Positions 1-64,000 of a stretch of 64,000 bases of DNA are shown here, piece by piece (the stretch's first letter is position 1; each line of letters starts with the position of its first letter). The position numbers and the translations under genes are program-made. The notes under the pieces are model-generated. The model saw only the letters and a list, made by a program, of their open reading frames with translations. It was not told the origin of the DNA and ran no database searches. Origin of the DNA: Polynucleobacter sp. UB-Piko-W3 (lineage in GTDB: Bacteria > Pseudomonadota > Gammaproteobacteria > Burkholderiales > Burkholderiaceae); the NCBI RefSeq assembly GCF_018881635.1, contig NZ_JACVPY010000002.1, positions 767,545 to 831,544 of the forward strand, written 5' to 3'.

Positions 1-1560
1 TTAAAAAAATATATTCATTTTTTAGACTTAGCCTTAGCAAACAGAAGGAGAGTGTTGTTTGGGGCATTAGCCAGCTTTGTCATCACGATTGCCCTCTTTG
101 TTTACAGTCCAAAGGGGTTCTTTCCAGAAGAAGATATTGGTCAGTTACGCGTAACTGTAGAGGCTGCTGAAGATACTTCCTTTAGCGCGATGATGGCTTT
201 GCAAGATCAAGCTGCGAAAGTAGTGGATAGCGATCCCAACGTTGCGACCTCAATCTCGATTCTTGGTGGTGGCCAAAGTTCAGGCCGTAATACAGGAAGA
301 TTCTTCATCATTCTGAAGCCCAAGGATGAGCGCCAAAAAATGAGCAAGGTGATGGAGGGTCTTAGATCTAAGTTCAAAGAAATTCCTGGTATTCAGGTCT
401 ACATGAGCCCGGTACAAAACTTACAGCTAGGCGGTCGCAGTAGTAAAAGCCGTTATCAATTTACCCTGCAGAGTGTTGGCTTTGAAGGCGTCAATGAATG
501 GGCTGAGAAATTGTTGCAAAAAATGCGTGCTGATCCCATTTTTAAGGATGTCACTAGTGATTCGCAATTAAAAGGCTTGAACGTCAAGATTGAAATTGAT
601 CGGGAAAAAGCTGCCAGCGCGGGAGTCTCCATCGCTGATATTCGTACTGCCCTCTACTCTTCCTTTGGTGAGAGGCAGGTATCTACCATCTATACCCCTG
701 TCAATACCTATTATGTGATTTTGGAAACAACAGAGAATGATCGTCAATTCGAAACAGACTTGAACAAGGTCTTCGTTCGCGGCAGAGCGACAGATAAATT
801 GATTCCGCTGTCTAGCCTAGCGAGCTTTGTCAGAACTGTAGGCCCTACAGCAGTAAACCACCAAGGACAGATCCCAGCGGTAACGATTTCTTTTAACCTC
901 GCTCCAGATGTTTTCTTGGGTGATGCAACTAAAGCAATAGATGGCTTTGTTAAGGCGGTTGATTTACCACCTTCTATCATCACGAGCTATGGTGGTGATG
1001 CGGCCGTATTTAAAGATAATCAATCGGGTCAGGTCATTTTGCTATTGGCTGCACTCGGCGTGATTTATATCTTGCTTGGCGTTCTATATGAGAGCTATAT
1101 CCACCCCCTTACGATTTTGGCTGGCCTGCCCTCTGCAGCGATTGGTGCAATTTTGTCCTTACGCATCTTCGGATTTGAGCTAACCGTTGTTGCTTCGATC
1201 GGCATCCTGCTACTCATTGGTATTGTGAAGAAAAATGCAATTTTGATGATCGACTTTGCGCTAGATGCGCAGCGTAATCAAGGCATGACGCCCGAAAAAG
1301 CGATTCGCGAAGCGTGTATCTTGCGCTTTCGCCCCATCATGATGACTACGATTGCCGCTTTGATGGGCGCACTACCGATTGCCCTTGGCTTGGGTGCTGG
1401 CGCAGAGTTACGGCAGCCTCTGGGTATCAGTGTCGCTGGCGGTCTGATCTTCTCTCAGTTTGTTACCTTGATTATTACTCCCGTGATTTATCTCTATTTG
1501 GATAAATACGCGGGCAATGGTCCAATGGAAATTCCACCGTCAGTGCTTGAAGGAACCTAA
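1..1560 (+). CDS. RND efflux transporter permease, C-terminal part (cut by window edge)
   Basis: This is the inner-membrane pump of a tripartite resistance-nodulation-division (HAE1) exporter, which uses proton flow to expel drugs or other hydrophobic compounds. The frame is open to base 1 without a stop, so the true start lies left of the window and about 519 residues, roughly the second half, are visible. They begin at the transmembrane helix before the second periplasmic loop (YSPKGFFPEEDIGQ, typical of RND pumps), continue through the porter/docking region, and end with the hydrophobic helices around IVKKNAILMIDFA and RFRPIMMTT, both family hallmarks. Its stop codon shares one base with the dnaQ start, so the two may be co-translated. 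The substrate cannot be told. An apparent start at base 52 is internal. Confidence 0.9.
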   Translation, partial: LKKYIHFLDLALANRRRVLFGALASFVITIALFVYSPKGFFPEEDIGQLRVTVEAAEDTSFSAMMALQDQAAKVVDSDPNVATSISILGGGQSSGRNTGRFFIILKPKDERQKMSKVMEGLRSKFKEIPGIQVYMSPVQNLQLGGRSSKSRYQFTLQSVGFEGVNEWAEKLLQKMRADPIFKDVTSDSQLKGLNVKIEIDREKAASAGVSIADIRTALYSSFGERQVSTIYTPVNTYYVILETTENDRQFETDLNKVFVRGRATDKLIPLSSLASFVRTVGPTAVNHQGQIPAVTISFNLAPDVFLGDATKAIDGFVKAVDLPPSIITSYGGDAAVFKDNQSGQVILLLAALGVIYILLGVLYESYIHPLTILAGLPSAAIGAILSLRIFGFELTVVASIGILLLIGIVKKNAILMIDFALDAQRNQGMTPEKAIREACILRFRPIMMTTIAALMGALPIALGLGAGAELRQPLGISVAGGLIFSQFVTLIITPVIYLYLDKYAGNGPMEIPPSVLEGT

Positions 1561-2267
1561 TGCGTCAAGTTATTCTCGATACCGAAACTACTGGATTAAA
1601 TCCAGCTACTGGTGATCGCATCATTGAAATTGGTTGCGTTGAAATGTTTGATCGCCGCTTAACTGAGCGCACCTTCCATTACTACGTTAATCCAGAGCGC
1701 GATATCGATGCTGGCGCTTTTGCTGTCCATGGCCTATCTCGCGAGTTTCTCTCTGATAAACCAGTGTTTGGCAATATTGTTGAGCAGCTCATCGAGTTTG
1801 TAGATGGCGCTGAAATCGTCATTCATAACGCGGCCTTCGACTTAGGCTTCTTAGATAATGAATTCGCCCTCTTAAAGCGCCCGCCATTTCGTAATCTAGC
1901 TGCGAAGATCACGGATACCTTACTTGATGCGCGCCAGATGTTCCCTGGCAAGCGTAACTCCTTGGATGCACTCTGTGAACGCTTTTCGATTAGCAACCAA
2001 CATCGAACCTTGCACGGAGCACTTTTGGATGCCCAGCTCTTAGCTGAGGTATATGTTGCAATGACCCGAGGTCAAGAAGATCTCTCCATTGATTTGATCG
2101 ATTACACCGTTGGTGCAGATGCATCTGGACATACCAAAGCCTTGCCGACTGACTTAAAGGCGCTGGTTGCAAGTGATGATGACATTGCACAACATGAAAA
2201 GATTCTTGCAGACATTGCGAAAGCAAGTAAAAAGGACTCTGTATGGAGCCCTTTAAATGCCGCCTAA
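1560..2267 (+). CDS. dnaQ: DNA polymerase III epsilon subunit (3'-5' proofreading exonuclease)
   Basis: DnaQ is the proofreading exonuclease of the replicative polymerase, bound between the alpha and theta/beta subunits. The 235 residues carry the DEDDh exonuclease motifs in order: ExoI with D7 and E9 (LDTETTGLN), ExoII around H89-D94 (HNAAFD), and ExoIII with H152 and D157 (HGALLD). The C-terminal 50 residues are the looser tail that binds the polymerase subunit. Length matches bacterial epsilon (about 240). The ATG overlaps the RND pump stop by one base, so translation may be coupled, although the two functions are unrelated. It converges with the glycosyltransferase gene, with a 7-base gap. 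Confidence 0.95.
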   Translation: MRQVILDTETTGLNPATGDRIIEIGCVEMFDRRLTERTFHYYVNPERDIDAGAFAVHGLSREFLSDKPVFGNIVEQLIEFVDGAEIVIHNAAFDLGFLDNEFALLKRPPFRNLAAKITDTLLDARQMFPGKRNSLDALCERFSISNQHRTLHGALLDAQLLAEVYVAMTRGQEDLSIDLIDYTVGADASGHTKALPTDLKALVASDDDIAQHEKILADIAKASKKDSVWSPLNAA

Positions 2268-2274
2268 AACTAGA

Positions 2275-4335
2275 CTACTCTAGAAAGCTGGCATAAAGAC
2301 TTTCTAAATCTTTTACATATTGCCTTGTATTAAATAGTGGGGTTGTTAAACGATTGGCCTCTTGTTTATTTCGCAGCGCACTTAGTAATTGGGCGTTAGA
2401 TGCAAGTTCCATTGCCTTTGCATAGTATTCATCATCAGTATTGACAATTAACTCGGGCATACCCAAAGCGGAGAGTTGGCTAGCAGCAACTCTGCCAGCA
2501 AAAGTTTCACCAATTTGCGTTAGCACAGGTACGCCAGCCCACAATGCATCAGCAGCAGTAGTATGCGCGTTGAAATATGGTGTATCCAAAAAGAGATTTG
2601 CTAACCGAAGTCGACTTAAATGGTCCACTCTTGCTGATTCACGTTTCGCAAATATTATCCGAGTTGAATCAATATGATATTTTTGGGCGCTGGCAAGTAA
2701 ATTTTTCATGGCTGACTGCGAAGGCATTGATAGCCATAAAACACTATTTTCAACGTTTTGAAGTAATTTCATCCATGTGCTAAAAATGTTTTGGGTAATC
2801 TTATAGGCATTATTAAAGCTAGCAAATATAAAACCTTCTTCAGGCAGGCCTTGGCTCTTGCGTGCCGGGATTGAACCAAAATTCTCTCGGGCTATTAAAG
2901 TATCGGCCGGGAAAAAAGAATGAGGCATGTAAGCAATTTTTTCCGAAAAATGACTGTGATAGTGGGAGGGTATTGCCACCTGATCAGCAATCAAATAGTC
3001 GTAGAAATTAGCCCCTGTCGTACCTGCATACCCCAAATAATTCACTTGCAATGCAGCCATTCTTCTTGCAAATAATCCAGTTCTTGCTCCAGCTGTATGG
3101 CCGTTTAGATCGATCGCTATATCAAGATCATGTTCGCTCACAAGCTTACAGACCTCATCATCATGTTTTCCAAACAAATCGAGCGAATGGTCAAATGAAC
3201 TCACCAGACTATTTTCAAGCTCGTCATTCGATTTTTTACTTAAAAAATATCCAAATATTTCAAATCGTGAGCGGTCGTGAAGGCGTAAAAGATTTTCCAT
3301 CAAGATGCCAACAGGGTGATCCTTCAAATCTGACGAAAAATATCCGATTCTAATTCTTCGACTAGCGTGCTTTTTCTTTTCTAAACTCTGAAAATTAGAT
3401 AAATTTTCATATGGGGTGTGCTCACGAATATAAATTTCTGCTGACTTTCTTTGAAGAGCTAAGTCAGCTGGAGTTTGAAGCAACATAAATGGTGGGCACG
3501 CTGGTTTGTTTTCTGCTACAGCCCTTAAAACCTCAGTAATTAATCGGTCATTACTATCCCAACTACAATTAATTGCCAATGAATTCATCAGCTGCCCCAT
3601 TAAAAAAGGGATATCAGGTTTTAACTCGTAAGCCCTAGAGTAGTGCTCCAAAGCTGACTCACCCTGCTTTAACTCATTGAGAGAATTACCTTTATTAAAC
3701 CAAGCCTCTGCATAATGAACATTACAACTTAGCGCTTGGTCATGGGCTTTACAAGCATCGTCAAATCGACCTAAATCAAAAAATGCATTTCCATAGTTTG
3801 TCCAGGCTTCTGCATAAGAGGGGTTTAACTGCAATGCCCTCTCATAGGAGGCAATTGCTTCTAATGGATAGCCTTGTTCAGCCTGCAAATTTCCGCGATT
3901 TGACCAAGCCAAAAAGTAATTTGGATCAAGCGAAATCGCTTTTTCATAAGCGGCCTTAGATTGATCATATTGACGGAGTTTTGCATACGAAGTCCCCATA
4001 TCAGTAAGTACCTGAGGCTTATTCGGAGTAAGGCGATTTAGCTTTTCAAAAGTCTGAACTGCATCACCATAGAACTCTGCTTGGTGCTGCGCCTTTGCTA
4101 AATTAGTCAGGAGTTCTGAGTTCTTAGAATCAAGTTTGGCTGCTTTCGCAAATGGCTCTATAGATTCTTCTGCGCGACCTTGCATTGCTAAGCAAAGACC
4201 TTGCACTTGCAACGCCAATATGTCTTTCGAATTGACACGCAAAATAGAGCGCGCTATACGTTCAGCAGATTCAAGGCGCTGATTTTGAAACTCCAGCATC
4301 ATCTGCTGGATCAGGGGCGCATAAGCAGGAGTCAT
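2275..4335 (-). CDS. TPR-repeat glycosyltransferase, GT41 / SPINDLY-OGT family
   Basis: The 686-residue protein joins an N-terminal array of tetratricopeptide repeats (about residues 5-245; repeats such as AWSNRGNLQAEQGYPLEAI) to a C-terminal GT41 catalytic region (about 320-680). The GT41 half has the signature DLNGHTAGARTG with H413, followed by NYLGYAGTTG, and the nucleotide-sugar segment NAHTTAADALWAG with H591 followed by GETFAGRVAASQL, closely resembling O-GlcNAc transferases. Family members attach sugars to Ser/Thr of proteins; the donor and target here are unknown. There is no signal peptide or membrane segment, so it is probably cytoplasmic. It lies 24 bases after the dmlA-type gene on the same strand and may be co-transcribed. 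The functional link to that gene is not evident. Confidence 0.85.
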   Translation of the reverse strand: MTPAYAPLIQQMMLEFQNQRLESAERIARSILRVNSKDILALQVQGLCLAMQGRAEESIEPFAKAAKLDSKNSELLTNLAKAQHQAEFYGDAVQTFEKLNRLTPNKPQVLTDMGTSYAKLRQYDQSKAAYEKAISLDPNYFLAWSNRGNLQAEQGYPLEAIASYERALQLNPSYAEAWTNYGNAFFDLGRFDDACKAHDQALSCNVHYAEAWFNKGNSLNELKQGESALEHYSRAYELKPDIPFLMGQLMNSLAINCSWDSNDRLITEVLRAVAENKPACPPFMLLQTPADLALQRKSAEIYIREHTPYENLSNFQSLEKKKHASRRIRIGYFSSDLKDHPVGILMENLLRLHDRSRFEIFGYFLSKKSNDELENSLVSSFDHSLDLFGKHDDEVCKLVSEHDLDIAIDLNGHTAGARTGLFARRMAALQVNYLGYAGTTGANFYDYLIADQVAIPSHYHSHFSEKIAYMPHSFFPADTLIARENFGSIPARKSQGLPEEGFIFASFNNAYKITQNIFSTWMKLLQNVENSVLWLSMPSQSAMKNLLASAQKYHIDSTRIIFAKRESARVDHLSRLRLANLFLDTPYFNAHTTAADALWAGVPVLTQIGETFAGRVAASQLSALGMPELIVNTDDEYYAKAMELASNAQLLSALRNKQEANRLTTPLFNTRQYVKDLESLYASFLE

Positions 4336-4359
4336 AAAACGCCCTTAGTTACATTCGCC

Positions 4360-5451
4360 TTAGATTGCAGCAGCAATCGCCTTACCCAAGTCATCCGTTT
4401 TAGCATTCCCGCCTACGTCCGGAGTCAGAGGTGCATGACCGGGGCCGGCCAAGAGAACTTTTTCAATGGCATTAAAAATAGCTTTGCCTGCTTCTGGATA
4501 GCCAAGATGATCCAACATCATTGCTCCACTCCAGATTTGACCAATCGGATTAGCAATCATCTTGCCAAAGATGTCTGGGGCAGAACCGTGAACCGGCTCA
4601 AATAGGGATGGGAACTTACCTTCAGGATTAATACTTCCAGAAGGAGCTACTGCGATCGTACCGGTACAGGCAGGACCCAAGTCAGACAGAATATCTCCGA
4701 ATAAGTTGCTAGCAACCACGACATCAAATCGATCGGGATTCATAACAAAGTGAGCAGCCAGAATATCGATGTGATATTTGTCAGTGCGCACATCGGTAAA
4801 TTTCTTGGACATTGCCTCTACACGCTCATCCCAATAAGGCATGGTAATCGCAATACCGTTAGATTTAGTAGCAGAAGTTAAGTGCTTCTTCGGGCGGCTT
4901 TGAGCCAGATCATAGGCATACTTCAAAATACGATCAACGCCCTGTCGTGTAAATACCGATTCCTGAATCACAAACTCACGGTCAGTATCGGGGAACATCT
5001 TCCCGCCAACACTAGAATACTCACCTTCCGTGTTCTCGCGCACTACAAAGAAGTCGATGTCACCTGGCTTGCGATTAGCCAAAGGACAAGGAATGCCGGG
5101 TAATAGGCGAACTGGGCGTAGATTCACGTATTGATCAAAACCACGACGGAACTGAATTAAGCTGCCCCACAAAGAAACGTGGTCTGGCAGAATGTCAGGC
5201 ATACCAACGGCACCAAAAAAGATAGCGTCGTATTTCATGAGGGTATCGAACCAGTCATCTGGCATCATCTTGCCGTGCTTGAGATAGTAATCACAGCTTG
5301 CAAAATCAAAATGGTCGAACTGCATCCCAATACCAAATTTACGATTAGCAGCCTCTAAGGCTCGGATACCTTCAGGCATTACTTCCTTGCCAATGCCATC
5401 ACCAGGAATCACGGCGATTTTTGGGTTCTTAAAGATTTTCTTTGCGTTCAT
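4360..5451 (-). CDS. dmlA: Tartrate dehydrogenase / D-malate dehydrogenase (decarboxylating)
   Basis: This NAD-dependent beta-hydroxyacid oxidative decarboxylase belongs to the isocitrate/isopropylmalate dehydrogenase superfamily. The 363 residues show the family opening IAVIPGDGIGKEVMPEG, the substrate region FFVVRENTEGEYSSVGG, and the metal-binding aspartates in NLFGDILSDLGP. The phrase LWGSLIQFRRGFDQYVNLRPV separates the tartrate/D-malate branch from LeuB, and it closely resembles DmlA/TtuC. Likely reactions are D-malate to pyruvate plus CO2, or tartrate oxidation; substrate preference cannot be read from sequence. It lies 56 bases after the SprT-like gene and 24 bases before the GT41 gene, all on the minus strand. 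Confidence 0.85.
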   Translation of the reverse strand: MNAKKIFKNPKIAVIPGDGIGKEVMPEGIRALEAANRKFGIGMQFDHFDFASCDYYLKHGKMMPDDWFDTLMKYDAIFFGAVGMPDILPDHVSLWGSLIQFRRGFDQYVNLRPVRLLPGIPCPLANRKPGDIDFFVVRENTEGEYSSVGGKMFPDTDREFVIQESVFTRQGVDRILKYAYDLAQSRPKKHLTSATKSNGIAITMPYWDERVEAMSKKFTDVRTDKYHIDILAAHFVMNPDRFDVVVASNLFGDILSDLGPACTGTIAVAPSGSINPEGKFPSLFEPVHGSAPDIFGKMIANPIGQIWSGAMMLDHLGYPEAGKAIFNAIEKVLLAGPGHAPLTPDVGGNAKTDDLGKAIAAAI

Positions 5452-5507
5452 GTTCTTGTCTTAAATAATGAATAATTGTGTTCAATGCAATCTGGTGAAT
5501 ATAGATA

Positions 5508-6170
5508 CTAGCTGATAGCCCGACGGATTTGATCTGGGGCAGCCTTGCCGCCCTTAGTAACAGAATCACTATCGTAATCGCTGGTATTTTCGATGGTCTC
5601 TGGAGCATCCTCCTGCATCCGGATATTATCCTTTGGACAGATTGGCGCTCCATAACTAGCCCATTTTTTAAGCAAAGTGACCTCATAGCCACATTGACCG
5701 CATTTAGCCTTACTGCGGCTGGCATTACTAGGTCTTGGTGGAGGGAAAACAATGGCCTGATGTGGATATGGGCCAAGTTCCTGGCTAATCATCACCAGTT
5801 TCACCATCAGCTCTTCTGTGGCATGGGCCATCCTAGCTGGCCCTTCTAGACCAACCGTTTGGGCAATGCCCTTAAAGTCCTCTCCATGGCCGCTAAAACA
5901 GTCGTCTACGGCATGGCATAACTCATGCACTAAGGTGTCTAGCAGTTGGACTGGATCATCAATTTTGGGTGAGATAAAGATTTCATTAACACCTCCCCCA
6001 GAGCGTTCCCTTGGCCAGCATTGGCCCATGGTGGTTCTGGGGCTACTAGAGGCCGCAAATCCACAAGAGACTCGAACTGGAGGAATGGCATAGCCTGCCT
6101 TAGAAAATACTGGCTCAAGATGTCTAACCGCGTCTTGGAGCCATGTTTCACGTACTGAATGTTGCTTCAT
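5508..6170 (-). CDS. SprT-like zinc metallopeptidase domain protein
   Basis: The 220-residue protein has a SprT-like metallopeptidase core with HELCH at residues 82-86 (zinc ligands H82, H86 and catalytic E83) in the setting LLDTLVHELCHAVDD. Near the C-terminus is a zinc-ribbon-like knuckle with C157, C160 and C178; the position where a fourth cysteine is common holds D181, so the ribbon may be incomplete. The last 35 residues are acidic and probably disordered. No signal peptide is seen. The family includes DNA-protein crosslink proteases (SPRTN) and poorly described bacterial SprT proteins; the role here is unknown. It is divergent from the amidase, with 83 bases between the chosen starts. 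Confidence 0.75.
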   Translation of the reverse strand: MKQHSVRETWLQDAVRHLEPVFSKAGYAIPPVRVSCGFAASSSPRTTMGQCWPRERSGGGVNEIFISPKIDDPVQLLDTLVHELCHAVDDCFSGHGEDFKGIAQTVGLEGPARMAHATEELMVKLVMISQELGPYPHQAIVFPPPRPSNASRSKAKCGQCGYEVTLLKKWASYGAPICPKDNIRMQEDAPETIENTSDYDSDSVTKGGKAAPDQIRRAIS

Positions 6171-6253
6171 CGATCTACTTACTTTGCGCTAATGGGGTGA
6201 GTTTTAAAAACGGTAAATTGCGATCATACGCCACCGAACGTAAAATAGCGTCT

Positions 6254-7564
6254 ATGAAAGATCTAGAAAGCCTCAGCGCCTCCCAGGCTGTAAAAGCCCT
6301 GTCTAAACGAGAGATTAAAGCAAGCGATTTACTCCTGTCCTGCTTAGATCGCATCGGCCAAAGAGAAAGCGCCGTAAGGGCCTGGGTCAGTCTTGGCAAG
6401 GAAAATGCTCTAGCTAGAGCAAAGCAACTTGATAAGGGCGCTATTCAGGGTCTATTGCACGGTCTGCCCATTGGGGTTAAAGACTTATTTGATACCTATG
6501 ACCTACCTACGGCATATGGGTCCTCTATCTATCAAAACAACTACCCTCGCGCAGATGCTGTTTCAATTGCACTCATGCGTCAAGCTGGCGGCATCATCCT
6601 CGGAAAAACGGTCACCACAGAATTTGCCACCTTCAAAGGCGGCGTCACAACTAATCCCCATAACAGCAAACATACCCCTGGCGGATCCTCTAGCGGCTCA
6701 GCAGCAGCAGTTGCAGACTTCATGGTGCCCTTAGCAACCGGTAGCCAAACAGCTGGTTCCATTATTCGGCCTGCATCCTATTGTGGTGTAGTGGGCTTTA
6801 AGCCAAGCCTTGGAAAAATTAGTATCGCTGGTGTCAAAAGCCTCTCGATTTCGCTAGATACTTTGGGTTGCTTTGGCCGTAGCGTAGAAGATGTTGCACT
6901 TGGTATAGCCGCAATGAGCGGCGATCATAGGCTCGCTACTGTAAAGGATCTTCATAACAAGCCCCGCATTGGGATTTGTAAAACCGCTAATTGGTCACAC
7001 GCTCAAAAAGAGACTTCTACGGCACTAGCAGTTGCAAGGCATGCCGCTGAATCGATTTGCAAAGGAACGGTTGTTGATCAAAAACTTGCAAAAGCATGCA
7101 ATGGTCTGACTCAAGCCCAAACTAATATCATGCTCTCTGAGATGTCTCGTAGCCTCCTTTTTGAGCGCACGCATTTTCCTAAAAAAATTAATCCACTGAT
7201 TAGCAAGCTATTAAACGATGGTGCTCTTATTAGCTATGAGCAATATGCCAAAGATGTATTGATGGTTGAGCGCGCCAAAGCTTCAGTCGCAGATCTTTTC
7301 AATAATGAGATTGATATTCTGATTGCCCCAAGTGCCACTGGTGAAGCTCCATTAATCAAAGATGGTACGGGTGATCCCATTTTTTGCAGAGACTGGAGCA
7401 TGCTAGGCCTACCCTGCATCAATCTTAATGTTGCTACTGGACCTCATGGCTTACCAGTCGGCGTACAACTCATTGCAGGCCCCGGCAAAGATCAATTTTT
7501 ACTTAGTGCTGCTAGAGCATTTGCACTAGCCTTACCTGATCCCGTTTTGCGAGATCAGGCTTAA
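6254..7564 (+). CDS. Amidase signature family hydrolase
   Basis: This is an amidase-signature enzyme that hydrolyses or transfers amide groups using a Ser-cisSer-Lys triad. I place the triad at K76 (GLPIGVKDLF), S145 (in GGSSSGSAAA) and S169 (in TAGSIIRPAS); the 24-residue spacing of the two serines fits the family. The frame is open upstream to 6143, but that extension overlaps the divergent SprT-like gene and has no family similarity, so I start at the ATG at 6254, giving 436 residues. It stands alone rather than with gatB/gatC and is shorter than typical GatA, so it is more likely a catabolic amidase than the tRNA amidotransferase subunit. The substrate is unknown. It converges on the Bug-receptor gene with a 7-base gap. 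Confidence 0.85.
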   Translation: MKDLESLSASQAVKALSKREIKASDLLLSCLDRIGQRESAVRAWVSLGKENALARAKQLDKGAIQGLLHGLPIGVKDLFDTYDLPTAYGSSIYQNNYPRADAVSIALMRQAGGIILGKTVTTEFATFKGGVTTNPHNSKHTPGGSSSGSAAAVADFMVPLATGSQTAGSIIRPASYCGVVGFKPSLGKISIAGVKSLSISLDTLGCFGRSVEDVALGIAAMSGDHRLATVKDLHNKPRIGICKTANWSHAQKETSTALAVARHAAESICKGTVVDQKLAKACNGLTQAQTNIMLSEMSRSLLFERTHFPKKINPLISKLLNDGALISYEQYAKDVLMVERAKASVADLFNNEIDILIAPSATGEAPLIKDGTGDPIFCRDWSMLGLPCINLNVATGPHGLPVGVQLIAGPGKDQFLLSAARAFALALPDPVLRDQA

Positions 7565-7571
7565 AGCATAT

Positions 7572-8552
7572 TTAATCGAGAGTGATGTTGGCAGACTTGA
7601 TTGCCTTATTCCAATATGGGAGCTCTTTCTTAACCAAGGCTTCAGTTGCAGCAGGCGTTAAGTAGCGCACTTCTACGCCAGCAGCATCAGCGCGCTCTTT
7701 CACTTCAGGCAATGCCAAGCTCCTTTTAACAGAGTCTGTCAGCTTAGCAACTACTGGCGCTGGCGTTCCTGCAGGCGCAAACAAGCCTACCCAAGATTCC
7801 AGCTGGAATGAAGGTAACCCAGCCTCAGCAGTAGTAGGAACATTGGGCATTCCTGGATGGCGATTCTTACCAGTAACTGCCAAGCCTTTGAGCTTGCCAC
7901 TTTGTACATGCTGCATCAATGATGGCGGAGTGCTGATGAAGACCTGTACTTGCCCAGCAAGAACGTCCTGAATGGCAGGGCCAGATCCCTTATAAGGCAC
8001 GTGGACCATTTCAACGCCAGTAGATTGCTTAAACATTTCAGTACCGATATGGGAGACTGAACCATTGCCTTGTGAAGCGTAATTTAACTTACCAGGATTG
8101 GCTTTTGCATAGGCAATAAATTCTTTTAAGTTGTTCACCGGTACTGAAGGATGTACTGCAATCACATTAGTAGAAATAGTTAACAGCGCAATTGGTGAAA
8201 AATCTTTTACGGGATCCCAAGCAAGCTTATCCATCAAAGCAGGATTACCTACGTGATAGCCAGAATACGAAATTAACAATGTGTATCCATCTGGCTTGGC
8301 ATTTGCTACAAATTGATAGGCAATGTTTCCACTGGCCCCAGGTTTGTTGTCCACAATCACCGTTTGACCAATGACTCTTGTAAGTGGCTCACTTAAAAGG
8401 CGCGCAGAAGTATCCACCAAGCCTCCTGGTGGATTGGGCACGACTAAAGTAATAGCGCGTTCTGGAAAGGCTTGTGCGTTAGCAAGCTGGGCAACTGCAG
8501 TAAAAGCCAGGGTGGCTAATAATTTTTGGGCTATGTGGAATCTTGTCATCAT
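7572..8552 (-). CDS. Bug-family (TctC-like) periplasmic solute-binding receptor
   Basis: Tripartite tricarboxylate transporter receptors of the Bug family are greatly expanded in Burkholderiales and bind carboxylates or similar small acids in the periplasm. The protein has an N-terminal signal peptide (TRFHIAQKLLATLAFTAVAQ, then cleavage near ANAQA), followed by the family opening FPERAITLVVPNPPGG and the ligand-loop motif DNKPGASGNIA. I start at the ATG at 8552 because AGGAG sits 6 bases upstream; an ATG at 8576 would add eight residues before the signal peptide. The mature length of about 305 residues is normal. No TctA/TctB membrane genes are beside it, so this is an orphan receptor that either shares a distant transporter or acts in sensing. 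Confidence 0.9.
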   Translation of the reverse strand: MMTRFHIAQKLLATLAFTAVAQLANAQAFPERAITLVVPNPPGGLVDTSARLLSEPLTRVIGQTVIVDNKPGASGNIAYQFVANAKPDGYTLLISYSGYHVGNPALMDKLAWDPVKDFSPIALLTISTNVIAVHPSVPVNNLKEFIAYAKANPGKLNYASQGNGSVSHIGTEMFKQSTGVEMVHVPYKGSGPAIQDVLAGQVQVFISTPPSLMQHVQSGKLKGLAVTGKNRHPGMPNVPTTAEAGLPSFQLESWVGLFAPAGTPAPVVAKLTDSVKRSLALPEVKERADAAGVEVRYLTPAATEALVKKELPYWNKAIKSANITLD

Positions 8553-8594
8553 GGTCTCCTGTTCTTCAATACTCATTTATTAATTTCTAGTAGT

Positions 8595-9716
8595 TTATCG
8601 CTGCCCTACTTTAACGCTTCCAAAAACAGCTTGAGCCTCTCTGGGTAAACAACGCCAATAGCGCTCGTTCGCAGTGACTGTGCCGCCCAAGGCAGCAGCA
8701 GCCTCCCATCCCCAACGGGGTTTGTACAAAAAGGCTCTAGCCAAGGCAATCAAGTCTGCATCACCATCTTGCAAGATCGCTTCGGCTTCATGTGGATCCG
8801 TAATTAAACCCACTGTCATTGTTGGTAGCCCAGATTGTTCTTTAACAATCTTAGCAAATGGCACTTGATATCGTGGTCCAAGAGCGATCTTTTGCTTCGG
8901 AGAAATTCCGCCGGAAGAGATGTGTACAAAGTTACAACCTAATGGCTTTAATTGTTTTGCAAAATCAGCGGTCTCCTGTGGAGTCCAACCACCCTCAATC
9001 CAATCGCTTGCAGAAATCCGAATACCCAGGACACCTGAATAAGCAGCTCTGACTGCCGCAAACAACTCTAATGGAAAACGAATCCGGTTTTCAAATGAGC
9101 CGCCGTACTCGTCTTGACGCTGATTAGCAATTGGAGATAAAAACTGATGCAGCAGATAGCCGTGAGCACCGTGTAATTCAATACCATCTACCCCAATACG
9201 GTCAGCGCGCTTTGCAGCAATCACAAAATCATCAATCAATTGTTTGAGCTCTGCTTTTGAAAGCTCGTGCGGTAGCCGCTCACCTTCAAGCTGAGAAATA
9301 GCTGAAGGAGCAAGCATTTCCCAGCCGCCTTGGTCCGCTGACAAAAGTTGTCCGCCATCCCAAGGGGTAGCGCTCGATGCTTTACGTCCAGCATGTGCTA
9401 GCTGAATAAATACCGCAGTAGCTGGTGCTAATTTACGAGCACGGCCTAATTTGTCTTTCAGGGCAGCTTCTGTGCGGTCATCCCACAGACCCAAGCAAGC
9501 GGGAGTAATGCGACCTTCTGCAGTCACGCCAGTAGCCTCGATGATGAATAAGGCCGCCCCACTATTGAGTAAATTACCCCAGTGCATCAAATGCCAGTCA
9601 GTTGCCTCGCCATGACTTGCAGAGTATTGGCACATTGGCGCAACTACAATGCGGTTAGCTAATTCCAATGGCCCTCGGGGTGAATTGAGGGTGTAGCTGG
9701 AGAACAAAAGACTCAT
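8595..9716 (-). CDS. NADH:flavin oxidoreductase, Old Yellow Enzyme family (YqjM/NamA type)
   Basis: This FMN-dependent ene-reductase uses NAD(P)H to reduce activated C=C bonds of enones or related electrophiles. In 373 residues it shows the N-terminal strand NRIVVAPMCQYSA (the cysteine marks the YqjM subgroup), the substrate-binding IELHGAHGYLLHQFLSP with its histidines near residue 180, the arginine-containing YGGSFENR loop, and the C-terminal phosphate-binding segment DADLIALARAFLYKP. It is cytosolic. The gene is divergent from mmsA across a 154-base gap. The physiological substrate is unknown; YqjM-type enzymes are often linked with oxidative or electrophile stress. Confidence 0.9.
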   Translation of the reverse strand: MSLLFSSYTLNSPRGPLELANRIVVAPMCQYSASHGEATDWHLMHWGNLLNSGAALFIIEATGVTAEGRITPACLGLWDDRTEAALKDKLGRARKLAPATAVFIQLAHAGRKASSATPWDGGQLLSADQGGWEMLAPSAISQLEGERLPHELSKAELKQLIDDFVIAAKRADRIGVDGIELHGAHGYLLHQFLSPIANQRQDEYGGSFENRIRFPLELFAAVRAAYSGVLGIRISASDWIEGGWTPQETADFAKQLKPLGCNFVHISSGGISPKQKIALGPRYQVPFAKIVKEQSGLPTMTVGLITDPHEAEAILQDGDADLIALARAFLYKPRWGWEAAAALGGTVTANERYWRCLPREAQAVFGSVKVGQR

Positions 9717-9870
9717 GGGATGCCTTAAAAAGCTGAAAAATAGTCCAAAAATTACAGAAGTAACTCTAAAGCGATAGAATACTCAAAAAGCAGAAGAAAC
9801 GAGAAACCAAGCCCTGCAGCCCTAGCTTAGCTGGCTTCAATTACCCAAAAACCTATTAATAAACGAGACT
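9717..9870. promoter_or_regulatory. Divergent intergenic region between the OYE gene and mmsA
   Basis: These 154 bases separate two divergent genes and must carry promoters for both. The part nearest the OYE gene is A-rich. The part nearest mmsA contains a run of C/T-rich blocks (around 9810-9850). I could not pick a convincing -35/-10 pair or operator on either strand. Confidence 0.4.
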
Positions 9871-11391
9871 ATGAACGCACCCCAAGCCTTTGATTCAAAA
9901 GACGATATTGGCCACTATATTGGCGGCAAACTGGTGAACCCTAAGGAGGGTCGCTTTGCTGATGTGTATAACCCTGCTAAGGGCGCTGTAGCCCGCCGCG
10001 TGGCATTAGCCAATCGTAAGGAAGTCGACGCTGCTGTAGCGGTTGCGCAAACCGCTTTTGAGAGCTGGGGTCAAACCAGTCCATTACGCCGTGCGCGCAT
10101 ATTGTTTAAGTATCTGGAGCTGCTCAATGCCAACCGTGATGCCCTAGCAGCGATCATTACTGCCGAACACGGCAAGGTATTTACTGATGCCCAAGGTGAA
10201 GTGACTCGGGGTATTGAAATTTTAGAATTTGCTACCGGCATCCCTGAATTACTCAAAGGTGATTACACCGAACAGGTTTCTACCGATATTGATAACTGGA
10301 TCATGCGTCAACCTTTGGGTGTAGTGGCTGGCATAACGCCATTCAACTTCCCTGTCATGGTTCCGATGTGGATGTTCCCTGTGGCGATTGCTTGCGGTAA
10401 TACTTTTATTCTCAAACCTAGTCCAACCGATCCATCTGCTGCTTTATTGATGGCAAAGCTCCTAAAAGAAGCAGGCCTTCCTGATGGTGTATTTAACGTA
10501 GTCCAGGGTGATAAAGAAGCTGTAGATGCCCTAATTGAGAATCCAGACGTTAAAGCAGTAAGCTTCGTTGGCTCCACCCCAATCGCCAATTACATTTATG
10601 AGCGTTGTGCTCATTTTGGTAAACGGTCACAAGCTTTAGGTGGCGCTAAGAACCACATGGTCATCATGCCTGATGCGGATATTGATAAGGCGATTGATGC
10701 GCTGATTGGTGCTGCATATGGCTCTGCTGGTGAACGTTGTATGGCGATTTCAGTAGCAGTATTGGTTGGTGATGTTGCTGACAGAATCATGCCAAAACTC
10801 ATTGAGCGCACCAAAACTTTGAAGGTCAAGAATGGCATGGAGCTTGATGCGGAAATGGGCCCTATCGTTACTAAGGCTGCCTTAGAGCGCATTACAGGCT
10901 ATATTGAAAACGGCGTTGCTTCAGGTGCCAAACTATTAGTGGATGGTCGTGGCTTAAAAGTTCCTGGCTGTGAAAATGGCTTCTTCATTGGTGGCACGCT
11001 CTTTGATAACGTCAAACCCGATATGAAGATTTACCTCGAAGAAATCTTTGGCCCAGTGCTGTCTTGCTTACGAGTAGCGAACTTTACTGATGCACTCAAT
11101 TTGGTTAACTCCTGCGAGTTTGGCAATGGTGTTGCTTGCTTCACCAGTGATGGCAATATCGCCCGTGAATTTGCTCGCCGCGTACAAGTTGGCATGGTTG
11201 GCATTAACGTACCTATTCCGGTGCCGATGGCTTGGCATGGTTTCGGGGGCTGGAAAAAGTCAATCTTTGGCGATATGAATGCTTATGGCAAAGAAGGTGT
11301 TCGTTTCTATACCAAGCAAAAGAGCGTCATGCAGCGTTGGCCTGAAAGTATTGCTAAGGGTGCAGAGTTTGTGATGCCGACCTCGAAATAA
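9871..11391 (+). CDS. mmsA: CoA-acylating methylmalonate-semialdehyde dehydrogenase
   Basis: MmsA oxidises methylmalonate semialdehyde (valine breakdown) or malonate semialdehyde to propionyl-CoA or acetyl-CoA, using NAD and CoA and releasing CO2. The 506 residues have the aldehyde dehydrogenase fold with [20 protein letters not shown] near residue 150, the NAD-binding [15 protein letters not shown], and the nucleophile C290 in [11 protein letters not shown]; this last motif is typical of the MMSDH subfamily, in which the general-base glutamate of ordinary ALDHs is absent. The end matches the family closely. No other valine-degradation genes adjoin it. It ends 22 bases before a strong hairpin terminator. 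Confidence 0.92.
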
Positions 11392-11412
11392 AGCGGTAGA
11401 GGCGGTACAAAT

Positions 11413-11444
11413 AAAAATAGCGATCTACGGATCGCTATTTTTTT
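11413..11444. terminator. Rho-independent terminator between convergent mmsA and the DUF1178 gene
   Basis: A 10-base-pair perfect stem (left arm 11416-11425, right arm 11430-11439) closes a TACG tetraloop. It is followed by a T-run on the plus strand and preceded by an A-run that reads as a U-run on the minus strand. It should stop mmsA transcripts and probably also leftward transcripts from the nuo/nudix/DUF1178 side. Confidence 0.9.
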
Positions 11445-11470
11445 ACTCTCAGTCTCTATCTAGAAACTCA

Positions 11471-11965
11471 CTACTGCAGTGTGTTTTTAAATGCAGGCAT
11501 CATTGGCATTGCCAACACATCGATACCCTCTTCCCTCAAAGACTCTGCTTCATCTAATGTCGTCTGACCCCGAATGCTACGTTCAGGAGATTCCTTATAG
11601 TGAATCTTTCTGGCTTCCTCAGCAAAAGAATTACCAACATCTTCGGATCGACCCATCAGTTCACGCATGCCGTTTAAAAAGGCTGCCTGCACTTGAGCTT
11701 CTAAATGGGAGTGATCTGGCCTTGTCAAAGCAACAACATCACCACTTAAATGACCCGTATCTGCTTTAGATACTGCTAATTCTGAAGATGCAGTAGATGA
11801 AGATTTAGCAATATGAGGGGCAGAAGGCATGCGAGCAATACTGGTGCTGTCACATACAGGACAGGCGAGCATTCCCTGATCTTGCTGGGCAAGGCAATCC
11901 TCTTCAGAGGCAAACCATCCCTCAAAGCGATGATCTAGGGGGCAAGCGAGGTTATAAACTTTCAT
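11471..11965 (-). CDS. DUF1178 family protein
   Basis: The 164-residue protein matches the DUF1178 family by its N-terminal block MKVYNLACPLDHRFEGWF and the zinc-ribbon-like cysteines, C8 and the later pair in LACPVCDS (about residues 34-37). The middle is low-complexity Ser/Ala-rich, and the C-terminal half (IRGQTTLDEAESLREEGID) is the second conserved block. The function is unknown. It is the last gene on the minus strand after nuoN and the Nudix gene and may be an unrelated passenger of that operon. There is no signal peptide or membrane segment. Confidence 0.85.
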   Translation of the reverse strand: MKVYNLACPLDHRFEGWFASEEDCLAQQDQGMLACPVCDSTSIARMPSAPHIAKSSSTASSELAVSKADTGHLSGDVVALTRPDHSHLEAQVQAAFLNGMRELMGRSEDVGNSFAEEARKIHYKESPERSIRGQTTLDEAESLREEGIDVLAMPMMPAFKNTLQ

Positions 11966-12030
11966 AAAACCTATTTGGGGGCAAAAGTACTAAATTCAAT
12001 AGCCCTATTTTAAGCGGGTTTGCTATATGC

Positions 12031-12630
12031 CTATTTAATTGGCTCTGGACTCACTAAACCGCGGCGGTAGCGGTCTAACCAGTAGGCCGAGATCGTAGTT
12101 TTAACATCCGTAATCTCGCCATCCTCTACCCAAGCAATGAGTTGCTCTAGGGGTGCTGCAAAGACATCTAAAAACTCTTCTTCATCTAGATGACTTGCGC
12201 CAGGCACAAGACCCTCGGCTAAATAGATATCAATGAACTCTGTTGAATACGAAATGACTGGATGGATGCGGCGAATATAACTCCACTTTTTTGCGGTGTA
12301 GCCAGTCTCTTCAGCAAGCTCACGTTGCGCACACAGTAGCGGGCTTTCATTGGGATCCAATTTACCTGCAGGAATTTCAATACAAGCCTTGGCAATGGGA
12401 TATCGATATTGACGCTCCAAGAGTACCCTACCATCATCTAGTACAGCCACAATCGCAACAGCTCCAGGGTGAGTTAAATACTCTCGCACTGCTTGTTGAC
12501 CATCGGGTAATGAAACTGTATCCCGTTTCATCTTCAAAAAAATGCCCTCATAGATGTCTTCCCCAGTAATGCGCTCCTCGCACAAATGTTGGTCACCACT
12601 GGGTAAATCTTTGAATGATTTTTCGGTCAT
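12031..12630 (-). CDS. Nudix hydrolase, ADP-ribose pyrophosphatase type
   Basis: This 199-residue enzyme is of the NudF type, which cleaves ADP-ribose or related nucleotide sugars to AMP plus sugar phosphate. The Nudix box lies at about residues 88-111, reading G-x5-E-x7-REL-x-EET-G and complete in all catalytic positions. Upstream, VAIVAVLDDGRVLLERQYRYP is the standard first strand and substrate loop. It sits 14 bases after nuoN on the same strand, so it is probably transcribed with complex I, plausibly linked to NAD turnover (inference). DUF1178 follows 65 bases downstream. Confidence 0.85.
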   Translation of the reverse strand: MTEKSFKDLPSGDQHLCEERITGEDIYEGIFLKMKRDTVSLPDGQQAVREYLTHPGAVAIVAVLDDGRVLLERQYRYPIAKACIEIPAGKLDPNESPLLCAQRELAEETGYTAKKWSYIRRIHPVISYSTEFIDIYLAEGLVPGASHLDEEEFLDVFAAPLEQLIAWVEDGEITDVKTTISAYWLDRYRRGLVSPEPIK

Positions 12631-12644
12631 CTCTACCTAAAAAT

Positions 12645-14144
12645 TTAGGAGCCCAATAAGGTACGGCGCATGGCGTCTAGACAAAGGCTCATTAAGCCTG
12701 CAGGAATAATGCCCAGTGCTAAGACCAAAATACTATTTAAGCCCAGAATGCCCTTAGCAAATCCAGAACCACTAATGGTAGTCTCATGCACCGGTTGATC
12801 AAAATACATGACCTTCACTACACGCAAGTAATAGAATGCGCCGATCAAGGATGCCATCACGGCGACGATGGCCAAGAAGGTATGCTCGCCATCTACTAAA
12901 GCTTCCAGTACGCCCAATTTAGCTGCAAAGCCCACTGTTGGAGGGATACCAGCCAAGGAGAACATCATCACCAGTCCAATAAAAGCAAACCAAGGATGTT
13001 TTTGATTCAAACCCTTGAGATCATCTAAGGTCTCACAGTCATGCCCCTTGCGAGACAGAACCATGAGTAAGCCAAAGGTACCCAAGGTTGTTAATACATA
13101 GGTAATAACATAAAACATGGATGCGCTAAATGCATGATCATCAAAAACAGACAACATACCTAGGAGTACGAAACCCATTTGCGCAATCGCAGAGTACGCC
13201 AACATGCGTTTCAAATTGGTTTGTGCAATTGCCGTGACGTTCCCGACAACCAAGGACAGGACTGCCAAGATCACCAGCATTGGCTGCCAATCGCCCAAGA
13301 GCGGTAACAAGGTATTTACTAACAGTCGGAATAACAAGGCAAATGCAGCAAGCTTAGGTGCTGCCGCAATCATCAGTGTCACTGCAGTTGGCGCACCTTG
13401 ATACACATCCGGCACCCACATGTGGAAAGGCACTACACCTAACTTAAATGCCATACCAGCAACAATGAACACTAAGCCAAAAGCCATCACCAAATGATTT
13501 ACACGGGGATCGGCAACTACTTTAAAGATTTCAATGAGGTCTAATGAACCTGTCACGCCGTAAAGCATCGACATGCCATATAGCAAGAAGCCGGAAGCCA
13601 AAGCACCTAAGATGAAATACTTAATTGCGGCCTCGACACTCTTCTCGTTGTTATGGCGCATTGCTACTAGTGCGTAAGTTGGTAAAGCCATTAACTCCAG
13701 GCCGAGATACAGCGTTAATAAATTTGCACCAGAAATCAAGACAAATTGCCCAAGCAAGGCAAGCAAGGCTAAAACAATAAAGTCTGGACGAAATAAGGCG
13801 CGATCTGTGAGGTATTGCTTGGAGTAAATCAAGCTAACTAAGACAGCGCCACATGAACAGGCTTTGAGTAAGTTAGAAAAAGGATCTGATTGATATAAGC
13901 CATTCATTGCTAAAAGCGCTGGATCTCCCATGCGGCCAATGAATGCCAAAATTAGATAAACCAAGAGAATGATCGTAAAGAAGTAGACAAAACCAACTCC
14001 ACGGGGAGTATGAAAGATATCCTGCTCTACACCTGGAGTGGATACCACTCTCTCAGGCACATAAACGCTAGCGAGCAATAGCAAACAGGCTACAACGAGC
14101 AGAACAAGTTCAGGCAGGATAGCGTAGAGGTCGAATGCTTGCAT
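12645..14144 (-). CDS. nuoN: NADH-quinone oxidoreductase subunit N
   Basis: This antiporter-like membrane subunit of complex I contributes to proton translocation. The 499 residues contain about 14 hydrophobic segments and the conserved proton-antiporter core with charged residues in helices around [33 protein letters not shown] and [17 protein letters not shown]. It is the last nuo gene, 10 bases after nuoM. The length equals the usual 480-500. Confidence 0.96.
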
Positions 14145-14154
14145 TTGCTTTTAC

Positions 14155-15621
14155 TCAGAGTTTGCTCACAGCAACATGCTGTAGCAGATTAATCACGGCA
14201 GGATGAATGATGTCTGTAAATGGTTTTGGGTAAACACCCATACCGATTACACAGATGGACAATACGGCCATCAAGAAATATTCACGAGCATTAAGGTCTT
14301 TGAGCTCTTCTACATGCGCATTAGTAATGGCGCCAAAAAATACGCGCTTCACCATCCACAAGGAATATGCAGCTCCCAGAATTAAGGCGGTTGAAGCCAA
14401 AATACCAATCACAAAGTCATAATCCACTGCTGCGAGAATCACCATGAACTCACCAACAAATCCTGAGGTTGCTGGGAGACCACAGTTTGCCATTGCCATC
14501 AATACTGCAAAAGCAGTAAACGCAGGCATGCGATGTACTACCCCACCGTAATCAGCAATCTGACGGGTATGCATACGGTCATAGAGCACGCCAATAGAAA
14601 GGAACATTGCACCAGCCACAAAGCCATGAGAGATCATTTGCACAATGCCGCCCTCGATACCCAATGGACTAAAGAGAAAGAAGCCGAGCGTTACAAAGCC
14701 CATATGAGCGACAGATGAATACGCCACAAGCTTTTTCATATCCTTTTGAACCAGAGCGACTGCACCAACATAAATGACAGCAACTAATGAAAGGAAAATG
14801 ATGAATGGGCCAAAGTATTGGCTAGCGTCTGGTGCGATCGGCAATGAGAAGCGCAAGAAACCATAGGCACCGAGTTTCAACATAATGGCTGCCAACACGA
14901 CAGAACCACCAGTGGGCGCTTCTACGTGCACATCGGGTAACCAAGTGTGTAATGGCCACATGGGTACCTTCACAGCAAATGCCATGAAGAATGCAAAGAA
15001 CAACAAAATTTGCTCGACGATATCCAGGCGTGCATGTTGCCAAACCAAAATATCAAAGCTATTGGTCACGTTGTAGAGATACAGCATGGCAACTAAAGTG
15101 AGCAAGGAGCCAAGCAAGGTGTACAAGAAGAATTTGAATGCCGCATAAATGCGGTTATGCCCACCCCAGACACCAATGATGATGTACATCGGAATTAAGG
15201 TAGCCTCGAAGAAGACATAGAACAATAAGGCGTCAAGTGCACAAAAAACGCCAATCATTAATCCTGAAAGGATCATGAAGGAGGCCATGTATTGCGATAC
15301 TTTGGTATCAATCACTTCCCAGGCTGCTATCACCACAATAATATTGATGAAGGCTGTAAGCACAATGAACCAAACGGAGATGCCATCAATACCAAGGTAA
15401 TAGTTAATGTCGTAGCGCGGAATCCAACTCAATTTCTCAACAAATTGCATCCCAGGATTGGCAATATCAAACTGAATAATGAGAGGAAGAGTGGCAATGA
15501 AACCAAGGGTAGCACCAATTAGCGCTAACCAGCGAACGCCAGCGGATGGCTTCTCAGACCCAAATATCAAAATAATGAGTCCAAAAACAATCGGGGTCCA
15601 GATGGCGTAAGAAAGAATCAT
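14155..15621 (-). CDS. nuoM: NADH-quinone oxidoreductase subunit M
   Basis: NuoM is the second antiporter-like proton-pumping subunit of complex I. The 488 residues have about 14 membrane helices, the conserved glutamate in the FFEATLIPMYIIIG helix, and the lysine helix KVPMWPLHTWLPDVHVEAPT followed by KDMKKLVAYSSVAHMG. It lies 9 bases after nuoL and 10 before nuoN, in one operon. Confidence 0.96.
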   Translation of the reverse strand: MILSYAIWTPIVFGLIILIFGSEKPSAGVRWLALIGATLGFIATLPLIIQFDIANPGMQFVEKLSWIPRYDINYYLGIDGISVWFIVLTAFINIIVVIAAWEVIDTKVSQYMASFMILSGLMIGVFCALDALLFYVFFEATLIPMYIIIGVWGGHNRIYAAFKFFLYTLLGSLLTLVAMLYLYNVTNSFDILVWQHARLDIVEQILLFFAFFMAFAVKVPMWPLHTWLPDVHVEAPTGGSVVLAAIMLKLGAYGFLRFSLPIAPDASQYFGPFIIFLSLVAVIYVGAVALVQKDMKKLVAYSSVAHMGFVTLGFFLFSPLGIEGGIVQMISHGFVAGAMFLSIGVLYDRMHTRQIADYGGVVHRMPAFTAFAVLMAMANCGLPATSGFVGEFMVILAAVDYDFVIGILASTALILGAAYSLWMVKRVFFGAITNAHVEELKDLNAREYFLMAVLSICVIGMGVYPKPFTDIIHPAVINLLQHVAVSKL

Positions 15622-15630
15622 AATGGCGGC

Positions 15631-17682
15631 CTAGCGAACAAAAGGCAGATAAGCATATAAAACCCAAGCTAGTAATGCCGCTAAGCCTGCAATCATTGCA
15701 AAAGCATAGTGGTAAAGATAGCCGGATTGCAGATGGCGAATAACACCGGCAAAGCGCCCTACTGTATACGCGCTCCCATTCACAAAGAAACCATCAATCA
15801 CTTTCTGGTCGCCGCGATGCCACAGGAAGCCGCCAATCCAAATCAGCCCCTTAGCAAAGACTGCTTGGTTTAAATCATCAAGATAGTATTTGTTATCGAG
15901 CAATTTTTTGATAGGTGCTAATGCTTGTGCAACCTTGGCAGGTAACTGAGGAGCCCAAAGATAACCAATCGCTGCCGTTAGTACACCAAGCACCACCAAG
16001 AGCAATATGGGTGATGTGAATGCATGAATCGCCATTGCTACCGGACCATGGAACTCGTCTTCGAGCTCTTTCATGATTGGGTGACGAAGAACATCAATAA
16101 AAATGGAGTCACCAAAGTAGGTACCAAATAAGAGTGGTGTAATCGTATAGAAACCAATAATGACTGATGGAATCGCCAAGAGGATTAATGGCAAAGTCAC
16201 CACCAATGCAGACTCATGCGGCTTTTCGCCCGGGGCTAAACCATGATGCGCATGATCACCGCCTTGCTCTGCATGATCATCATGCGCATGTGAATCAGCA
16301 TGGCCCCAGCGCGCTTTGCCATGAAATACCCAGAAATAGAGGCGGAATGAATATAAAGCTGTTACAAAGACGCTGGCCATCACAGCAAAGTAAGCAAAGC
16401 CTGAACCAGGAATATGGCTGGCAGCAACAGCTTCAATAATAGAATCTTTGGAATAAAAGCCAGAGAAGAATGGTGTACCGATCAAGGCTAAATTACCAAG
16501 CAACATCATGAGGCAAGTAACTGGCATGTATTTCCAGAGGCCACCCATCTTGCGCATATCTTGCTCGTGGTGCATACCAAGAATCACGCTACCTGCTGCA
16601 AGGAACAATAAGGCCTTAAAGAATGCATGGGTCATTAAATGAAAGATTGCTACTGGATAAGCAGAAACACCCAGTGCTACAGTCATATAACCCAATTGAG
16701 ATAAGGTGGAATAAGCCACTACGCGCTTGATGTCGTTTTGCACGATTCCCAAAAAGCCCATGAATAGTGTAGTGATTGAGCCAATCACCAAGATGAAGCT
16801 CAAGGCCGCATCCGAAAGCTCAAACAATGGTGACATGCGAGACACCATAAAGATACCTGCCGTAACCATCGTTGCTGCATGAATCAATGCAGAAATTGGG
16901 GTTGGGCCTTCCATGGAGTCTGGCAACCAAACATGCAATGGAAATTGCGCTGATTTACCCATCGCACCAATGAATAAACAGATACAAGCCACCGTCAATA
17001 AATTCCAGCTAGTGCCAGGCAATGTTTGTGCTGCCAAGGCAGTGTTCTGAGAAAAAATAACGTCGTATTGCATTGAGCCAGTACTAGCTAGTATCAAGCC
17101 AATACCGAGAATGAAACCAAAGTCACCAACTCGGTTTACCAAGAAGGCTTTCATATTGGCAAACACTGCGGACTGGCGCTCGTAATAGAAACCAATCAAG
17201 AGATAGGAAACGACACCCACCGCCTCCCATCCGAAAAAGAGTTGCAAGAGGTTATTACTCATCACCAACATCAACATGGCAAAAGTAAATAAAGAAATAT
17301 AGGAGAAGAAACGGTTATAGCCCTCTTCGCCCCGCATATAGCCAATGGTGTAAATGTGAACCATGAGCGATACAAAGGTCACTACGCACATCATGGTGGC
17401 TGTTAATGGATCAATTAAGAATCCAATATCTAAATTAAGCTCACCCAATTCCATCCAGCGGTATACAGTGCCATTAAAGTAGAAGCCATCCATCACCTGA
17501 ACTAACACGTTGCAGGACAGGGCAAATGCAATAGCTACACCCAAGATGGTGACAAATTGGCATGCGCCATGACCAATACGATTACCGCCCAATTTAGTGC
17601 CAAAGAAGCCCGCAATCATCGAGCCAATCAATGGCGCAAGAGGAATTGCGCAAAGAACAGGAATGTTTAAGGTCAATTGCAT
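15631..17682 (-). CDS. nuoL: NADH-quinone oxidoreductase subunit L
   Basis: NuoL is the distal antiporter-like subunit of complex I, carrying the long lateral helix that braces the membrane arm. The 683 residues include the pumping core (FFGWEAVGVVSYLLIG; KSAQFPLHVWLPDSMEGPTP; QNDIKRVVAYSTLSQLGYMT). A His/Asp-rich cytosol-facing or loop insertion near residue 460-485 (HADSHAHDDHAEQGGDHAHH) could bind metal, but such insertions are common in proteobacterial NuoL. The gene is 2 bases after nuoK. Confidence 0.96.
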   Translation of the reverse strand: MQLTLNIPVLCAIPLAPLIGSMIAGFFGTKLGGNRIGHGACQFVTILGVAIAFALSCNVLVQVMDGFYFNGTVYRWMELGELNLDIGFLIDPLTATMMCVVTFVSLMVHIYTIGYMRGEEGYNRFFSYISLFTFAMLMLVMSNNLLQLFFGWEAVGVVSYLLIGFYYERQSAVFANMKAFLVNRVGDFGFILGIGLILASTGSMQYDVIFSQNTALAAQTLPGTSWNLLTVACICLFIGAMGKSAQFPLHVWLPDSMEGPTPISALIHAATMVTAGIFMVSRMSPLFELSDAALSFILVIGSITTLFMGFLGIVQNDIKRVVAYSTLSQLGYMTVALGVSAYPVAIFHLMTHAFFKALLFLAAGSVILGMHHEQDMRKMGGLWKYMPVTCLMMLLGNLALIGTPFFSGFYSKDSIIEAVAASHIPGSGFAYFAVMASVFVTALYSFRLYFWVFHGKARWGHADSHAHDDHAEQGGDHAHHGLAPGEKPHESALVVTLPLILLAIPSVIIGFYTITPLLFGTYFGDSIFIDVLRHPIMKELEDEFHGPVAMAIHAFTSPILLLVVLGVLTAAIGYLWAPQLPAKVAQALAPIKKLLDNKYYLDDLNQAVFAKGLIWIGGFLWHRGDQKVIDGFFVNGSAYTVGRFAGVIRHLQSGYLYHYAFAMIAGLAALLAWVLYAYLPFVR

Positions 17683-17684
17683 GA

Positions 17685-17993
17685 CTAGCCTTTTAGGTGG
17701 TCAAGATCATCGGCATTAATGGTGTCAACCTTACGGAAGAGCACAACCAAGATTGCCAAACCGATAGCTGCTTCCGCAGCTGCCACAGTCAAAATAAAGA
17801 ATACAAATACTTGGCCCGCCATATCGCTCAAGTAATGAGAGAAGGCAATAAAGTTCATGTTTACAGAAAGCAGCATCAACTCAATTGCCATTAGAAGAAC
17901 GATGACATTCTTGCGATTTAAGAAGATCCCAATCACGCTAGTTGCAAACAAAATAGCACCAAGCACTAAGTAGTGAGCGAGAGTGATATTCAT
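17685..17993 (-). CDS. nuoK: NADH-quinone oxidoreductase subunit K
   Basis: This small membrane subunit of complex I has 102 residues in three helices and lies beside NuoJ at the quinone-proximal end of the membrane arm. The second helix carries the conserved glutamate in [16 protein letters not shown]. The third helix has [15 protein letters not shown] with the second conserved glutamate. Its start overlaps the nuoJ stop by 4 bases (ATGA), implying translational coupling. Confidence 0.96.
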
Positions 17994-18637
17994 TTCTTCT
18001 CTCCTTTGGTATCTTGCTTTGCGCCCATATCTGAATCCATCTTGACTACACGCATACGGTCTGCTGCAACAACATTGACTTGCTCATGGATATTTTGCGA
18101 CTTAGAGTCTTTGCGGTTACGCAAGGTTAAGGCAACCGCAGCAATAATCGCCACTAATAGAATGACACCAGCGACTTCAAAGGCATAAACATAGTCTACG
18201 AAAATTAATCTACCTAAGGCTAAAGTATTGTTCGCGGAAATCTCTTCTGGCATTGGTTGTACAGGAGCATTTGTACCAATAAAACTGCGAATGATCACAA
18301 TGGATAGCTCTAGAACAATCACAGCACCCATCAAGAAAGCAACCGGCAGGTATTTTCTGAAGTCGCGACGCAAATGCTCTAAATCGAGATCCAACATCAT
18401 CACTACGAAAATAAACAGAACCATCACAGCGCCAACATAAACTAGAATCAGTGCCAAACTCAGAAACTCGGCCTTGAGCAACATCCATAGGCCTGAAGCG
18501 CAGAAGAAGGCAAGCACCAAAAAGAGCGCAGCATGAACTGGATTACGTGCTGTGATCACGCGAACCGCAGCAATGACTAGCAAGCCTGCAAATCCATAGA
18601 AGAAGACAGCAAATAATGTGGATGGATCAAATGTCAT
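17990..18637 (-). CDS. nuoJ: NADH-quinone oxidoreductase subunit J
   Basis: NuoJ is a five-helix membrane subunit of complex I near the quinone site; its third helix takes part in the conformational coupling. The 215 residues show the hallmark helix [21 protein letters not shown] and the preceding [18 protein letters not shown]. The hydrophilic C-terminal tail (after about residue 165) is charged and resembles other betaproteobacterial NuoJ. The gene is 21 bases after nuoI and overlaps nuoK by 4 bases. Confidence 0.95.
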
Positions 18638-18658
18638 AGTGATGTGTGCTCTATCCGA

Positions 18659-19150
18659 TTAGCGATAAGGTGCATCAGCTGCACGGCTGGCGGCGATATC
18701 TTTTTCATATTTATCACCTACTGCCAATAGCATATCTTTAGTGAAGTACAGATCTCCCCGCTTATCACCAAAGTATTCAAAGATATTGGTTTCGACAATA
18801 GCGTCAACCGGACATGCTTCTTCGCAGAAACCGCAGAAGATACATTTGGTTAAATCAATGTCATAACGGCTAGTACGACGTGTTCCATCTTCACGCTCAG
18901 CCGTTTCAATAGTGATGGCATATGCAGGACAAACAGCTTCACACAACTTACAGCCAATGCAACGCTCTTCTCCGCTTTCATAACGACGCAGAGCATGCAG
19001 GCCGCGGAAACGGGGTGACAATGGCGTCTTCTCTTCTGGGTATTGCACAGTAATTTTTGGCTTAAAGAGATAACGACCGGTAATAGACATACCAGTCAAG
19101 ATGTCTTTGAGCATCAAACTATCGAGAAATTGGGAAATTTTCTTAAGCAT
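18659..19150 (-). CDS. nuoI: NADH-quinone oxidoreductase subunit I (two 4Fe-4S clusters)
   Basis: NuoI carries clusters N6a and N6b, passing electrons from NuoG to NuoB. Both motifs are present: [12 protein letters not shown] and [13 protein letters not shown] start at the ATG at 19150 ([14 protein letters not shown]), which gives 163 residues, the family length. An upstream ATG at 19195 would overlap the nuoH end and add 15 residues not seen in the family. There is a gap of 11 bases from nuoH. Confidence 0.95.
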
Positions 19151-19161
19151 AATTGATCGAC

Positions 19162-20235
19162 TTATTTCCAAATATTCCATGGGGATACCACCCATGCGCC
19201 AACGACAACCACCCAGAATACTGAGATGGGAATGAAGATCTTCCAGCCCAATCGCATGATTTGGTCATAGCGATAGCGCGGCAAAGTAGCCCTCAACCAA
19301 ATAACGCAAGACAAGAGGAAGAAGGTCTTGGCGAATAACCAGAAGAAACCGGGTATATCTCGCAAGATTGGGAAATCTACAATCGGCAACCAGCCACCCA
19401 AGAACATAATGGAAGCTACTGCAGCAATCAGAATCATATTGGCGTATTCGGCCAAGAAGAACATGGCAAATGACATACCGGAGTACTCCACCATATGTCC
19501 TGCAACAATCTCTGATTCCCCTTCTACCACATCGAATGGGTGACGATTTGTCTCTGCTACTCCTGAGATAAAGTAAATCAGGAACATCGGCAGTAATGGC
19601 AACCAGTTCCAAGATAAGAAGTTCAATCCCATGTCAGCAAAAAAGCCTTGCTCTTGAGAAGCAACAATTGTGCTCAAGTTCAATGAGCCTGAAGTCAATA
19701 GCACCGTAACCAAGGCAAAGCCCATAGCAATCTCATACGAGATCATCTGCGCTGATGCACGCATAGCACCCAAGAATGGATATTTAGAGTTAGAAGACCA
19801 ACCGGCCAGAATCACACCATAAACACTGATTGATGAAATCGCCATGATGTAGAGCAGACCGGCATTGATATCTGCCAGCACCATTTTGGCTTGGAATGGA
19901 ATAACCGCCCATGCTGCAAAGGCAGGCATGATGACCATGATAGGTGCAATAAAGAATAAAACCTTAGATGACTGAGCCGGAGAAATAATCTCCTTCATCA
20001 GTAATTTCAATGCATCTGCGATAGGCTGTAGTAAGCCTAATGGCCCAACACGATTTGGCCCCAGGCGTATATGCATCCAGCCAATAAGCTTTCTTTCCCA
20101 GAGGGTTAGATAAGCCACACAAGCAAACATCGGCAATACGATGATGACAATACGAACTAATGCCCAAACAAGCGGCCAGAAAGAACCAAAGATGGCCTCG
20201 CCTTGAGTGGTAATGAGGTTCAAGAAATGATCCAT
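19162..20235 (-). CDS. nuoH: NADH-quinone oxidoreductase subunit H
   Basis: NuoH is the membrane subunit that forms the quinone cavity floor. The 357 residues hold about eight helices and conserved loops such as [20 protein letters not shown] near residue 60, and the acidic loop [20 protein letters not shown] near 215, which contacts the quinone channel. It lies 8 bases after nuoG in the operon. Confidence 0.96.
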
Positions 20236-20243
20236 TTCTGACC

Positions 20244-22565
20244 TTACGCCTTAGCAACCGTAATTGGGCCATTCATAGACCCTAACTTCGCACTAGCCAT
20301 AGTCCCTGCAGAAATCCTCACGGCACCTGGTGCTAGATTGACTTCCAGTAGTGCAGGCATATCTACAGACTGACCACCTTGAGAAACGCGCACTGCATCA
20401 CCCTCTTTGAGACCAAGCTCTGTGAATAGCTTTTGATTTAAACCAGCCTGATTGCCTCGTTTGGCATCACGCGTTAATTGCAAAGCTGATGAGCGACGCA
20501 CGATTGGGTCGCCAGCATAAATATTGACGTCGGCAATTCGCTCAAGACCACTGGTTGGAGTTGTACTTCCATGGGTAATAGCGTTACTTGTTGCCTTATT
20601 GCTTAGGCGAGTGCAATAACTTTCATCAAGAGCTTCACCCAGTACTTCTTCTGGCAAGTTGAACAAGAAACCATCAAGATTCAAGAGGCTACCGAGTGCA
20701 CGTAGCACTTTCCAGGCTGGGCGGGAATCGCCTAATGGCTTAACTGAAGGTTGAATAGTCTGCGCGCTACCTTCTGCATTCACAAAGGTGCCAACCGTTT
20801 CAGTAAAAGTGGAGATTGGCAGAATAACATCAGCAACTTCAAGTAAATCAGCGCTCTTATAGGCACTCAATGCAATGACCGTATTAGCTTTTGCTAGGGC
20901 TGTACGTGCTTGCGCAGGATTGGGTAAGTCTGCATCTGGCTCGATATTCATCAGCAGCACAGCCTTACGATCACCAGAAAGAATCGATTCAACACCTGCG
21001 CCATTAGCATTGACCAATGCAGCACCAACAGCATTGCCACCCACCGGCAAGAAACCTAAGGTAGCGCCAGTTTGCTCTGCAATAAATTGAGCCAATACAT
21101 GCAAGTCAGATGCATGAGGATGTGCAATAGCTGCGGAACCTATGAGTACCGCATTTGTAGAGCCAGACATTAAACTATCAGCAATCTTCTGTGCTGCTGG
21201 AGAGACCGGTAAATTGGCTATTCCTGTAGGAGCAGTAAGCGCTTTTGCTTTTGCAACTGCTAAAGCAACTTCACTCAAGCTATTAAGCCATGCACTAGGT
21301 GCAGCAGTAATAGGAGTATTTGGAATAAGCCAATCATCGCCACCAGCATCAATCCGCATCACTTGTAACCCGCGCTTTGAAGCTGTACGAATACGCGCTG
21401 CAATAATCGGTTGATCCTTGCGTAAGAAGCTGCCAATAATTAAGGCACGGTCTAGCTCACTCAATTTAGCAATTGGCATACCTAGCCATGGTGCACTAGC
21501 AGCAGCCTTCACATCTGTTTGGCGCAGACGGGTTTCGACTTGATGAGAGCCTAAGCCACGGACCATCTTTTGCAAGAGATGCAATTCTTCGACACTAGAG
21601 ATTGGATGGGCTAAGGCAGCAATTGATTCTGGACCATTTTCAGCCGCAATAGTCTTCAGTGAGTGAGCCACATAATCAAGCGCTGACTGCCAATCAGTTT
21701 CAAGCCATTGGCCGCCCTGCTTCACCATGGGCGTAGTCACACGATCTACACTATTTAATCCTTCATAGGAAAAGCGATCACGGTCGCTAATCCAGCATTC
21801 ATTAATCGCTTCATTTTCTAAAGCCACCACACGCATGACTTTGTTATCTTTAGTTTGTACGGTGGTATTTGCACCTAAGCTATCGTGGGGACTTACAGAG
21901 CGCTTACGGCCTAATTCCCAAGTACGCGCTGCATAACGAAACGGTTTGCTAGTCAATGCGCCAACAGGGCATATATCAATCATATTTCCAGAAAGCTCGG
22001 AATCCACTGTTTGACCTACAAAGGTAGTAATTTCAGAATGCTCGCCACGATTGATCATGCCCAATTCCATCACGCCAGCAACTTCTTGTCCGAAACGAAC
22101 GCAACGGGTGCAATGAATACAACGGCTCATCTCTTGCATCGAGATCAATGGGCCCACATTCTTATGAAAGACAACACGCTTCTCTTCGTCATAGCGTGAA
22201 TTTGACTTGCCATAACCAACAGCTAAGTCTTGTAACTGACACTCACCACCTTGGTCGCAAATTGGGCAATCCAATGGGTGATTAATCAACAAGAATTCCA
22301 TTACAGAGCGCTGCGCCTCCACTGCTTTCGCAGAATGGGTGAACACCTTCATCCCTGGAGTTACTGGTGTAGCGCAAGCAGGCAATGGTTTTGGAGCCTT
22401 CTCTACCTCGACTAGGCACATACGACAGTTAGCAGCGATAGATAATTTTTTGTGATAGCAGAAGTGAGGGACGTAGGTGCCCAGCTTATTCGCGGCGTGC
22501 ATCACCATCGAACCTTGCGGAACTTCTACCGTCTTGCCATCTAATTCGATTTCTACCATACTCAC
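20244..22565 (-). CDS. nuoG: NADH-quinone oxidoreductase subunit G
   Basis: This is the large peripheral-arm iron-sulfur subunit of complex I. In 773 residues the N-terminal domain has the 2Fe-2S ligands ([12 protein letters not shown] and preceding cysteine), the histidine-ligated N5 site and N4 cysteines ([30 protein letters not shown]). Next comes a degenerate molybdopterin-oxidoreductase-like domain without a molybdenum-binding role. The C-terminal end is a molydopterin-dinucleotide-binding-like beta barrel. The gene is 24 bases after nuoF. Confidence 0.95.
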
Positions 22566-22589
22566 TTGAAGATATCCCGGCTCAATAGC

Positions 22590-23888
22590 TTATAAAGGTT
22601 GTGCAGAATCTAAGCAGCGCTTATGTTCTACGTGATACGTAAATTCATCCATGTAATGCTTTAACATGCCACGCACTGGCATTGCAGCAGCGTCACCCAA
22701 AGCGCAAATCGTACGTCCCTGAATATTGGCCGCTACATCATTTAGTAAATCTAAATCTTCAGGTCGTCCTTGACCATGTTCAATACGATGCACAATGCGC
22801 CACAACCAGCCTGTACCTTCACGACATGGTGTGCACTGACCGCAAGATTCTTCGTGATAGAAGTAAGACAAGCGCTCTAAGGCACGCACCATGCAACGGG
22901 TTTCATTCATCACAATCACTGCGCCAGATCCCAACATGGAACCAGCTTTAGCGATGCTGTCGTAATCCATCGTCAGATCCATCATTTGTGCACCAGGAAT
23001 AACAGGAGCTGAAGATCCCCCAGGAATCACTGCTTTCAAGGTTTTACCATCGCGCATACCGCCAGCAAGTCTTAACAAATCAGCAAACGGCGTGCCTAAT
23101 GGAACCTCATAATTGCCTGGATAAACTACGTCACCGGATACGGAGAAAATTTTGGTACCACCATTATTGGGTTTACCCAGATCCAAATAAGCTTGACCAC
23201 CGATTGCCAAGATAAAAGGTACAGCCGCAAATGTTTCCGTATTGTTAATGGTGGTGGGTTTGCCGTACAAACCAAAGCTAGCGGGAAATGGTGGTTTAAA
23301 GCGAGGCTGACCTTTTTTACCCTCAAGAGATTCCAGTAAGGCAGTTTCTTCGCCACAGATATAAGCACCCCACCCTGGCGTAGCATGCAACTGAAAGGAG
23401 AAATCACTTCCCAGGATCTTGTCGCCCAAGTAACCTGCAGCTCGCGCTTCATCCAAAGCCTCTTCAAAGCGTGAATACACTTCCCAGATCTCACCGTGAA
23501 TATAGTTATACCCAACCGTAATGCCCATGGTGTATGCACCAATAATCATGCCTTCGATCAACGCATGTGGGTTGTAACGCATGATGTCGCGGTCTTTAAA
23601 AGTTCCAGGCTCACCTTCGTCACTATTACAAACTAAATATTTTTGTCCTGGAAACTGACGTGGCATAAAGCTCCACTTCAAGCCCGTTGGGAAACCTGCG
23701 CCACCTCGACCACGCAATGATGAAGCCTTTAATTCTGTAACGATGGCATCTGGTGCAACCTTGTCATTTAACAAGCGGCGCAACTGCTGGTAGCCACCAC
23801 GACTCTCGTAATCTTTTAAACGCCAGTTATTACCGTTTAATCCTGCGAGGATTAAAGGTTTGATGTGACGGTCGTGCAAGCTGGTCAT
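22590..23888 (-). CDS. nuoF: NADH-quinone oxidoreductase subunit F (FMN and NADH site)
   Basis: NuoF binds NADH and FMN and accepts the electrons into complex I. The 432 residues include the glycine-rich nucleotide loop [14 protein letters not shown] near residue 60, the FMN region [17 protein letters not shown], and the N3 4Fe-4S cluster motif [15 protein letters not shown] with the fourth cysteine in [12 protein letters not shown]. It overlaps the nuoE end by 4 bases (ATGA). Confidence 0.96.
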
Positions 23889-24391
23889 GCTGCTTTCCCT
23901 TCGGCACGAAGTTCATTTAAGAGCGAGTCAATTTTTTCTTTGCTCATAAAGCTGCACATGCGCTTGTCATTCACGAGCATGACTGGTGAATCGCCACAGG
24001 CACCCATACATTCACCCTCTTTAAGAGTAAAAGTGCCACAGGGGGTGGTTTCATTAAATCCGATACCCAGAGTATCTTTAAGATGATTTGCTGCTGTTTG
24101 ACCATGGGTTAATTGGCAAGGTAAATTAGTGCAGATGACTAATTTGTATTTACCAATCGGCTTGGTGTTGTACATATTGTAAAAAGTAGCCACCTCATCT
24201 ACTGCAATCATTGGCATCTCAAGGATTTGCGCAACAGTAGCGATCACTTCTGATGATACCCATCCTACTTCAGTTTGAGCGGCAATCAAAGCAGCCATCA
24301 CAGCAGATTGTTTTTGCTCTGGAGGATATTTAGCAACATTACGGGCAATATCTGCCAGCGTTTTATCGGATAGTTGAAGAGTGCTTGTCAT
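23885..24391 (-). CDS. nuoE: NADH-quinone oxidoreductase subunit E (2Fe-2S)
   Basis: NuoE holds the N1a 2Fe-2S cluster in a thioredoxin-like fold. Ligands are visible as CTNLPC (C-x4-C) and later [12 protein letters not shown] (C-x3-C). I start at the ATG at 24391 ([12 protein letters not shown]), just after the nuoD stop, giving 168 residues; the longer frame back to 24454 overlaps nuoD and has no family similarity. The end is coupled to nuoF. Confidence 0.95.
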
Positions 24392-24413
24392 TAATAATCC
24401 TTGGCTCGCTAAA

Positions 24414-25667
24414 TTAGCGGTCAATCTCCCCAAACACAATATCCTGCGTACCAATAATGGTTACCGCATCAGCCAACATGTGACCACGCGACATTTCATC
24501 CATGGCTGAAAGATGAACAAATCCTGGCGCACGAATTTTTAGGCGATATGGTTTATTAGCACCATCAGAAATCAAGTAGATACCAAACTCACCTTTTGGA
24601 TGTTCAACAGCAGAATAAGCTTCGCCATTAGGAACATGAATGCCTTCAGTAAAGAGCTTGAAGTGGTGAATCAATTCTTCCATATTGGTTTTCATATCCA
24701 CACGCTTTGGTGGAGAAACTTTATGGTTATCGCTCATGACAGGACCTGGGTTTGCTTTGAGCCAGGCAATACACTGTTTAATAATACGATTGGATTGGCG
24801 CATTTCTTCCATGCGAACCAAATAACGATCATAGGAGTCACCATTGACACCTACCGGAATATCAAAGTCGAGACGGTCATAGACTTCATATGGCTGCTTC
24901 TTACGCAAATCCCACTCAATACCAGAGCCGCGCAACATCGGGCCAGTAAAGCCAAGTTGTAATGCTCGCTCAGGTGTCACGATACCAATATTGACGAGGC
25001 GCTGTTTCCAGATACGGTTATCGGTTAAGAGATTGCAGTACTCATCTACGTGGGCATCAAAGCCATTAGAAAACTGCTCAATAAAGTCAAGCAATGAACC
25101 ACTACGATTCTCATTCAAGCGTTTTACTGCCGATGGGCTCCGAACCTTCGATTTACTATACTGCGCCATTTGGTCTGGCAAATCACGATATACGCCGCCT
25201 GGACGATAGTAAGCAGCATGCATACGAGCACCGGATACTGCTTCATACATATCAAAGATGTCTTCACGATCGCGGAAAGCATACAAGAACACAGCCATCG
25301 CACCAACGTCAAGACCATGACAGCCAATCCAGAGTAAGTGATTGAGTAAACGCGTTAGCTCGTCATACATCACGCGAATATATTGTGCTCGTTCAGGAAC
25401 TTCCACTTGCAACAACTTCTCAATGGCCATGACATAGGCGTGTTCATTGGACATCATGGAAACGTAATCCAAGCGATCCATATAGGGCACGTTTTGAATC
25501 CAAGTACGTGTCTCGGCTAATTTCTCTGTCGCGCGATGCAATAAGCCAATATGCGGATCAGCACGCTGAATTACTTCACCATCTAGCTCAAGCACTAGGC
25601 GCAATACACCGTGAGCCGCAGGATGCTGAGGCCCAAAGTTCAGTGTGTAATTCTTAATTTTCGCCAT
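24414..25667 (-). CDS. nuoD: NADH-quinone oxidoreductase subunit D
   Basis: This is the 49-kDa-type subunit of the complex I connecting arm, which forms the quinone site with NuoB and is homologous to NiFe-hydrogenase large subunits. The 417 residues begin [20 protein letters not shown], include [14 protein letters not shown] and the quinone-contact histidine/tyrosine regions, and end DIVFGEIDR as is usual. It is separate from nuoC (not fused as in E. coli), 3 bases away. Confidence 0.96.
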
Positions 25668-25670
25668 GAC

Positions 25671-26270
25671 TTAAGCCGGGCCTCCATACTGCTCTTCGCG
25701 AACGATGCGGGGAGTAATCTCACGTGCCTCAATGGTGACAGGCTGATAGACAACGCGCTTTAACTCTGGGTCATAACGCATTTCTACATTGCCACTGATA
25801 GGAAAATCTTTTCTAAATGGATGACCAATAAAGCCATAGTCAGTCAAGATGCGACGCAAGTCATCATGACCTTCAAACAAGATGCCGAAGAGATCAAACG
25901 CTTCACGCTCAAACCAATTAGCAGAGTTCCATACTGGAGTGATTGAAGCCACTAATGGATAGCTATCGTCAGGGGCAAACACTCTGAGGCGTAAACGCCA
26001 GTTGTGCTCTATTGATAATAGATGACTGACAACGCCAAAACGTTGACCGCTCCAGCTACCATCGCCAAAGTCTTGATAGTCAACACCACATAAATCAATC
26101 AACTGTTCAAATGCGAGTGATGGCTCATCACGTAATAGCATGACAGATTCTAAATAGGTATCGGCGTTCACCACTAAAGTCACCTCGCCCAACGCCACCT
26201 CAATCGACAGCGCACGCTTACCCAGAACTTTTTCTAGGTTGGCAGCCAATTGAACTAAACGATCTGACAT
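25671..26270 (-). CDS. nuoC: NADH-quinone oxidoreductase subunit C
   Basis: This is the 30-kDa subunit of the complex I peripheral arm. The 199 residues include the family signature [19 protein letters not shown] and the following [20 protein letters not shown]. It has no cofactor of its own. It lies 3 bases from both nuoB and nuoD, in the A-B-C-D order typical of non-fused operons. Confidence 0.96.
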
Positions 26271-26273
26271 GGC

Positions 26274-26756
26274 TTATGCCTTCCGCGCAATCGTGCTGGT
26301 GCGAGCAATCTTCGATTGCAACTGAATAATTCCGTAAATCAGCGCTTCGGCAGTTGGAGGGCAACCCGGGACATAAATATCAACTGGCACGATGCGATCG
26401 CAACCGCGCACTACTGAATAGGAGTTATGGTAATAACCGCCACCATTGGCACAAGATCCCATAGAAATGACCCAGCGCGGTTCTGGCATTTGGTCGTAGA
26501 CCTTTCGTAATGCAGGAGCCATCTTGTTACACAAGGTGCCTGCAACAATCATCAAATCAGATTGACGTGGGGATGGACGAAATACCACGCCAAAACGATC
26601 TAAGTCATAACGCGATGCGCCGGCATGCATCATCTCCACCGCGCAGCAAGCTAGACCAAAAGTCATTGGCCATAAAGAACCATTGCGAGTCCAGTTAATC
26701 AACTGATCCGCAGTGGTAGTAACAAATCCTTCTTTGAGAACGCCTTCTAGTGCCAT
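26274..26756 (-). CDS. nuoB: NADH-quinone oxidoreductase subunit B (cluster N2)
   Basis: NuoB carries cluster N2, the last iron-sulfur centre before quinone. The adjacent cysteines are in [12 protein letters not shown], and further ligands are in [12 protein letters not shown] and [16 protein letters not shown] start at the ATG at 26756 ([11 protein letters not shown]), 5 bases after the nuoA stop, giving 160 residues. The longer frame to 26855 runs through nuoA and is spurious. Confidence 0.96.
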
Positions 26757-26761
26757 ATCGA

Positions 26762-27121
26762 TCACTCCCAGTCGAGAGCGCCCTTTTTCCAGATATACAC
26801 AAATCCCACAATGAACTCCAAAAGGAAGATCACCATAGAGGCGTAGCCAAACCAACCAATATCACGCAAAGCAACACCCCATGGAAATAGGAATGCAGTT
26901 TCAAGATCAAAAAGAATAAACAGAATGGCAATGAGGTAATAGCGCACGTCGAACTTCATACGCGCATCTTCAAAGGCTTCAAAACCACACTCATATGGTG
27001 AGAGTTTTTCAGCGTCAGGCTTCGAAGGGGCCAGAATTTTACCGAGGAACATGGGGACTAATCCCACCCCAATACCTACGAGGATAAAAAGTAGAACAGG
27101 AAAGTAATTAGCGAGATTCAA
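26762..27121 (-). CDS. nuoA: NADH-quinone oxidoreductase subunit A (TTG start)
   Basis: NuoA is the three-helix membrane subunit that opens the nuo operon. The 119 residues include [20 protein letters not shown], the conserved loop with the cysteine near the quinone channel. The start codon is TTG ([12 protein letters not shown] matches family starts), preceded by AGGA 5 bases upstream. A non-ATG start on the first gene may lower initiation. The region upstream to the tRNA-Leu is 107 bases and AT-rich; no clear promoter was chosen there. Confidence 0.93.
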
Positions 27122-27228
27122 AATGGTCCTGATTCGTTCGTCTGGTAATACTTAAAACAGCAAATTATTCATTTATTCACTTCTTACAGCCTTGATTTAG
27201 AGCAAAAACTCGATAAATTCTTCATTTT

Positions 27229-27312
27229 GGTGCCGACGGCGAGACTCGAACTCGCACAGCCTAAGCCACTACCCCCTCAAGATAGCGTGTCTACCAATTT
27301 CACCACGTCGGC
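27229..27312 (-). tRNA. tRNA-Leu (anticodon GAG), CCA encoded
   Basis: Read on the minus strand, the sequence has a 7-base-pair acceptor stem (GCCGACG with CGTCGGC), discriminator A and an encoded CCA. The D-arm contains the invariant GG (AATTGGTAGAC). The anticodon loop CTTGAGG gives anticodon GAG for CUC/CUU leucine codons. A long variable arm of class II type follows, and the T-arm loop is TTCGAGT. It sits between secG and nuoA on the same strand, so it may be processed from a shared transcript. Confidence 0.95.
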
Positions 27313-27398
27313 ATCTTGCAAAACCTATCAATTCTACTGCATTGCAACACTTCACTACCCTTATTTAGGGCTAGATAAATCTGTAAAACCCTACAGTT

Positions 27399-27743
27399 TT
27401 ACTTAGGAACTGCAGGCTTAGTTGGGTCCTGTACTGGTGCCACTGGTGCTGCCGGCGCCACAACTGGTGCAACTGTTCCAGAGAGAACTCCAGGAGCAAC
27501 TTCTTTCTTATTACCAAGCCAAGTAATGCCTAAAGTACAAATAAAGAAAATTGCTGCAAAAACAGCTGTTGTATGGGATAAAAAATTAGCAGAGCCGCTA
27601 GCACCGAACAAGCTGCCCGACGAGCCTGAACCAAAAGCAGCACCCATATCTGCTCCCTTACCTTGCTGTAATAGCACAAGCAGAATCACAGCCAATGCTG
27701 AAATTACTTGAAATACGATTAATAAAGTCTTAAGCCATTCCAC
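27399..27743 (-). CDS. secG: Protein translocase subunit SecG
   Basis: SecG is the small two-helix subunit of the SecYEG translocon. The 114 residues begin with a hydrophobic helix (LKTLLIVFQVISALAVILLVLLQ) and the conserved QQGKGADMGAAFGSGSSGS loop. A second helix (AVFAAIFFICTLGITWLG) follows, then an Ala/Pro/Val-rich C-terminal tail. It lies 21 bases after tpiA, a common betaproteobacterial pairing, and 86 bases upstream of tRNA-Leu. Confidence 0.93.
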   Translation of the reverse strand: MEWLKTLLIVFQVISALAVILLVLLQQGKGADMGAAFGSGSSGSLFGASGSANFLSHTTAVFAAIFFICTLGITWLGNKKEVAPGVLSGTVAPVVAPAAPVAPVQDPTKPAVPK

Positions 27744-27764
27744 AATTCATCTCCAAATAAAAAT

Positions 27765-28523
27765 CTACGCCTTACAGATAGCCAGAAAATCTTGGGGATT
27801 TAAAGAAGCGCCCCCAACCAATCCGCCATCAATATCAGGCATTGCAAACAACTCAACGGCATTATCCGGTTTGATACTGCCGCCATACAAAATTCCAATA
27901 TGAGAGGCAACGTCCTCATCAAATTCCGCCAATTGCAGACGAATCGCACGATGCATATCCTGAGCAACTTCGGCACTAGCAACCTTACCGGTGCCAATTG
28001 CCCAAACGGGTTCATAAGCAATTAAGCAATCTGCTAAACGATCCTGAAGCACAGTCAACTGTTTTGCAACCTGCCCGCGAACAACCTCTACCGCTCTACC
28101 TGAATTTCTTTCATCAGCAGTCTCCCCAACACATATCACTGGAGTCATACCACTATCTAATACTTGCAAGGCCTTGCCTGCTACAAGCTCGTCAGCCTCA
28201 TGGTGAGTTTCACGACGCTCAGAGTGACCAACAATCACGTAACTACAATCCATTTCTTTCAAAGCAGATGCAGCCACCTCACCGGTGTATGCGCCAGACT
28301 CAAAGGCTGAGACATCTTGCGCACCAAGACTTAAAAATGCCAAAGAATATTCTTTAATTAATGCTGCGCATTGCGCCAAATAGGGAAATGGTGGGCAAAC
28401 AGCAAACTTGCGGCCAGATGGCATGCCACTTTCCATGCCACGTGCAACGGTCTTGATCCAATCTTGATTACTAGCAAGATTGCCATTCATTTTCCAGTTG
28501 CCGATGATGATGAGTGGTCGCAT
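27765..28523 (-). CDS. tpiA: Triose-phosphate isomerase
   Basis: TpiA interconverts glyceraldehyde 3-phosphate and dihydroxyacetone phosphate in glycolysis and gluconeogenesis. The 252 residues show the substrate lysine in GNWKMNG near residue 11, the catalytic histidine in VIVGHSERRETH, the catalytic glutamate with loop 6 in AYEPVWAIGTGKVAS, and the phosphate loop YGGSIKPDNA. It lies 16 bases from the quinone oxidoreductase gene and upstream of secG. Confidence 0.96.
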   Translation of the reverse strand: MRPLIIIGNWKMNGNLASNQDWIKTVARGMESGMPSGRKFAVCPPFPYLAQCAALIKEYSLAFLSLGAQDVSAFESGAYTGEVAASALKEMDCSYVIVGHSERRETHHEADELVAGKALQVLDSGMTPVICVGETADERNSGRAVEVVRGQVAKQLTVLQDRLADCLIAYEPVWAIGTGKVASAEVAQDMHRAIRLQLAEFDEDVASHIGILYGGSIKPDNAVELFAMPDIDGGLVGGASLNPQDFLAICKA

Positions 28524-28539
28524 TTTTAACTAACAGCTT

Positions 28540-29538
28540 CTAGACCGTCAAAACAATCTTGCCAACATGCTCTGATGACTCCATCAAGCTATGAGCATCT
28601 GCTGCCTGATCGAGCGTAAAGGTTTTGTAAATGACAGGCTTTAATTGACCAGCATTTAACAAAGGCCAAATATTGTCATACAGCTGCTTTGTAATCTGCT
28701 TCTTAAAGGAGACTGGACGAGGACGTAATGTTGAACCGGTGATAGTTAAGCGACGGCGCAAAATTTGGTTAGTGCTAACCTCTGCCTTTGATCCACCCTG
28801 AATTGCAATGATCACAATGCGGCCATCATCAGCCAAACAATCGATTTCACGCTGCACATAAGCGCCGGTCACCATATCGAGAATGACATTGACACCTTTA
28901 CCATCGGTCGCCTTCTTAACCTCTTCTACAAAGTCTTGCGTTTTATAGTTCACGGCTAAATCAGCGCCCAACTTCATGCATGCCGCGCACTTTTCATCCG
29001 TGCCCGCAGTCACAAATACTTTATGACCTAAAGCCTTGGCAATCAGAATGGCAGTAACCCCAATACCGCTAGAGCCACCTTGGACTAATAGGGTTTCGCC
29101 CTCTGCGAGTTGGCCACGCATGAAGACATTGCTCCATACGGTGTAGAAAGTTTCTGGTAAGGCTGCAGCCTCTTGATCAGTAAAGCCTTTTGGGTAAGGC
29201 AAGCACTGAGCAATCGGTGCGGTGCAAAGCTCAGCATAACCACCACCCTGCACTAAAGCGCAAACCTTATCGCCAAGTTTGAGGCCAAAGAGATTATCTG
29301 CGTGCGCTAAGTCTCCGCCAACAATCTCTCCAGCAACCTCAAGACCAGGAATATCAGATGCGCCCGCAGGTACAGGATAAAAACCTTTACGCTGCAGAAC
29401 ATCTGGTCGGTTAATGCCGGCAGCAATCACCTTAATCAAAATCTCGCCAGTGCCAGCACTAGGAATAGCTGGATCCGGACGAGTGGCTGGCACCAACATT
29501 TCTGGTGCGCCAAATTCTTTGATTTCCATTACGCGCAT
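28540..29538 (-). CDS. NAD(P)H quinone oxidoreductase, zeta-crystallin/PIG3 type
   Basis: This medium-chain dehydrogenase/reductase lacks catalytic zinc. The 332 residues have the GroES-like part (AAGINRPDVLQRKGFYPVP, typical of PIG3-like quinone oxidoreductases), then a Rossmann nucleotide site LVQGGSSGIGVTAILIAKAL near residue 150 and a C-terminal LMESSEHVGKIVLTV. The likely activity is NADPH-dependent reduction of quinones or enones. It stands between pnp and tpiA, all on the minus strand (32 and 16 base gaps), so it is probably in their operon. Confidence 0.9.
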   Translation of the reverse strand: MRVMEIKEFGAPEMLVPATRPDPAIPSAGTGEILIKVIAAGINRPDVLQRKGFYPVPAGASDIPGLEVAGEIVGGDLAHADNLFGLKLGDKVCALVQGGGYAELCTAPIAQCLPYPKGFTDQEAAALPETFYTVWSNVFMRGQLAEGETLLVQGGSSGIGVTAILIAKALGHKVFVTAGTDEKCAACMKLGADLAVNYKTQDFVEEVKKATDGKGVNVILDMVTGAYVQREIDCLADDGRIVIIAIQGGSKAEVSTNQILRRRLTITGSTLRPRPVSFKKQITKQLYDNIWPLLNAGQLKPVIYKTFTLDQAADAHSLMESSEHVGKIVLTV

Positions 29539-29570
29539 AAGAGCTTCTCGCAGTAGTAGATGTAAATGAC

Positions 29571-31727
29571 TTACGCTGTTTCGTCAGCAGATGGAGCCGC
29601 TTCAGCAGCGCCAGCTAGGGGAGCAATTGAGCCACCCTCTTCTGCCATTGCAGCTTTCAGTGATAAACGCAAACGACCACGCTCATCAGCAGCTAGCAAC
29701 TTCACGCGCACAACTTGACCTTCTTGCAAATAATCTTTGACTTCTTTAACGCGCTCGTTAGAGATTTCAGAGATATGCAATAAGCCATCTTTACCTGGAA
29801 GAATATTGACCAAAGCGCCGAACTCGAGCAACTTCACTACTGGGCCTTCATAGATCTTGCCTACTTCAGCTTCTGCAGTAATGCCCTCGATACGTGCTTT
29901 TGCTTCTGCCATGCCTTCAGCGCTAGTAGATGCAATGGTTACTGTGCCGTCATCTTTAATGTCGATGCTGCAACCAGTTTCTTTGGTCAAAGCTTGGATA
30001 GTTGCGCCACCCTTACCAATCACTTCACGAATCTTGTCTGGATGAATCTTGAATGAAACCATGCGTGGAGCATGTGCTGACAGTTCTGTGCGAACTGAGC
30101 CCATCGCTTCTTGCATTTTGCTCAAGATGTGCAAACGGCCTTCTTTAGCTTGCGCTAAAGCCACTTGCATAATTTCTTTAGTAATGCCTTGAACCTTAAT
30201 ATCCATCTGCAGTGCAGTAATACCATTTGCAGTACCTGCTACTTTGAAGTCCATATCGCCTAAGTGATCTTCATCACCCAAGATATCGGTCAACACAGCA
30301 AAACGATTACCATCAAGAATCAAGCCCATGGCAACGCCAGCAACGTGCGCTTTTACTGGAACACCAGCATCCATCATTGCAAGGCAACCGCCGCAAACGG
30401 AAGCCATTGAAGAGGAGCCGTTGGATTCGGTGATCTCTGAAACCACACGAATGCTGTATGCAAAATCTTCTGCACTTGGCAATACCGGAATCAATGCGCG
30501 TTTAGCCAAACGGCCGTGACCAATTTCACGACGCTTAGGACTACCTACACGACCAGTTTCGCCAGTAGCAAACGGAGGCATGTTGTAGTGGAACATGAAA
30601 CGATCGCGGTATTCACCTTCGAGCGCATCAATGATTTGCTCATCGCGTGCAGTGCCTAATGTAGCCACTACCAATGCTTGAGTTTCGCCACGAGTAAATA
30701 AAGCAGAACCGTGGGTACGTGGCAATACGCCATTACGAATTTCAATTGGACGAACGGTGCGAGTATCACGACCATCAATGCGTGGCTCACCATTCAAAAT
30801 CTGGCTACGAACAATCTTTGCCTCAATTTCAAACATGATGTCGCTGACTGCAACAGCGTCAACGTCACCCTCTTCGGCTAACTTGGCTAAAACAGTTTTA
30901 GAGATTTCTTTAAGCTTGTCTGAACGAGCACCCTTTTGACGAATCTGATAAGCCTCACGTAATGGCGCTTCAGCTAATGATGTGACCTTAGTAATAAATG
31001 GCTCATCCTTAGGAGCAGCAGTCCAATCCCACTCTGGCTTACCAGCTTCACGAACTAATTCGTTAATGGCGTTGATCGCAGTTTGCATTTGGTCGTGACC
31101 ATATACGACTGCACCTAACATCACCTCTTCAGAAAGTTGGTTTGCTTCTGACTCCACCATCAATACAGCGGCTTGAGTACCAGCTACGATCAAATCGAGT
31201 TCGCTAGTTGCTTGTTCTGTACGGGTTGGGTTTAACAGGTACTGACCATTGGCATAACCCACGCGAGCTGCGCCGACTGGGCCAGCAAAAGGAATACCAG
31301 AAATAGCCAAGGCTGCAGAAGCAGCAATCAAAGCAGGAATATCAGCAGGAACATCTGGGTTGATAGACAGCACATGCACTACCACTTGAACTTCGTTCAA
31401 AAAACCTTCTGGAAACAATGGGCGCAATGGACGATCAATCAAACGGGAGATCAATGTCTCACCTTCTGATGGGCGGCCTTCACGGCGGAAGAAGCCACCA
31501 GGGATCTTGCCTGCTGCGTAGGTCTTTTCTAAATAATCAACCGTCAAAGGGAAAAAGGATTGGCCTGGCTTCGCAGACTTAGAGGCAACTACAGTACCCA
31601 TTACTACAGTGTCATCCACGTTAACGATGACGGCACCACCAGATTGGCGAGCGATCTCACCTGTTTCCATGGTTACTTGATGGTTGCCCCACTGAAAACT
31701 CTTTACTGCTTTTTTAAACATAGTCAT
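29571..31727 (-). CDS. pnp: Polyribonucleotide nucleotidyltransferase (PNPase)
   Basis: PNPase is the phosphorolytic 3'-5' exoribonuclease of the degradosome. It has two RNase PH-like domains (about 1-220 and 305-535; [16 protein letters not shown] and [20 protein letters not shown]), followed by KH ([17 protein letters not shown]) and S1 ([19 protein letters not shown]) RNA-binding domains and a short acidic tail. I start at the ATG at 31727 because GGAGAAG lies 6 bases before it; this gives 718 residues. In E. coli, pnp represses itself after RNase III cuts its leader; a large hairpin upstream (31830-31890) would suit the same scheme. Confidence 0.95.
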
Positions 31728-31829
31728 TCTGATCTTCTCCAAATTGTTCACGCAAAACTCACATGAGCATTGCGCTTGTCGTGGGATAAAGCAGTGTCAC
31801 GACAACACTGGAGCGATTCATGATCAAAA

Positions 31830-31890
31830 GGGATGCCATTCCAATGAGACTCTGCGGGCATTCAGAAACTCATTGGAATGACACGATCCC
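31830..31890 (-). promoter_or_regulatory. Long hairpin in the rpsO-pnp intergenic region, possible RNase III site
   Basis: A 12-base perfect inverted repeat (31837-31848 with 31869-31880) is extended by five further outer pairs (31830-31834 with 31886-31890) around a 20-base loop. It sits about 100 bases upstream of the pnp start. The position resembles the E. coli pnp leader stem that RNase III cleaves; the role here is inferred. Confidence 0.6.
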
Positions 31891-31913
31891 CTACACAAAT
31901 GATCGAAAAGCGC

Positions 31914-31978
31914 CCAAAAAACATGCCATCTGCTTAAGACTGGTTCTGTTAAGAAACAACCCTAAGAAAGATGGCATT
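31914..31978 (-). terminator. Terminator or attenuator after rpsO
   Basis: On the minus strand a 9-base stem (31969-31977 pairing with 31923-31931), extended inward by four pairs, is followed by TTTTTT (31921 down to 31916). It lies directly after the rpsO stop and should end much of the rpsO transcription before pnp. The loop is large, so termination may be partial. Confidence 0.7.
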
Positions 31979-31993
31979 GCATACCGATAAAAA

Positions 31994-32263
31994 TTACTTA
32001 CGCAGACCTAATTTGTCGATGAGTGCGCGGTAGCGATCCAAATCTTTGCCCTTGAGGTAATCCAAGAGGCGACGGCGACGTGAAACCATCTTCAACAAGC
32101 CACGACGGCTGTGATGATCTTTAGCGTTAGCCTTGAAATGGGGGGTTAATTCATTGATGCGGGCTGTTAGCAATGAAACTTGAACTTCAGGGCTACCCGT
32201 ATCATTTGCGCTGCGCGCGTTCTCTTTGACGATTTCTGCCGTCTTAATATCAGCAACTGCCAT
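31994..32263 (-). CDS. rpsO: 30S ribosomal protein S15
   Basis: S15 is a primary 16S rRNA-binding protein of the small-subunit platform. The 89 residues match the family exactly in length and in the segments [37 protein letters not shown] and [12 protein letters not shown]. The start has AAGGAG upstream. The rpsO-pnp pairing is classical. Its 5' leader holds a hairpin that could serve S15 autoregulation. Confidence 0.97.
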
Positions 32264-32282
32264 TTTTAATACTCCTTACTTG

Positions 32283-32314
32283 CGAACACTTGAGCTTTCA
32301 CCCAATTTGTGTCG
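32283..32314 (-). promoter_or_regulatory. Hairpin in the rpsO leader, candidate S15 autoregulatory element
   Basis: In the minus-strand RNA a lower stem (32309-32314 with 32283-32289, one bulge), a three-base AAA bulge (32306-32308) and an upper stem (32300-32305 with 32290-32295) close a GAAA tetraloop. Two upper pairs are G-U in the minus-strand RNA but mismatched (A-C) in the plus-strand copy, which supports a structure acting in the rpsO mRNA. It ends about 20 bases before the start codon. Confidence 0.5.
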
Positions 32315-32365
32315 TGCGCCATTAACAAAAATTAACAAAAAAGCTTTATAAATCAAAGCCCTCGA

Positions 32366-32371
32366 ATTGTA
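32366..32371 (-). promoter_or_regulatory. rpsO: Extended -10 promoter element of rpsO
   Basis: On the minus strand TGCTACAAT is an extended -10 (TGn plus TACAAT) about 100 bases upstream of the rpsO start. No good -35 lies 17 bases further up, consistent with an extended -10 promoter. This is a prediction from sequence only. Confidence 0.5.
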
Positions 32372-32464
32372 GCAGATCCAAGCATCTGAGTAATATAGGA
32401 ATAAAACCCACTTTATAGACGGCTTTTTGAAAATTATCTATATTAATCAATGACTTATATTGGT

Positions 32465-34015
32465 TTATGGGGTCATTTGAGCATTTAATTTGGCCTGACT
32501 GGGATCATGCAACTTATTTAAGGCTGCTAAATAAGCCTTAGCAGAGGCAGCAATAATGTCTGGGTCTGTACCAACACCATTCACAATGCGTCCACCTTTA
32601 GCCAAACGGACTGTTACCTCACCCTGAGATTGGGTGCCAGAGGTAATCGCATTGACTGAATAGAGCAATTGTTCTGCCCCGCTCTGAGCGATTCCTTCAA
32701 TGGCATTTAAGCTGGCATCCACTGGCCCATTGCCTTCAGCCTCTGAACTCACCTCTTTATCACCCATGCGGAACGTAACGCGTGACTTAGGGCGCTCACC
32801 TGTTTCAGAATGCTGGCTCAAAGAGATAAAGTGATAATGTTCACCCTCTTCTGCAGCTGCAGAATCAGACATGATGGCGATGATGTCTTCATCAAAAATC
32901 TCGGACTTTTGATCGGCTAAGGCTTTGAAACGAGCGAATGCTTCGTTGAGCTCCTTTTCAGCCTCAATCGTAATGCCCAATTCTTGTAAGCGTTGCTTAA
33001 AAGCATTACGACCCGATAACTTGCCCAAGACAATCTTATTGGTAGACCAGCCCACATCTTCTGCGCGCATAATTTCATAGGTCTCACGATTCTTCAAAAT
33101 ACCATCCTGGTGAATGCCAGAGGCGTGGGCAAAAGCATTGGCACCTACTACCGCTTTATTAGGCTGCACTACAAAGCCTGTAATTTGAGAAACCAATTTA
33201 GACGCCGGAACAATTTGACTTGCATCAATGCCGCACACCATATCAAAATAATCCTTACGGGTTCGCAAGGACATCACAATCTCCTCTAAGGCTGTATTAC
33301 CAGCACGCTCACCTAAGCCATTGATGGTGCACTCGATCTGACGAGCTCCACCTATTTTTACGCCTGCCAACGAATTGGCAACCGCCATACCTAAATCATT
33401 GTGGCAATGCACTGACCAGATTGCTTTATCCGAATTAGGAACGCGAGTACGTAAGGTCTTGATGAACTCACCATACAACTCTGGAGTGGCATAACCTACC
33501 GTATCCGGAATGTTAATGGTGGTAGCACCCTCATTAATAACACCTTCAACAACTCTGCACAAGAAATCCACCTCTGAGCGATAACCATCTTCTGCGGAGA
33601 ACTCAATATCATCAGCCAAATTTCGGGCAAAGCGAATGGAGCGCTTCGATTGCTCCAAGACCTCTTCGGGGGACATGCGCAATTTGACTGCCATATGCAA
33701 TGGGCTAGTTGCCAAGAATGCATGAATACGTTTGGCTTTGGCAGCTTTCAAGGCGTCAGACGCACGCGTAATATCTTTTTCATTGGCTCTTGCCAATGAA
33801 CAGACGATGGAGTCTTTAATGGCTGCAGCTACTGCAGAAATAGCCTGAAAGTCACCTTCGGAGCTAGCAGCAAATCCTGCCTCAATCACATCGACCTTAA
33901 GACGCTCTAATTGACGGGCAATTCGAACCTTTTCATCCTTGGTCATTGAAGCGCCAGGGGATTGCTCACCATCGCGTAAGGTGGTGTCAAAAATGATTAC
34001 TTTATCGCTCATCAC
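32465..34015 (-). CDS. leuA: 2-isopropylmalate synthase
   Basis: LeuA condenses 2-oxoisovalerate with acetyl-CoA in the first committed step of leucine synthesis and is feedback-inhibited by leucine. The 516 residues open with the metal/substrate motif [16 protein letters not shown], include the metal ligands [13 protein letters not shown], and then [13 protein letters not shown]. The C-terminal LeuA dimer regulatory domain (about 390-500) ends with [20 protein letters not shown]. The length fits the bacterial type. A leucine-rich leader ORF and terminator upstream imply attenuation. No leuBCD genes are nearby. Confidence 0.96.
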
Positions 34016-34064
34016 TACTCTCCAGTTTGGAATACTCTAATAATAATTAGTCAATTTGAATCTG

Positions 34065-34094
34065 AAAAACAAAAACCCCAGCAATTAGCTGGGG
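34065..34094 (-). terminator. Attenuator terminator in the leuA leader
   Basis: On the minus strand the 7-base-pair GC-rich stem CCCCAGC / GCTGGGG (34094-34088 with 34082-34076) closes a five-base loop and is followed by TTTTTGTTTTT. It lies about 50 bases before the leuA start and 40 bases after the leader-peptide stop. Its 5' arm can instead pair with 34149-34155, inside the leader ORF, giving a mutually exclusive antiterminator. It would also stop read-through from pssA. Confidence 0.85.
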
Positions 34095-34135
34095 CTGGTA
34101 TGTGGTGGTTAATGAATTATTTTGATCTCATCAAC

Positions 34136-34213
34136 TCAGGCCTTACCCGCCCCAAGCTTTAGGCTTAGTGCTAGCAGAAGGAGACCTGTTAAAGGTGAGA
34201 AATTGATCAACAT
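34136..34213 (-). CDS. leuA leader peptide (25 residues, leucine-rich)
   Basis: A 26-codon ATG-to-TGA frame lies between pssA and leuA. Nine of its 25 residues are leucine, with four in a row at residues 11-14 and more at 2, 8, 16, 18 and 20 (TGLLLLALSLKLGAGKA at the end). This is the hallmark of a ribosome-stalling leader controlling leucine synthesis. The Leu run lies just upstream of a segment (34149-34155) able to pair with the terminator's first arm, as attenuation requires. I see no Shine-Dalgarno. A TATATT box ends 7 bases before the ATG, so the peptide might be translated from a leaderless mRNA. Confidence 0.8.
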   Translation of the reverse strand: MLINFSPLTGLLLLALSLKLGAGKA

Positions 34214-34219
34214 GCAATC

Positions 34220-34225
34220 AATATA
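34220..34225 (-). promoter_or_regulatory. Possible -10 box for the leuA leader transcript
   Basis: TATATT on the minus strand, within 20 bases after the pssA stop, would place transcription start close to or at the leader ATG (34213). The -35 region is poor (TAGCTA or TTAGCT), so confidence is limited. Confidence 0.35.
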
Positions 34226-34241
34226 CCCGAAAATTCTAGAA

Positions 34242-35105
34242 TTAGCTAAAACGCCTACCGCTGAAGTGCTCCCAGGCCCAAATCACATAGCCAGAGATCG
34301 AATACACGACAAAAACTCCGAATAAGGTCAAGGGCGGATTAGAGGAGATGAGTACGAAGGTCAAAATCATCAAGACCATCACGCCAAATGGCACACGGTA
34401 GCGGACATCTAAGGCTTTGCCACTATAAAAACGAGCATTAGAGACCATGGTTAAGCCAGCATAAACTGCAATGAAGAAGGTAACCCAAGGAATAGCGGTA
34501 TCGCGCACTGGGATCTTGTTGTCATCCGCTAGCCATATAAACCCAGCCATTAAGGAGCCAGCCGCCGGACTTGGCAAGCCTTGGAAGAATTTCTTATCAA
34601 CTACTCCAGTATTCACATTGAAACGTGCCAAGCGCAAAGCAGCGCCAGCACAATAAGTAAATGCTGCTAACCAGCCCCATTTACCCAAATCTTTTAAAGC
34701 CCACTCATAAGCCACGAGAGCTGGTGCTACACCAAATGACACCATATCGGCTAGTGAGTCATATTGCTCACCAAAAGCACTTTGGGTATTGGTCATACGA
34801 GCCACTCGGCCATCCATGCCATCTAATACCAAAGAGGCAAAGATCGCAATCGCAGCAACTTCAAACTGATGGTTCATCGCATTCACGATCGCAAAGAAAC
34901 CACAAAACAAGGCCGCAGTAGTGAATGCATTCGGAAGTAAATAAATTCCCTTGCTACGCAAGCGAGGTTTTGGAGGATGCAGTTCTTCTACTTCGTAATC
35001 AACACCCTCACCTACTTCATTCGCCCAGTCATTTAGCGAGCGATCTGAGCGGGAGTGGTTTAGTCGACTACGATCGATGCGTCCACGACGGCGAAATGTT
35101 GGCAA
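34242..35105 (-). CDS. pssA: CDP-diacylglycerol-serine O-phosphatidyltransferase
   Basis: PssA makes phosphatidylserine from CDP-diacylglycerol and serine in the inner membrane. The 287 residues contain the CDP-alcohol phosphotransferase signature in full: DGRVAR, then eight residues, G, three residues, D, three residues, D (about residues 95-119). About six to eight helices follow. An unusual feature is a hydrophilic Arg-rich N-terminal extension of about 50 residues (MPTFRRRGRIDRSRLNHSRS), seen also in some Burkholderiales. The psd gene lies 26 bases upstream, giving consecutive steps to phosphatidylethanolamine. Confidence 0.93.
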   Translation of the reverse strand: MPTFRRRGRIDRSRLNHSRSDRSLNDWANEVGEGVDYEVEELHPPKPRLRSKGIYLLPNAFTTAALFCGFFAIVNAMNHQFEVAAIAIFASLVLDGMDGRVARMTNTQSAFGEQYDSLADMVSFGVAPALVAYEWALKDLGKWGWLAAFTYCAGAALRLARFNVNTGVVDKKFFQGLPSPAAGSLMAGFIWLADDNKIPVRDTAIPWVTFFIAVYAGLTMVSNARFYSGKALDVRYRVPFGVMVLMILTFVLISSNPPLTLFGVFVVYSISGYVIWAWEHFSGRRFS

Positions 35106-35131
35106 AATAGTCCTAGTAAAGAGAGATCGAA

Positions 35132-35779
35132 TTAATCTAGACCTGGCAAACGAGCCAAAGCCGTATTGGTAGCAAACACTTTATCGCCAACGCTGACTAA
35201 AGGCTGCGCAGTGAGTGGCAAATAAACATCAACCCGTGAACCAAAACGAATGAAGCCATAGCGCTCCCCCGCCTTCAAGCGATCGCCCACATGGATGTAG
35301 CAAAGAATTCGGCGCGCAATTAAACCAGCCACCTGAACCAAGGTCACTATCTGACCATTGGCATCAATCACGACAGCGTTTCGCTCATTCTCAGTAGAGG
35401 CCTTATCCAGATCCGCATTCACAAACTTGCCAGGAAAATACTGAACCTCTTTTACTAAACCATTTACAGCACTACGATTGGAGTGAACATTAAATACATT
35501 CATGAAAACGCTAATCTTGAGTGCTTCACGCCCAGCATAAGGATCATTGGTTTTTTCTACTACGACAATCCGACCATCGGCTGGAGATAGCACTAAGTCA
35601 CGACCGATTGCAGGAATACGCTGTGGATCGCGGAAAAACTGCAGAACAAAGATAAAGATAATCCAAAGTGGCCATGACCATCCAATCCCACCTAGAAAGT
35701 GGACTAATAAAGTCACGGCCCCCACTAGGGCTAAATACGGCCAACCTTCTTTTGCAATAATGGGATGTGGATACATCAT
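35132..35779 (-). CDS. psd: Phosphatidylserine decarboxylase (short, archaeal-type)
   Basis: Psd converts phosphatidylserine to phosphatidylethanolamine. It is made as a proenzyme that cuts itself to form a pyruvoyl group. The 215 residues belong to the short class (about 210-220), with membrane segments near residues 10-45 and the core [33 protein letters not shown] and the cleavage-site region [11 protein letters not shown] (serine of GSR). It lies between ilvC and pssA. Confidence 0.93.
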
Positions 35780-35821
35780 CTTTGTTCTAAGCCTTTTCTT
35801 GAGCTACGATTATTGGGATGC

Positions 35822-36874
<1,053 letters not shown>

Positions 36875-36894
36875 TTAGTACATCAGTTAAAAAA

Positions 36895-37386
36895 TTAAAC
36901 CTTGAGAATGCGCTCACCACGTCCGATACCAGAACCGCCTGAGCGAACTGTTTCTAGAATTGATGCACGATCGATCGAATCAATGAAGGCATCTAACTTA
37001 GCGCCATCACCTGTTAATTCAATGGTGTAGCTCTTATCTGTCACATCAATAATGCGGCCACGGAAAATATCGGTTGTGCGCTTAAGCTCTTCGCGCTCTT
37101 TACCAACAGCTCGAACCTTAATCATCATGAGCTCACGCTCGATATGAGGGCCTTCACTTAGATCAAATACCTTCACTACTTCAACTAAGCGATTTAAATG
37201 CTTGGTAATTTGCTCGATCACATCATCAGACCCGAAGGTGACGATTGTCATGCGGGACAAAGAAGAGTCTTCAGTAGGCGCGACACTTAAAGCTTCAATG
37301 TTGTAACCACGAGCTGAGAACAGGCCCACTACTCGTGATAAAGCTCCTGGTTCATTCTCAATCAGAATGGAAATAATGTGTCGCAT
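36895..37386 (-). CDS. ilvN: Acetolactate synthase small (regulatory) subunit
   Basis: This regulatory subunit activates the catalytic subunit and confers valine feedback inhibition. The 163 residues have an N-terminal ACT domain (HIISILIENEPGALSRVVGL, with GYNIEALSVAPTED) and a C-terminal ACT-like domain ending GIGRGERILKV. It overlaps the ilvB stop by one base, implying coupled translation and balanced subunits. It could equally be named ilvH. Confidence 0.95.
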   Translation of the reverse strand: MRHIISILIENEPGALSRVVGLFSARGYNIEALSVAPTEDSSLSRMTIVTFGSDDVIEQITKHLNRLVEVVKVFDLSEGPHIERELMMIKVRAVGKEREELKRTTDIFRGRIIDVTDKSYTIELTGDGAKLDAFIDSIDRASILETVRSGGSGIGRGERILKV

Positions 37387-39173
37387 TAAAGATCCTCACT
37401 ACCCAAGAGCATTTCAGTAATACCCTTACCCGCTTGAACCATCGGCCAAACGTTTTCTTCTGGGTCAGTTTGGAAGTCCATAAACACAGTACGATCTTTC
37501 AATCTGATGGCTTCCTTGAGGGCGCCCTCCACATCTGATTTCTTCTCAATCAGCATACCAACGTGACCATAGGCTTCAGCCAACTTCACGAAGTCTGGCA
37601 AAGAATCCATGTATGAGCTGGAATAGCGCTTGTTATAGGTAAGCTCCTGCCATTGACGAACCATACCTAGGTAACGGTTATTCAATGAAACAATCTTCAC
37701 TGGTGTGTCATATTGCTTACAAGTAGAAAGCTCTTGAATACACATCTGAATAGAGCCTTCACCAGTGATCGTGAAAACATCCTGATCTGGGAATGCCTTT
37801 TTGATGCCCATGGCATATGGCAAGCCTACGCCCATGGTGCCAAGACCGCCAGAGTTAATCCAACGACGAGGCTTATCAAATTTGTAGAACTGAGCAGCCC
37901 ACATTTGATGCTGACCTACGTCAGAGGTAATGAAGGCATCACCACCGGTTAGCTCATATAGCTTTTGTACAACATATTGCGGCTTCACGATCTGTGAAGC
38001 TTCGTCGTACTTTAAGCAATCTTTTTTACGCCACTCATTAATCTGCTCCCACCACGCGGCAACTTTGTCACCGTTCTTGCGTGGACCAGCAGCCTTGAGT
38101 TGTGCGGTCATCTCCTGCAGCACCTCTTTGAGGTTACCAACAATGGGAACATCAACCTTGACGCGCTTAGAAATCACTGAAGGATCGATATCGATATGGA
38201 TGATTTTGCGTGGATGACTTGCAAAGTGAATGGTGTTACCAATCACACGGTCATCAAAACGCGCACCAATTGCAATCAACACATCGCTGTGTTGCATAGC
38301 CATATTAGCTTCATAGGTGCCGTGCATACCGAGCATGCCTACAAATTGCGGACTACTTCCCGGAAATCCACCAAGACCCATCAAGGTATTAGTCACTGGA
38401 TATCCCAGCAGATCAGCAAACTCTTTGAGCTCTGGCGCTGCATCAGCCAGAATCACACCTCCACCGGTATAGATGTAGGGACGCTGCGCCTCTTGCAGCA
38501 AACTGATTGCCTTACGGATTTGGCCACTATGCCCCTTCACTACTGGGTTATAGGAACGCATCTCCAAAGTTTCTGGATAAACGAAGGGGCCCTTAGCAGC
38601 AGAGACATCTTTTGGAATGTCGATCAATACTGGACCTGGACGACCAGTCTGAGCAATATGAAAAGCTTTCTTCAAAACCAATGGCAAATCTTTTACATCT
38701 TTTACCAAGAAGTTATGTTTAACGATTGGGCGAGTGATACCAACAGTGTCAGCCTCTTGAAATGCATCTTCACCGATGGCATAGGTTGGCACGTTACCGC
38801 TGATGATCACCATGGGGATCGAGTCGGTATAGGCAGTTGCAATGCCAGTAACCGCATTGGTTACTCCCGGACCAGATGTGACTAAAGCGACGCCAACCTT
38901 ACCGGATGCGCGCGCATAACCATCAGCTGCATGAACTGCTGCTTGCTCATGGCGAACAAGAATGTGTTCAAACTTGTCTTGTTTAAAAATTTCGTCGTAG
39001 ATAAAGAGAACGGAGCCGCCTGGGTAACCCCAAACATATTCAACTCCTTCTTTGTGCAAAGCTTGCACCAGCATCTCTGCACCAATCATTTCTGGAGGTG
39101 CTGCTACGGCATTTGGATTTGTTGAGTCTTTATTAGCTTTCGTAGCTAAAAATTCGGCGCTGCTTGTATTCAT
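37386..39173 (-). CDS. ilvB: Acetolactate synthase large (catalytic) subunit
   Basis: IlvB is the ThDP-, FAD- and Mg-dependent synthase that starts valine/isoleucine synthesis. In 595 residues the N-terminal domain has GYPGGSVLFIYDEIF and the catalytic glutamate in VRHEQAAVHAADGYARASG. The central FAD domain follows. The C-terminal ThDP domain has ITGEGSIQMCIQELST and SLNNRYLGMVRQWQ. The ThDP motif reads GEGS rather than the textbook GDGS, which I recall as normal in betaproteobacterial homologues. A Shine-Dalgarno AAGGA is 8 bases upstream. Confidence 0.96.
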   Translation of the reverse strand: MNTSSAEFLATKANKDSTNPNAVAAPPEMIGAEMLVQALHKEGVEYVWGYPGGSVLFIYDEIFKQDKFEHILVRHEQAAVHAADGYARASGKVGVALVTSGPGVTNAVTGIATAYTDSIPMVIISGNVPTYAIGEDAFQEADTVGITRPIVKHNFLVKDVKDLPLVLKKAFHIAQTGRPGPVLIDIPKDVSAAKGPFVYPETLEMRSYNPVVKGHSGQIRKAISLLQEAQRPYIYTGGGVILADAAPELKEFADLLGYPVTNTLMGLGGFPGSSPQFVGMLGMHGTYEANMAMQHSDVLIAIGARFDDRVIGNTIHFASHPRKIIHIDIDPSVISKRVKVDVPIVGNLKEVLQEMTAQLKAAGPRKNGDKVAAWWEQINEWRKKDCLKYDEASQIVKPQYVVQKLYELTGGDAFITSDVGQHQMWAAQFYKFDKPRRWINSGGLGTMGVGLPYAMGIKKAFPDQDVFTITGEGSIQMCIQELSTCKQYDTPVKIVSLNNRYLGMVRQWQELTYNKRYSSSYMDSLPDFVKLAEAYGHVGMLIEKKSDVEGALKEAIRLKDRTVFMDFQTDPEENVWPMVQAGKGITEMLLGSEDL

Positions 39174-39365
39174 TTTCTTTCGTCCTTTGCAATTTTCGGC
39201 AAAAAATTGTTTGGTCTGTTCTATCTCTTGCTTATGGCCCGAGTTCGAACGGCGCTGCTACCGGAAAAACCACTTCGTAAATGAGAATCTAGGTAGTAAG
39301 CCTTATATTCTATAGCAATCCCCTAAAATAGCCCAATTCTTACGGATTCAGGTCTAATTCATCGC
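39174..39365. promoter_or_regulatory. Divergent region between ilvB and the ECF sigma gene
   Basis: These 192 bases must carry promoters for both directions. In the ilvB direction the leader contains an AT-rich 7-base-pair hairpin (CAATTTT / AAAATTG, about 39188-39208) ending just before the ilvB Shine-Dalgarno. Further up is a GC-rich stretch (39235-39268) with a CCG-TTCGAACT-CGG dyad. No ATG-started leader peptide rich in Val, Leu or Ile was found. The T/A-rich part near 39300-39335 holds several TATA-like boxes in both orientations. Confidence 0.4.
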
Positions 39366-39935
39366 ATGGCATCAGCCCAAGAACTATCTGATTTTCTGAG
39401 CAGCATTGAGAAGCGCGCATTTAAGCAAGCGATCTATGCCGTCCGTGATGAAGACGCCGCCTTAGACATTGTTCAAGACGCCATGATCAAGTTGGCAGAA
39501 AAATACGGCGATAGGCCAGCTGCTGAACTTCCGCTGGTTTTCACTAGAATTTTGCAAAACCGCATTCATGACTGGTTTAGGCGCCAAAAGGTCCGAAATG
39601 CCTGGGTCACCCTGTTTTCAAACATGGGTAAGAAAACCGATGAAAACGATGATTTTGACCCTTTAGAGTCACTTTCAGCTCCAGACGACAGTGAAATTCA
39701 CCAAGATGGGGCTCAAAAGCTTGAACAGAGTCAGCTTTTACAGGCTTTGGAGTCAGAAATTGCTAAATTACCTGTACGTCAACGAGAAGCCTTCCTGATG
39801 CGTTATTGGGATGAGCTAAGTATTACTGAGACCGCTAAAGCAATGAGTTGCAGTGAAGGAAGTGTCAAAACCCATTGTTCTAGAGCCACACAAACCCTAG
39901 CTAAAGCATTGAAATTAAAAGGAATTACTCTGTGA
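39366..39935 (+). CDS. ECF-type RNA polymerase sigma factor
   Basis: The 189-residue protein has sigma region 2 (AVRDEDAALDIVQDAMIKLA, then TRILQNRIHDWFRRQK; about residues 17-77) and sigma region 4 (LPVRQREAFLMRYWDELSI and an HTH with CSEGSVKTHCSRA; about 130-180). An acidic linker of about 50 residues joins them. It lacks region 3, as ECF sigmas do. The following gene (DUF3619) starts inside its stop codon and encodes a single-pass membrane protein, an arrangement that recalls sigma/anti-sigma pairs. Promoter specificity is unknown. Confidence 0.88.
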   Translation: MASAQELSDFLSSIEKRAFKQAIYAVRDEDAALDIVQDAMIKLAEKYGDRPAAELPLVFTRILQNRIHDWFRRQKVRNAWVTLFSNMGKKTDENDDFDPLESLSAPDDSEIHQDGAQKLEQSQLLQALESEIAKLPVRQREAFLMRYWDELSITETAKAMSCSEGSVKTHCSRATQTLAKALKLKGITL

Positions 39936-40393
39936 AACACCTTAATGACCAACTTACCGAGACCCAAGCAGACCAATTTGGTCGTGCTAGCGCCGCCCTG
40001 CTGAGTCAGAGTACGCAGAATCTATCCGCTGGCATTAAAGACCGTCTCCATGCTGCCCGTATGAAGGCGCTTTCGGTCAGAAAAACAGAGAAAGTACTGG
40101 CTCAAAAACCAGCATTTGCTGGCATTGCCGGCAAATGGAATACTGGATCGAATGGAACGTGGGACACAGTAGGCTGGATAGCCCCACTAGTGGTCTTAGT
40201 TTTTGGACTCATTGGAATTGCCCAATGGCAAGATGATTCCCGTATTAACGATATCGCCGAAGTAGATGCAGCACTCTTGTCCGACGACGTCCCACCAGAT
40301 GCTTATGCAGATGGTGGCTTCTTAGCCTTTCTTAAAAATGGCCCTCTATCTGACTCTGGCAACGGCGCTTCAGACTCAGTGCAAAGCAAATAA
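39932..40393 (+). CDS. DUF3619 family membrane protein, possible anti-sigma factor
   Basis: The start is GTG and overlaps the sigma gene stop by 4 bases (GTGA), so the two are translationally coupled. The 153 residues have a cytoplasmic N-terminal part (about 1-80, resembling DUF3619: DRLHAARMKAL), one transmembrane helix (WIAPLVVLVFGLIGIAQW, about 88-107), and an acidic C-terminal tail, presumably periplasmic. The context and topology suggest that it could hold the sigma factor at the membrane. No zinc-binding anti-sigma motif is visible, so this is inference. Confidence 0.75.
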   Translation: MKHLNDQLTETQADQFGRASAALLSQSTQNLSAGIKDRLHAARMKALSVRKTEKVLAQKPAFAGIAGKWNTGSNGTWDTVGWIAPLVVLVFGLIGIAQWQDDSRINDIAEVDAALLSDDVPPDAYADGGFLAFLKNGPLSDSGNGASDSVQSK

Positions 40394-40407
40394 TTTAACA
40401 ACATTAG

Positions 40408-41025
40408 ATGTTACGTATACCGAAGTCATTCATCGCTAGCGCTTCTGTAGCGCTGGTAATGTGTGTGTTGGGCTCAAGCGTATCTAGTGCCGCAGCACAA
40501 ACTTCACCAAGTGCTACCGAAGGTAAGACTGCAGCGATTCCAGCAAAAAAACCTGATGGCACCTGGGAAAGCTTAAAGCCTTCGCAACAACAAATTCTGG
40601 CTCCACTAGAAAGTGATTGGGATTACATGCCTCCCGATAGCCGCAAGAAATGGATGCAAGTAGTTAATATCTACCCCAAGATGAGCGAGCAAGATCAACA
40701 GCGTTTGCAATCACGCATGGCTAGCTGGTCAAAGCTTTCTCAAAAAGAGCGTCGTATTGCCCGTGAAAATTATTTAAGTAGTTTGAAGTTTCCTGCCGAG
40801 AAAAAAGCAGAGGCCTGGACTGCTTATCAAAAACTCAGTGATGAAGAAAAGAAAAAATTGGTTGATGCACAAGCCAAGAAAAAGCCCAGTGCAATTAACG
40901 CCCCTACGCTACAGCAACGTTCAGTGAACCTCAGTGGTACTCCACCACCACCTACACCAAACCCCAGAAGCATACCGACCGCAGAAGCTCCGCCCGCTCC
41001 CGAAAGCGGTTCATCTAATAATTAG
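40408..41025 (+). CDS. DUF3106 domain protein, exported
   Basis: The 205-residue protein begins with a signal peptide (FIASASVALVMCVLGSSVSS, cleavage near AAAQ). The mature part has the DUF3106 repeats with conserved Trp and Leu (LKPSQQQILAPLESDWDYMP; WMQVVNIYPKMSEQDQQRLQ; MASWSKLSQKERRIARENYL), an architecture resembling helical periplasmic proteins such as CpxP-like stress chaperones. The C-terminus is Pro-rich and probably disordered. It is the third gene in the sigma-factor operon. The function is unknown; envelope sensing is a reasonable guess. Confidence 0.8.
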   Translation: MLRIPKSFIASASVALVMCVLGSSVSSAAAQTSPSATEGKTAAIPAKKPDGTWESLKPSQQQILAPLESDWDYMPPDSRKKWMQVVNIYPKMSEQDQQRLQSRMASWSKLSQKERRIARENYLSSLKFPAEKKAEAWTAYQKLSDEEKKKLVDAQAKKKPSAINAPTLQQRSVNLSGTPPPPTPNPRSIPTAEAPPAPESGSSNN

Positions 41026-41052
41026 ATTTTTAATTTTTCCTAAAGCAGCGTT

Positions 41053-41589
41053 ATGACTCCCGCTGAACTCAGCGCATTACCTTCTCCACAATTTTGGCGC
41101 CGTGTTTCATGCTGCTTGTATGAACAACTTGTGCTGCTTGGAGTAATTGCCCTAACTTTTTTAGTCCCCAATCTTGCTCTAGGTGTTTTGTTTGGAGTGT
41201 CTTTACCAAGTTGGCTAAGCTTTTTGTATCTCTATGGTGTCTTAGGAATTTACTTTGTTTGGTATTGGACAAAGTCTGGCCAAACCTTGGCGATGCAAAC
41301 CTGGCGCATTCGTATGATTGATCAACAGGGTCGCACCCTTAAAAGACGTCAAGCTCTATTGCGCTATCTTTACGGCTCTCTCTGGGTCATACCTTGTGTT
41401 CTATTGCAGTGGGCTTTTCATTTAGAGCAATGGCACATTATTGAAATGCTCTTTGCAGTAGCCCTCTTTTTTTGGCCGCTCACGATTTATTTAGACCGCA
41501 AAGATCCGAAGCAACGCCAGGCTTTAAGCGATCGTTTTGCAGGCACTCGCCTCGTGGAACTACCTAAAAACTCAGTAACTCTCTCTTAA
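41053..41589 (+). CDS. RDD family membrane protein
   Basis: The 178-residue integral membrane protein has the RDD signature region at its start (FWRRVSCCLYEQLVLLGVIA; the usual R-D-D is altered here to R with Y-E in the first helix) and a later conserved KSGQTLAMQTWRIRMIDQQG loop. It has three to four hydrophobic helices. Family members have been linked with ion transport or with envelope stress, but most have no known function. It ends the sigma-DUF3619-DUF3106 cluster and its last 18 bases overlap the end of the convergent permease gene. Confidence 0.82.
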   Translation: MTPAELSALPSPQFWRRVSCCLYEQLVLLGVIALTFLVPNLALGVLFGVSLPSWLSFLYLYGVLGIYFVWYWTKSGQTLAMQTWRIRMIDQQGRTLKRRQALLRYLYGSLWVIPCVLLQWAFHLEQWHIIEMLFAVALFFWPLTIYLDRKDPKQRQALSDRFAGTRLVELPKNSVTLS

Positions 41590-44055
41590 GCATTCAATCG
41601 CAGTAGCACCCTGAATTTTTTGACCAAAGCGATAGCCTGCAGCTAGGCAGGCAATGACACCAAAAATAATTCCCATAAAGATCGCCTGTGCAAAGGCATT
41701 AAATTCAATCTCCATGACGTAGCGCCCTAAGGCCCAGGCAGCTGCTCCGGCTGCAAGCCCAGCTAAGGTGCCAGCAACCAAACCAATAACCAGTAGCTCA
41801 ACGCGAGCAATGCTCGCCAATGTGCTTCGCGATGCGCCTATTGCCTTTAACAATGCAGCATTTCTAAAGCGCTCATCTTGAGTGGCAGAAATTGCAGCTA
41901 TAAGCACTAACACTGCTGCAGCAATCGTAAATGCAAACAATAAGCCCAATGCAGCAGAGAGTTTATTCAAGACATCTTGTATCTGCTTTAAAGAAGCTGA
42001 TACATCGACGACCGTGAGGTTGGGATAAGCTTGACTCACCCTAAAATCAAGAGCCTCTTGCTCTGGGGCTTGATAGTAGGAAGTAATCCAAGAATGTGGC
42101 AAGGTACTTAATTGGGAAGGCGGCATGATCACAAAGAAATTGACCCGCATCGATCCCCAATCCAATTTACGCAGTGAAGTAATGGGCGCAGTAATTTTCT
42201 CGCCTGCCACCTCAAAAGTGAGTTGATCACCCATCTTGAGCTTTAAGTTTTTAGCGATGCCGATTTCCATGGAGATTTGCGGGCTATCACCAATGATCCA
42301 TTTACCCTCAGTAATGCGGTTACCTGCTGGCAACTGATCGGTATAGGAGAGATTAAATTCCCGATCTACTAAGCGCTTGGCGTTATCTTCCACGAAGTCA
42401 TTAGGAGAAATATTGCGCTCATTGATTGCAGTCAAACGTCCTCGTACCATCGGATAAAATTCTGGTGTTGGCACACCAGCATTCACGAGCGACTGAGTAA
42501 TATCTGCTTTTTGCTCACCCTGCACATTAATCATGAAGCGATTAGGCGCATCTGCTGGGATGTTGCCCTGCCATGTATTGAGCAGGTCTTGCCGTAATAA
42601 CAAGATCATCAATAGCGCCATTAAGGCAATGCCTAGCGAGGTGATTTGCATCACTGCAAAGCCAGAACGCCTACTTTGTACGGTGATTGCAAAACGAATA
42701 GCAAAATTCTTAGTCTGAATTCGGGCGAGAAGTTTTAATACTAGCCAAGAAATTCCAGAAAAAACAACGATCGCACTACCAAAACTCAGGGCCGCCCAAA
42801 ATGCTAACTTCCAATCTCTTGCTGCAAGCGCAATTAAAGTCGCAGCAGTACCTAAGCCACAAATAGCAACCCAAATAGAAGAACGATTGATACCTTCAAA
42901 CTCTTTACGAATGAGTCGTATCGGCGACACCTGGACCAATGCAAATAGCGGTGGCCCAGCAAAGCCAATCAATAAAAACCAAGCAAAGAGCGAGCTCCAC
43001 ACAATCGGCCAGATTGACACACTAGGCAAGCTCGTCAAAATTAAATTACCTAATAAGAAAGTGAGCGCCAATTGCACCAAATAGCCAAAAGCTGAGCCTA
43101 AGGCGGCAGCAAAGATCCCTAAACTGAGAATCGTGGTGATTTGTTTTTTCAGAATGATGGTTGAAGTAGCGCCAAAGCATTTGAGAACTGCGCAACCATC
43201 GGCTTGTTTGAGTGAGTAACGGCGCGCCGACAAGGCAATCGCTACGGCGGCAACCATAGCCGTTAAGACCGCTATTAAAGATAGGAAACGCTCAGCTCGC
43301 TCCAAGGTCTTTCGCATCACAGGCTGGGCATTTTCTAAAGTCTCAATCCGTAAACCGCGCAAGCCTTCAGAATCGATATAGTTCTTTACCCATTTCTCAT
43401 ATGACTGAACCTGCTCGTCGGTCCCAGCAAGAAGTAATCGATAAGTCACCCTACTGCCAAGACCAATCAATCCGGTTGCTGGTAAATCATCTAAGGACAT
43501 CATGACGCGAGGAGCAAAGTTCATAAACCCTGCGCCACGATCAATTTCGCGTTCAAGTACACCAGCAATCAGAAAAGTCTTCTGCCCTAGACTCATTTGA
43601 TCACCAAGCTTTGCTTGCAAACTGGCTAACATTACTGGATCAATCCAAACGGATCCTGCTGGTGGCCCAGAGTTCAAAGTGGCATTGCTAGACTGAACCT
43701 GGAGTGCGCCTCGTAAGGGATATAGAGAACTGACTGCTTTCAAAGAGGCTAACTTACTACGCGTCCCAACGCTTGCCATACTGGGGAACACGATGGTTTG
43801 CGCCACCTGCAAATCTCTGCTTTTCGCCTCAATCAGAAAACGCTCTGGCAATGGTTGGTCCGCCACAATCAGCACATCAGAGGCCAGCAATTGGCGAGCG
43901 TCAAACTGAAACGCCCTTTGCATCCGGTCAGCCAAGAAGCTGACGCTAGATAAAGCAGTCACTGAAAGTGTGAGTGCTACAAATAACCAGGCTAGCTCAT
44001 GAGAGCGCAACTCCTGTTTTAAACCCCGCAGGAAGCTCACTAAGGACTGCTTCAA
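41572..44055 (-). CDS. FtsX-family ABC transporter permease (YbbP-like)
   Basis: The 827-residue inner-membrane protein has the two-module layout of YbbP/LolE-type permeases: an N-terminal helix near 25-45, a large periplasmic domain, an FtsX helix triplet around 265-375, two more helices near 395-440, a second periplasmic domain, and a final triplet (about 700-815). Such proteins work with an ATPase in mechanotransmission or lipoprotein/lipid handling. No YbbA-like ATPase gene adjoins it; the only nearby ATPase is the MCE-system protein, which is of another class. It overlaps the SDR gene by 4 bases. Confidence 0.85.
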   Translation of the reverse strand: MKQSLVSFLRGLKQELRSHELAWLFVALTLSVTALSSVSFLADRMQRAFQFDARQLLASDVLIVADQPLPERFLIEAKSRDLQVAQTIVFPSMASVGTRSKLASLKAVSSLYPLRGALQVQSSNATLNSGPPAGSVWIDPVMLASLQAKLGDQMSLGQKTFLIAGVLEREIDRGAGFMNFAPRVMMSLDDLPATGLIGLGSRVTYRLLLAGTDEQVQSYEKWVKNYIDSEGLRGLRIETLENAQPVMRKTLERAERFLSLIAVLTAMVAAVAIALSARRYSLKQADGCAVLKCFGATSTIILKKQITTILSLGIFAAALGSAFGYLVQLALTFLLGNLILTSLPSVSIWPIVWSSLFAWFLLIGFAGPPLFALVQVSPIRLIRKEFEGINRSSIWVAICGLGTAATLIALAARDWKLAFWAALSFGSAIVVFSGISWLVLKLLARIQTKNFAIRFAITVQSRRSGFAVMQITSLGIALMALLMILLLRQDLLNTWQGNIPADAPNRFMINVQGEQKADITQSLVNAGVPTPEFYPMVRGRLTAINERNISPNDFVEDNAKRLVDREFNLSYTDQLPAGNRITEGKWIIGDSPQISMEIGIAKNLKLKMGDQLTFEVAGEKITAPITSLRKLDWGSMRVNFFVIMPPSQLSTLPHSWITSYYQAPEQEALDFRVSQAYPNLTVVDVSASLKQIQDVLNKLSAALGLLFAFTIAAAVLVLIAAISATQDERFRNAALLKAIGASRSTLASIARVELLVIGLVAGTLAGLAAGAAAWALGRYVMEIEFNAFAQAIFMGIIFGVIACLAAGYRFGQKIQGATAIECLRESY

Positions 44056-44837
44056 ATTGCCTGTGTCTGGCCGCCGTCTATGCGCATGACAGTGCCAGTA
44101 ATAAAGGATGCGTTTTGACTAGCTAAAAAGGCTGCGGCATCGCCATACTCTTTAGGGTCACCGTAACGACCCACCGGAATCTGCCTCAAGCTTGCCTTCA
44201 CAACCTCTTCATAAGAAGTGCTTTCACGCTTTGCCCTTGCCTCATCCAATTGACGTAGGCGATCTGTTGCGACACGCCCTGGCATGATGATGTTCACGGT
44301 AATGCCTTCGTGAGCCACTTCTGCAGCCAATGTTTTGGACCACGCCAGTAAAGCTGCGCGCAAGGTATTAGAGATCGCTAAATTTTTAATCGGGGCAATG
44401 GCACCTGAAGTAGTACTCGTAATAATGCGGCCCCATTGACGCTGACGCATGCCAGGTAAAACACGATCAGTAATCGCAATGAGGGATAGAACCATATCGT
44501 TAAAGCTTTTTTGCCAGAGCGCAGGATCCTGTCCAGCAGCGGGCGTTGGCGGCGGTCCACCGGTATTGTTAATCAAGATATCAATTGGACCAAGCTCTTT
44601 TTCTACCTTCGAAACCAGACTATCAATTACAGATGCATCAGAGAGATCCCAGTTCAATGCTAGGGCAGTACCACCAGCAGCTTGTATCAGTTCAACTGAT
44701 TTTTGTAAGCCCTCTGGACTACGGCCAGTAACAGCAACCTTGACGCCCTCTCGCGCCAATGAGACCGCCATTGCTTGACCCAAACCACGGCTAGATGCCA
44801 TGACCAATGCGACTTTGCCTTTGATTCCTAAATCCAT
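44052..44837 (-). CDS. SDR-family protein lacking the catalytic Tyr-Lys pair
   Basis: The 261 residues have the Rossmann start GKVALVMASSRGLGQAMA (TGxxxGxG form altered to ASSRGLG) and the NNTGGPP strand. At the usual YxxxK position the sequence reads ISNTLRAALLAW, so S156 replaces Tyr and R160 replaces Lys. This matches a known atypical branch of the beta-ketoacyl-ACP-reductase-like SDRs. The C-terminus is ordinary (FITGTVMRIDGGQ). It may bind NAD(P) without normal dehydrogenase chemistry. It lies 44 bases after the MCE lipoprotein gene and overlaps the FtsX-type permease gene. Confidence 0.85.
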   Translation of the reverse strand: MDLGIKGKVALVMASSRGLGQAMAVSLAREGVKVAVTGRSPEGLQKSVELIQAAGGTALALNWDLSDASVIDSLVSKVEKELGPIDILINNTGGPPPTPAAGQDPALWQKSFNDMVLSLIAITDRVLPGMRQRQWGRIITSTTSGAIAPIKNLAISNTLRAALLAWSKTLAAEVAHEGITVNIIMPGRVATDRLRQLDEARAKRESTSYEEVVKASLRQIPVGRYGDPKEYGDAAAFLASQNASFITGTVMRIDGGQTQAI

Positions 44838-44881
44838 ATCATCTCCTAAACTGCTATTGATAGATACTGCTTATCTTAATC

Positions 44882-45508
44882 TTAATGCCCTAAGGGCTTA
44901 GGCAGATTAGCAGCATATTTATCGAGCTGAACCTCATACTCCTTAAAGATCTCAGCAAGAGCCTGCTGCTGACCCAATACTAATGCCGCAGGCGTATTGT
45001 CTTTGAGCGTAATCCGCTTGGTATAGCGATTACTACCAATCATAGGATTGACCTTGCCACCATTTTCTATAGTCAAGAAAAACTCCATACTGACTACTGC
45101 CTCTGGTCTTACTCGGTAGTCACCATAGAACTCATTGACGGTAGCTTGCAAGGTGTAATACGGAAAGAAGGTATTGCTCTGCCCTACAGCAGCAGAGAAA
45201 ATACCAGACTGATTAATCCACTGGCGCTCCGCATTTGAAATCATTTCGGCAGGTAGCGCTGTATAGACGTTATAAAAATCTTTTTCAAAACGCTGGTCGC
45301 CTAAGCGATACACCAAAGATCTCCCATCGTATGGTGCAGCTACAGAAACAGGGCCAATCTTAAGCCAATAGCTTGTGCGATTCTTCAAAGGTGGGCCACT
45401 GCGCTCAGGATTGATCATATAACTGGCTGGAGTCACGGGGGCGCGGGTTGGTAGTGAGCAGGCAAATAGGCTCAAGACTAGGGTAGTTATCAGAATGCGC
45501 TTCATCAT
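44882..45508 (-). CDS. ABC-type transport auxiliary lipoprotein (PqiC-like)
   Basis: The 208-residue protein has a lipoprotein signal (LITTLVLSLFACSLP, lipidated cysteine near residue 17) and the ABC_trans_aux fold typical of PqiC-like partners of MCE systems (segments SYWLKIGPVSVAAPYDGRSL and GVIYAL-like strands). It is probably anchored in the outer membrane, receiving lipid from or handing lipid to the MCE protein. The start overlaps the mlaD-like gene by 4 bases. Either of the two Met codons at the start may be used. Confidence 0.82.
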   Translation of the reverse strand: MMKRILITTLVLSLFACSLPTRAPVTPASYMINPERSGPPLKNRTSYWLKIGPVSVAAPYDGRSLVYRLGDQRFEKDFYNVYTALPAEMISNAERQWINQSGIFSAAVGQSNTFFPYYTLQATVNEFYGDYRVRPEAVVSMEFFLTIENGGKVNPMIGSNRYTKRITLKDNTPAALVLGQQQALAEIFKEYEVQLDKYAANLPKPLGH

Positions 45509-46437
45509 TTTTGGACTCCAGATTGTCCTTGCGTGCCATTCATTGGTAGCACGATTTTCGGCGGAGGCTCACCCCATATCAAGCTCGATGGAGATTGGCT
45601 AGCTATACGACTAAATTCATTGAGATTCTCAGTAGTTTGCTTGAGATTTTCAATCGTCGCACCTGTATCCCCCTGAATACTCGCCACAGTTTGACGCAAT
45701 GACACAATTGTGCCAATCAATTCACGCATCAAAATATTGAGCTCATCCTTATCGGTCACTTTAGCAATCCGCTCGATGATGACGTTTAAGGATTGAACAG
45801 ACCGGACAAGACCTTCGTTACCCTTACCATCACCTGCCATCAGTGTATTTAGATTAACTAATAGTGAGTCGAACTTTTTCTGAGTGCCTTCAAAGTCTGC
45901 ATGATTTAGCGTAGAAACAAATTTTTGCATTCCAGAAATAATTTCGTCAGCTTGATTTGGGAGGGATGGAATAACAGGATCTGCCGGCTTCCAGCTATAG
46001 GAGAGCGGACTATAGTCAGAAGGCGCATTTGAGAAATCAAACTCAACATAATTAACGCCTGTAATACCCATCGACCTGACACGGGCGCGTAAATTATTTT
46101 TAGCAAACTCTGCAATTTGGTCCTCAGTTACCTTGTCACCAAAGATTTGCATACGAATTACTACGTACTGAAGACGTTTCTCAAATGGAACATCTTTCTC
46201 GTAGATATCACCAGAGAGCCCAACCAAAGTGACTTGACCAATCTTTACACCCCTAAAGCGCACTGCAGCCCCAGTATCCAATCCGGTAACTGATTGCTTT
46301 AGGTAGGTTTCCACCATAAAGGATTTCTTAAAGAGTTGCCCGGAACCGAATATGAGAATGACGGCAACTAAAACTCCGATTGCAGCGAGCACAAACACAC
46401 CGAGACGGAAATAATTAGGATTTGAGTTATTGCTCAT
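45505..46437 (-). CDS. MCE (MlaD-like) lipid-binding protein
   Basis: This periplasmic lipid-shuttle subunit of an MCE transporter has 310 residues. A single N-terminal anchor (LGVFVLAAIGVLVAVILIFG, about 11-30) precedes the MCE domain (about 38-120; VTGLDTGAAVRFRGVKIGQV). A long helical C-terminal part (about 165-285) resembles the extended MCE tunnels rather than the short E. coli MlaD (183). It overlaps both neighbours by 4 bases (ATGA), so subunit translation is coupled. Confidence 0.88.
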   Translation of the reverse strand: MSNNSNPNYFRLGVFVLAAIGVLVAVILIFGSGQLFKKSFMVETYLKQSVTGLDTGAAVRFRGVKIGQVTLVGLSGDIYEKDVPFEKRLQYVVIRMQIFGDKVTEDQIAEFAKNNLRARVRSMGITGVNYVEFDFSNAPSDYSPLSYSWKPADPVIPSLPNQADEIISGMQKFVSTLNHADFEGTQKKFDSLLVNLNTLMAGDGKGNEGLVRSVQSLNVIIERIAKVTDKDELNILMRELIGTIVSLRQTVASIQGDTGATIENLKQTTENLNEFSRIASQSPSSLIWGEPPPKIVLPMNGTQGQSGVQK

Positions 46438-47210
46438 GCTGCGTCCTTACTCATAATGCGATTAAAAAATTGATGTACTCGAGGATCTTTGCTGGTATCC
46501 CTCAACACCTTTGGGTCACCCTCGGCGATCATGCCTTTGGCGCCCTTGTCTAACATAATGACTTTATCTGCTATTGCATAAATACTCGCCAGCTCATGCG
46601 ACACAATCACGAAAGTAATACCTAAATTTCTAGATAAGTCTTGAATAGTGCTATCTAAATCAGCAGAAGTAATGGGGTCTAAACCAGCTGAAGGCTCATC
46701 TAAGAAGAGAATTTTTGGATCTAAGGCCATAGCCCTGGCAATGGCTGCACGCTTTTGCATACCGCCGCTAATTTCACTAGGCATGTAAGACTCGTAAGGT
46801 AATAAACCAACGAGATCGAGCTTACAGCGAGCCAGCAGATTCATCTGATCATCGGTAAGTTGGGTGTATTCCTGCATAAATAATGTCACGTTATCTAACA
46901 GATTCATAGAGCCAAATAAGGCACCCTGCTGATACATCACCCCAAAGCTGGTCATAATTCTTTGACGATCAGCCCCCTGCGCCCTTGTAATGTTTTGGCC
47001 CTCTATCAGCACATCGCCGGCTAAAGGTTGATACAAGCCAAAGAGATTTTTCAGCAAACTCGATTTACCACAACCAGAGCCACCCAAGATCACAAATATT
47101 TCACCATTATTCACCGTGAAATTAAGGTTCTGCATCAGTACGGTTGAGCCATAGCCTACCGTCAGGTTTTGTACCTCAATCGCAGGGCCGGTATTGTTTA
47201 TTGCGCTCAT
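46434..47210 (-). CDS. MlaF-like ABC transporter ATP-binding protein
   Basis: This is the ATPase of the MCE lipid transporter. The 258 residues have Walker A GGSGCGKSS near 45, signature EISGGMQKRAAIARA, Walker B ILFLDEPSAGLD, and the switch histidine in FVIVSHELAS. The GGMQKR form of the signature is typical of MCE-associated ATPases. It is joined at the start codon with the mlaE-like gene (one shared base). Confidence 0.93.
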   Translation of the reverse strand: MSAINNTGPAIEVQNLTVGYGSTVLMQNLNFTVNNGEIFVILGGSGCGKSSLLKNLFGLYQPLAGDVLIEGQNITRAQGADRQRIMTSFGVMYQQGALFGSMNLLDNVTLFMQEYTQLTDDQMNLLARCKLDLVGLLPYESYMPSEISGGMQKRAAIARAMALDPKILFLDEPSAGLDPITSADLDSTIQDLSRNLGITFVIVSHELASIYAIADKVIMLDKGAKGMIAEGDPKVLRDTSKDPRVHQFFNRIMSKDAA

Positions 47211-48373
47211 CAGAACCCTGTCTTATAAGAAATATAAGCAAAGACACCGTCTACCAGGACGATCAAGACAATACTACTCACAACTGCACGCGTAGCTGAT
47301 ATACCCACTGCCGCCGCACCAGTGCCCGTTTGCATGCCGCGTAAACATCCAACGGCAGAAATTACGACTCCAAATAAGGTGGCCTTGATCAGTCCAGAGC
47401 CAATATCTTCAATCGTGACTATCTGCAGCATCCCGTTCCAAAAATTAATGAATGGAATGTCGTATGCCAGCATGGTGATCATCGAGGCGAAAATGCTCAC
47501 GATGTCAGCATACAAAGTTAACACCGGCATGACCAAAATTCCGGCGAGGACGCGAGGCACCACCAAGAAGCGAATTGGGCTTAGGCCACCGCTCACTAAA
47601 GCATCGACTTCACTATTCACGGTCATCGTACCAATCTCAGCAGCAAATGCTGCTGATGAGCGACCAGCAAGCAAGATAGCCGTGACGAGAGGCCCCATCT
47701 CACGCACAATACCGAGGGCCGCTATAGGACCAACAAAAGAAACGGCGCCGAACTGTTTCATACCAATAGCTGCTTGAAAAGATAAGATGACGCCAATTAA
47801 GAAGGACACCAGACCAACAATGGGTAAGGCAGCAATACCCGCCTGAACAGCTGCATTAACAAAATCGCTCCAACGCACTTGTTTGACATTGCGCACTGAC
47901 CAAATCAAATCTGCAGACAGATGTCCGGTAAATGTGATTAAGCCTTTTGCATCATCGATTAAATTTTGCGCCGCCATTCCAGTGCTAACTACAAAACCTC
48001 TTTTGGGGCTGACTACGGGAACTGGGAATAAATTTGAGATGGGATCAAATTCTTTTAGCAACGGCTGATATCGGGAATCTAATCCTACTACTGAAAATGT
48101 GCCGCCAGCTTTTTTTTGGGCCTCTTCTAGGTCAATTAAAAAAGCAATACCTGAGCCATCCAATGAAGAAATACCAGAAGCATCAAATGTTAAGGAATGG
48201 CTTCCTGGTTTCTTTAGCCACTCGTCTTGCGCAGACCGTATTTGGGTCCATGTATTTGCCAGTGAATAGACATCCACTTTGCCAGTAATCACAATTTTTG
48301 CTGTAGCCGAGTCGACCGCTACCCACTTCGCAATGGAAGTATCAGCGCTGGGGCTGTCTATTTTGGTGGGCAT
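47210..48373 (-). CDS. MlaE-family permease with N-terminal STAS domain
   Basis: This permease of the MCE lipid system has a fused N-terminal STAS domain (about 15-120; LTFDASGISSLDGSGIAFL), which in E. coli is the separate protein MlaB. The MlaE domain follows (about 150-387; GLVSFLIGVILSFQAAIGMKQFG; AAEIGTMTVNSEVDALVSGG) with five to six helices. I start at the ATG at 48373; a TTG at 48382 would add three residues, and no clear Shine-Dalgarno supports either. It is the first gene of the operon that runs on through the ATPase, MCE protein, lipoprotein, SDR and permease. Confidence 0.9.
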   Translation of the reverse strand: MPTKIDSPSADTSIAKWVAVDSATAKIVITGKVDVYSLANTWTQIRSAQDEWLKKPGSHSLTFDASGISSLDGSGIAFLIDLEEAQKKAGGTFSVVGLDSRYQPLLKEFDPISNLFPVPVVSPKRGFVVSTGMAAQNLIDDAKGLITFTGHLSADLIWSVRNVKQVRWSDFVNAAVQAGIAALPIVGLVSFLIGVILSFQAAIGMKQFGAVSFVGPIAALGIVREMGPLVTAILLAGRSSAAFAAEIGTMTVNSEVDALVSGGLSPIRFLVVPRVLAGILVMPVLTLYADIVSIFASMITMLAYDIPFINFWNGMLQIVTIEDIGSGLIKATLFGVVISAVGCLRGMQTGTGAAAVGISATRAVVSSIVLIVLVDGVFAYISYKTGF

Positions 48374-48468
48374 TGTCAGCAAAAAGGGTTTTATTAGGGT
48401 TATTTAGCAGAACTTGAAATGATCTTATCCCAACTATAAGGGATGCTGGTGATGGCTTGATGAATATG

Positions 48469-48498
48469 AAAAGGGCCCAGTTTTTCAACTAGGCCCTC
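48469..48498 (-). terminator. Terminator downstream of the tRNA-Arg site
   Basis: The arms AGGGCC-x-AGTT (48472-48482) and AACT-x-GGCCCT (48487-48497) pair with one internal mismatch. On the minus strand the stem is followed by TTTTC. It lies 8 bases beyond the tRNA CCA end and presumably terminated the original tRNA transcript. Confidence 0.75.
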
Positions 48499-48505
48499 AA
48501 TGAGA

Positions 48506-48550
48506 TGGTGCGGCTGGCAGGAATTGAACCCACGACCCCTTGGTTCGTAG
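48506..48550 (-). pseudogene. 3' half of tRNA-Arg(ACG); prophage attachment-site copy
   Basis: On the minus strand the 45 bases run from the anticodon loop CTACGAA (anticodon ACG) through the anticodon 3' arm, variable loop, T-arm (TTCAATT loop), acceptor 3' strand CAGCCGC, discriminator A and encoded CCA. The matching 5' half is absent: the next upstream bases do not pair with CCAAG, and no GCGGCTG acceptor strand occurs nearby. That is the expected form of an att copy left after integration at the 3' end of a tRNA gene. The intact tRNA should be at the far prophage end outside the window. Confidence 0.85.
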
Positions 48551-48607
48551 GCATTACATCTGAACGCATAAATACCTATATGAATCAAGAGGTTGTTTAA
48601 GTCAAAC

Positions 48608-48680
48608 CATGCGATAAATTTATACGTCTATATCTTGTAAGTATTTGATTTAATTAAATCGTCAGAATTGATATCGCATG
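48608..48680. repeat. Inverted repeats at the prophage end
   Basis: A 9-base inverted repeat (CATGCGATA at 48608-48616 and TATCGCATG at 48672-48680) surrounds a separate 14-base perfect palindrome, GATTTAATTAAATC, at 48647-48660. They lie between the att copy and the last phage gene. They could be arm-type integrase or excisionase sites, or a terminator of the late operon; the sequence alone does not decide. Confidence 0.6.
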
Positions 48681-48696
48681 TGATTAGCTACCAAAA

Positions 48697-49140
48697 TTAG
48701 GACAAATACAAAGCGCGTTCATCCTGACGGCGAGTGACCAACCCTTTAAGAATTTTCCCACCAGCTTTGTTGTACAAAAGGAAAGCGTCGGCAGCTCCAT
48801 CAAAGTCACCGCGGTTGTGTTTCATCCGAATACTTGACCGCTGGAGCGTCCCTAGCCCAAAGTTAAAACTGATTGAAACGAGCGCATCAAAGCGAGGCTG
48901 AGTAAGCCCATCAGGACATAGTCGCTCCACCCCAGCTTCAAAGCGACCAAGGTCTTTCCTAAGAATTTCATCAACTTCTTGGCTAGTAAATGCACGATTC
49001 CAGTCCTCCGGCAAGGTCTTGCCGTCCCCAATTAAGTGCCCCACCCCAACCGTCCAAAGACCAATAGCGTCTTGGTATGGCTTCAGCCGAACACCCTCGT
49101 GGTGACGGATAGCCTGAATGGCTAGGTCGCTGACCCTCAT
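48697..49140 (-). CDS. Phage lysozyme, T4-type (GH24) endolysin
   Basis: This muramidase cuts the peptidoglycan glycan chain at lysis. The 147 residues have the complete catalytic triad E15, D24 and T30 with the T4-lysozyme spacing (E-x8-D-x5-T), then VGVGHLIGDG and the C-terminal family end TRRQDERALYL. It has no signal peptide or N-terminal anchor, so release needs a holin, which is the overlapping gene before it (4-base ATGA overlap). It is the last phage gene before the attachment site. Confidence 0.92.
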   Translation of the reverse strand: MRVSDLAIQAIRHHEGVRLKPYQDAIGLWTVGVGHLIGDGKTLPEDWNRAFTSQEVDEILRKDLGRFEAGVERLCPDGLTQPRFDALVSISFNFGLGTLQRSSIRMKHNRGDFDGAADAFLLYNKAGGKILKGLVTRRQDERALYLS

Positions 49141-49619
49141 TTTTTAAATGATTGTGTGCCAAACCAAAAGGCAATAACTGAGGCAAAAATCTGCTTGGAG
49201 TCGTCATCCCAAAGCTGGTTTAGAGCAGTATCAAATGGCACTTCGGTATGCCATGCGTACCAAAAGCCAAACACATCAACGAAAACAAGTAGCAAGAACA
49301 TGCCATAAGTAATAGAAGGGCGAACCATAGCGCGGGCGTTAATAACCCACAGACTAGCTCCCTGACCAATCGCAATATCGTGGGCATAAAGTGCCTCCCT
49401 TTCTTGGACTTGGGTAGTCATCGCTACCTGATCTGTACGGATTTCCTCAACCCGCTCTTGAGATTGATAGCCCTGTTGAGCCATGGCGAGCTGCTGTTGC
49501 ATCTGTAATTGGGCTAATTCCAGCTCATGTTTTTTGTCGCTTTTGTCCTGAAAGAACTCCAGCAGTTTAGGTAAACCGCCCATACCAAATGACAACAACG
49601 TAGAAATTAATGTCAGCAT
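49137..49619 (-). CDS. 3TM-type phage holin
   Basis: The 160-residue protein resembles the Holin_3TM (GTA-type) family: a short N-terminal hydrophobic segment (TLISTLLSFGMGGLPKLLEF), a charged helical stretch with many Gln (about 25-75), then a hydrophobic hairpin (PSITYGMFLLLVFVDVFGFW and FASVIAFWFGTQSFKK). The end VIAFWFGTQSFKK is typical of the family. It would form membrane lesions releasing the endolysin encoded next. The start lies 9 bases after the preceding small gene. Confidence 0.78.
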   Translation of the reverse strand: MLTLISTLLSFGMGGLPKLLEFFQDKSDKKHELELAQLQMQQQLAMAQQGYQSQERVEEIRTDQVAMTTQVQEREALYAHDIAIGQGASLWVINARAMVRPSITYGMFLLLVFVDVFGFWYAWHTEVPFDTALNQLWDDDSKQIFASVIAFWFGTQSFKK

Positions 49620-49628
49620 TTCAAATCC

Positions 49629-50075
49629 TTAAAACCAATGGGTTATCCCGCCCTTGTAAAACACGCACATCACAAGAAATGCAGCAAGCATGCACTTCCA
49701 AAACAAAAGCCGCATCTCCTTAACGTCCCTCCCAAATGCATCCTTGTTCTCGTTAGCCTCTTTTAATAGTCGGGCTTTAATCACTTCAATCTTTTCCCAC
49801 TCAGCAGCTCCATGCTTTTTGGTGATTTCAGCTTTTAATTGCTGCTCCATATCATGGATTTCTTTTAACCTTCGCCACTCATCAACTGCGTTAACAAAAG
49901 TAATGTCACCCTTAACTACTTGGGCTTTACGGCGCATTGCCGCTCGAGCCTGAGCTTCTGAAGTGACAAACTTATCTACATCTTGAACAAGCTGTTCTGC
50001 CTCTTTTCCAGCATCAAGCCCTTCACGTATTCCGCTGATGGCTTGTTTAGCAACAAAAGCAAATTCATTGGGCAT
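49629..50075 (-). CDS. Phage protein with coiled coil and C-terminal membrane anchor, unknown function
   Basis: I do not recognise this 148-residue protein. Residues 1-115 are highly charged and predicted helical (heptad-like runs such as EWRRLKEIHDMEQQLKAEI), and the single hydrophobic segment is at the C-terminus (LLFWKCMLAAFLVMCVFYKG). That topology, cytoplasmic coiled coil with a tail anchor, is unlike a classical i-spanin, whose anchor is N-terminal. Its place between a small membrane protein and the holin implies a role in lysis or its timing. Confidence 0.65.
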   Translation of the reverse strand: MPNEFAFVAKQAISGIREGLDAGKEAEQLVQDVDKFVTSEAQARAAMRRKAQVVKGDITFVNAVDEWRRLKEIHDMEQQLKAEITKKHGAAEWEKIEVIKARLLKEANENKDAFGRDVKEMRLLFWKCMLAAFLVMCVFYKGGITHWF

Positions 50076-50077
50076 CG

Positions 50078-50317
50078 TTATTTCGCGATAATGTGAAACA
50101 GCATGGCAATCACCGTCCCCATCGAGGCAACGACACCACCAGCTGCGGCAATCAATAAGGTTTCGATTCTTTTTAGGCGTGCATTAGATGATTTGAATGA
50201 AGATTCAATGTTTAGGTACCGCTCAGCACAGACCGCTTCATGCATGGTGAGTTTGTATTCAATATCTTTTGCCGTCGGCATAGACTTAACTTCCTTAGTG
50301 ATTGGTGTTTTTCTCAT
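50078..50317 (-). CDS. Small phage membrane protein, XhlA-like
   Basis: The protein has 79 residues from the ATG at 50317 (AAGGA is 5 bases upstream; a GTG directly before it and an ATG at the Met of MPTAKDIEYKL are alternatives). It has a helical amphipathic part (LTMHEAVCAERYLNIESSFK then SSNARLKRIETLL) and a C-terminal hydrophobic helix (IAAAGGVVASMGTVIAMLF), the layout of XhlA-like hemolysin/holin accessory proteins. It is the first gene of the presumed lysis cassette, 8 bases after the RCC1-repeat gene. Confidence 0.65.
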   Translation of the reverse strand: MRKTPITKEVKSMPTAKDIEYKLTMHEAVCAERYLNIESSFKSSNARLKRIETLLIAAAGGVVASMGTVIAMLFHIIAK

Positions 50318-50325
50318 CACAGTCC

Positions 50326-52524
50326 TTAGAAAATTACCGGCTGTGGTGTATAAAAGTTCTGTGCGCGGTCATCGGTATTGGAATAGCTACCGGCATAGCC
50401 AGTAATCCACAATTGACCATCATCCATCAGCATGACCAAGTTTTGTTCAGAACCGGAGGAATGTGTTTGGATGTCAACAACCTTGCGAATGCTAATAGGA
50501 GGTTTAACAATTGTTCCATTCTGTTGATTGGTTGTATTACCTATGCCAAGCGCACCGTTGCCGTTATAGCCCCATGTGTAAACAGCACCATTCTTATCAA
50601 GTGCAGCCATCCAGTTGTACGAACCAGTACCTGACTTCACTACTTTTGTAATGTAGTTTGATGTGGTTACACCAGTTGGTAAAATCTGCACCCAGCTTGA
50701 ACGATGTGAGTTGGTTGAATCAAGGTTTGCACCATAGTTTCCAGCACCCGCTACATACCAAGTGTTGTCTGCTTTGCGGCAGAACGATACTGGATAGTCA
50801 TAGTTTGGAGAATAAATTTCTTCAACAGGATTGTTGTCTCCGCTGAACACAACTACTGGAGTTGAAGAGTCAACAAACGTACCATCACCAAAGCAACCAT
50901 ATGTTACGTTACCTCCACCCCATGCCGCTGAATGACCAGCTTGATAGAAGTTATAAGTACCGGCAGCTTGCGCAGTTAGTGCATTGGAAAGTGTCACGAC
51001 GTTACCAACAATCGACACTACACGAGTTGGTTTGATACCGGGAACAAAAGCACCACCAGTAATGTTGGCAGTAGTTAAAGCCGGAATACCAGTACCGGTA
51101 ACAATTTGGTTGACCACAACGCCAGTAACAGATGTCATGGTAATGGTTGTCGCCCCACTTGCTCCACCGCTTGAGTATGTTGCAGTTGCGGTAGTTGCTG
51201 TACTACGAGCCAATGAGTGGAAACTCATATAACCGCCACTAATGTCGTAAATAAATTTACTTGCTAATGCACCAAGTGAACGTGTACCGGCAATAGTGGA
51301 GTTGGTTGTTGTTCCATTACCCAATTGACCGTCACCGTTATAACCCCAAGTGTACAAAGCACCAGTAGATGTAACAGCTGCAACTGCGGTGTAAAGCTCT
51401 CGTGTTTGAGCAATCTTGATGACGTTTGACAAAACAGAGTTTTGTACAAAGTTGGTTTTATTGGTGGTTGAACCATCGCCAATTTGACCGTATGGGTTAT
51501 AACCAGTGCAATGAACTGTTCCATCAGAACAAAGGACAGTAATGCAATTACCGGTTTGATTACCCACTCCAACAGCAACCTCGACAACTATCTTGCCATA
51601 AATGGAGTTGCTGGCATTGGCACTTGCATTGTATGGAACGGTAACAACTGTAGTTGTTCCATTACCGCATTGACCTTCGGTGTTGTAACCCCAAGTCCAA
51701 AGTTGACCGGTGGTATCAATACAAATACCGTTATATTGAAAATTTCCCCAAATTTTTAAAGCACCGGGGAAAGTTGGCGGGAAAGCAACTCGACCGGGAT
51801 AGGAACGAGAGTTTGTCGTCCCTTCACCAAGGCAATAGTTTCCGTTCCAGCCCCACATCTTCACGCTGTTATCGTTCATGATCACATAGTTGTGACGATA
51901 CATGCTGGCTTGCTGACCCATGCCGTTTGATACGAGTGCCTTAACTTTTGTTGCCGAGCGAATATCAGGTGCAGCCCATGATGGGAAGCCTGATGCATTA
52001 ATTGTCAGTACCTGACCAGCAGTTCCCGCTGGTAATGCCACAAGACCACTACCGTTGTTATAGATAACTTCACCAGCATTCGCAGAAACACTTCCTACGC
52101 CTTGGGCAAACAATTGCCAATAAGCTGTTAGGTTTGCTGGTGTTTGACCTAAGGTGCTGTCTTGCAAACAGACATAGCTACTGCCGTTATAGATTACGAC
52201 GTCTTGACGAGCATAGGTCGTACCAGCTGCATATGTACCCTTCCAAGTAAACGCAATCTTCCCAAGCAAAATGTTTGTGCCTGTTTGCGTTGCTGATGTG
52301 GCGTAGGTGTAATAAGTACCAGCAGCATTAGCAGCCAAGTTACTTGAAAGCGTCAGCGTGTTGCCGGTGATATTGACTACATAACAATTCGTTAAAGTAG
52401 ATACCCCAGTACCCGCAATAATTTGACCAAGAGCCACATTGGTGACATTGGTAAAGGTGATGGTATTCGTTCCCGAAGTACCGCCACTTGCGTAGGTTAA
52501 TGTTGCTATAGCGACGATTGCCAT
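50326..52524 (-). CDS. RCC1-repeat phage tail protein, larger copy
   Basis: The 732-residue protein is probably a receptor-binding tail component. Regions: residues 1-75, a Gly/Thr/Asn-rich beta module (TYASGGTSGTNTITFTNVTN); 89-142, a short Trp/Tyr domain resembling carbohydrate-binding modules (FTWKGTYAAGTTYARQDVVI then NGSSYVCLQDS and TAYWQLF); then RCC1-type repeats from about 200 (LWTWGYNTEGQCGNGTT; YTWGYNGDGQLGNGTT; VYTWGYNGNGALGIGNTT) that should form a propeller. A second copy of the beta module (about 447-530) interrupts the propeller. The C-terminus FYTPQPVIF parallels the next gene's product. It is unlike host genes and unlike usual tail fibres. Confidence 0.72.
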   Translation of the reverse strand: MAIVAIATLTYASGGTSGTNTITFTNVTNVALGQIIAGTGVSTLTNCYVVNITGNTLTLSSNLAANAAGTYYTYATSATQTGTNILLGKIAFTWKGTYAAGTTYARQDVVIYNGSSYVCLQDSTLGQTPANLTAYWQLFAQGVGSVSANAGEVIYNNGSGLVALPAGTAGQVLTINASGFPSWAAPDIRSATKVKALVSNGMGQQASMYRHNYVIMNDNSVKMWGWNGNYCLGEGTTNSRSYPGRVAFPPTFPGALKIWGNFQYNGICIDTTGQLWTWGYNTEGQCGNGTTTVVTVPYNASANASNSIYGKIVVEVAVGVGNQTGNCITVLCSDGTVHCTGYNPYGQIGDGSTTNKTNFVQNSVLSNVIKIAQTRELYTAVAAVTSTGALYTWGYNGDGQLGNGTTTNSTIAGTRSLGALASKFIYDISGGYMSFHSLARSTATTATATYSSGGASGATTITMTSVTGVVVNQIVTGTGIPALTTANITGGAFVPGIKPTRVVSIVGNVVTLSNALTAQAAGTYNFYQAGHSAAWGGGNVTYGCFGDGTFVDSSTPVVVFSGDNNPVEEIYSPNYDYPVSFCRKADNTWYVAGAGNYGANLDSTNSHRSSWVQILPTGVTTSNYITKVVKSGTGSYNWMAALDKNGAVYTWGYNGNGALGIGNTTNQQNGTIVKPPISIRKVVDIQTHSSGSEQNLVMLMDDGQLWITGYAGSYSNTDDRAQNFYTPQPVIF

Positions 52525-52535
52525 GTGAAATTCCT

Positions 52536-54209
52536 TTAGAAAATAATTTGATTTGGTGTGTAGCGAACATCATCGGTTCGACTACCAGTTTGACCATATG
52601 TGCCAACACCGCTGGCATAAACAGAACCATCACTACATAAGTAATGAACAGTTACATCTGCAACACCGCCGTAGCAAGCGCCACTTAATTGAAAATCAAC
52701 AACAGTCTTATTTAGTCTGACGAAATCCCATGTCGATGGGATAGCCCAATCAGGAGTGACAGCATTGCCTATGCCAAGGTGTCCATCGTCATTTAAACCC
52801 CACCCGACACATTTGCCGTCTGACCGTAACGCCATTACTGAGCCTTGATATAAACCACCAAGACCACGAATCTTGGTGACGTTAGTTAGATATGAGCCAC
52901 CAAGGGTTGACCATGTAGTAGTGTCAACAGCGTAGCCGTTCATACCACCACCTGACGATCCTGTGGTCTTAATCGTTCCATCATTCATCAGAGCAATAGA
53001 AGTGTGATAGCCACCACTCTTGGTAACAAAATCTTTAACGCCAGTTAAGCAAAGTTTTGGATACCCAGCGGTTGAAGGATAGTTATCGCCAGTAGTGCCG
53101 TCGCCCCAGCCACCACCAACTTGACCGCCATCATCACCCCACAGGTACAAGTCACCGTTTTCAAGTAGTACACCCCAATCTCGGTAATAACTGCCCGGTG
53201 CCCAATGCCCTAACGATTCGCTTGAGCCAAACTTTTTAACTGGAGCTTCAGAGTCCCAAGGATTAAATCTTGTCGGGGTATATTTATCGCCACCACCAAG
53301 ACCGGTTGAATTGACTTCACCAGCCATGTAAGCACGACCATCAAGCGTAATAAACATCGTTGCTTGATATTGACCGGCAGACATCCATACATCTTTGCAA
53401 GGATTGGTGATTGACCAAGGAACAACTTTAGGGGTTTGTGCTACGGTAGTATTGCCCCATCCGCAACATCCATAGTTGTTCATACCCCAAAAATAGACGT
53501 AACCATTGCTGTCAAGGCATCCAGCTCTTTGTTGCCCATAATAATCAAATGCGGTAAACACTTTTGTAACAACCGTATTTAATCCAAGCTCTCCTTTGCC
53601 ACTTAGTTTTGTAGGGATAAGCTGATTTGTTCCTGTGCCAAGACCGTTTATGTACTCAGAGCTATTACCAGTTACCCACAATGAGCCATCGCTCATGATG
53701 TAAAAAACTGTGTCCCAGCCTGATTTAATGGAAACGACTCTTGGAGCATCTGCTGGGAACGCTACTCGACCGGGCTTGTTGTACGAAATATCATCAGGTC
53801 GTCCAGTCCCTGAACAGCCAGCGTAACTTCTACCCCAAGTGCGAACCATGCCCTCATTCATGAGAGTCTGCATGTAATGATTGTTTGAATAGGTGCCGAT
53901 ACCGTTATAGGTGTCCATCAATGCCGTTGCAATCGTGCCGCCACGTTCTGCTTCAAAGCGAAACTCAACGCCTGACGCTGCATTGGAGTGCAATACTTGA
54001 CCCCATGAACCACCAACCGATACGCCACCATTAAGCAGCTGTCCAGCCAGCAATGCATCTTGTTGACCAAGTGCAAAGTTTTGTAGCGTACCGCCGCGAT
54101 ACACAAGTACGCTGCCGTTTTGATAAACCACATCACCATCGACGTAAGACAAGTACGGTGAGTAGATGCCCTTCCAGCGATAGCCAATTGAATTAATGTC
54201 AATCTTCAT
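52536..54209 (-). CDS. RCC1-repeat phage tail protein, smaller copy
   Basis: The 557-residue protein is a paralogue of the next gene's product. The N-terminal 60 residues have the same Trp/Tyr domain (YRWKGIYSPYLSYVDGDVVY). RCC1-type repeats follow (VRTWGRSYAGCSGTG; VYFWGMNNYGCCGWGNTT; LYLWGDDGG; CVGWGLNDDGHLGIGN; VYASGVGTYGQTGS), and the end RYTPNQIIF matches the paralogue. It starts within the stop of the tail-fibre N-terminal gene (ATGA, 4-base overlap), so the two products are probably made and assembled together. A host-surface binding role is inferred from position and domains. Confidence 0.72.
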   Translation of the reverse strand: MKIDINSIGYRWKGIYSPYLSYVDGDVVYQNGSVLVYRGGTLQNFALGQQDALLAGQLLNGGVSVGGSWGQVLHSNAASGVEFRFEAERGGTIATALMDTYNGIGTYSNNHYMQTLMNEGMVRTWGRSYAGCSGTGRPDDISYNKPGRVAFPADAPRVVSIKSGWDTVFYIMSDGSLWVTGNSSEYINGLGTGTNQLIPTKLSGKGELGLNTVVTKVFTAFDYYGQQRAGCLDSNGYVYFWGMNNYGCCGWGNTTVAQTPKVVPWSITNPCKDVWMSAGQYQATMFITLDGRAYMAGEVNSTGLGGGDKYTPTRFNPWDSEAPVKKFGSSESLGHWAPGSYYRDWGVLLENGDLYLWGDDGGQVGGGWGDGTTGDNYPSTAGYPKLCLTGVKDFVTKSGGYHTSIALMNDGTIKTTGSSGGGMNGYAVDTTTWSTLGGSYLTNVTKIRGLGGLYQGSVMALRSDGKCVGWGLNDDGHLGIGNAVTPDWAIPSTWDFVRLNKTVVDFQLSGACYGGVADVTVHYLCSDGSVYASGVGTYGQTGSRTDDVRYTPNQIIF

Positions 54210-55225
54210 AGAAGTACCATTGCCAGTTGATTGTTAACAACTTGGAATTGGACGTTTTCAGACATCGTCCAAGTTGCGTAATTTGCTACGTCACCAGTCC
54301 TAGTAGCGTCATAGTTCAAACTCTGTTTGTCACCTGACAAGTTAAATCCAAAGAAAGTCGGAGCTGCAACAGAGGCAACTAAGTCATATCCATTTTCTGT
54401 AGTCTTAACTTGTAAGAATTTCTTGGCTGCACCAACTAGGCTTGATGGCAAACCAGCAGCAGAAATTACCCCAGCGGCTGCGGTTGCAGAATTGGCTGCT
54501 GCCGTTGCTGAGTTTGCTGAATTAGTTGCATAGCCGGATGCGCTACTTGCTGATGCAGCAGCTGACGCAGCAGATGCTGGAGCAGCGTTAATGTTTGAGA
54601 TGTTTGCCGCAGCAGTATTGATTGCTGCGATGTTAGAACTATTGGTGTTAACCGAACCAATGTTGGTCGAAACTGTTGAAACGTCCCCAGCAATAGCTGC
54701 TACTGCGGTCACGTCAACAGCTGCAATTGCTGCTGCCGGTGAACCAGTCGAATCAAATGTCATGACCTTACCAGCACGCACACCCACAGAAGGTAGCGTA
54801 GTAGTTACACCGGCTGGGTCAGACAATGGGAAGGTAATTGAGCTTGAAATTGATAACTTGAGCTGCTGAACCAAGATGGTCAACTTATCCAAAGCATTGG
54901 TAATCACGCTTGGATAGAAAGCACCTTGATTGGTAAGGTCAGTTTGCTGCAAGTTAGCAACAGAGCTGGTAGCCGTTAGCTTGTAGCCACTTGCTAAATT
55001 ACCAGCAGTTAAAGTAATTGTGCCGCCGGGACTAGAGTTCTGATCACCATTTAATGCAACGGTGTAGTCAGAAGACAAAGTGAGCAACGTGTCTACACCC
55101 GCTGGATTTGTTCTATAGACCGCCAGCTCTGATGCAGCAAATATTTTGAAAGCAAATGGAAAAACACTGGTTGTGCCTGTTCCTATAAACGCACCAGCTT
55201 TCCGAACTTCGCTAGAAATGGTCAT
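54206..55225 (-). CDS. Phage tail fibre protein, T7 gp17-type N-terminal region
   Basis: The 339-residue protein resembles the virion-attachment N-terminus of T7-type tail fibres (about residues 1-125; GAFIGTGTTSVFPFAFKIFA, LSSDYTVALNGDQ, LDKLTILVQQLKLSI). A low-complexity Ala/Ser/Asn region (about 170-245; SAASAAASASSASGYATNSA) looks like a fibrous or coiled shaft. The final 90 residues (FFGFNLSGDKQSLNYDATRT) form a small domain common at the ends of Burkholderiales phage tail proteins. It has no large receptor-binding head. A good Shine-Dalgarno (AAGGAG) is 8 bases before the ATG. Confidence 0.8.
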   Translation of the reverse strand: MTISSEVRKAGAFIGTGTTSVFPFAFKIFAASELAVYRTNPAGVDTLLTLSSDYTVALNGDQNSSPGGTITLTAGNLASGYKLTATSSVANLQQTDLTNQGAFYPSVITNALDKLTILVQQLKLSISSSITFPLSDPAGVTTTLPSVGVRAGKVMTFDSTGSPAAAIAAVDVTAVAAIAGDVSTVSTNIGSVNTNSSNIAAINTAAANISNINAAPASAASAAASASSASGYATNSANSATAAANSATAAAGVISAAGLPSSLVGAAKKFLQVKTTENGYDLVASVAAPTFFGFNLSGDKQSLNYDATRTGDVANYATWTMSENVQFQVVNNQLAMVLL

Positions 55226-55284
55226 ATTTCATGCTCCTTTATAGCCATAAGTTTGTCTGAGTTATTGGCAAGTACGCGCACCAT

Positions 55285-58200
55285 TTATTGCTTTGGAGGA
55301 AGACCAACTAATGGTGCAAGTGGATTTGTGCTGCTGCCATCTGCCAAGGCTTGGATGCCAGTAACAGTGCGTTGAACCTGACCGGCTGGATAGTGCAACA
55401 AAGACCCCATGACGTTGTTGAGTGCTTTTAATAAAGCCTCATCGACTTCGCCTTGTTGCGCTTGTTTTACCAACTTACCCATGTCACTAAAGAATCGAGT
55501 GCCAGCTGCGCCGTTATATCCGTAAGTGCCTTGAATCATTGAACCAAGCTCACGCACGCCAACCATCATGCCCAGCATGTAGCCAAGGTTTTCATTAATC
55601 AGCTCTTTGACTAGCTTTTCATCATCCTTATCTTCGCCACCCTTAAGTGCTTGCTTCATCAAGAATGCCAACGTGGCTGGCAGCGATGTCAAAAGCAATA
55701 CGTCTACAGCCAGCATAGGTAGACGACTTATGCCAACTAAACGAGTCTCATTAATGGACTCTGTAAGCTGGTTGTAAGTCACGTTAAAAAATGAATAGAA
55801 ATTAGTCCACAATTTCATAAGCGGTGAGCCACGTTGAATTTGCGAAAGGTCTTTAATCTGACCACCACCCTGAGAATCAAGTACAGCTTGGTCTGCCATC
55901 GCTATGGCTTTTGACTCTTCATGTCCTAATGACATTGCTTTTTCGTACATACCAAGCCATGTTGGTACATCTGCAACAAGCTGCATTTTTCCAATAAAGT
56001 AAAAAAATGATTCCTCAATGGCGGTCATTACGCCACCTTTATTGATAGTGTTGCGAATCTCGTTGATTTCACGTTGTTGCGTTTTAGACCGCAAGCGCAT
56101 GAAGTCTGATTTTTCACCAATCCACGTAACGGTGTTTTCCATACTGGCAGCATCACGCAACCAGCGTGAGGCTCCTTTGGCAACCCACTTAACTCCAATA
56201 CGTGCCATTGACTGAGTTAAACCTAATGGCTGCAAGAATGAGGTGGTTAAGTTCCATCCCAAACCAGCAATAGTTGCTCCCACGCGGACATGATTAATTG
56301 CTGCCTCAAATACGTTTTGTGCACCAATCTCACCAATCGTGACATCCTCAATGGTTTTGAGCATGGTCTTAATGACATCAGGTGTGTAGTGGCTGCGTAG
56401 TGCATCTTCAATCCTCGAAGAGCGCATCAAGCGATTAACGTCGATTAAGGTTTCATGCCATGACAAATCATGGATGACCTGATCAACGTGCTGAAAGATA
56501 ACGCCAAAGTCATAGCGCATTGGACGACCAACTGATTCCACGCGAGACTTTAAGTGCCCTTGTTTGGTCGCTGCTTTGGAATACAAGCCACGCTCCATCT
56601 GCTTTTTAATTTCAGCAGCATCATCAGCAGCAGAACGATTGGAACGATCCGGGTTGTACTTAATGGGGTAATAGCCACCCTCTAAATTAATCTTCACGCC
56701 GTCGCTTGATGTAACGACAAAAGGACGTGCCTCTACCTTTTCAGGGATAACGCCAGTAACACGACGCTCTTTAGCTGAAATCTCCGACCAGTAGCTATTG
56801 ATGTAATTCCATGTACCTTGGACAAAATTCCATTGCTCAGCCGTCAGGCTTTTGACAATGGCATTTACCTGATCAAAAGACCAGCCCTCACCGTCCATGA
56901 TTCGACGTAAATTGGTTTCGTTGCCAAGGTTAAGCGCAATGGCTAAGCGTCCTTCAAGGGATAGGCTTTGTCCAATCTCCGGAATAAGCAGTTTGTTCTT
57001 TAAGCCACCTGATTTGAGAATCGGTTTAAATAGCTCATGCAAAGCCATGGTGGCTTGCTCGCGCATCTTTGCTTCAGTTGTCGCTGCTTCATTTAATGGG
57101 CGTACAAAAATGTCCCATAATTTCCCGCCATCCCTAAAACCATCCATTTGCCGAATAAGGCTGGCAAATTTACGGTGCATTGCAAAAAACGACCTTGCGC
57201 CAGCGCTGGTATTGTCATACCAAGTATTGGTTTCAATTTTTTGAACAACATCTTTTAAGGCGTAGGCGTTGATAGTGTCTACAGCCTCATCTACCACTTC
57301 ATTAAATTCACGCTGGTCTTGCAGCTTCAGTAATTTATTCTTGAGTCTTCCTAAGTGGTCAATGTTCCGAATAGCATCAACTAGTCCCCTAAACTCCTCC
57401 AACGTCATTTCTTTGTAGGACATGAGCTTACTTTCATCCATCAGCTCATCGGGAATCATTGGCTCTTTGCCAGCATTTTGCTGCGACTCTACCCATGCAG
57501 CCAAGGTCTTACGCTTGTCAATTTGACGCAATGTCGTGCCTTGACGTAAATCAAAGCGTGCGAGCAAACCGTCAATCTGCTCAAGATAGTCAATGTCTAA
57601 ATTCTTACGAGTGCCTTGATTCTCAAACTTTTTTAAATACCGTAGGGCTTTTTCGATTTCTTGCTGGGCATCAAGGGCTGCCTTTGTTGCGTAGTTATTA
57701 ATCAACTGATTACGCTTTTCAGTAGCCGCCTCAATTAAGTTGCCTTTGGCTCTTGCTGCTTCAGCTGCTTTGGCAGAGCGTATTTCAGCAGAAGAGTATT
57801 GACCCGGTTTAATGTTGCGAATCTTTAAACGTGCAATCATGTCATTGGCAAACTGCTTAGCTGCTTGCGCTAGGATTTGCGGACGACCAGTTACTTTTGC
57901 TAAAGCATTCGCCTCGGTAGCCACAAACTTAGCTCTTGCTTGATTGTGGATTGCCTCATTGACTACTTTGTCTAAAGCCTGTGGGCTATTAATATCACCA
58001 TAACGTGCGAGCATTCTTTCATCGGTAGTACGCTCAATCAGTTCGCTCATGTTCTCAGCACTAGTAAGCGCTTTGACAAGCTGGTCACCCGAGCTAAATG
58101 TTGAGCCGGGTAAGTTGGCAATCAAGTCAGGATGGATGCCACCCTCTTTAGACAGCATGCCGTACTTGCCATAACCTAAAACGCTCCAGTCAAATAGCGC

Positions 58201-61200
58201 ATAAGGGTCGCCCTCACCGCCATATATTTCCTCCAAGGCTTTAGCGGAAATCTTTTCAGCGTTTTCTGCTGGGCTGCCATCAAGCGTTCCGCGCTTAAGG
58301 TACTCCATAATTCGATATACCGGCTGGCTCATCACCTCGCTTGAAACTTCTTGCCGTACTGCTTTGCGCTTTTCGGCATTTTCTTTTTGCAGTGCTTTGA
58401 GTAATTTATTCTTGGCATTCGTTAGCCACTGCATGTCGCGTAGGCTGCGCTGCTCTAAATTACTAATGGCATCTTGACTGGCATCGATGTCTGACTTTTG
58501 ATAGGCAACCCATTCATCCTCAGACATAAAGTCCGGCTTGTTTTTAAACAAAGGTGCGTAGGCGTTAGCATCTTCAGCCTGTTGTATTTGCTCAGTCGTG
58601 GCAATCATGCGATCAAACACGCTGCGCACATCATCTGTTAGTTCTACATTAAGCTGCCCAATGGCTTTATAGACATTAATTAACCATGCGCGAAACCGTT
58701 GGAATATGGATGCCAGCTCCGGCGTTGGCGCATTGCCTTCAAATAGATACGCCTCAAAGCCACGCGCAAATTTCTCATGGAAAGGACGCTTTTGCTCGAT
58801 GCTCATATCGCGCCATGTTTCGATATTCTCAACACCAAACCAAGACAAAAGCCGGTTCATGTCCTCTTGTATATCGACCGGCGCATCCGGACGCGAAGCA
58901 ATATCTGCGGTGACTTCTAAAAAGAAGTGACCGGATTCATGTAAGAAAGTGGAAAGGTCTGCCCCGGAGAGGAGCGTAATGATTGAGGGAGTTTGAGTGA
59001 TGTCAGTGCCAAAACTAATAGCACCGCGCTCACCTTCGCCTTGGTTTAAATTTCCGAGGGTAGATTGATTGTATTCGCCGCCGCTGTCGAAGTCTTCTTC
59101 TGCAAGAAGTCCGCTACCATTTTGTCCAGCAAGTCCATCCGATCCTGACGACTCCAATTGTTGAATATCGAGTCCGGATTCTCTTGCAGAAACAAATCGC
59201 TTGGCAGCTTCTTCGTAGCTAATTTTGCCTGATTGTCTTGCACCAAGTTCACCATATAGTTTCTTTTCGTAATACCACAATATAGCCTGAATGTCGGCTA
59301 TGGACAAGTCCTTACCCTTCTTTGCCAGCATCTTTTGAGCCATGTTGGTAGCGTCCAACATGAACCCTCTATCTGTAGCATTAAATGGGGCATCTTCTAG
59401 GTTAACAAACGCCATTTTGTACAAAGTATTGGCAGCTCGCTCGACCTTATGCTCCTGATAAAGAGCCTCGAAATTCTTGCCAGCCTTCTTTTTGGCGGCA
59501 GCCATCCATGCTGCTTTTTCATTTGTTTTGCTAGGCTCAGATTTACCCACCATCTGCGCTAATTGGGTTTTAAAACCCCGCTTTTCTAAAGCGTCATGCG
59601 GTGCCACAATCGCTGATAGAACCTCATCATTGCTCATCTCGGGTTTACCTACCAACTCAGCAAAATTACGCATGCCTTGCTCGTTTGGTGCGGTCAGGAT
59701 AGTTCCGCGATAACGATTAAAGGTGCGGCTCCACCAACGATCCATAGTTAAGTAACCATGAGCACCCATTAAGTTGGCATAAAAAGCACCGAGCTTTTCA
59801 CCTAAAGCAACAACTGCCATTGGCATCTTGACATCAACGGTGTAGCCAGTAGACAACTCTTTTTTGCCACCCTCTTTTTGGATGGCGTTTAATTCTTTAA
59901 TGGTCTTTTCTTGCATTAAGAACTCGCGCATGCCTTCAGCGCCTAGTTTGTCGTACAAGCCTTGCAAGACTTTGAGATTGCCATCAATGGATGCTTGACG
60001 CTGGTGACCCTTAGATGTGGTGAACTTACCCTCTGTAGCGCCGTCTTTACGAAAGTTGCTATAGATGTCCATCGCTTGCAGCGTATTGCCCATCACCTTT
60101 TGACCATCTGAGGTAATGGCAATGAGTGCAGTCATGGTGTCGCGTGCGCCCTGATCTGACTTTAGTTCGGGAAATATCTCCCCCATGGTGTCAAGCGCAG
60201 ACTGAAATTTTGTGGAATACCAGCCTACCCCGGAGTTGGTTGGGTTTTCCATCTCAAACATGACTTCTTCAGTAATCCACTTGGCAATCTTTTTCATTGC
60301 CTCCGGGCTGCGATCGTCTTTGGCAATCAGACCATACTTCACCCGCTGGCGCGCCTCGAGCGCGGCTGCAATATCGCGAGTGTTGTTGGTCTTGGTCTTA
60401 TCGATGCCAAACTTTTTAAGCGACTCTTTGCCCGAGCGCAGTGTTGCGGACTGGTTATACGACTGTTTTTGCGGCTCTCGATAAATAACGCTGTTAGATT
60501 CATCGGTTGGCTCAAATCCATACTTGCTGTAAAGCTGTAGCAATTGCTCTTTTGTGATGCCATCCTTTTCAAGCTGCGCGGGTTCACCGTATAAATTTAA
60601 GCCATGCTTATCTGCTAGTTCAATTAAATCTTGTAGCGCCTGACTTGCTTTCCCTTGATTGCGTTGATCAAGATCAACTCCAAGAAAATGGAACGCAACA
60701 TCGTCCTCGTTACCGTAACCAGTTTGCGGTTGACGGTTAGGGTATTTTGGATTTGTGAATAAAACTTCTTGTGGCTGTAGGGCAATACGAACCCCATCCT
60801 TTTCCAAAGTTCGGTATCTGACACCGCCCTTGTTTTCGTAGGTTCTTGCGTTATCAAAGCCATGTAAGGTGTAACCTTTGTCTTTGACCAAGTCAACAAA
60901 CAATGGGTACGTTAATTTACCGCCTTCATCATCAGTGACAAAGTTGTCTTGCCCATATTGATTTTGACCAACAATACTTTGCGCCTGTATACGGATTGGA
61001 TAGCGCACTGCCATTTCTTCAGGGGTAATACCTAACTTTGCTGCACTAACCGCATAAAAGTTAGACATCATTGCTGCATACGCGTTATTAACGTCAGGCG
61101 TAAATCGATTAACCGCTGTTAATTGGTCAAGTACCTGAGTCTGCACTTTGTCAGCAGACTCTTTAAATGTCTGATCGCCCATATGGGTTTCAAGCTGCTT

Positions 61201-62982
61201 GGCAATCTCCTCTTTGAGTTTTTCGCCGTTGTTTTGCATGAACTCTTGGGCTTGCACCTGACTCATTCCTACTGGGTCAGTTTTTAAGTGTGGCAATAGA
61301 GATTGTGAATAATCTTGACCCGCCATTTTTGAGGCAAAGTCAGCCACTGAGATTCCAACATCCGAGCCAGTGCTTATTGCTTGCTCAATGTTTTGCGTCA
61401 AGCCTTCAATACCTAAGGAAGCTGGGTCAACCTTGGCTTGATTTAATGTGGCAGTCAATGTCTTAGGGTCAATAAAAACTGTATCGACTGGACTATCTTC
61501 TGTAGAAGATTTCATAAACCCTTGGAATGTGGACACATCCCTTGTGCGCAGTTTGCTTGCCTCTGCCAAATCATTTATTTGGCTCAGGATATTAAAGGCT
61601 AAATTGGCATTGGCTGCCTTATCAACATTTTTTTCCATGCCGGAAATTTGACGACCACCGATGGCAGCAAAGCCACCACCCATAATGCCGCCAAGGGTTA
61701 GACCTTGCGCGGTACTTTCTAGTACACCATCAGATAGGCTTTGATTAGGGTTGACGTTATTTTTGATAGCAAGATTTTCAACAAACTTCTCGCCACCGCT
61801 TTGTACGCCTTCTGTTAATGATTCATTGACAAACCCTTTGCCAACTCTTGGAGCCAATGCACCACCTTCACCAATAATTTTGCCAAGGTATTTACCGCCA
61901 AAATAACTCGTGACTGCATCAACGATGCCAGCCATAGTGCCCGATTGCTCACCAGTAAAGGCTGCTAAATAGACTCTTGCTGCCTCGGGTGAATAACCTT
62001 GAACGGTAACTAGCTCTTGATATTTAGGTGATTTTTCTAGCTCAGCTTGAGAGAGTTTGAGAACATCGGCTTGGGTTTGATTACCTTGCTGGGCATAACC
62101 TACTAAGCCTTCACTAGCCCCACCAACCTTTGCCATTGTTTCAGAGGCACTTTTAATTGCAGCTGCACGAGCCGCTTCTTTAGTTGCTCCTGATGCCACC
62201 ATCGTTTCCATAGTGCTACCAGCAGCACTACGCGTAAAGTAAATGCTCAATGCCAAAGCGGCGGTAGTTGGTAGTGAATTGAGTAAGTCGCCAGTCAGTT
62301 TGGTGGGTGATAACAAAGCAGAATTATTAGGGTCTGCTGTGAAATACTCCTTATTACCAAACTCTTTTTTAACCTCATCAGGCATGTTTTGCATGATGGA
62401 GCTGGCATAGTCAGTTTGCTGACGCGTCCAGCGTGATAAAAATCCCGCAGCAGAATCTTCTCTAAACTTCTTTAATGCTGCTGGATTATCTTTAAATAGA
62501 ACAGATGCCTCTTCATCACTAGTGGTGAATGGCTGAAACTTATCCAGTAGCTTAGTGGTTACCGCCCCTAGAGTGACTACTCCGGAAAGCGCTGACCTAC
62601 CTAAATAGCTGGCGCTTTTCTCCAAGCTACTCATGTTAGTTATGTCGTCGTGAGCAATACGTGCTTTTTCTTGGTCTAAAAAGAACTTGGCAGTATTGGG
62701 ATATTGCGTAGTCAGATTACCAAAGTCAGTCGATTGCATCACTACTTGACGCTGCGTATCGTCGCGATTAGCGCGAACTGAATCCACCGGTATGCCCAGC
62801 TTATCTGATACCTTGCGAAGTTCTACTTCATAATCAGGGTCGCTTTTGAGAGCATTACCAATATTAATCTTGATGTTTTGCGAAGTCTGATTGTTACGCT
62901 CACCCAAGTAGGAAGTGACTGCTGACGATATATCGTCATTGGTATAGCCGCCTACATTTACAGTTCCAATAGGATCAGCCAT
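55285..62982 (-). CDS. Giant multidomain phage protein, presumed ejection (internal virion) protein
   Basis: The 2565-residue protein lies where T7-like phages encode gp16. It is of the polyvalent-protein kind, with several enzyme-like domains: a hydrophobic N-terminal part (about 235-260 and 430-445); a GNAT-acetyltransferase-like segment (about 720-840; LGVDLDQRNQGKASQALQDL and LYSKYGFEPTDES); a conserved helical region (about 880-1150); a HExxH metallopeptidase-like domain with HESGH at 1348-1352 and a later HEKFARGFEAYL that supplies E1403 or E1410; long helical stretches; and a C-terminal LPD-like region (about 2200-2450) with hydrophobic segments (MLAVDVLLLTSLPATLAFLM). It overlaps the upstream gene by 8 bases. 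Confidence 0.75.
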   Translation of the reverse strand: MADPIGTVNVGGYTNDDISSAVTSYLGERNNQTSQNIKINIGNALKSDPDYEVELRKVSDKLGIPVDSVRANRDDTQRQVVMQSTDFGNLTTQYPNTAKFFLDQEKARIAHDDITNMSSLEKSASYLGRSALSGVVTLGAVTTKLLDKFQPFTTSDEEASVLFKDNPAALKKFREDSAAGFLSRWTRQQTDYASSIMQNMPDEVKKEFGNKEYFTADPNNSALLSPTKLTGDLLNSLPTTAALALSIYFTRSAAGSTMETMVASGATKEAARAAAIKSASETMAKVGGASEGLVGYAQQGNQTQADVLKLSQAELEKSPKYQELVTVQGYSPEAARVYLAAFTGEQSGTMAGIVDAVTSYFGGKYLGKIIGEGGALAPRVGKGFVNESLTEGVQSGGEKFVENLAIKNNVNPNQSLSDGVLESTAQGLTLGGIMGGGFAAIGGRQISGMEKNVDKAANANLAFNILSQINDLAEASKLRTRDVSTFQGFMKSSTEDSPVDTVFIDPKTLTATLNQAKVDPASLGIEGLTQNIEQAISTGSDVGISVADFASKMAGQDYSQSLLPHLKTDPVGMSQVQAQEFMQNNGEKLKEEIAKQLETHMGDQTFKESADKVQTQVLDQLTAVNRFTPDVNNAYAAMMSNFYAVSAAKLGITPEEMAVRYPIRIQAQSIVGQNQYGQDNFVTDDEGGKLTYPLFVDLVKDKGYTLHGFDNARTYENKGGVRYRTLEKDGVRIALQPQEVLFTNPKYPNRQPQTGYGNEDDVAFHFLGVDLDQRNQGKASQALQDLIELADKHGLNLYGEPAQLEKDGITKEQLLQLYSKYGFEPTDESNSVIYREPQKQSYNQSATLRSGKESLKKFGIDKTKTNNTRDIAAALEARQRVKYGLIAKDDRSPEAMKKIAKWITEEVMFEMENPTNSGVGWYSTKFQSALDTMGEIFPELKSDQGARDTMTALIAITSDGQKVMGNTLQAMDIYSNFRKDGATEGKFTTSKGHQRQASIDGNLKVLQGLYDKLGAEGMREFLMQEKTIKELNAIQKEGGKKELSTGYTVDVKMPMAVVALGEKLGAFYANLMGAHGYLTMDRWWSRTFNRYRGTILTAPNEQGMRNFAELVGKPEMSNDEVLSAIVAPHDALEKRGFKTQLAQMVGKSEPSKTNEKAAWMAAAKKKAGKNFEALYQEHKVERAANTLYKMAFVNLEDAPFNATDRGFMLDATNMAQKMLAKKGKDLSIADIQAILWYYEKKLYGELGARQSGKISYEEAAKRFVSARESGLDIQQLESSGSDGLAGQNGSGLLAEEDFDSGGEYNQSTLGNLNQGEGERGAISFGTDITQTPSIITLLSGADLSTFLHESGHFFLEVTADIASRPDAPVDIQEDMNRLLSWFGVENIETWRDMSIEQKRPFHEKFARGFEAYLFEGNAPTPELASIFQRFRAWLINVYKAIGQLNVELTDDVRSVFDRMIATTEQIQQAEDANAYAPLFKNKPDFMSEDEWVAYQKSDIDASQDAISNLEQRSLRDMQWLTNAKNKLLKALQKENAEKRKAVRQEVSSEVMSQPVYRIMEYLKRGTLDGSPAENAEKISAKALEEIYGGEGDPYALFDWSVLGYGKYGMLSKEGGIHPDLIANLPGSTFSSGDQLVKALTSAENMSELIERTTDERMLARYGDINSPQALDKVVNEAIHNQARAKFVATEANALAKVTGRPQILAQAAKQFANDMIARLKIRNIKPGQYSSAEIRSAKAAEAARAKGNLIEAATEKRNQLINNYATKAALDAQQEIEKALRYLKKFENQGTRKNLDIDYLEQIDGLLARFDLRQGTTLRQIDKRKTLAAWVESQQNAGKEPMIPDELMDESKLMSYKEMTLEEFRGLVDAIRNIDHLGRLKNKLLKLQDQREFNEVVDEAVDTINAYALKDVVQKIETNTWYDNTSAGARSFFAMHRKFASLIRQMDGFRDGGKLWDIFVRPLNEAATTEAKMREQATMALHELFKPILKSGGLKNKLLIPEIGQSLSLEGRLAIALNLGNETNLRRIMDGEGWSFDQVNAIVKSLTAEQWNFVQGTWNYINSYWSEISAKERRVTGVIPEKVEARPFVVTSSDGVKINLEGGYYPIKYNPDRSNRSAADDAAEIKKQMERGLYSKAATKQGHLKSRVESVGRPMRYDFGVIFQHVDQVIHDLSWHETLIDVNRLMRSSRIEDALRSHYTPDVIKTMLKTIEDVTIGEIGAQNVFEAAINHVRVGATIAGLGWNLTTSFLQPLGLTQSMARIGVKWVAKGASRWLRDAASMENTVTWIGEKSDFMRLRSKTQQREINEIRNTINKGGVMTAIEESFFYFIGKMQLVADVPTWLGMYEKAMSLGHEESKAIAMADQAVLDSQGGGQIKDLSQIQRGSPLMKLWTNFYSFFNVTYNQLTESINETRLVGISRLPMLAVDVLLLTSLPATLAFLMKQALKGGEDKDDEKLVKELINENLGYMLGMMVGVRELGSMIQGTYGYNGAAGTRFFSDMGKLVKQAQQGEVDEALLKALNNVMGSLLHYPAGQVQRTVTGIQALADGSSTNPLAPLVGLPPKQ

Positions 62983-64000
62983 TTTTCTTCATTTTCATTT
63001 TTAACCACACATCCAGTACCGCACCATCAGACGGATTATCAATACCGCGCATTTTCAAATCGGCTTTAATACGCTCGACTGCGCCGGGGGCAATATCCTT
63101 GATGTCGGAAACTTTCATAGTCATAATCTTCATGTTCTTGACATCGCCATACGTAATCCCAGCAAATGTCTCCTTGAACTGAACTGACTTAGCAAACAAG
63201 TCATCAATTTTCTTTTCAACTTCTACGTCGGTTAACTTACGTCCCAATGACATTTGGGTTTCCAGTACTGAATCGCGCACAAACTTTTTAATAGCGCCAA
63301 TTTGTTGCATCTTTCCTGTGTCAGATTCTTTTGGAGTCGGGTCGATGTCTAAATTTCGTAGTCGATTGTTAAGCACCTCATTGATAGCACCGCTAGGAAC
63401 GTCTTGCGCTGCGGTCATCGCTTTACCGGTTCGTACTGAGGCACGAATATCAGCAAACCGCTTAAAGTCACTAGCATCAAGTTCAGCACGTAGGGTGTAG
63501 AACTGAGCATCGGTTAAGCCATTGAGATAAGCGGGGTCAGTCAGTTTTTGGTAAACGGCAAGATTGGTTGCTTGCGTCCCAGTAGCTACCTTGGTAGCAA
63601 ACGACATTACTTGAGACACCTTATCCGGTGGAATATTGGCACGCAAAGCTCCCGGAAGAGCCATATAGTTGCCATTGTTTTCCACTAAGCCACGAATAGC
63701 ACTGCCGACTGTTTCATCGTCACGCTGCGCTTGAGATGACTTGTAGCGACTAAAACGAATAACAGCATCATCTTCTGCTTGTTTTAATACGGTGGGACTG
63801 ACATTAAGATTGCCATCTTTATCCGATAGGTTTTCTCGCACGCTAAGCAAAATATCGCGCACTGTTGGCTCCGTATTTCTGCCCTTCCCCGCCTCATACG
63901 CTGCCACATTTTTACGCACATAATCTTGCGTTTCTTTAAATGGGGGTATGCCTTCGGGAGTTGTAATCTTGTTCGGATTTTTGCCACTCTTGTTCGTGCC
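62975..64000 (-). CDS. Phage virion protein, 5' end beyond the window
   Basis: The frame is open to the window edge, so at least 341 residues are visible and the start is missing; an apparent GTG start at 63919 is probably internal. The sequence is charged and helical (GAIKKFVRDSVLETQMSLGR, DIKDIAPGAVERIKADLKMR) with no recognised enzyme motif. Directly before the giant ejection protein, with an 8-base overlap, it is probably another internal core or ejection protein (gp15-like by position only). Confidence 0.55.
   Translation of the reverse strand, partial: GTNKSGKNPNKITTPEGIPPFKETQDYVRKNVAAYEAGKGRNTEPTVRDILLSVRENLSDKDGNLNVSPTVLKQAEDDAVIRFSRYKSSQAQRDDETVGSAIRGLVENNGNYMALPGALRANIPPDKVSQVMSFATKVATGTQATNLAVYQKLTDPAYLNGLTDAQFYTLRAELDASDFKRFADIRASVRTGKAMTAAQDVPSGAINEVLNNRLRNLDIDPTPKESDTGKMQQIGAIKKFVRDSVLETQMSLGRKLTDVEVEKKIDDLFAKSVQFKETFAGITYGDVKNMKIMTMKVSDIKDIAPGAVERIKADLKMRGIDNPSDGAVLDVWLKMKMKKNG

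Follow-up and report, generated by a model that had tools for sequence, protein, structure and literature searches.

In the leuABCD operons of Escherichia coli and Salmonella, the genes are preceded by the leucine attenuator leuL (Rfam RF00512), in which a leader peptide with Leu codons, a terminator and an alternative pairing are placed in front of leuA; the E. coli leader peptide is reported to have 28 residues, 4 of them Leu (PMC6123439). In Epsilonproteobacteria, the reported LeuL candidates have a leader ORF upstream of leuABCD that contains rare Leu codons, and their RNA ends soon after the leader stop (PMC3847290). When mutated, similar leader structures before ilvB and leuA in Streptomyces coelicolor reportedly did not act as classical attenuators (PMC1262725). 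According to a comparative survey of 2013 that was based on Rfam motifs, amino-acid attenuators possibly arose in the gamma-proteobacteria and were transferred very rarely (PMC3766115). Within the literature that we searched, which excludes supplements, a 2004 survey of proteobacterial attenuation and most subscription papers, no leu attenuator was described for Polynucleobacter, Cupriavidus, Ralstonia or Burkholderia. The leuA region of Polynucleobacter sp. UB-Piko-W3 shares with the enterobacterial system the Leu-codon leader, the terminator and the alternative pairing before leuA.

The region lies in a stretch of 64,000 nucleotides (the window), in which leuA occupies 32465–34012 on the minus strand, with its ATG at 34012, and is assigned to 2-isopropylmalate synthase by the NCBIfam equivalog NF002087 (score 884.6 bits, cut-off 729). 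The hexamer GGAGAG at 34018–34023 (minus strand) is its likely ribosome binding site, judged by anti-SD energy. Upstream of the leader and leuA, the same strand carries ilvB, ilvH, ilvC, psd and pssA, the last of which (34242–35105) is the immediate upstream neighbour of the leader. No leader for branched-chain amino acids was seen, on inspection by eye, before ilvB (39174–39365 of the window), and the attenuator thus seems limited to leuA within the ilv cluster. Divergent from ilvB, a plus-strand frame at 39366–39935 resembles, again by eye, an extracytoplasmic-function sigma factor. At gathering score, Rfam reported a single tRNA in the whole 64-kb window, with neither the Leu leader RF00512 nor a T-box; a search up to E 10 over 33950–34300 returned seven weak matches far below their gathering scores, none of them RF00512 or a T-box, and 20 of 160 loci, searched at gathering score, likewise gave no match.

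The leader ORF, MLINFSPLTGLLLLALSLKLGAGKA with its stop codon included, spans 34136–34213 on the minus strand, the strand of all elements described below, and encodes 25 residues with Leu at codons 2, 8, 11–14, 16, 18 and 20. It is conserved in the genus, and it is the 25-residue ATG frame with nine Leu, four of them consecutive, that the initial annotation had placed there. Codons 11–14 (CTC CTT CTG CTA, 34172–34183) form the proposed stalling site, on the grounds of Leu conservation and of a switch point directly behind them, and Leu16 (34168–34166) would add to this site. We further note an element absent from the initial annotation, a −10-like hexamer TATATT at 34220–34225, also conserved in the genus, that ends 6 nt 5' of the leader start codon (34211–34213).

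LeuA was found in 173 of 186 genus genomes, and the upstream region was taken from 116 of them. Counts out of 117 refer to the window plus these 116 further loci, and counts out of 116 leaders refer to those with a recognised terminator, with locus L048 omitted. The leader, the Leu cluster and the terminator are found again across these 116 loci, with few damaged copies: L048 has a shortened terminator, L049 has its leader tail out of frame, and L064 carries a G-to-A change (GGGA) in the antiterminator arm. The leader ATG is kept in 117/117 sequences and the Leu cluster in 110–114 of 116, so that both the frame and its Leu run hold in close relatives. Counted from the stop, Leu is found at positions −14, −13, −12 and −10 in 114, 110, 114 and 114 of the 116 leaders; at least four consecutive Leu occur in 94/116 and at least three in 110/116, with LLL missing in the other six. 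Up to five different codons spell the cluster at a given position (at −12: CTA 87, CTG 13, TTA 9, CTT 4, CTC 1), and such synonymous variation is the signature of selection acting on the residue. Of the 1012 Leu codons in the leaders, 32% are CTA, which is the rarest Leu codon (9.6%) in a set of 37 long window frames. Among 5000 dinucleotide shuffles of the interval, an ATG frame of 12–45 residues contained LLLL in 23 and at least nine Leu in 39; conservation is stronger evidence for the leader than these chance estimates. Downstream of the Leu cluster, the Gly codon of the antiterminator arm is GGG in 113/116 leaders, and the peptide tail LGAGKA is conserved, except that one deep clade has LGSVHA and a terminator arm that has changed correspondingly. 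Eight of the 116 leaders (L017, L033, L040, L041, L045, L063, L067 and L071) carry an in-frame insert of 12 bases (PSGK) at one place.

Behind the leader, an intrinsic terminator hairpin of nine pairs, AGCCCCAGC(taatt)GCTGGGGTT, spans 34096–34074 and is followed by TTTGTTTTT, with the T-tract at 34065–34073. Both the terminator scan and the alignment confirm the GC-rich terminator and T-run that had been noted just before leuA; folding yields the same hairpin, whose positions are paired in 99.8% of alignment cells across 116 genus sequences. The scan over 33900–34600 found two terminator-like sites, where shuffles average 0.7. The competing antiterminator pairs 34158–34144 with 34100–34087 through 13 pairs in two blocks. 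Its 5' arm (34144–34158) lies within the leader ORF and its 3' arm (34087–34100) overlaps the terminator 5' arm, both arms being supported by folding, alignment and an anchored pair count. The initial annotation had proposed a pairing of seven bases here, and UUGGGGC (34155–34149) does pair with GCCCCAG (34095–34089) over seven pairs, one of them U-G; these coordinates stand, whereas the length does not, as they cover a part of the 13-pair structure. A helper hairpin, GUUGAUGA/UCAUUAAC (34108–34135), sits in the antiterminator loop. The stretch 34158–34087 folds better than its shuffles (z −4.1, 0/200). A short hairpin inside the ORF, CUAAGC(CUAAA)GCUUGG at 34152–34168, is also paired in the alignment.

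Across the alignment, the antiterminator and helper hairpin are paired in 89.9% of cells, compared with 19–49% when the partners are slid by 1–3 columns; the helper hairpin alone reaches 91.8%, and six of its eight pairs show two-sided changes. In the MAFFT alignment of the 116, loci L104–L113 are off by one column in the antiterminator, and the automatic count scores most of them as unpaired there. The antiterminator was recounted in 115 sequences with the GGGG and CCCC cores as anchors, a procedure that leans towards structure. In this count, 100 sequences have C-G beside the GGGG/CCCC core, 10 have U-A and 5 have no pair there, and in eight of the ten U-A sequences the far end has also changed, from G-C to A-U; since the U-A loci form one divergent clade (L104–L113), these two-sided changes represent a small number of events. 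GGTA/TACC makes the second block in 93 sequences and xGTG/CACG in 8, and a C-A mismatch beside the core occurs in 14 of the 115. When each of 13 leaders was recoded synonymously 2000 times, the share of recodings whose leader tail paired with the terminator arm at least as well as the observed one was 0.0000–0.18; for the window leader it was 0.09, which alone is not significant. The long 1:2 structure is paired in 82.9% of cells against 29–61% with slid partners, and by parts in 96.0% (inner hairpin CUAAGC/GCUUGG), 84.1% (middle helix) and 69.5% (outer helix). The inner hairpin (34168–34163 with 34157–34152) has two pairs at which A-U is replaced by G-C, one in 14 sequences and the other in 2, and this kept hairpin may serve as a pause or protector element. 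Over the whole 1:2 structure in the 116 sequences, pairs with two-sided changes are no more frequent than in shuffles (6 versus 6.8).

The effect of ribosome position was modelled by folding the RNA downstream of the ribosome codon by codon, cut before the last terminator arm, with the leading edge of the ribosome assumed to be 14 nt away from the first nucleotide of the A-site codon. Among the 116 sequences, the mean antiterminator probability is 0.97–1.00 for every ribosome position up to codon −10, the last clustered Leu, and then falls to 0.45 at −9, 0.21 at −8, 0.12 at −6 and 0.03 at the stop, where the highest single value is 0.36. The Leu cluster is thus located directly before the edge of the switch. 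This position-by-position folding supports the logic of the initial annotation, in which a stall on Leu 11–14 gives the antiterminator and a ribosome at the stop gives the terminator. The maximum falls inside the longest Leu run in only 60/116 sequences, because any earlier ribosome position also permits the antiterminator. Truncated RNA free of ribosomes is mostly in the antiterminator form (mean 0.81; above 0.5 in 96/116), which indicates that a 1:2 protector of the textbook type is weak; on this model transcription would be expected to continue past an untranslated leader, in contrast to the textbook system. Folding to equilibrium with the complete terminator gives a different picture: in the window the terminator stays at 0.73 or above at every ribosome position, and at 0.73–0.85 with the ribosome on the Leu run. 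Among ten sequences folded in this way, most dip at the Leu run, only L091, L095 and L114 go below 0.2, and L115 is unchanged at all ribosome positions. Since equilibrium folding ignores co-transcriptional switching, the truncated RNA was folded instead, and the preference for the terminator at equilibrium means that the attenuation model works only if the antiterminator is made before the terminator.

A covariance model of the genus element has one strong match in its own genome, at leuA. It was searched against 200 genomes sampled from the family and 200 from the order; the two sets overlap and contain members of the genus. In the family sample 24 genomes were matched, of which 22 are genus members with one strong match each, next to leuA, and the other two are weak (28.7 and 27.8 bits); outside the genus, the order sample gave six matches of at most 34.3 bits, and the Cupriavidus/Ralstonia-type genomes of the family sample were unmatched by this model. 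Weak extra matches (29.1–37.1 bits) at five genus places, including G136:C5:900232–900349 and G002:C1:1386205–1386321, are perhaps plain terminators.

A terminator pattern of the Cupriavidus/Ralstonia type retrieved 49 stretches titled Cupriavidus, Ralstonia or Burkholderiaceae bacterium. In 48 of them a leader and box are present, with a spacing of 7 nt in 47 and 6 nt in one, and the 49th has just 31 bases available upstream; leuA follows in 47 of the 49, and the other two end before it. Nineteen loci of this type, chosen for having both parts, were folded. All 19 carry CTACTA and a geometry like that of Polynucleobacter with a different sequence, and they repeat the use of the ORF itself as an antiterminator arm, the "direct" pairing described in the initial annotation and borne out here. 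A ribosome placed at the second CTA of CTACTA gives an antiterminator probability of 0.56–0.99; one codon further the probability is at most 0.28 in 16/19 (L118 0.84, L119 0.43, L161 0.54), and at the stop at most 0.27 in 17/19 (L119 0.46, L166 0.53). In L124 and L167 the probability rises again between CTACTA and the stop.

Among 45 other loci of the family and order, 23 have a box 6–8 nt before a frame of 15–50 codons, where shuffles give a mean of 0.1, and the remaining 22 lack such a pair. The mean Leu share of the 23 frames is 0.23 (range 0.06–0.41), and the low end of this range indicates that not all of them are leucine leaders. A terminator scan behind 19 of the 23 found a candidate in L150 only. 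In loci L143, L144, L146, L148, L149, L153 and L154 the leaders, predicted to be leaderless, end in LLLRPAR or a similar motif; no terminator was found behind them, and four of these loci (L143, L144, L146 and L149) have a C-rich stretch close behind the leader stop. Such leaders may perhaps act through Rho-dependent or translational control. In L117, L131, L139, L140 and L142, a frame that by eye resembles pssA ends 22–55 nt before leuA, so that a leader would not fit; the genome of L117 has, among those compared outside the genus, the LeuA N-terminus most similar to that of the window.

Several parts are observed directly: the leader with its clustered Leu codons, two pairings that exclude each other, the conservation of these elements, and a constant distance from the box to the ATG. 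We consider it very probable that together they form an attenuator of leuA transcription that works through the ribosome and responds to charged tRNA-Leu, a leaderless start included. RNA polymerase would start at the A of the leader ATG (34213), such that the ribosome would have to begin on a leaderless 5' AUG. When leucine is plentiful, folding suggests that the ribosome would reach the stop and cover the in-ORF arm (34158–34144), whereupon the terminator at 34096–34074 would form and transcription would end before leuA. When leucine is scarce, the ribosome would stall at Leu codons 11–14 and 16 and leave the in-ORF arm free, which could then pair with 34100–34087 before the last terminator arm is made, and read-through into leuA would result.

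The leaderless part of this proposal comes from the region around the leader start. TATANT is found 6–9 nt 5' of the leader ATG in 117/117 genus sequences (6 nt in 105, 7 nt in 9, 8 nt in 2 and 9 nt in 1 for the first match per sequence; 101, 10, 1 and 5 for the last match), and the spacing is 6–8 nt in the other box-bearing loci. Control ATGs have a box 5–9 nt upstream in 5/848 cases in genus sequences and in 1/663 in 64 other loci, and shuffles give a comparable box and frame in a mean of 2.5 of 117 sequences. In the window, the anti-SD energy is −3.8 before the leader ATG versus −6.8 before the leuA ATG, and values of −4 or lower are reached by just 22% of leader starts, compared with 16% of random places and 98% of leuA starts. 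This fixed spacing, together with the scarcity of low anti-SD energies, suggests that transcription most likely starts at the A of the ATG and that the leader mRNA is leaderless. Leaderless mRNAs have been reported in Burkholderia cenocepacia, with a promoter motif directly upstream (PMC4603805), and in Cupriavidus metallidurans (PMC7563307); the main texts of these two reports do not mention leuA. The same attenuator could instead be carried on a longer RNA, begun upstream or read through from pssA, where coupling or a weak ribosome binding site would allow the leader to be translated. The position of the leader behind ilvB-ilvH-ilvC-psd-pssA on the same strand would allow such read-through RNA, the mean anti-SD energy before the leader ATG (−3.69) shows mild pairing relative to random places (−1.69), and a consensus −35 is missing from most main-clade boxes: the window has none of consensus type for the leader box, and a consensus-like −35 accompanies only 27/116 boxes. 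The constancy of the box spacing within and beyond the genus and the scarcity of low anti-SD energies argue against this arrangement, which we regard as unlikely. A promoter scan over 33900–34600 found one consensus site against 1.4 expected by chance; it lies at 34068–34040 (minus strand), 3' of the terminator, has a counterpart in only 9/116 sequences, the window included, and where present could feed leuA past the attenuator.

It is highly improbable that the region merely separates two operons, with a Leu-rich frame there by chance and no leucine control. A terminator alone would suffice to part pssA from leuA, and an LLLL frame can arise by chance at the shuffle frequency given above, but chance does not account for Leu residues kept through synonymous changes, a constrained in-ORF arm, two-sided changes in the antiterminator, a switch point right behind the Leu cluster, or the geometry shared with Cupriavidus/Ralstonia. 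It also appears quite unlikely that the attenuated short RNA or its encoded peptide has a function in trans that would maintain part of the conservation. Such a function has a reported precedent in rnTrpL/peTrpL of Sinorhizobium meliloti, an attenuator RNA starting with ATG that acts in trans (PMC7298713), and the conserved tail LGAGKA exceeds what Leu sensing needs; RNA pairing, however, explains the tail, and the LGSVHA tail of the deep clade is matched by changes in the terminator arm.

Compared with enterobacterial leuL, the Polynucleobacter element has no Rfam match, is predicted to be leaderless, places its antiterminator arm in the ORF and lies behind pssA in the ilv cluster. The leaderless, Leu-rich leader reported before leuA in Streptomyces lividans, where leuL precedes leuA and leuS (PMC8079986), resembles what is predicted here, whereas the actinobacterial leuA LEU element is described as being without a typical terminator and as having a Leu run that pairs with the leuA ribosome binding site and a possible pseudoknot above (PMC1262725), in place of the terminator and competing antiterminator of the present locus. 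Similarly, the reported 5' end of S. meliloti trpL coincides with its leader ATG (PMC7298713), as is predicted here, though that system concerns tryptophan, another gene and another sequence. The epsilonproteobacterial LeuL candidates were sought and found with a ribosome binding site (PMC3847290), unlike the predicted leaderless leader in Polynucleobacter.

The proposed switch is of a well-known kind; new is the −10-like box so close to the ATG that a leaderless leader is predicted. Relatives repeat the design with a different sequence. Whether this extends to leaderless leucine attenuators throughout the Burkholderiales is, in our judgement, evenly balanced. In such systems the promoter would fire at the leader AUG, sensing would be confined to ribosomes on a bare 5' AUG, so that read-through RNA from upstream ilv genes would escape it. 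Polynucleobacter and Cupriavidus/Ralstonia would have different terminator and antiterminator sequences in one geometry, and other lineages would retain a leaderless leader that lacks an intrinsic terminator and would depend on a different output. If the leader is indeed leaderless, such loci provide a natural setting in which to ask how ribosomes that initiate without a Shine-Dalgarno sequence match the pace of RNA polymerase, as attenuation requires. A predicted leucine attenuator that Rfam does not detect in the window, recurring across the sampled part of one beta-proteobacterial genus and with a counterpart in Cupriavidus/Ralstonia, also stands in contrast to the reported suggestion of a gamma-proteobacterial origin of amino-acid attenuators with very few transfers.
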